IMG/VR virus record: IMGVR_UViG_3300005253_003501
Location: 1-24,135 of that record
Strand: one strand, 5' to 3'
DNA from: a virus
DNA length: 24,135 nt
Shown: positions 1-24,135 of the stretch, one piece after another
Numbering within the stretch: position 1 is the first letter of the stretch
Layout of the letters: each line of letters opens with the position of its first letter
Program-made: the position numbers and the translations under genes
Notes under the pieces: model-generated
The model's input: only the letters and a program-made list of their open reading frames with translations
What the model was told of the DNA's origin: nothing
The model's database searches: none

Positions 1-137
1 AATGGAGATAGCGCTGGTATATCTGTATTATTAGAACATTTTGCAAATGTTGCTATACCTCTATCTATCCCTATTGTTAAACCTTCTTTTTTTTCTTCTA
101 TCTCTTTTTCTATTTTACAACTAAATGATATAGTGGT
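1..137 (-). pseudogene. TnpB (IS605/IS200 OrfB family) fragment, 5'-truncated, runs off the window
   Basis: Read on the minus strand directly after the IS630 transposase stop, an open frame of 45 codons carries a TnpB-type segment. A beta-strand-like ISFSCKIE leads, through a charged linker, to GLTIGIDRGIATFAKCSN, which is the RuvC-I motif of the TnpB/OrfB family; the aspartate codon is at 63-65. TnpB proteins are RNA-guided nucleases encoded by IS200/IS605 elements. The frame has no start codon: an in-frame TAA lies just before it (138-140), so the usual N-terminal part is absent. The rest of the gene lies beyond base 1. This looks like a gene broken by the neighbouring IS630 element or by a deletion. 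The family call rests on one motif plus its flanks, and the downstream RuvC-II, zinc-finger and RuvC-III parts cannot be seen. Confidence 0.72.
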
Positions 138-143
138 TTAAAT

Positions 144-623
144 TTACATTGATAATATTGCTCCATCGAATGCATCAGTAAACTTTTTAACTTTTGGTAG
201 CAATTCTTTAATTTTATTTTTCATATTAGCCCAAAATTTTTCTATAGGATTTAAATCAGGAGAATATGGAGGAAGAAATAAAAGTTTACATCCGGCAGCT
301 TCTATTAATCTTTTACTTTCAGATGATTTATGAAAACTAGCATTATCAAGAATTAGAACTTGTCCAGGACTAAGCTTAGGAATTAAAACTTTCTTTAACC
401 AAATATTAAATAATATAGTATCACACGTTCCTTCAAAACACATTGGAGATAGAAATTTTCCTTTAAAGAGAGCGGAAATTACACTTTGTCTTGCAAAACG
501 TTTACCCGATACTTCTCCAAGAATTTTTTGATTTCGAAAACCTCTGCCATATTGCCTATAGAGATATTCATTAACTCCACTTTCATCCAGATAAATTCTT
601 TGATCAACTGGAATTTTTAACAA
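144..623 (-). CDS. IS630-family transposase, DDE catalytic part (orfB)
   Basis: This is the 159-residue catalytic half of an IS630-family transposase. The DD34E triad is intact: D13 in YLDESG, D93 in LILDNASFHKS and E128 in SPDLNPIEKFW, with 34 residues between the last two. The tail resembles the usual IS630 C-terminus. The annotated start is a TTG (621-623) with no good ribosome-binding site. The same frame extends upstream through residues typical of the family (TTFYKERNEEKRQIFRQE) to an A8 run at 679-686, so it is probably translated as a -1 frameshift product with the upstream frame (617-1270), giving about 375 residues. Two in-frame stops (TAA at 144-146 and 138-140) end it. The catalytic residues are intact, but the element seems to lack its other end, so mobility is doubtful. 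Confidence 0.9.
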   Translation of the reverse strand: MLKIPVDQRIYLDESGVNEYLYRQYGRGFRNQKILGEVSGKRFARQSVISALFKGKFLSPMCFEGTCDTILFNIWLKKVLIPKLSPGQVLILDNASFHKSSESKRLIEAAGCKLLFLPPYSPDLNPIEKFWANMKNKIKELLPKVKKFTDAFDGAILSM

Positions 624-1270
624 TTCTTGCCTGAAGATTTGTCTTTTTTCTTCATTTCTTTCCTTATAGAAAGTAGTCTTTTTTTTCGTGTAATTTTTAG
701 TCTTTTTAAAGCATAAAAAATCGTTTGAGGAGTGAGAGAGAAATGTTTTCCTATCTCAGATAAAAAATGATCCGGATGCTCCTGTATATATTTTATCAAT
801 AACTCATCATTAATTTTTTTATTTAGATCACCATCTACATAACTTTGTTCTATTAAAATTGCTTCTAAACAAACCCGAAATCGAGCAGCGGCAGCCTCTT
901 CATCTATACTAAGTAATTTACAACCTTTCTCATACAGATCAAGAAGTTTACTTGGTGTATTTTGATAGTTTTTTGATGATGGATATTCAGGTCTAAGAGA
1001 TACAATTTTTTCTAATTCAAATTCTGACGGTTCTTTATAATTCATAAATTGAAAAAGTCTAATTTCTTGTTCTTCGCATGACAAACATGTATTGTATACA
1101 TGACACCACTTTTCTTGTATGACTGGCGTCGTGTCGGGATAATGATTTAGTGTGCAAACACGATACCTAGGCACATATGTATCATTACAATATGGACATA
1201 TTCTAACTTTTTTCAAATTATTCTCTAATACATCATCCAGTCTAGCTGGTATGGGTATTTTTATTGTCAT
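617..1270 (-). CDS. Chimera: DUF4145-like N-terminus fused to IS630 transposase second HTH (orfA part)
   Basis: This 217-residue frame has two unrelated halves. Residues 1 to about 153 look like a DUF4145 protein: CPYC at 25-28 and CLSC at 62-65 as a zinc-ribbon-like pair, then SLRPEYPS, a Y-E-K-G helix, and AAAARFRVCLEAIL followed by a short GDLNKKI segment. From about residue 155 the text becomes the second helix-turn-helix of an IS630 transposase (HPDHFLSEIGKHF, then QTIFYALKRLKITRKK). The first IS630 HTH and the DUF4145 C-terminus are both missing, as expected from a deletion joining an inserted element to its target. After R195-K197 the natural IS630 sequence continues only in the -1 frame; the zero frame ends 20 residues later in sequence unlike the family. 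The start is supported by GAGGAG upstream of the ATG. It lies after gp32 in the same direction. Any remaining function is unknown. Confidence 0.72.
   Translation of the reverse strand: MTIKIPIPARLDDVLENNLKKVRICPYCNDTYVPRYRVCTLNHYPDTTPVIQEKWCHVYNTCLSCEEQEIRLFQFMNYKEPSEFELEKIVSLRPEYPSSKNYQNTPSKLLDLYEKGCKLLSIDEEAAAARFRVCLEAILIEQSYVDGDLNKKINDELLIKYIQEHPDHFLSEIGKHFSLTPQTIFYALKRLKITRKKRLLSIRKEMKKKDKSSGKNC
679..686 (-). other. Slippery A8 run, probable -1 frameshift site in IS630 transposase
   Basis: The minus strand reads CGA AAA AAA AGA in the upstream frame. Slipping back one base at this run of eight A gives AAA AAA AAG ACT ACT, which restores the family sequence KKTTFYKERNEEKRQ and leads straight into the catalytic frame. 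Split IS630 genes with frameshifting on A runs are known in the family. A real inactivating mutation of the run length would look the same. Confidence 0.7.
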
Positions 1271-1293
1271 TTTTTACTCCTCATATATGAAAG

Positions 1294-1322
1294 ATATGGG
1301 GCACGATAAACGCGCCCCATAT
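1294..1322 (-). terminator. Strong stem-loop after gene 32; terminator-like or RNA-processing site
   Basis: On the minus strand ATATGGGGCGCG and CGTGCCCCATAT form a 12-bp stem (one G-U pair) around a UUUAU loop. It starts about 10 bases after the gp32 stop codon. Only CUUUC, not a true U tract, follows, and the ribosome-binding site of the next gene comes soon after. It may be a leaky terminator or may protect the gp32 mRNA 3' end. Confidence 0.5.
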
Positions 1323-1331
1323 TCAAGTTTG

Positions 1332-2345
1332 TTATCCCCGTTGGGCAGCAGCCCTAGCTTTGATATCAGCAAGGATATCATCTGGTTTTTTTCTTATTTC
1401 TTCGCTCGGGGTATCAACAGAAGTCGTTACAGGCGGAGTTTCAGTCTTGGGTTCCACGACTTCTGTTGATGTGGTTTCAGCGGGAGATTCTGAAACCGTA
1501 GATGCGACTGACGAAGTCACATTAGGAGTAACTTTTGAAGTTACAGAGGAGTTATTATTAAATCCAGCAGGCTTATAGAAGTTTGACCATTTTTCTGGAT
1601 CATATAGTTCACCATTTACAGATGCTTCAAACATTTCTGCGATTGCATCAACAGTATCGGTTCCTGGTTTCTTTGGAAGGAAATCAGATAACTTGAACAG
1701 TCCATATTTTTCAACTGCTTCGATTTCTGCTTCTGTTAAGCTGGAAGTTTTGCGAGAATAGCTGGATGTTGCATAATTTGCCCATTCTCCTTGCTTCGTT
1801 TTCGTAAGTCTAAAGTCTGTTCCTGCGGTGTAATCGGTTGGGATTTCATCCATTTCCGGGTCCATTAGTGCAGCTTTGATAGCATCAAAAATGCTTGGAT
1901 TAATGACAAAGCGTCGAATTGGATTTTCTGGTCCGTCATCTTCTTGCATAGGATTATCACGAACAAATCCTTGGAAAATATAAGAACGCTTCTTCCAATA
2001 TTTACGAGCTAAATCTTCTAGAGAATTATCTTTGAACCAAGGACGAATTTCTGTAAGAACAGGGCAAGTGTCACCCCACAGTTCCATGCAAGGAACCTGA
2101 ACAAAAATATCCTTATTATTAGGGTTTGGTTGACCAACGATGCCAGGAAACGCAAGTCTTATCATCTGACGCTCTACCCAGAAAAAATCGTTAGTTTCAT
2201 CTCCGTCCGGAAGGAAACGTAGGATGGCAGTAGTATCAAATGGAATGTTCCAGAATGGATAAATGGCATTATCTGAAGTAAAACTGTTTTGTCTGGATTC
2301 TTTTTCTAACAGTTTTGCGCGTAGTTCTTGTAATTTGTTTGACAT
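1332..2345 (-). CDS. 32: Single-stranded-DNA-binding protein, T4 gp32-like
   Basis: The protein coats single-stranded DNA during phage replication, recombination and repair. It has 337 residues (T4 gp32 has 301). The N-terminus is short and basic (QELRAKLLEKESRQ). The core opens with FWNIPFDTTAILRFLPDGD, the counterpart of the gp32 start of the OB fold (AVIRFLPS in T4). It continues with WKKRSYIFQGFVRDNP and NPIRRFVINPSIFDAIKAAL, matching T4 'Y.ANILVVKDP...G.VF.Y.FGKKIWDKI'. Only two cysteines (CMELWGDTC) occupy the region where T4 has its His-Cys3 zinc site, so that site is not intact. The C-terminus is Thr/Ser/Val/Pro-rich with scattered acids, unlike T4's strongly acidic tail. The ATG at 2345 is chosen over a TTG at 2369 because AGGAG lies 10 bases before it, inside the longer frame. 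Two exact late promoters lie upstream. Confidence 0.85.
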   Translation of the reverse strand: MSNKLQELRAKLLEKESRQNSFTSDNAIYPFWNIPFDTTAILRFLPDGDETNDFFWVERQMIRLAFPGIVGQPNPNNKDIFVQVPCMELWGDTCPVLTEIRPWFKDNSLEDLARKYWKKRSYIFQGFVRDNPMQEDDGPENPIRRFVINPSIFDAIKAALMDPEMDEIPTDYTAGTDFRLTKTKQGEWANYATSSYSRKTSSLTEAEIEAVEKYGLFKLSDFLPKKPGTDTVDAIAEMFEASVNGELYDPEKWSNFYKPAGFNNNSSVTSKVTPNVTSSVASTVSESPAETTSTEVVEPKTETPPVTTSVDTPSEEIRKKPDDILADIKARAAAQRG

Positions 2346-2467
2346 TGTATTAGTTCTCCTATTAGTCAAATATTTGTTTTGTATTAGTTAAAAAGAAGGC
2401 CTTTAATCCCACTCAGAACTATTGTTCATTCTGCAATATAAAGGAAATCACTTACCTCTATTATAAC

Positions 2468-2475
2468 TATTTATA
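2468..2475 (-). promoter_or_regulatory. T4-type late promoter TATAAATA upstream of gene 32 (proximal)
   Basis: This is an exact match to the T4 late -10 consensus on the minus strand. It lies about 120 bases before the gp32 ATG, leaving an untranslated leader of roughly 110 bases. Confidence 0.7.
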
Positions 2476-2506
2476 ATAATTGTTAATAAAACGTGTTTTA
2501 ACGCCG

Positions 2507-2514
2507 TATTTATA
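2507..2514 (-). promoter_or_regulatory. T4-type late promoter TATAAATA upstream of gene 32 (distal)
   Basis: A second exact TATAAATA lies 39 bases upstream of the first, with no T4-independent -35 element apparent. It sits between the terminator of the 1088-residue gene and gp32. Confidence 0.7.
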
Positions 2515-2544
2515 GTATGAATATACAGTAATGGAAAAAAGAAG

Positions 2545-2580
2545 TCAATAAAAAACTTCCGACAAAGTCGAAAGTTTTTT
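2545..2580 (-). terminator. Rho-independent terminator of the 1088-residue gene
   Basis: The minus strand forms a 10-bp stem, AACTTTCGAC and GTCGGAAGTT (one G-U pair), around a UUU loop. Flanking A and T runs extend the pairing, and it ends in a run of six T. It lies about 20 bases after the stop of the 1088-residue gene. The G-U pair becomes an A-C mismatch on the plus strand, which points to minus-strand use. Confidence 0.88.
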
Positions 2581-2600
2581 ACTTTTATTTCAAGTTTACT

Positions 2601-5600
2601 TTAATTGCGATAACGAGCCAATTGAATTATTCTTGCACCATCTTCGGAAAGCTCGGGTTCACCAGTGGGTTCTTCAGGTGCTTGTTTTAGCAAGGTTGGC
2701 ATATTACTAAGAGTAGCTTCATCGCTGAAATCTTCGGCAATTTCAGGCTCATCGGTGGGTTCTTCCTTCTTTTGATCTAATAACAATGGCATATTATCAA
2801 AAGTGGCTATACTTTCATCAGTGGATTCTTCCTTCTTTTGATCTAATAACAATGGCATATTATCAAAAGTAGCTACACTTTCATCTGTATGCGCGTTGAA
2901 ATCTTCTTCTTTCTCATCTGGATGTAATGGCAGAGGTTTCATTCTTCTACCATATGTCCCAGTATCAACATCACCACCATCTTCTGGATCAGGATACGCA
3001 CCAAAATCTTCTTTCTTAAGTCCAGCTTTGATGTCCTCTTTTCCTGCTCGACGACTTGATTTACCAGCCATTCGTTTTTGTTGTTTAGAACCAGGTTTAC
3101 CGTAACTTCCTGCCTTGCGCCGCCCTAGTTTTTTTTCAGAAGCCGCATCTTCTTCTACGTCATTTGTTTCTAAACCCGCAAGTTCACTTATTCTTGCAAG
3201 ATCAGAATCATGTTCGATACTTTCTCTTCTGCGTGGGCCGCGACCTGTTCCGAATCCTAACCCTTCGCCATGTAGAAGCATATTTGATGCCCATCTATCA
3301 AATTGTTCTGGTCTTACCATTGCATTTAATTTGTTTGTTTCCAGTGTTCTCGAAGCTTGATCTTTAAAATGAAAATCTTGGATCAATTCCAAAGATAACT
3401 GTCTTTTTGTTTCAACATCCGGAGTCCCCCAAATTGCTTGAATTTCTGTGTTGCCGACTTGTCTTAATCCAGCTTCGGCATCATACAACGGACACGGTCC
3501 TTCATGGCGATCACCGCATTTTCTACAAGGTTCAAGTTCTTCTGGAGGACCATCACTATCACCGAAGTCAGGAGGAGTAGTAGCAGTATAACGACTCCTT
3601 CCGGCATCCATTGGAGCATCGGCTTCGCCGAATTTTGCCGGACCGTAATATTGCTCAGCGTCGATTTCGTTTTTATCTCCAGCAATAACTTCATTATTGC
3701 TTAATGCAGCGTCAGCAAACTTTCCACCAAAATCGCTATCTATCAGACCCTCTTCTTCGGCTCTTTTTCGCAGTTCTTTAGTAACTGTTTCCTTAGCTTC
3801 TGGTGATCCATCAAGAAAACCATCAGAAATTTCTTGCGCTACTTTGTCAATCGCATCATTCATGCCAATTCTTCTTTCGGCTTTTAAATCTTTTAGTTTA
3901 TCGACCGCATCTTCTATTACTTGTGGGTCCATATCGCCCCACATAAATTCGGTAAGTTTTTGGCGGGTTTCGCTAATTATTTTCCAAAGTTTAGAATCTT
4001 CTTCTACGAGATTTAAAATATCGTCAAACATTTTTCGTTCTTCATAATAACTAACATATCGTTCAAATAGCGGATGTCCAACATAAAGATTTAATCTATG
4101 TAAAGCAGTCTCTGGTAGAATTTTTTCAACTTTTGGAGTTTTATCTTCTTCGATGATAAGTTCTTCTTCTTTAAAAAATTCTACATCAGCCATTTGATCA
4201 AACCACTCTTCGAGCATTGTCTCTTCTGGAGCAACACCTTCTTTATAATAATTTACAGAATGAAGACCTTCGGAATTGTCTCTGACTAATTTATGTGTCT
4301 TTCCAGTAGGACGATCGTATTCTGGAGCTTGTATCATATTAGGAACTTCATCTTCTTTTGGTTTTGGTTTTGTATCTACGGATTTCTCTTCGACGTCCGT
4401 TTCGCCATCTACATTTTTATCTTCCCAGATTGATTCACCAAATCCAATACTTTCAGTTGACGCCTTGCGAATGTTTACGCCAAGACTTTTTGCGGCATTA
4501 AACAATACAAGCATATCATCTTTACTTAGTTGATTATGTTCTGGATCTCCTAAAACATTTCCAAGATTTTCACTTGCCCTTGACCATTGAACCCATTCAG
4601 GATGATCTAGTTCAGATGGAGGAGCTAAAGTATCTTGCATTTTGAACATAAGTTCTTGTGCAGGACTTGAATAAGTTTCAGGTGCTTTTGGTCCTTTATC
4701 CATTCCGGATTCCGGTTCACCTTCAGGATCATAAGTATATTCGTTTAATCCTTCATTAACTTTTGCTTCATATTCTCTGTATTCTTGGGAACTCATAAAT
4801 GCAGGAGAACTTAAAATTCTTGATAACGCTTCAATGTCATCAGCAGAAACGGACATTCCACGTTTATTGGCAAAACGAACGGCAGCTTCTCTTTTCATGC
4901 GTTCTTTATCACCAGCAGTGTATTTTCCGCCTCGTTGCATTGGCGGGGTTACAGCAACGGCTCCTCTTAATCTATCTGGGGCAAATGATGTGATCTCATA
5001 TTCATCCAAATCTTCACTTTCGGTAAGATCAGAAGTCTGTCTAAAATATCCTACTTTTCCAGACATTTTTCTTAATGTTTCACGCAAACCAATAAAACGA
5101 GTTCTGATTTTGCCTGCGAGGTCACTACTTTGTTCAACAAGCTGTTCATCTTTACCAATAGATTTTACTTCTGCCATCATATTTTTCAAACTTGACATTT
5201 CTTCCATCATACTAGAAACTTTTATGCCAACAGTATCAAATGGAGATCCACCATTACTTAAATGACGTGCCATTGCACGGGCACCATGTAAATTATTTTC
5301 AGCTACTTTAAAACGTTCTCCGTTTTTTGTTTCAACGAAAATTGCATTTATGTTTCTACTACGAGCTCCAAATTTATCTTCGTTTACTTTATCGGTATGC
5401 CTAATAATAACTTTACATTCGCCAACTCTTTGATAACTTGAACGAGTTGTTCCTGTCATTGCTACTTTTGCTTCACTAACTGTCTTGTTAACCATAGCAG
5501 ATCCCTCTTCTACCTTTTTAATTTGATGGGCAAAATCACGTGGCTGTAATTCATGACCAAATTTTCTAATACTGTATCCCATATTCCGTCCATATTTTGC

Positions 5601-5867
5601 AGCAATATGTTTTAAAGCTTTTCCTACATTTTGTTCGAACATCGCAATATCAACATCAGGACTTAAACTAACTGATATTTTAGCTTTTTCGTCATCATCG
5701 CTTTCATGTATGGATACCATACTATTGCCCGGAACAATGAAAAACTTTCGAGCAATTTCAACGTCGTAGGTTTTGTTTGATTGATTATCAAACATTTCAA
5801 CGTTGTAGTTCGCGGCGGCCAAAATATCATAGATTTTTTTGCCTATTTTCTCATAAGGAATAGTCAT
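2601..5867 (-). CDS. Large conserved T4-like phage protein, probable virion component (1088 aa)
   Basis: I do not recognise a defined function. The N-terminal 240 residues are compact and look conserved: KKIYDILAAANYNVEMFD, FFIVPGNSMVSIHE, FGHELQPRDFAHQI, and GERFKVAENNLHGARAMARH with SNGGSPFDTVG (182-213). From memory, similar segments occur in large proteins of marine T4-like phages annotated as structural. The rest is long, acidic and lysine-rich, with predicted-disordered stretches. A possible zinc knuckle CRKCGDRHEGPC (C781, C784, H788, C792) and a very basic patch (GRRKAGSYGKPGSKQQKR, about 920-940) follow. The C-terminus carries 22-residue repeats built on TFDNMPLLLDQKKEE. It has its own GATAAATA late promoter (5898-5905) and terminator (2545-2580), so it is probably expressed late as a single gene. 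No signal peptide or membrane segment is seen. Confidence 0.6.
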   Translation of the reverse strand: MTIPYEKIGKKIYDILAAANYNVEMFDNQSNKTYDVEIARKFFIVPGNSMVSIHESDDDEKAKISVSLSPDVDIAMFEQNVGKALKHIAAKYGRNMGYSIRKFGHELQPRDFAHQIKKVEEGSAMVNKTVSEAKVAMTGTTRSSYQRVGECKVIIRHTDKVNEDKFGARSRNINAIFVETKNGERFKVAENNLHGARAMARHLSNGGSPFDTVGIKVSSMMEEMSSLKNMMAEVKSIGKDEQLVEQSSDLAGKIRTRFIGLRETLRKMSGKVGYFRQTSDLTESEDLDEYEITSFAPDRLRGAVAVTPPMQRGGKYTAGDKERMKREAAVRFANKRGMSVSADDIEALSRILSSPAFMSSQEYREYEAKVNEGLNEYTYDPEGEPESGMDKGPKAPETYSSPAQELMFKMQDTLAPPSELDHPEWVQWSRASENLGNVLGDPEHNQLSKDDMLVLFNAAKSLGVNIRKASTESIGFGESIWEDKNVDGETDVEEKSVDTKPKPKEDEVPNMIQAPEYDRPTGKTHKLVRDNSEGLHSVNYYKEGVAPEETMLEEWFDQMADVEFFKEEELIIEEDKTPKVEKILPETALHRLNLYVGHPLFERYVSYYEERKMFDDILNLVEEDSKLWKIISETRQKLTEFMWGDMDPQVIEDAVDKLKDLKAERRIGMNDAIDKVAQEISDGFLDGSPEAKETVTKELRKRAEEEGLIDSDFGGKFADAALSNNEVIAGDKNEIDAEQYYGPAKFGEADAPMDAGRSRYTATTPPDFGDSDGPPEELEPCRKCGDRHEGPCPLYDAEAGLRQVGNTEIQAIWGTPDVETKRQLSLELIQDFHFKDQASRTLETNKLNAMVRPEQFDRWASNMLLHGEGLGFGTGRGPRRRESIEHDSDLARISELAGLETNDVEEDAASEKKLGRRKAGSYGKPGSKQQKRMAGKSSRRAGKEDIKAGLKKEDFGAYPDPEDGGDVDTGTYGRRMKPLPLHPDEKEEDFNAHTDESVATFDNMPLLLDQKKEESTDESIATFDNMPLLLDQKKEEPTDEPEIAEDFSDEATLSNMPTLLKQAPEEPTGEPELSEDGARIIQLARYRN
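2760..2891 (-). repeat. Two near-identical 66-bp tandem repeats (22 aa) in the 1088-residue gene
   Basis: The unit starting at 2760 recurs at 2826 with only a few substitutions and encodes DES(V/I)ATFDNMPLLLDQKKEE(S/P)T. A diverged further copy, ATLSNMPTLLKQAPEEPT, is encoded at about 2665-2720. The reading frame is kept, so copy number could change by slippage or recombination without breaking the protein. Confidence 0.9.
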
Positions 5868-5897
5868 GTACTATACCACTCAATTATATAACTACAT

Positions 5898-5905
5898 TAT
5901 TTATC
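5898..5905 (-). promoter_or_regulatory. T4-type late promoter GATAAATA before the 1088-residue gene
   Basis: GATAAATA on the minus strand lies in the 41-base gap between the gp17 stop (5909) and the ATG at 5867, about 30 bases before that ATG. Confidence 0.65.
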
Positions 5906-5908
5906 TTT

Positions 5909-7501
<1,593 letters not shown>

Positions 7502-7517
7502 TTATCCTTATTGTTGT

Positions 7518-7796
7518 TTAAATTTTGTAAATTTGATCGATTAATTTATATTCGCCTGGCAAAATAATATCTACACTCGCAATTTTAACACTATAAATTG
7601 GGGCTTCTATGTTTTTAATCCAGTAATCCAAAAATTTATACATTCTTGGGTATTCTGGCGGTCGATCTAATGTTTGCCAAAGAAATTCTTGTAGGATAGA
7701 ATGATAATCTGGCAATCTATATGTTATTTCGATTGTTGTTAATCGGTAATCGTCACTAAATTGTTTTTTAAAATCTTCATGCGAGCTTTTGAACAA
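7518..7796 (-). CDS. Usg-like family protein
   Basis: The 92 residues match the Usg family along almost their whole length, which is the family's normal size (about 90-100). The match includes an F-x2-Q start, DDYRLTTIEITYRLPDYHSI, LQEFLWQTLDRPPEYPRMYKF, LDYWIKNIEAP and SVKIASVDIILPGEYKLID. Usg was named for the gene upstream of trpF in Caulobacter, and I know it as a small conserved alphaproteobacterial protein of unknown biochemical role. No catalytic motif is evident. The gene overlaps the upstream small gene by 20 bases and lies 19 bases before gp17, so it is co-translated in the packaging-gene run. The codon and base composition look like the neighbours, so any transfer from a host is not recent. 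The family call is strong; the reason for its presence in a phage is unknown. Confidence 0.85.
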   Translation of the reverse strand: MFKSSHEDFKKQFSDDYRLTTIEITYRLPDYHSILQEFLWQTLDRPPEYPRMYKFLDYWIKNIEAPIYSVKIASVDIILPGEYKLIDQIYKI

Positions 7797-8061
7797 GTTC
7801 TTCTGCCTTTAATAGTATCTGACTTCTTACTCTAGGATCTAACTCTTCTGTTTTATCAATATAAGAAAGAACAGCATTGATATGATTTATAGTCTCATCA
7901 GCAACTCTTTCATGCTCTTTTTTTACAACATGACTGGTTCCGCGTTTAGGAGATACATGGCTTAGTGGATCTTCTTTGCGTTTTGGTCCTACTGGTGAGT
8001 CAACTTCGTATTCTCCAAGTGTTTCCATTAACTTCCGCATTTCTTTCGAAATGTTTGTCAT
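7777..8061 (-). CDS. Hypothetical protein, 94 aa
   Basis: I do not recognise this protein. The first half is polar and probably disordered (EVDSPVGPKRKEDPLSHVSPKRG). The second half, from about residue 48, looks like two amphipathic helices (HERVADETINHINAVLSYID and DPRVRSQILLKAEELVQKLA), as in a small dimer or adaptor. GAGGAG precedes its ATG. It sits two bases after the 441-residue gene and overlaps the Usg-like gene by 20 bases, so it belongs to the packaging-gene transcript. I considered a second small-terminase-like role because of the helices and position, but there is no sequence support. Confidence 0.75.
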   Translation of the reverse strand: MTNISKEMRKLMETLGEYEVDSPVGPKRKEDPLSHVSPKRGTSHVVKKEHERVADETINHINAVLSYIDKTEELDPRVRSQILLKAEELVQKLA

Positions 8062-8063
8062 TC

Positions 8064-9389
8064 TTATCTCCTCTTTATGGACCTACTTGCTGCTTTTGCG
8101 GCAGTTCTCTTCATTCTTTGAATACCTGTAAGACCTTGAAATGGAAGAATATTTTGTTTAAACGAATAGCGACGTTTTGTTGCTTCATCAAATTCGTCTT
8201 CAATATCACCTACAATATCATTTACTGCTCTATCGTCAGCATTGGAAAATCCAACACGTTGTACTTCATCATCCGAAGTAACTAGTTCCATTGCTTGAGC
8301 AGGATTAATATCTCGAATAGCGGCTGGATTAGATGCATAATCTCTTTCAAGTTCGTCTGCGGTTTTTTCAATTGCTTGTAGTTTTGGGGCTGAAAGATTT
8401 CTTGGTATAGCCTTTGCTACTAATTCTCCAAATTTTGCAGGATCAACTTCATTTAGATTTTTTTTTTGAATCTCGACGTCAGAGATATATTCTCTTAAGC
8501 CTTTTCCTTTTCTTTGGTGACTTACATCTACCATCGCATTGTCACCACTACGAGCCGGAACAAATCTTACAGGTTTTCCTGCACCTCCGACAAAATCATG
8601 TGCTGTAAGTTCATACGGCTCCTGTCCGAGATTAGGATTAGGAAAGCCGTAATCGTGCTTTTTTCCAGCAAGCACGTTTTCTCCTTCTTCTAAGTCATCC
8701 TCAAACACATCAAGATCATCAGTTACAGGAATTTCGAAATCCATTTCGTCAGAAGCACCCATTTCGTCGCCCATATCTGGAGCCATATCGGCGTCCATAT
8801 CTGGAGTCATATCAGCAGGAGTGTCGGCTGGAACATCTACACCAGGCATGTCTATTGGACTTCCCATTGAATCCATTCCATCTGGATCTGCTAGTGGGCC
8901 TGCACCAACTGGCTCATTATCTGTAGGAGCCATCATTGTTGCCGGATCAAGTTCGGGCCCCGATGCTCCTAAATCTGCCATTGGATCTGGTTCCATACCC
9001 ATTGGATCTGGCTCCATACCCATCGCATCAGGAGCCACTATTTCTGGTTCTCCTAAATCCATTGTTGGAGCTGGCTCTACGGACATAGCATCCGGAGCCA
9101 TATCAGAAACAGGAGGACTAACCATTCCACTTTGTTTATCTTTGTGGAATATACCTGCCAAATCCATAAGTCTCTTTAACTCTTCGTTTCCTTGGGCATA
9201 AACTTCTACTTCTATATTGTCACCATCTTTAAAAGAAACTTCCACACGAGTTTCTGGGCCCATTGAAAGTGGATCTACATCCAGTGGACCATCTTCTATG
9301 AAAACTGCTTCTTCAAGAATTTCTTTTTCAGAAGCTTCTAAGTCTCTTAAAATCTTTAGTGATTTTCTTAAATCTTTAATTTTGTCCAT
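8064..9389 (-). CDS. Probable virion protein with Met/Asp/Pro low-complexity middle (441 aa)
   Basis: The function is not recognised. Residues 1-90 are a small ordered region (LRKSLKILRDLEASEKEILEE, then TRVEVSFKDGDNIEVEVYAQ, then NEELKRLMDLAGIFHK). Residues from about 90 to 240 are a strongly acidic Met/Pro/Asp-rich low-complexity stretch with GMEPDPM and DMAPDMG repeats. The last 200 residues are more ordered and end very basic (RMKRTAAKAASRSIKRR). The ordered, acidic disordered and basic-tail layout, and the position between gp16 and gp17, suggest a virion component or assembly factor. It lies between the 282-residue gene and the 94-residue gene with short gaps, probably in the transcript starting at 10294. 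AAAGGG upstream of the ATG is a modest ribosome-binding site. Confidence 0.7.
   Translation of the reverse strand: MDKIKDLRKSLKILRDLEASEKEILEEAVFIEDGPLDVDPLSMGPETRVEVSFKDGDNIEVEVYAQGNEELKRLMDLAGIFHKDKQSGMVSPPVSDMAPDAMSVEPAPTMDLGEPEIVAPDAMGMEPDPMGMEPDPMADLGASGPELDPATMMAPTDNEPVGAGPLADPDGMDSMGSPIDMPGVDVPADTPADMTPDMDADMAPDMGDEMGASDEMDFEIPVTDDLDVFEDDLEEGENVLAGKKHDYGFPNPNLGQEPYELTAHDFVGGAGKPVRFVPARSGDNAMVDVSHQRKGKGLREYISDVEIQKKNLNEVDPAKFGELVAKAIPRNLSAPKLQAIEKTADELERDYASNPAAIRDINPAQAMELVTSDDEVQRVGFSNADDRAVNDIVGDIEDEFDEATKRRYSFKQNILPFQGLTGIQRMKRTAAKAASRSIKRR
8980..9021 (-). repeat. Two 21-bp tandem repeats encoding (MGMEPDP)2
   Basis: The units 8980-9000 and 9001-9021 differ at a single base. They lie in a longer GGATCTG/CCAT-rich low-complexity region of the 441-residue gene. 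Confidence 0.9.
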
Positions 9390-9406
9390 TGCTTATAACC
9401 CTTTGA

Positions 9407-10255
9407 TTAGCTCTTTTTACGGATGCCTTCTCTTTCGTTTTTAACAGTAACAACAGCTACTTTTTTACCGTCAGCACCATATTTATTATATTTTTTAGTT
9501 TGTTTTATCTCATCATCGTCATAATTTGCTCTGATACTAAGACGTGCTTGTCCAATCTTTCCTTCTTTTCGAAGATTTTTTAAAGTTTCAGCATAAATTG
9601 AATATTTTGGTTCAGGAGCATCAACAATATCTTCATTAAAAGCATTTGGTGGAGCAACATCATCAGCATCTAAGACGGTTCCTCCTTCGTCCAGCTCCGT
9701 GGATTCTACATCTACTAGGAATTCGTCACGATCAGAAGATACTTGTGCGAGCACTTCAAGAAATCTTGAATTGTAATCATTTCCATAAACTGGATCTTCG
9801 AGTGTTCCTAGTTCATCGTCATCATATGCACTGTTTGTACTTAAACGTGGTGCTGGGCTTAATCCCTGCTCCATTGCTTCCATATCAATTTCATCTCTAG
9901 CAGCCATCCTCTGAGTTTCTACCTCTTTTGGATCGTTGGCATTTCTAACGACAATATATTTTTCCGGAATGTTTAATGCTAATTTTAGTTCTTGCTGTAG
10001 AACATAGGCACTGACTGGCAGCGCAGTAACAATATCTACTATCCATACTTCAACGTTAGTAAGATCTCTAAAATCTAAAGGATGTTTTTGTAGAATAGTT
10101 TTCACGGGTTTGGTAATATCTCTCAAGACGTATTTGTCAAGAACTCGTTCCATATATTCAAGTTCTTGATCGTCGAGAGGGACAACTGTCTTAATACGCA
10201 GATTATACTCTCGTTCGCGTTCTTGTACATAATCCTTAAATGATTTTACAGTCAT
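9407..10255 (-). CDS. Conserved T4-like phage protein, probable virion component (282 aa)
   Basis: The N-terminal half (about 1-125) is an ordered domain: FKDYVQEREREYNLRIKTV, LDDQELEYMERVLDKYVL, ILQKHPLDFRDL, EVWIVDIVTALPVSAYVLQQ and LKLALNIPEKYIVVRNANDP. I recall similar domains in marine T4-like phage proteins annotated as structural, but the role is unknown. The rest is acidic and loosely structured, with GQARLSIRANYDDDE and a lysine-rich end (KKYNKYGADGKK). The ATG at 10255 is preferred over the TTG at 10273 because GAGGA lies about 11 bases before it. An AATAAATA late promoter at 10294-10301 is ideally placed, making this the first gene of a run toward gp17. Confidence 0.7.
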   Translation of the reverse strand: MTVKSFKDYVQEREREYNLRIKTVVPLDDQELEYMERVLDKYVLRDITKPVKTILQKHPLDFRDLTNVEVWIVDIVTALPVSAYVLQQELKLALNIPEKYIVVRNANDPKEVETQRMAARDEIDMEAMEQGLSPAPRLSTNSAYDDDELGTLEDPVYGNDYNSRFLEVLAQVSSDRDEFLVDVESTELDEGGTVLDADDVAPPNAFNEDIVDAPEPKYSIYAETLKNLRKEGKIGQARLSIRANYDDDEIKQTKKYNKYGADGKKVAVVTVKNEREGIRKKS

Positions 10256-10293
10256 TAGAAGAAACATCCTCAACTAGTTAATTATAACACTTG

Positions 10294-10301
10294 TATTTAT
10301 T
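10294..10301 (-). promoter_or_regulatory. T4-type late promoter AATAAATA before the 282-residue gene
   Basis: AATAAATA on the minus strand lies about 40 bases before the chosen ATG, in the gap after the gp16 stop at 10319. Confidence 0.6.
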
Positions 10302-10318
10302 AAATACGAACTATTTGA

Positions 10319-10819
10319 TTAGTCTTCTTTTAGCTCTACATCAACAATATTGTCTCTAGATTCAGCAACTAATTGTTTTAAAAGTGCATTTCTATCCGCT
10401 AGTATTACTTTTCCATGCGAAATTTCCCCAATCAACTCATCATCTATTTTTAGACGACGCGCCTCAAGTTTTAATTTAGCTGCTTTTAGCTGTTTCTCTG
10501 ATTTAGAATTTGCTGCATCCAGGCCAGTTTTTAACATCTGTCCTGCAACTTCGAATAAACGGGCGCTGCGTTCTGGATTTACATTTCTTGCCACTTCAGC
10601 AACTTCATCACATAAAGCAATTGCTTTTTTTCTTATTTCTTCCGTTTCTCTGTCGTGCTGATCTTCCATGACATTAGCTAATATTCCTGCGTTTCTTGGA
10701 AGATTAACTAAAGTATTAGACACTTCTTCAAGTTCACATTCAAGTTTATCAGCATTTTGTTCTGCTAATGCGTCTTCTAAAGGCGGCAGATCGAAAAATT
10801 CATCTACTTTTTTTGTCAT
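10319..10819 (-). CDS. 16: Terminase small subunit, T4 gp16-like
   Basis: The 166 residues (T4 gp16 has 164) are mostly helical. The centre, VARNVNPERSARLFEVAGQMLKTGLDAAN, matches the gp16 pattern of a helix, then a Pro-Arg turn, then 'E V..TLM......N'. A long coiled-coil-like helix rich in Lys/Ala/Leu follows (KQLKAAKLKLEARRLKIDDE), and the C-terminus is acidic. Gp16 forms rings that recognise DNA and stimulate gp17. Its start overlaps the gp4 stop as ATGA (10816-10819), so the two are translationally coupled. In T4 gene 16 directly precedes gene 17; here four genes separate them. The identification rests on length, helix pattern and context, because the family is very divergent. Confidence 0.68.
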   Translation of the reverse strand: MTKKVDEFFDLPPLEDALAEQNADKLECELEEVSNTLVNLPRNAGILANVMEDQHDRETEEIRKKAIALCDEVAEVARNVNPERSARLFEVAGQMLKTGLDAANSKSEKQLKAAKLKLEARRLKIDDELIGEISHGKVILADRNALLKQLVAESRDNIVDVELKED

Positions 10820-11289
10820 TTTCTTTTCTTTCTCTTAGTTCCTGTAAGTTGAGCGAACATGTCCCTTTCTGTCATAATTCTAAATCTATAACCACGTGCG
10901 GCACACCATTTTTGAGCGGTCTTCCATTTCATTTTATTTATAGACAATAAAATCTTGTTTCTTGTGCCTCGAGCCTTTTCTCTAACTGTTTGATTTAATG
11001 GTTTAATTTCAACAATATCGACATGTTGCTTTCCGTTTTTGTCTATATATTGCATAAGAAAATCTGGAATATAAATTGTATTAGGAATCCCTGGAGCACC
11101 TTTTTTATAAGGATTCCAATATGGAATTTTAATACTCTCACTTGCCCATTTTTGTATATTTGGGTGCTGATCACAGCGGTGCATCAAAACTAATTCCCAA
11201 GAAGAACGATAGATAATTGGATATGTTCCGATGTACTTCTCCGGATTTTTTGGTATGAATTCTCCGCGACTAAATTTTGGTTTCTTCAT
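10816..11289 (-). CDS. 4: Head completion protein, T4 gp4-like
   Basis: The 157 residues (about the T4 gp4 size) show the family pattern clearly: SRGEFIPKNPEKYIGTYP, IIYRSSWELVLMHRCDQHP, IQKWASESIKIPYWNPYKKG, YIPDFLMQYIDKNGKQHVDIVEIKP, then KWKTAQKWCAARGYRFRIMTE. The motifs SSWE, PDF and EIKP resemble the catalytic layout of PD-(D/E)XK/TnsA-like nucleases. Gp4 is needed to finish the DNA-filled head before tail joining, possibly by trimming DNA. The start overlaps the stop of the tube-like gene as ATGA (11286-11289), and its end overlaps the start of gp16. This is a coupled trio. Confidence 0.92.
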   Translation of the reverse strand: MKKPKFSRGEFIPKNPEKYIGTYPIIYRSSWELVLMHRCDQHPNIQKWASESIKIPYWNPYKKGAPGIPNTIYIPDFLMQYIDKNGKQHVDIVEIKPLNQTVREKARGTRNKILLSINKMKWKTAQKWCAARGYRFRIMTERDMFAQLTGTKRKKRK

Positions 11290-12890
11290 TCGCTTTCTCG
11301 AATCTCAGCAAGTAATCTTTTATTTGTATCCACTGCATTTGGATTTTCAAATTCATTAGCTACAGTTCTTGTTCCAAGAACACTATTTGGAGATCGTAAA
11401 GCATTCATTGAAGCAGCACCTCTATTAGTTAACAAATATTCTCCAGATGGCTGTTGCGTAACTAAAGAGTTAGCATCTTTACTATTAGGAGTTTGGGTTG
11501 CTTCTTGTGTTGCCACTGAACCAATAATACCCTCTTTTCTAGCTATTACTGCTCCTGTTCCTAAAGATCTACTAAACGAAGATTGTTGCGTTCTTGTTAC
11601 TAAAGTTGACTGTCCTGTTCCTAAAGGTATCTCTGTTGATTCGTTTTCGGCAGCCAAAATAGATGCAGCTTCTGATACAGTCGTCGAATCAATTCCAGTA
11701 TTAGTGACTTCACTTAAATTTTGGATTACATCGCCAGAACCTGGGCGACGAACTCTACCAAAATTGTCGATTGCACTTTTTACACCTGTTGCTTTTTGAA
11801 CTAAATCGGGTGCAGGACTTCCTCCAGCAAGAGTAGTAAGAGTATCTAAATCTACCTTACGATTTCCTAATCCTTGAAATGCTCCAGTTCCAAATGAAAA
11901 GTTTGATCCGCCTAAAGCAGATCCTCCAGCATTTGATAAAAGAAGAGATGCTGTATCAATCTGTCGCCTTAAACGATCTGTTCCTGATTCTGGTACAGGA
12001 TTTATTAGTAATGGTTCTGCGACTCCGCTTGTCCTGTCCTCAAGATCTTCTTTCCTACCATCTGTTCGAATATCCGCGCCGGGCGTTCCTGCTCCGATAT
12101 CAAAATATTCATTACTAAAGTTAAATGTCTCTGCTCTTTCATCAGTTACTTGTTGTTTTGTCAAATTATAAATTACGCCCTCATAATCGAATGTAATTCT
12201 GATTCCTTGACCTTCACGTCCATCAGCATAGTCGTTAGCGTCGTGATCAAATACAGAAATTTTCGGATGAATAAAAGAAATCACAGTAAATTCTTGGCCG
12301 TAGAATTGATAGAGTTCTATCCTTTCAAGAAAATGCTTATTATTAGCATTTCCACCAGCAAATTGACCTACATAACCCCACCCTGTTCCATCGGCCTCAT
12401 CAAAATTTTTCGTGACAATGTCTTCGCGCCAGTCGGCTGAAACTGTCTTTCTAGCATCGCCATAGTAATATTCATAATAATCTTTCCAAAACTGGATAAC
12501 ATGATCACTGACATCATCATGAAAAGTGATTGTCATTGGTTGATAATCTATCTGGGTTTGAATGATTCTTTTCTTGTTATACTGATGAAGTGTTTCGGTT
12601 TTTATATTAAATTTTGGCTTGTCAACTGTTTTAATTTGAAAAACAATTCCTTCTGATGGATCAGAATACTTATTAGTATCAGCAATACCTGGCCCTAACG
12701 TATTTGAATTGTTTAGTGCTTGAACAAATTTTACAAAAAATAGAAATTTTGGTTTAGGTATTAGAGCATTATTCGTAAATACCGCATTACGTAAACTTAT
12801 CTTAAAATTTTGAGCAGCACTCTGTCCGTCTCGAAATACTAACGGGTCGCCAGCAGACGATGAGAATGGCGAGTTTTTTCTGCCGGCCAT
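11286..12890 (-). CDS. Tail-tube-fold virion protein with long C-terminal extension (534 aa)
   Basis: The first 260 residues resemble T4-like tail tube proteins: FLFFVKFVQAL, VFQIKTVDKPKFNIKT, YNKKRIIQTQIDYQPMTITFHDD, VIQFWKDYYEYYYGD, and after an insert LYQFYGQEFTVISFIHPKISVFDHD and IRITFDYEGVIYN. This is the 'pick a basis, test the field, describe displacement' strand order seen in gp19-type and gp54/gp48-type tube folds. The remaining 270 residues are Ser/Thr/Gly/Asn-rich and low in hydrophobics (TDRLRRQIDTASLLLSNAGG, then VVQKATGVKS-like text), suggesting an extended or disordered tail. It sits 13 bases after gp19. It may be a tube initiator, hub-associated or tail-terminator protein; the precise T4 counterpart is not clear. 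Confidence 0.65.
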   Translation of the reverse strand: MAGRKNSPFSSSAGDPLVFRDGQSAAQNFKISLRNAVFTNNALIPKPKFLFFVKFVQALNNSNTLGPGIADTNKYSDPSEGIVFQIKTVDKPKFNIKTETLHQYNKKRIIQTQIDYQPMTITFHDDVSDHVIQFWKDYYEYYYGDARKTVSADWREDIVTKNFDEADGTGWGYVGQFAGGNANNKHFLERIELYQFYGQEFTVISFIHPKISVFDHDANDYADGREGQGIRITFDYEGVIYNLTKQQVTDERAETFNFSNEYFDIGAGTPGADIRTDGRKEDLEDRTSGVAEPLLINPVPESGTDRLRRQIDTASLLLSNAGGSALGGSNFSFGTGAFQGLGNRKVDLDTLTTLAGGSPAPDLVQKATGVKSAIDNFGRVRRPGSGDVIQNLSEVTNTGIDSTTVSEAASILAAENESTEIPLGTGQSTLVTRTQQSSFSRSLGTGAVIARKEGIIGSVATQEATQTPNSKDANSLVTQQPSGEYLLTNRGAASMNALRSPNSVLGTRTVANEFENPNAVDTNKRLLAEIRESE

Positions 12891-12903
12891 ATGTTAACCT
12901 CTA

Positions 12904-13521
12904 TTATGTGTCGACAGGAGCAGAAAGCAATGTACCACCAAGATTTGTTAGATCTGGTGCAAATGGGAATGTTTCTACCATAGTTGCACTGTCAAAACGC
13001 ACGGTCATTGTAATCAACTGAACATCTGCGCCGGCAGCATAATCTAATGTATCATAATCCACATTTTGTAACCAACACCCTTCAAGAACCCACTGTTCTT
13101 GTACTACGTCATTGCCACCATCCATTGTTTCAATAAATGTAGCAAACTTGTAGTTAACACCAGCCGCAGGAGAAGTTTGTTCAAAATGGTTAACTTGTTT
13201 CTGCAACTGATGGCCAACCAATCTACTAACTGCATTCGTGATGTCATCACGGACAACGAGTGTGATTGGTTCCCAAGTATGCTTACCAGCTACCCACGCT
13301 TTTGAAATGTAACTGTCGATCACGACTTCTTCTTGCGAAATCTTTGGCTTAGTAATATTCATTACTTGTTGTGTTAGATTAATTTGCTCTCTTGGTCCAG
13401 TTGGTCCAAAAGACACCGTGCGAACACGGAAGCGATATTTCAGCTTTGGCTGTAAGATGCCGCCTCGGCCTTCAACGCCGCCTGGACCTAAAGGAACTCC
13501 GAACTTGTTTATTGTACCCAC
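12904..13521 (-). CDS. 19: Tail tube protein, T4 gp19-like
   Basis: This is the subunit of the inner tail tube. Its 205 residues (T4 gp19 has 163) show LKYRFRVRTVSFGP, KPKISQEEVVIDSYISKAWVAG, WEPITLVVRDDITNAVSRLV with LQKQVNHF, then VNYKFATFIETMDG, and WVLEGCWLQNVDYDTLDYA with VQLITMTVRFDSATM. This is the family order of an inner beta barrel with the 'W..I.. V.DD' and 'L.G.W...V..LD....' segments. It lies right after the sheath gene, as in T4, but has its own AATAAATA late promoter (13563-13570). The sheath terminator lies between the two, which allows the large amounts of tube to be set independently. Confidence 0.9.
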   Translation of the reverse strand: MGTINKFGVPLGPGGVEGRGGILQPKLKYRFRVRTVSFGPTGPREQINLTQQVMNITKPKISQEEVVIDSYISKAWVAGKHTWEPITLVVRDDITNAVSRLVGHQLQKQVNHFEQTSPAAGVNYKFATFIETMDGGNDVVQEQWVLEGCWLQNVDYDTLDYAAGADVQLITMTVRFDSATMVETFPFAPDLTNLGGTLLSAPVDT

Positions 13522-13562
13522 GATTTGATCCTTTTCAAATTATTTGAGTAATATTACATAGT

Positions 13563-13570
13563 TATTTATT
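13563..13570 (-). promoter_or_regulatory. T4-type late promoter AATAAATA before gp19
   Basis: AATAAATA on the minus strand lies about 45 bases upstream of the gp19 ATG and just after the sheath terminator. Confidence 0.65.
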
Positions 13571-13612
13571 ATTTTCGGTCTTAAATAATTAAAACCGTAC
13601 TTAATTACGATC

Positions 13613-13644
13613 AAAAAATATAGCCCGAAAACTCCGGGCTATAT
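13613..13644 (-). terminator. Rho-independent terminator of the tail sheath gene
   Basis: The minus strand ATATAGCCCG and CGGGCTATAT form a perfect 10-bp stem around a 7-base GAGTTTT loop, followed by a run of T. It lies about 25 bases after the sheath stop (13668). The reverse direction has only an interrupted T tract (TATAAAATA on the plus strand), so it acts mainly for the sheath. Confidence 0.93.
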
Positions 13645-13667
13645 AAAATATCTTGTATTATTTTTCT

Positions 13668-16208
13668 TTACGGTAGAGGATCGCCAGTATTAAGAACTCT
13701 AATTGGAACAAAGATAAATTCAACCGCTTTAGTTGGCTTAATGGCGATATCGCACCATAATTCATTCCTATCAATTCTTTCTGGTGTGTTATTTGTTTCA
13801 TCGCATCTTACAGCAAAATCAAACAAAGCTCTCTTACCAAGCAAATCACCCAAGAATCTTTCAACTGTAACAGTAACAGATTCACGTGTTTCTGCGTCAT
13901 TTGGTTCGAACAAGAATGGCTTCATAAGTTCTTCAAGCTGGAAGCGCAAGAAGTTTACCAAACGCGCAACATTAATTCTATCTAAGGCACTTGGAAGCGG
14001 AGCCAAAGTCTTCTGTCCAAAAACAACTAATCCTCGATTTGGTTGATCGCTGATTGGATTGATATTGTTAAGATACAGTGTATCCCTTTGCCCTGGATTT
14101 AGAATAACTCTTTGAAATTCGCTTTCGCTATTCAAGAAACCAACGCTCTGTGCATTAGTAACCAAACCTCTTTGGAATCCAGCTGGTGCAAACCACGGAA
14201 ACGCAACTTGATCATTAATCGCAATAGTTCTAAGAGCAATTGTACTTGGTGGAATCATAATTTCAGAACCATCTAAGTTCGTTCCAAGACCCCATGGATA
14301 CCATTGTCCAACATTAAAGTTTCGAACACTTGCCGTTCTAATATCTTCGCCATTTAATACGAACTCATCGGAAATATCAGCAGCATAATCAAGAATTGAT
14401 TGTCCGTCTGGCTTCAATCTTGCAGGAGTGTCGCCAACAATAAATGCAACTTCTTTGATTTCAGTATTAAGAAGAATCATTTCATCAATAACATCTGGAT
14501 ATCCAGGAGCAGTAATCAAGTTAAAGAAAATAAATTCTGATCTAATGTCTTGATTCGACACAAAAACTGACTGAATTGCTTGTACTATCATACGACGTTG
14601 AGCTTTTCTACCCATATATGGACTTCCATCTGGTCTTAATCCACTAATTAATACCCAACGATCACCAATAACTGTTCCTGGGGTCTCACTATCGACTCCT
14701 TCTGCTGTGTGATCTATCACAAACTCTTTAACATTAAATGTGCTAAAGCGCATATTAAAGAGCAGCATTCCTGCTGGGAATAGTACTGGATCTGGTCTAT
14801 CATTATCAATATTATTACTTGTTAGACCAGGAACTGGATCTGTTCCATCCGGACCTCCAATTTCACGAGCATCTGCAAAGATGATTCCTGCTGGTGTTGT
14901 TTGATCTGTATTATCAATCAAAACCCATTCTAGAGTAGAACCATCCCAGCGAGAGAGTTTTGGATAGTTTTCCAAATCACTTGTATCGAGCCACAAATCG
15001 TTATCAACAAGTATTGAAGCATCACTCTGTGTGGTTGGCGCTAGTGCGGCAAGTTGTACTCCTCCAGGATCAGTTAGTGGGAAGCGATTTACATAACCAA
15101 GCCAGTTAGTTCCATCACTAACCATAATATCTACTTGAAGGTTAGTGCTATACCACAATGTTCCTTCTGCTGGATCACTTGTCGGTGGAGTAGATTTTGC
15201 TTCAAAAATTAATTCTATCCAGTTAGTGCCATCAAATCTCTTAATAACATGTGTTGAATTTGTGTCATCATAATCAACAAACAAGACACCAGCAACAAGA
15301 TTTGCGCCATAAAAAGTCTCAGCTTCGGCTTCCGTAGAAAACAATGGAGCGAAAACTTCAGTAAAAATAAGTGTGGTAGAATTAAAAAGCTTAACTTTAT
15401 AATCAGCACCTTGATTTGGAGAGGTTGTTTTAACCCAAATATGTTGATCATGTGCTAGTGGCAAGACATTTGTTGGTGGGATACCTGTATGTGGAGCATA
15501 AGTAACAGTAAACGGACCGTTACCACCACCAATAAGTGGGCCTGTTCCGCCTTTAGCTGATACCCAATCAGTTGATCCAACTCTGTACCATGTGCCAGAG
15601 ATTTTTTCTACTAATCCTAAAAGATTGTTTCCAACATCGATAGCGAAATCGCCATCGTCGCCTTGTGCATCAACAATTGTATTATCCAATGCTGGAATAT
15701 TAAGATCCAACAGTAACGGAGTAATATGATTAAACTGAACACCATCACCTTGGAACACGCCAAATTCGGTTGACGCTGTATCGAACCAATATGTTCCATT
15801 AGCTGGAGGTCCTTCCGGCGAAGTATCACTAGCGATTAACTCCTCCGAGGGGACATCTGCTCTAATAATAAAAGCGCGATCTGCAATGCCTAGATACTGT
15901 AAAGCAGCATGTAGACCAAATTCGTTAAGTTCATCTCCATGACGTGGCGTACCCGCATCTTCAAAGAAAATTGGCTCGCCATAAGTCTGAATTAATTCTC
16001 TTTGGCCCGTAACAAGTGTCAATTTCCCAGCATTCTCTGGTAATGTTCCAGGAGCAATTGCGGCAATGTTAGGATCAGTATCATTTGTACTTGATTTATT
16101 TGTTTGGGTGGCAATAACGACCAGAGGAATAGTTCCTTGTGTAGCACCAGCAAAGAAACTTTCATCGGTGACTGTTACAACTACACCCGGGGAATCTAAA
16201 GATACCAT
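13668..16208 (-). CDS. 18: Tail sheath protein, T4 gp18-like, with large decorated insert
   Basis: This is the contractile sheath subunit. The N-terminus (SPGVVVTVTDESFFAGA, then TLVTGQRELIQTYGEP, then HAALQYLGIADRAFIIRAD) and the C-terminal core (from about residue 530: KAQRRMIVQAIQ, then RGLVVFGQKTLAP, DRINVARLVNFLRFQ, FEPNDAETRESVTVTVERFL, then FAVRCDETNNTPERIDRNEL and KPTKAVEFIFVPIRV) are classical. At 846 residues it is larger than T4 gp18 (659). Between about 125 and 475 sits an insert of small beta-like modules: GTYWFDTAS at about 137, GTLWYSTN...SDGTNW at about 350, and DLWLDTS...WDGSTLEW at about 400. These probably decorate the outside of the sheath. AGAGGA precedes the ATG. A late promoter lies 44 bases upstream, with another at the gp15 stop. 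Confidence 0.95.
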   Translation of the reverse strand: MVSLDSPGVVVTVTDESFFAGATQGTIPLVVIATQTNKSSTNDTDPNIAAIAPGTLPENAGKLTLVTGQRELIQTYGEPIFFEDAGTPRHGDELNEFGLHAALQYLGIADRAFIIRADVPSEELIASDTSPEGPPANGTYWFDTASTEFGVFQGDGVQFNHITPLLLDLNIPALDNTIVDAQGDDGDFAIDVGNNLLGLVEKISGTWYRVGSTDWVSAKGGTGPLIGGGNGPFTVTYAPHTGIPPTNVLPLAHDQHIWVKTTSPNQGADYKVKLFNSTTLIFTEVFAPLFSTEAEAETFYGANLVAGVLFVDYDDTNSTHVIKRFDGTNWIELIFEAKSTPPTSDPAEGTLWYSTNLQVDIMVSDGTNWLGYVNRFPLTDPGGVQLAALAPTTQSDASILVDNDLWLDTSDLENYPKLSRWDGSTLEWVLIDNTDQTTPAGIIFADAREIGGPDGTDPVPGLTSNNIDNDRPDPVLFPAGMLLFNMRFSTFNVKEFVIDHTAEGVDSETPGTVIGDRWVLISGLRPDGSPYMGRKAQRRMIVQAIQSVFVSNQDIRSEFIFFNLITAPGYPDVIDEMILLNTEIKEVAFIVGDTPARLKPDGQSILDYAADISDEFVLNGEDIRTASVRNFNVGQWYPWGLGTNLDGSEIMIPPSTIALRTIAINDQVAFPWFAPAGFQRGLVTNAQSVGFLNSESEFQRVILNPGQRDTLYLNNINPISDQPNRGLVVFGQKTLAPLPSALDRINVARLVNFLRFQLEELMKPFLFEPNDAETRESVTVTVERFLGDLLGKRALFDFAVRCDETNNTPERIDRNELWCDIAIKPTKAVEFIFVPIRVLNTGDPLP

Positions 16209-16251
16209 TTTATTTTTTTCCTCTCCAAAACTTTGTAGTTTTTAACTATAG

Positions 16252-16259
16252 TATTTATT
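16252..16259 (-). promoter_or_regulatory. T4-type late promoter AATAAATA before the tail sheath gene (proximal)
   Basis: AATAAATA on the minus strand lies 44 bases upstream of the sheath ATG. Confidence 0.65.
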
Positions 16260-16294
16260 ATTAAAAGCATTTTTTATAATATTTGGTCTATTTG

Positions 16295-16302
16295 TATTTA
16301 TC
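16295..16302 (-). promoter_or_regulatory. T4-type late promoter GATAAATA at the gp15 stop codon (distal, for the sheath)
   Basis: GATAAATA on the minus strand overlaps the TGA stop of gp15 (16301-16303) and lies 43 bases upstream of the proximal promoter. The paired spacing is close to that of the two promoters before gp32. Confidence 0.5.
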
Positions 16303-17680
16303 ATGGACAGTCTTCAGGGTCTAAAATTAACGGTATCGATATCACTTTCCATGTTCCTGGTTTATATTGTCCGTCAACTGCAAGCTCCCAATCAAATTCT
16401 GCTGTATTCCAACGAAATTGCTTTCCTGTAAAAGTGTTTGTAATTATTTCGGTAGAAGTAGCAGCACTACTATCAAAGTCTACAACCCAATCAGCTCCAT
16501 CAAATTCAATAATATCGTTGACATTAGCAATAATAGTTCCCCACGGAACAGTAGGACTTGCTATATCTTCTGCTAAAAGATATCTTTGTCCAGTATCGGC
16601 AGTCGGTAATCCAACATCAGGGCCGGCAGTCATTGGATTTACAATTGCATCGATAGGATCTAATGTATCTACCGGCAAAGTAGCAAGATTTATATCCCAA
16701 TCTAAAATATTTGGTGCGGCAGTAAAAGAAATTTTTCCCGTCACGCCGTCTGGATCTCCAAATTTTCTTTTAACAATAATTTGTGAAGAATCCTCAACGA
16801 AATCTGAAAATCGTAATAACAAGGCTTCCCAAGAAAATACATCGCCGTTTTCGTCAAGCTCAACGCCACCTTCACCAAGAAGTGTTATTTCATTTCCTTC
16901 TACACTAATAACATGATTTCCGGGAGTAATGATTATTTGTGCTAATAAATCACCTTGTTCCCAAGAATAATCACTGTCATCTTCTGGCAGTTCAGCAACG
17001 GATCTCATATTTTTAATGATAGTTTCTATAGCTTTTCTTTTTGTAACTTCTGCAGGAGGATTAATCCAATATGGAATCAAAAATTGCATACTTGCAACGT
17101 CAATTTGTTCATCTGTTCCAAATGGAACAGTTTTACTTGACCAGGTTATCGCATCTTGCATTTCAGCAAATGTAATAGCAGTCCAATCTAATGGATTATC
17201 GCTTGTTTGAAGGTCAATGGACGGATTGAAAAGCATCATAATCTGCTCCATAATTTGCATCTTTTGATCTTGATTACTTGTCCATATATCTAACTGAAAT
17301 GTAAAGTTATAAGGAACAGGCATAATCCTTTTAACAGTAAAGCGATCTCCTAACTCTCCTGTATATTTTCCTTCTTCAAAATTAAATTCGCGCTCATCGA
17401 CTAAATCTGTTCTAACAAGAGTTTGACTTTGTCTTCGATCCGGAGCCATATTAACGGATGTAATATGGACGCTCATAAAAGGGGTAGAAAGCATTTTATT
17501 TTCGCTGTTTAATCTAAGAATCTGACTAACCATTCTTGATGGTTCGCCCCATCTTACTGGAACTTGTCTAATCTGTCTTTCACCTGATGAATCTAGTCCT
17601 GTTTGAACTACAAAACCTCCAAACATTCTAATTGTTTGAAGTATCAATCTTCTTATCTGTTCATCATAAAAAAAGTCCAT
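16301..17680 (-). CDS. 15: Tail sheath stabiliser and completion protein, T4 gp15-like, with C-terminal extension
   Basis: Gp15 forms the tail terminator ring that joins the sheath and the neck. The N-terminal 235 residues follow the T4 family: MDFFYDEQIRRLILQTIRMF, ERQIRQVPVRWGEPSRMVSQ, MSVHITSVNMAPDRRQSQT, KRIMPVPYNFTFQLDIWTSN with QIMEQIMMLFNPSID, then MQFLIPYWINPPAEV. T4 gp15 has 272 residues and this one has 459. The extra part includes a repeat-like module at about 355-405 (DTGQRYLLAEDIA, then WGTIIANVNDIIEFDGADWVVDFD), similar to DUF2793-type decoration domains and to modules in the sheath and gp14. It ends over a late promoter for the sheath. Confidence 0.9.
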   Translation of the reverse strand: MDFFYDEQIRRLILQTIRMFGGFVVQTGLDSSGERQIRQVPVRWGEPSRMVSQILRLNSENKMLSTPFMSVHITSVNMAPDRRQSQTLVRTDLVDEREFNFEEGKYTGELGDRFTVKRIMPVPYNFTFQLDIWTSNQDQKMQIMEQIMMLFNPSIDLQTSDNPLDWTAITFAEMQDAITWSSKTVPFGTDEQIDVASMQFLIPYWINPPAEVTKRKAIETIIKNMRSVAELPEDDSDYSWEQGDLLAQIIITPGNHVISVEGNEITLLGEGGVELDENGDVFSWEALLLRFSDFVEDSSQIIVKRKFGDPDGVTGKISFTAAPNILDWDINLATLPVDTLDPIDAIVNPMTAGPDVGLPTADTGQRYLLAEDIASPTVPWGTIIANVNDIIEFDGADWVVDFDSSAATSTEIITNTFTGKQFRWNTAEFDWELAVDGQYKPGTWKVISIPLILDPEDCP

Positions 17681-17738
17681 AGAATATCTTCTCCTATATA
17701 CTATTTAATGATTATGTGCTGTTAAAATAGAAAGAAAT

Positions 17739-18851
17739 CTATTCTATATCGGGTTTTGGATGATTTCTATGTGGAATTATTTTACTAACACTAACTTTGC
17801 TATCGATTATTCCACCAGAGGTTCTAGTTTTACCTCTGTTGTTAATAAATCTTTCTAATGTTCTGTTTGCTGTCTGCCATTTCTTGCGGAAATCAACTTC
17901 TTTACGTAGCCATTTTGGGCCTTCTCTTTTGTATAGGACATTTGGCTCAAAATCCGTTCTCAGAAACCAAGCTCCTTCGGGCGGATTATCTGGAAACTCT
18001 GTTCCTGAACCTAATAGTGTTGCGCCATTTGGTGGTTCTCCGTCTGTCATAAACAGATATGGAAGTCCGCTTTCATTTTCTTCAAAAACATATAAATGTG
18101 TGTGTTCAAGATTGCGATTTGGAACTTGTCTTTCCGCTTCAGCAATAACCGACTCGCTAATATTCAGCTCATCAGCAAATGTGCTAACCAAATCTCGTAA
18201 TGTTGTTCCTGGATCATCGGGATCTACTAATCCGCTGTCATTAAATGATGCAGCATTTTTATTAAGTATTTCATTGTATTCCTGACTATCTGTAAGTGGG
18301 CTTACTTTAACTCTCCAGATATGTGGAAACCAAGTTGGACTAAATCCTTCTGAGGCACGATTTGCGTCTTCGATTTTATAAAGCTTTGGAATCACTGGGC
18401 CGAAATCTTCGTCTGGATCTTGACTCAACAATGTATCATCTAAGAGATGCGGGAGCTCAATAACGTCGCCGGACATCAACTTTCTGCCCATAATATCAAT
18501 CATATCATTAATATGAAAAGAAACGAACAATGTATCAGCACTTAGAAAAAGACCAAACTGACTTAAATCAAAATCATTATCTTGGACATTATAAACGCCA
18601 CGAAGTTCGTAAATGTCATTATCATATTTTCTATCTCTATTTTCTAAAAGTAATAAATCTTGAATAGTAGTCTCGAGTGGATCAATAATAGTTGGCTGTG
18701 TTAAGTCGTCACTTTCACCTTGTTTAATTGGACCTATATATTTGTGAATAAGAAAAGCGGTGCCGCCAATACGAAACATTTCTGCAATGGTTCGATCGAA
18801 AAATTTCCAGTCATTTTGTTTTTTCTTATTCCAGAATGATAAACGTGGCAT
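17739..18851 (-). CDS. 14: Neck protein, T4 gp14-like
   Basis: Gp14 and gp13 close the packaged head and form the tail-docking neck. The family text is clear in FFDRTIAEMFRIGGTAFLIHKY, FGLFLSADTLFVSFHINDM, GRKLMSGDVIELPHLLDD and PKLYKIEDANRASEGFSPTW with FPHIWRVKVSPLTDSQEYNE. It has 370 residues (T4 gp14 has 256). The extra C-terminal part carries the module FPDNPPEGAWFLRTDFEPN with LYKREGPKWLR (about 288-322), resembling modules in the sheath and gp15. The gene starts two bases after the stop of the acidic 168-residue gene and is followed by gp15 after 58 bases. The last residues are basic with an HPKPDIE end. Confidence 0.9.
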   Translation of the reverse strand: MPRLSFWNKKKQNDWKFFDRTIAEMFRIGGTAFLIHKYIGPIKQGESDDLTQPTIIDPLETTIQDLLLLENRDRKYDNDIYELRGVYNVQDNDFDLSQFGLFLSADTLFVSFHINDMIDIMGRKLMSGDVIELPHLLDDTLLSQDPDEDFGPVIPKLYKIEDANRASEGFSPTWFPHIWRVKVSPLTDSQEYNEILNKNAASFNDSGLVDPDDPGTTLRDLVSTFADELNISESVIAEAERQVPNRNLEHTHLYVFEENESGLPYLFMTDGEPPNGATLLGSGTEFPDNPPEGAWFLRTDFEPNVLYKREGPKWLRKEVDFRKKWQTANRTLERFINNRGKTRTSGGIIDSKVSVSKIIPHRNHPKPDIE

Positions 18852-18853
18852 AG

Positions 18854-19360
18854 TTATCCTTCAAAAATTATTGCTTCGTCAGCAGCTTCATTTGGGAGCT
18901 TATCTTCTTTCCAGGCTTCTTCCCAGAGATATTCAAAATCCATACTTTCTCTATCGTAGTTTATAAGCAAATATCTATCTACTTTTTCCATAAAAATTGT
19001 AAATTCGTCTTCAAATTCTTCGTCAAAATTTTCAAACAATTCATCTAAATCGTTTTCTTCAAATTCCGTTAAAACCATTTCTCCAGAACGTATCATTTTA
19101 GTCATATCATATTTGGACAAATAATCAACATCATCAGATTCGTGTTCACGCAATCCATGCTCGATTTGCCAATGATCATCTTTTTCGCTAATAATTTTTG
19201 CCCAACGAATACCTTCTTCGAAAACATACGTTTGGCCTATTTCCGCGCCAGCCGTAGAAATACCTAAATCAATGATTTGATTTTCAGTAATACTTTCTTT
19301 GGAAAGATTTCCTTGAAGTATATTTAGATATTCTTGTATATCGCCTGCGCTTTCTGACAT
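18854..19360 (-). CDS. Acidic hypothetical protein between gp13 and gp14 (168 aa)
   Basis: I do not recognise this protein. Residues from about 20 to 90 look like a small beta domain (IIDLGISTAGAEIGQTYVFEEG, then IRWAKIISEKDDHWQIEHG). Residues 100-140 are extremely acidic (TEFEENDLDELFENFDEEFEDEF), and the C-terminus is helical and acidic. The ATG at 19360 is preferred over a TTG at 19399 because AGGT lies six bases before it and the TTG overlaps the gp13 end without a ribosome-binding site. Position inside the neck operon suggests a neck, head-completion or chaperone-like role. The acidic patch could be a DNA mimic or an assembly partner; neither is shown. Confidence 0.7.
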   Translation of the reverse strand: MSESAGDIQEYLNILQGNLSKESITENQIIDLGISTAGAEIGQTYVFEEGIRWAKIISEKDDHWQIEHGLREHESDDVDYLSKYDMTKMIRSGEMVLTEFEENDLDELFENFDEEFEDEFTIFMEKVDRYLLINYDRESMDFEYLWEEAWKEDKLPNEAADEAIIFEG

Positions 19361-19391
19361 TATATTACCTAAGTTGTTGTTTTTATTTGAT

Positions 19392-20129
19392 TTATCCAAT
19401 TAAAAAACCTAATGGCTCTCCGCCAGCACCATAATTCATCAACACATCTTCAAGACGTTCGATATCGGCCATTCCTTCAGATTTAATTTCGGAGCCATTT
19501 AGTGTTGTGCCGCCCTGTGGTCCAACGATCTGTGAGTATTTTCCTCGTCCCTCTCCAAGAAGAACTTTTCCACGAGCTACACAGTAATCAACAATCCAAC
19601 TTTTTGCGTATAAGTCCTCAATCAATTCGTCATCTGTTTTAAAGAAGTAAGACCAGAGAAGAACAGTCTCCGATCCACGAACATGCCTAACAATAGTAAG
19701 TTTTTTTGAATTTGTATCCCACGCAAACATAACGTGCTCTCCGAAAAGGGTTCCGATTAACTCTTGATATTCTGTAAACAATCTAAATGTTGCGAGGCCA
19801 CCTTGGCGTCCTGCTTCCAACAAATAAAAGTTTGTAAATGCAGCATTGAACGGATCAAAAGTGACACCTCCCTGCGTTCTTCCTAATCCTCGCCTAAAGA
19901 TTTCTCTAACTTCTACGATTTCTCTTGGAAGTGTATATTCAAACTTGTCTTCTTGAAGTTCTAAGAAAAAATAACCTTCTTCAACGCTATTTGAATCTCT
20001 ATTACGATACATATCAAGCGTTGTTTGGATGATTTCTTCGATATCTTCTGGATCAAATTCCAGATCGATGATTCTTCCAGCTAATCTTGTTATGATTCTG
20101 TTTGCAAGATTTTGTCGGGTTTCACTCAT
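19392..20129 (-). CDS. 13: Neck protein, T4 gp13-like
   Basis: This is a head-completion and neck protein that binds the portal vertex with gp14. It has 245 residues (T4 gp13 has 309). Family pattern: TRLAGRIIDLEFDPEDIEEI, QTTLDMYRNRDSNSVEEGYF, FLELQEDKFEYTLPREIVEV with REIFRRGLGR, then LWSYFFKTDDELIEDLYAKS and WIVDYCVARGKVLLGEGRGK, and a Gly-rich C-terminus (MNYGAGGEPLGFLIG). A GATAAATA late promoter lies 30 bases upstream of the ATG, so this gene opens the neck and tail cluster. Confidence 0.9.
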   Translation of the reverse strand: MSETRQNLANRIITRLAGRIIDLEFDPEDIEEIIQTTLDMYRNRDSNSVEEGYFFLELQEDKFEYTLPREIVEVREIFRRGLGRTQGGVTFDPFNAAFTNFYLLEAGRQGGLATFRLFTEYQELIGTLFGEHVMFAWDTNSKKLTIVRHVRGSETVLLWSYFFKTDDELIEDLYAKSWIVDYCVARGKVLLGEGRGKYSQIVGPQGGTTLNGSEIKSEGMADIERLEDVLMNYGAGGEPLGFLIG

Positions 20130-20158
20130 AAAAATACTCCGATAAATGTGAACAACAC

Positions 20159-20166
20159 TATTTATC
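20159..20166 (-). promoter_or_regulatory. T4-type late promoter GATAAATA before gp13
   Basis: GATAAATA on the minus strand lies 30 bases upstream of the gp13 ATG. It is the presumed start of the neck and tail transcript. Confidence 0.65.
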
Positions 20167-20194
20167 GAAGTGGAAAGAATATTAAACTATAGTA

Positions 20195-20914
20195 TTACTG
20201 ATTATACATTTCTTCTATAAAGGCTTTTCCAAAATCATTTAGAGCGCGGGTTCCAACCGCAGCATATATTCCTTGTGGTTTTTCAATAGGCCACGAATTA
20301 TTCTCTCTTGAAACCCAATGATGCGCGTGCGGATTCCAATGAAGAATCTGTTCATTTTCTTGATCGCAAAAAGTAAAATTGTATGGGGGAAACCATTTTG
20401 AAGGATTGGCAGAAAAACTATCTTCTATTGACGGTTCATATGTTTCTTTATCTTTGTGCCATCGATCCATAAACATATGACAGGCCCATGCTGTGCCGCC
20501 GTTAACTCCCATAGTATCCTTATATTTTTTTGGATACATTTTCCCATCTGAATATTCTTTAATAACAGCTTTATGATTAAGAGTGCCGACAACAAATATG
20601 GAATCAATATATTTTACTTGATACCAGTTGCGGCGGAGAAGATTCATAATCCACGGTTTGGAATAGGGAAGACTACGTTTGAGAGTTTTATTTGCTTCTT
20701 TCAAATATTCGTCTGCTTCTTCAAGTTCTTCTTGAGTAAGCTTATAGGTAAATTCCGGATGAAAGGACTTATGACCTTCGAATGACCAATGAACTACTTG
20801 ATGTCCTGCATTATTAGCAGCAATGCCCCATGCTGTGTCGGCGCCTTTTGCGCCTCCACTCAACATTACATCGACATCAAGCTTGTCGAGAAAAGGAACA
20901 TTCTCAGGTATCAT
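20195..20914 (-). CDS. SLOG-like (DprA/LOG-superfamily) protein, possibly circularly permuted
   Basis: The N-terminus has the phosphate-binding loop of the SLOG superfamily (LSGGAKGADTAWG, 18-30), usually preceded by a first strand and helix and a 'VxGSR' motif. Here that N-terminal piece is missing: an in-frame TAA lies just before the ATG. A strand-helix segment GIYAAVGTRALNDFGKAFIE (215-234) that looks like it stands at the C-terminus. A second glycine motif, VNGGTAWACHM (137-147), may be the counterpart of the LOG-type GG-GT loop. The middle contains a charged helical insert (QEELEEADEYLKEAN) and the C-terminal half is rich in Trp and His (HWNPHAHHW). SLOG domains bind or process nucleotide-derived ligands and occur in cytokinin-activating enzymes, DprA and defence proteins. 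It lies 22 bases after a GNAT gene and shares its promoter. The substrate is unknown. Confidence 0.62.
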   Translation of the reverse strand: MIPENVPFLDKLDVDVMLSGGAKGADTAWGIAANNAGHQVVHWSFEGHKSFHPEFTYKLTQEELEEADEYLKEANKTLKRSLPYSKPWIMNLLRRNWYQVKYIDSIFVVGTLNHKAVIKEYSDGKMYPKKYKDTMGVNGGTAWACHMFMDRWHKDKETYEPSIEDSFSANPSKWFPPYNFTFCDQENEQILHWNPHAHHWVSRENNSWPIEKPQGIYAAVGTRALNDFGKAFIEEMYNQ

Positions 20915-20936
20915 ATTTTAATAACCCCAATCTTCT

Positions 20937-21329
20937 TCAACTATAATCAACAGCAGCTCGCCATTGTTGAAAAAATTTCGCACTACCTTCTATTCCCCGT
21001 TCATATCGAAATCCAGGTTTCTTGCCCATCATTCGTTTAACCATTTTTGTGCCGATACCAAGCCTACGATATTTCTTACGCACAAATACGCTTATATATG
21101 GATTTTTATAACGATACCAACGTTGTGAAATACAAACACCGATAGGCACGTTATCCATATAAGCAACTACAATGGAAACAATATAATCTTCATTATCATC
21201 TAAATCTTTTATTTGACGAAGATACATAGACATGCGCCATCCAGGAATAAAGAGTTTCGCTGACAGAGCCCCAGAAGCAAGCATAGCCATTTTAACCTTT
21301 GTGGATGCTTTCTTTAATATTAGTGTCAT
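20937..21329 (-). CDS. GNAT-family N-acetyltransferase
   Basis: The 130 residues form a compact GNAT domain. The strands DYIVSIVVAYMDNVPIGVCI are followed by the acetyl-CoA-binding motif A, YISVFVRKKYRRLGIGTKMV (79-98), with the R-R-L-G-I-G pyrophosphate loop. The end (EGSAKFFQQWRAAVDYS) fits the motif B region. The N-terminus is basic. The substrate cannot be told; GNATs acetylate proteins, small amines or toxins. A sigma70-type promoter (TTGACG-N16-TATAAT) lies directly upstream and AGGAGA precedes the ATG, so this gene starts a two-gene unit with the SLOG-like gene. Confidence 0.8.
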   Translation of the reverse strand: MTLILKKASTKVKMAMLASGALSAKLFIPGWRMSMYLRQIKDLDDNEDYIVSIVVAYMDNVPIGVCISQRWYRYKNPYISVFVRKKYRRLGIGTKMVKRMMGKKPGFRYERGIEGSAKFFQQWRAAVDYS

Positions 21330-21357
21330 TTAATATCTCCTGCAACTATAACACTAT

Positions 21358-21385
21358 ATTATAGCACAGATTTAACTCTCGTCAA
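21358..21385 (-). promoter_or_regulatory. Sigma70-type promoter for the GNAT/SLOG cassette
   Basis: On the minus strand TTGACG (-35, 21380-21385) and TATAAT (-10, 21358-21363) are separated by 16 bases. The gene's ribosome-binding site and ATG follow within about 30 bases. This differs from the ATAAATA elements of the nearby virion genes, implying early or host-polymerase-only expression. Confidence 0.8.
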
Positions 21386-21391
21386 GTCCGA

Positions 21392-22069
21392 TTAAACCTT
21401 CAATGTATACTGCGTATCCGCATCTGTGAACTTCTCTACTAACTCTCTAACTCTAAGTTCAAGATCTTCAACAGTTCCGTTGTTTTCTATAACTTCGTCG
21501 ACAGTGTGACCAATCCAAGCGGTTTCGCTTTCGTGTGGTATTGAGTTACAAGATTTCATTACTTCGATTTCTCTAAGATCATCTTCGTCACAAAGTCCGC
21601 GATTAAAGAAGTTCATTAGTTGATAAAAATGAGGTTCAGGGCCTCTTTTAACGCGCAACACAACACCATTATTATCACGGATCATATCAATCTCATTAGG
21701 AAAACGACAATCCGTAATAACTGTATGTGGCTTTCCTGCATCGAGCCATCGTTTTTCTACAGTAGAAACCCAGATATCTTCACCGAGAACATGGCGACAT
21801 CCTTCGGTTCCAAGTAACTGTAATCCCATTCTTGGAGTAAAGTTCTTGATATCAAGACGCAGCGACCAAAATCTATCTGTTTGTTCTCTCTGAAATCTGC
21901 TCTCTGGCGTAGCGCCTTCAAGCATCTCTCTATCCCATCCAAATATAGTTGATGCAGCACCTTTCAAGCTTTTAGCGAAGCTGTCTGTTTTGAAATTATG
22001 ATTATTAACCATAAATTCGCCCACGGTTCCTTTACCGCAGTTCATAAAACCTACTACGCCAACTAGCAT
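21392..22069 (-). CDS. 1: Deoxynucleoside monophosphate kinase, T4 gp1-like
   Basis: The enzyme phosphorylates dNMPs to dNDPs for phage DNA synthesis. It has 225 residues (T4 gp1 has 241). The P-loop GFMNCGKGT (7-15) is near the N-terminus, followed by FKTDSFAKSLKGAASTIFGW, which matches the T4 'YQLAGPIKDAL...G' segment. The central GLQLLGTEGCRHVLGEDIWV corresponds to T4 'LMQALGTDL......YWV', and HTVITDCRFPNEIDMIRDNN corresponds to 'YYIVPDTRQDHEMDAAR' with the conserved D-R pair. The end HESETAWIGHTVDEVIENNG matches the family 'H.TE....... I.NDG'. AAGGAG precedes the ATG, 12 bases after the neighbouring gene, so the two form an operon from the divergent promoter. Confidence 0.86.
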   Translation of the reverse strand: MLVGVVGFMNCGKGTVGEFMVNNHNFKTDSFAKSLKGAASTIFGWDREMLEGATPESRFQREQTDRFWSLRLDIKNFTPRMGLQLLGTEGCRHVLGEDIWVSTVEKRWLDAGKPHTVITDCRFPNEIDMIRDNNGVVLRVKRGPEPHFYQLMNFFNRGLCDEDDLREIEVMKSCNSIPHESETAWIGHTVDEVIENNGTVEDLELRVRELVEKFTDADTQYTLKV

Positions 22070-22081
22070 TTTATGGGCTCC

Positions 22082-22603
22082 TTATTTGTTGTCTTTTTCT
22101 GCCTTTAACAGTCGTTTGATATCGTCAATGTTAAAATAATGTGCATAACCGCCTTCCAGTTCGGCGATACTAGCATCTTCAGCAAACACCATTTTGCGAT
22201 ACATAGCATATGCATCAGCATCTTGCTTTCTAGCAAACGCAGCCGTGTTGTTATAGCTGTTAGGAACGATATTAAAATCTCTAAGACTTAAAGCAGATTT
22301 CTTATCATTATATCCGTAACAAATATATTTTTGATCATCCTCAAATGATAAATCTACATCTTCTGTTACTGGATTACCTCGATGATCCTCAACTCTCCCT
22401 ACTTCCCACGTAAGGGTAAAACTTGTTCCTATATCTTGATCTTTGCCAAATGGCGATGTCACGAGATATATAGTTTGACCAGTTAGCTTTAAAAGCTCAC
22501 GAGGATCTGTAATTCTGCCTGGCTGATTTCCTAACCGTTTATTAACAAACTCAACACGTTGTTCAAACGTTAGATCGGAAAAATCTTTATCAGTATCTGT
22601 CAT
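22082..22603 (-). CDS. Hypothetical protein, 173 aa
   Basis: The function is not recognised. The N-terminus (FSDLTFEQRVEFVNKRLGN) is helical. A probable beta-rich domain follows (LLKLTGQTIYLVTSPFG, then TSFTLTWEVGRVEDHRGN, then QKYICYGYNDKKSALSLRDF). The segment AFARKQDADAYAMYRKMV is a helix of the kind found at the end of small phage proteins. No catalytic motif or membrane segment is visible. It is the first gene of the left-going early unit, with GGTGGAG before its ATG and a sigma70-like promoter upstream, and it is followed by the dNMP kinase. Confidence 0.8.
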   Translation of the reverse strand: MTDTDKDFSDLTFEQRVEFVNKRLGNQPGRITDPRELLKLTGQTIYLVTSPFGKDQDIGTSFTLTWEVGRVEDHRGNPVTEDVDLSFEDDQKYICYGYNDKKSALSLRDFNIVPNSYNNTAAFARKQDADAYAMYRKMVFAEDASIAELEGGYAHYFNIDDIKRLLKAEKDNK

Positions 22604-22650
22604 TGTTTTGCTCCACCTGTGTTATTTCTTAACGCTTAGTTAATATAGTT

Positions 22651-22679
22651 AATATATCGAAAAACTGCGAAAAAATCAA
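22651..22679 (-). promoter_or_regulatory. Leftward sigma70-type promoter in the divergent region
   Basis: On the minus strand TTGATT (22674-22679) and TATATT (22651-22656) are separated by exactly 17 bases. The first leftward ATG is at 22603. Confidence 0.65.
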
Positions 22680-22694
22680 TAATAAAATAACTAG

Positions 22695-22725
22695 TTGACA
22701 GATTTGAGAAATATGCTATTATAAT
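22695..22725 (+). promoter_or_regulatory. Rightward sigma70-type promoter in the divergent region
   Basis: TTGACA (22695-22700) is followed by TATTAT at 22717-22722 (16-base spacer) and an overlapping TATAAT at 22720-22725 (19-base spacer). The plus-strand ATG at 22764 follows, with AAGGAT as ribosome-binding site. Confidence 0.8.
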
Positions 22726-22763
22726 AGTACAAAGATCAGTTTAATCACGAAGGATCTGCACCA

Positions 22764-23885
22764 ATGGTTTCATTAAAAGTCAAGCGTTTAGAAGACGATA
22801 TCGAAGCCCGTGTTGATTGGGACCAGTTTGGTCCTGACGATCCAAATTATGACAAATTTATGAGAATTTGTCGAGATCATTTTCACGAGACTTACAAAGG
22901 AAATGGCGCGGCTCGTCTTGTTCTGTTCAAAAATGAGACCATTAAGTGGTACAAAAAGGAGAAACCCCAACTCGTTGAGAATCTTACACTGGTTGAAGAT
23001 TGGAGATTTTTGAGCATTGGTCAATATTATTGGTTAATGAATAAAGGTGCTATGCTTAGCCCTGATACATTCCGATGGGTCTCTGAAAAAATGACGGAGA
23101 TTGAAAATATTGGCTGCAAACTAGCCGAAGAAGATACGAAAAAAGAACCTGTTGTGGTTAAAAAAGAGACAACTCCTGAAGAATTGGGGAGATGGCTTGC
23201 GAGCGATCTTGAAGAACTGATTCTTACCGGCGAATATAAGGAAAATACCGATACAGCATACGACCTGTTAAGGGAGAATACTCCTAAACCCATTGTAATG
23301 CGTTGCTGTATCGAGCATCTTAAACTTCTTGTTAACGAACACCAGGATTATACTGCTAGCGAGGTTAAAGAAGGCTTTGGCGATAGGGAAAAGTGGTCTT
23401 ATTATTTGACACAATATTCTTCGCTACTGCGTCTTGCTGAGACATATTTCCAAAATGCCAAAACTGTTCGGAAATCTAGGAGGCCGCGCAAATCTCGAGT
23501 AGGCAAAGCTGCTAGACTTGCGAAAGTAGCAGAAAAGGTCTCGTTTAATAGACAGGATACCAAGCTGAAACTGGTTAGCGTCGATCCAGCACAGATTATT
23601 GGCTCGAGAGGTGTGCTAGTTTATAACACCAAAACTAGAAAGATCGGTGTTTATTACGCTAAAGACTCCGAGGGTCTACAGATTCGTGGCACAACCATCC
23701 ACAACTACGACGAAGAGAAAAGCACACATAAAACGCTTCGAAATCCAGAGAAGCAGATCGAAGGATTTCGCGATAAGACTGTGAAACGTTGCGAAATCAT
23801 CCTGCGCGACTATATCAAGGCTGTTGCGAAAGGAATGAATGGTCGTCTAAACGAAAATACGATCATTATGAAGACCTGGAAATAA
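22764..23885 (+). CDS. Conserved T4-like (cyanophage-type) protein of unknown function, 373 aa
   Basis: I recognise the layout from uncharacterised proteins of marine T4-like phages but know no function. The N-terminus has VDWDQFGPDDPNYDKFMRIC and RDHFHETYKGN. A middle segment, LASDLEELILTGEY, is helical, followed by WSYYLTQYSSLLRLAETYF. A very basic linker (VRKSRRPRKSRVGKAARLAK, about 235-255) precedes a small beta domain (LKLVSVDPAQIIGSRGVLVY, KTRKIGVYYAKDSEGLQIRG, TTIHNYDEEKSTHKTLRNP) and ends in NGRLNENTIIMKTWK. The basic middle suggests nucleic-acid contact. It is expressed from the rightward early-type promoter, away from the virion genes. Confidence 0.75.
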   Translation: MVSLKVKRLEDDIEARVDWDQFGPDDPNYDKFMRICRDHFHETYKGNGAARLVLFKNETIKWYKKEKPQLVENLTLVEDWRFLSIGQYYWLMNKGAMLSPDTFRWVSEKMTEIENIGCKLAEEDTKKEPVVVKKETTPEELGRWLASDLEELILTGEYKENTDTAYDLLRENTPKPIVMRCCIEHLKLLVNEHQDYTASEVKEGFGDREKWSYYLTQYSSLLRLAETYFQNAKTVRKSRRPRKSRVGKAARLAKVAEKVSFNRQDTKLKLVSVDPAQIIGSRGVLVYNTKTRKIGVYYAKDSEGLQIRGTTIHNYDEEKSTHKTLRNPEKQIEGFRDKTVKRCEIILRDYIKAVAKGMNGRLNENTIIMKTWK

Positions 23886-23889
23886 GAAT

Positions 23890-24135
23890 ATGGAAGAAAG
23901 TGAGAGACGTTGGTGGGTTGAAATAGTAGCGCCTCGCATTCATTCCGGTTTTTCTCTGGAGGATCTCAGCAAATTTCACGATGAAATAAAAGATTGGCTT
24001 ACTGTAAACGCACCAGTAGGATCGTGGGAAAGTTCATGTACAATAAGCCTAGGAACTGGAAGAGCTACGATTGATGTTTACTTTAACGAAGATGGATTGG
24101 ACGCTGCTGTGGCATGTAAGCTAAGGTGGGCATAA
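23890..24135 (+). CDS. Hypothetical protein, 81 aa
   Basis: The gene is not recognised. Its stop codon is exactly the last three bases of the window, so it is complete. The product is a small tryptophan-rich protein (RRWWVEIVAPRIHSGFSLED, then HDEIKDWLTVNAPVGSW, then a beta hairpin CTISLGTGRATIDVYFNED). It starts four bases after the stop of the 373-residue gene with only a weak AAGAA ribosome-binding site, so it is probably translated with that gene. Confidence 0.65.
   Translation: MEESERRWWVEIVAPRIHSGFSLEDLSKFHDEIKDWLTVNAPVGSWESSCTISLGTGRATIDVYFNEDGLDAAVACKLRWA

Follow-up and report, generated by a model that had tools for sequence, protein, structure and literature searches.

A Usg-family gene ahead of the large terminase of a T4-like phage and its possible link to the GroESL chaperonin

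What a member of Usg, a small bacterial protein family, does in a T4-like phage, where it is encoded just ahead of the large terminase gene gp17, is the question raised by a 24-kb IMG/VR fragment (IMGVR_UViG_3300005253_003501; all 24,135 nucleotides of it are called the window here). An earlier note, made from the sequence alone, had described the ORF at 7518-7796 as a full-length Usg homologue inside a DNA-packaging gene run, and had taken it to hint at an alphaproteobacterial host and a head or packaging context. In Pfam the encoded protein matched PF06233 (Usg) only, with 97.2 bits (E = 6e-28) against a curated cut-off of 27 bits. Residues 15-90 aligned with positions 3-78 of the 80-position profile (76 of 80 positions), and a second profile search gave 96.6 bits with no stops inside the match. 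Judged by its sequence, the ORF does encode a Usg protein, and the homologue proposed in the note is borne out. The conserved core of the family (Y, P-D, W-Q, D, P, F-L, W) was invariant or nearly so in alignments of 28 and of 65 sequences that included the window and a cellular copy, and the window protein shares about 51-52% identity, over common columns, with the closest cellular copies in the sample. It also retains a C-terminal tail similar to that of cellular Usg and the N-terminal D-F...Y-x-L-T-T stretch common to the cellular proteins, which supports the predicted TTG start. The Usg protein had no PHROG match. Assignment as a GroES/gp31 co-chaperonin was rejected on sequence, only Usg having been matched in Pfam, with no Cpn10 and no HSP20. 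Assignment as the small terminase gp16 was likewise rejected, there being no PHROG or Pfam terminase match, and another ORF (10319-10819) is the better, if weak, candidate.

The gene overlaps the upstream 94-aa ORF by 20 bp, and 19 bp separate its stop from the ATG of the 529-aa gp17 ORF, in agreement with the overlap and close linkage first described. Markers of a T4-like phage in the window are a T4-type gp17, a gp4-like protein, a sheath protein, two tail-tube relatives and gp32 (Table 1). The run around usg is not one of packaging genes only; head, neck and tail genes (gp4-like, tube, sheath) are mixed in it. The order usg, terL, large ORF, gp32 is common to the window, L324, L187, L179 and others (L numbers designate the loci compared). 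No tRNA was found in the window.

Table 1. Genes around usg in the window.
Feature	Coordinates	Strand	Evidence and remarks
gp32-like single-strand DNA-binding protein	1332..2369	-	PF08804, E 5e-7
1088-aa ORF directly 3' of TerL	2601..5867	-	large ORF at the equivalent place in many usg-terL phages
Large terminase gp17 (TerL)	5909..7498	-	Terminase_6N, E 7.3e-19; Terminase_6C; PHROG 36964, E 9e-116
Usg homologue (PF06233)	7518..7796	-	92 aa, TTG start (predicted); Pfam 97.2 bits, E 6e-28
94-aa ORF, no assigned function	7777..8061	-	overlaps usg by 20 bp; counterpart in L002
441-aa acidic ORF, upstream	8064..9389	-	similarly placed relatives in L002, L006 and probably L324; no Pfam match
Virion structural protein	9407..10273	-	PHROG 14802, E 9e-14
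Small terminase subunit, weak candidate	10319..10819	-	PHROG 445, E 0.0016
Head completion/closure protein (gp4-like)	10816..11289	-	PHROG 218, E 8.5e-38

Compared over 65 codons with its closest relative, L002, the window gene showed 13 synonymous and 5 non-synonymous substitutions, indicating that it is conserved as a protein under purifying selection. The synonymous excess, the invariance of the core residues across divergent phages and the hundreds of known copies, most of which lie in runs of genes on one strand, all argue against phage usg being a recent passenger without function. That reading could draw on the patchy presence of the gene and on a frame-disrupting 26-bp duplication in L002; it is largely refuted by the conservation, and we consider it very improbable. 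The duplication in L002 is in tandem (8160-8215) and shifts the frame near the N-terminus; the gene copy may be defective, or the contig may be misassembled.

The nearest cultured relatives of the window terminase were those of the Sinorhizobium jumbo phage Phosso (52% identity), the PA5oct-like Pseudomonas phages (50%) and Agrobacterium phage Atu_ph07 (48%). The gene order around terL in these jumbo phages is broadly similar to that of the window, but no usg is present anywhere in their records, and in Phosso and PA5oct the upstream gene directly abuts terL. A profile search of the whole records of eleven cultured or single-cell relatives revealed no Usg; on the terminase side these were Phosso, PA5oct, Atu_ph07, PBECO4 and Vibrio phage 2.275.O, and from other groups the pelagiphages Mosig and HTVC008M, Methylophilales phage Melnitz-3, Synechococcus phage S-BM3, marine virus AG-345-L05 and Stenotrophomonas phage DLP_6. 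Five Usg variants searched with tblastn against 50,697 phage records gave no match at E <= 1. Of 36 uncultured loci whose terminases are related, L002/L361, the closest relative, and L362 (148 kb) have usg ahead of terL; in L324 (194 kb), which was found via Usg, it is also directly ahead of terL. Since usg is absent from the cultured relatives and present in these uncultured ones, it is an accessory gene even among relatives of this terminase. An alphaproteobacterial host is plausible from the cellular range of the family and from the Phosso terminase; it is not established, however, because the Pseudomonas phage terminases are almost as close. Usg may nevertheless serve as a host marker for marine T4-like phages that have no assigned host.

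A scan of IMG/VR by alignment returned 351 viral contigs that encode Usg relatives, and scans with other members of the family as query returned 482, 248 and 54; the contigs are mostly marine, the sets partly overlap, and that of 482 is the largest single one. A total of 250 loci were classified by clustering of neighbours, the cluster representatives being identified with Pfam and PHROGs. By neighbours within three genes, and with a few contigs present twice, 92 loci were of baseplate type, 56 of replication type and 35 of capsid type, while 22 had TerL nearby and 45 were of other types. When only distinct sequences (90% identity) were counted, the numbers were 32, 9, 14, 15 (including the window) and 23, respectively. 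The baseplate-type order is hub lysozyme, PAAR, an unknown gene, usg, gp25 and gp6; the replication-type order is gp44, gp62, RegA, dUTPase and usg; and the capsid-type order is gp21 protease, gp22 scaffold, gp23, usg and gp19 tube. In terL-type loci usg is usually immediately ahead of terL, the exceptions being L325-L327, with terL two genes off and on the other strand, and L082, with terL three genes downstream. The adjacency recurs with divergent Usg proteins (window, L324, L215, L187, L177, L179, L234, L182 and L305/L308), with gaps of -41 to +11 bp across many distinct lineages. Overall, 421 of 474 flanking genes lie on the same strand as phage usg, the median gaps ranging from about -10 to about +80 bp. 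Two apparent domain fusions of Usg, G473 and G259, were rejected, having proved to be a normal usg gene and a short stretch of degenerate sequence within spurious long frames.

The occurrence of usg in at least four different modules means that a packaging role cannot be assigned from its adjacency to gp17 and weakens a role specific to packaging; the functional context of head or packaging hinted at initially is therefore not borne out. More broadly, Usg could be a small virion or packaging protein that builds or matures the head, baseplate or packaging motor, with its bacterial copies incidental. The predominance of structural clusters among the phage loci and the repeated, tightly spaced usg-terL pairs speak for such a protein. 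Against it stand the 56 loci in the clamp-loader/RegA/dUTPase replication cluster and the want of any constant structural module, the eleven cultured relatives that have the same modules and no usg, the lack of a PHROG match, and the wide distribution of usg in cells where phage genes do not surround it. We regard this explanation as unlikely, if still one to be weighed seriously.

Two further features were observed in these phage loci. In L006 (10619-14653) terL is interrupted: its N-terminal part is followed by an endonuclease-like ORF on the opposite strand and later by terminase fragments lying within sequence that resembles an intein or intron. In L029/L190 and relatives, an ORF of ~101 aa after gp19 reads like an A-type Fe-S carrier (IscA-like); 15 loci with the order gp23-usg-gp19 have it as the second gene beyond usg.

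The cellular copies of usg were examined for their own context. Usg was detected in 88 of 190 and 120 of 289 genomes, two overlapping samples, of the class to which a Tepidamorphus MAG belongs (Alphaproteobacteria), and in 0 of 48 genomes of another class of the same phylum; among 14 named control genomes it was found only in Caulobacter. The cellular family is thus alphaproteobacterial as far as tested, as had been supposed. GroES/GroEL genes were found near usg in 26 of 41 cellular loci of about 10 kb, where ~0.16 would be expected by chance; the other 15 have no groESL within about 5 kb. The two transcription units are nearly always divergent, with the GroES start typically 150-740 bp from usg. 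Clustering of neighbours in 40 cellular loci revealed groESL (GroEL 25, GroES 24) as the only neighbour recurring in most of them, the next-commonest occurring in 7.

The regions shared by divergent usg and groESL contain a CIRCE (HrcA) site with three or fewer mismatches in 21 of 22 cases, and shuffled sequences never fell below five. Only 31 such sites were present in 400 kb of cellular loci, nearly all of them just upstream of usg or groESL. CIRCE also lies upstream of usg where there is no groESL in 10 kb (L149, at -197; L161, at -129), and in L165 usg has a site at -133 while groESL, 2.7 kb away, has its own. In heat-shock microarrays of Mesorhizobium loti, msl2390, annotated as a Usg family protein, had an M value of 5.54 and groEL (mlr2394) one of 5.79 (PMC3989490); from the locus numbers the two genes would be neighbours. 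Bacterial usg therefore appears to be part of the heat-shock regulon governed by HrcA and CIRCE, and it is physically linked to groESL. No discussion of a usg-chaperonin link was found in the literature, and essentially nothing on Usg function; the link appears undescribed. A shared promoter region implies co-regulation of usg and groESL, not a shared function.

The name usg comes from an ORF beside the trp genes in Caulobacter. An unrelated metabolic or regulatory role, in which the linkage to groESL would reflect shared regulation and nothing more, finds an echo in a single tryptophan synthase alpha gene among the neighbours of copies lacking groESL. The evidence from the 40 loci, in which nothing other than groESL recurs in most, and the retention by usg of its own CIRCE away from groESL are contrary to this role, which we judge quite unlikely. 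PF06233 is given as the accession of a TrpB domain in PMC8092295, apparently in error.

Unlike the cellular genes, the window copy is not beside groESL, and no CIRCE was found in the window. No groES or groEL was found in the phage usg loci searched and no phage-borne Cpn10/groES in 21 Usg-bearing viral contigs, results indicating that phage usg travels without the chaperonin genes. Hsp20, present in 4 of 22 contigs, is not a consistent companion of usg.

The origin of the phage copies was investigated with a tree of 51 rows and 76 columns that included 30 phage sequences. The window and L324 formed a supported pair (99/80), and the remaining phage copies grouped together weakly. A tree with all 30 constrained to one clade was not rejected (p-AU 0.57), and its likelihood was above that of the free search. 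On these sequences the simplest reading would be a single capture of usg from Alphaproteobacteria followed by relocation, although several origins would also be compatible with the 76 columns. A few IMG/VR copies (e.g. L314-L319, L322 and L023) fell on the cellular side of the tree and could represent flanking bacterial DNA or independent captures. In L317 (IMGVR_UViG_3300049982_000294) divergent ORFs of 104 and 542 aa, lengths that would fit GroES and GroEL, stand ahead of usg, and this 'viral' contig is probably bacterial DNA.

An AlphaFold2 model of the window protein predicted strands at 18-27 and 35-44, a helix at 50-62 and a strand at 67-76, with pLDDT of 92-96 in the core. The model had no fold match in the PDB at E <= 0.001, with no GroES-like fold among the matches shown, and a sequence search of the PDB gave nothing significant. 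In BFVD the only close viral models were A0A6J5KMR6, named 'Usg-like', and one unnamed viral protein. The former, from an uncultured Caudovirales phage, is a phage-borne homologue of 32% identity (TM 0.63-0.71), and its presence in UniProt means that phage Usg as such is previously named; it differs from the present case in that it is a database name only, to which the literature searched gives no context or role.

The placement of usg beside groESL with CIRCE in bacteria is more telling than its packaging position in the phage. We tentatively favour, at somewhat less than even confidence, the explanation that Usg is a small stress protein working together with, or in parallel to, the chaperonin GroESL, and that the phage copy sustains or biases chaperone capacity for the folding of virion proteins. 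T4-like phages would have taken the gene over from an alphaproteobacterium, in the simplest case a single time, and in phages it has since behaved as a mobile accessory gene slotting into late and replication operons. Phage-made Usg, encoded just ahead of gp17 here, would sustain or bias the capacity of the host chaperones at a time when virion proteins are being folded in bulk. What is observed is that the gene belongs to the family, is conserved, occupies several kinds of position in phages and is associated in bacteria with groESL and CIRCE; that it acts directly on clients of the chaperonin, which clients these are and when it is expressed are parts that we infer.

A precedent for the proposed purpose is the folding of T4 gp23, which requires GroEL and the phage protein gp31 (PMC3012670), and an active small heat shock protein is carried by a cyanophage (PMC5028025). 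Usg would resemble T4 gp31 and the RB49 co-chaperonin CocO in being phage-encoded help to the host GroEL (PMC3012670); it has no sequence or fold relation to them, its modelled core being strand-strand-helix-strand. A wider and more doubtful proposal, though a possible one, is that Usg is an unrecognised chaperonin-linked heat-shock factor of Alphaproteobacteria, captured by T4-like phages as a new chaperone aid for virion folding in alphaproteobacterial hosts, one different in kind from gp31, from phage GroEL and from phage Hsp20. If phage Usg does aid folding, T4-like phages would have another, unrelated supply of chaperone help.

The CIRCE sites on cellular usg are open to a different interpretation, that Usg is a host-takeover factor whose phage version either competes with its host counterpart, so as to damp or trigger the heat-shock response under HrcA, or acts against a defence tied to stress. 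The phage copies are patchy and mobile, as accessory host-interaction genes are, and those in the replication cluster could be expressed early. Most copies, however, lie in late-type structural operons, which is late for takeover, and no inhibitory motif or fold was found; this interpretation seems to us rather improbable. With respect to the preferred role alongside GroESL, the groESL/CIRCE placement and the hundreds of operon-like phage copies turn the function of Usg into a testable heat-shock/chaperonin question, and the phage copies offer phage genetics a route into the family.

Several other features of the window were recorded. An IS630-type transposase at 144-1270 (-) adjoins gp32 and is split into two overlapping frames, 617-1270 with HTH_Tnp_IS630 and 144-623, which reads like the C-terminal part of a DDE-type enzyme. 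An insertion sequence is unusual in a lytic-type phage. Its nearest plasmid matches were from Rhabdochlamydia, Neochlamydia and Spiroplasma (65-75% identity), and host assignment through the element was abandoned because the best match, on a Rhabdochlamydia plasmid, was only 69% identical and too distant to use. The T4 late-promoter-like sequence TATAAATA occurs exactly at three sites (2468, 2507 and 10935, -), all on the coding strand and two of them upstream of gp32; a reversed-pattern control gave one match. Near-repeats of TDESIATFDNMPLLLDQKKEE were present at 2601-2900, where the 1088-aa ORF that follows TerL encodes its C terminus. The ORF at 21392-22069 (-) showed weak similarity (E 3e-7, under the curated cut-off) to PRK08356 and to P-loop proteins of the dephospho-CoA kinase type, and is possibly a nucleotide kinase.
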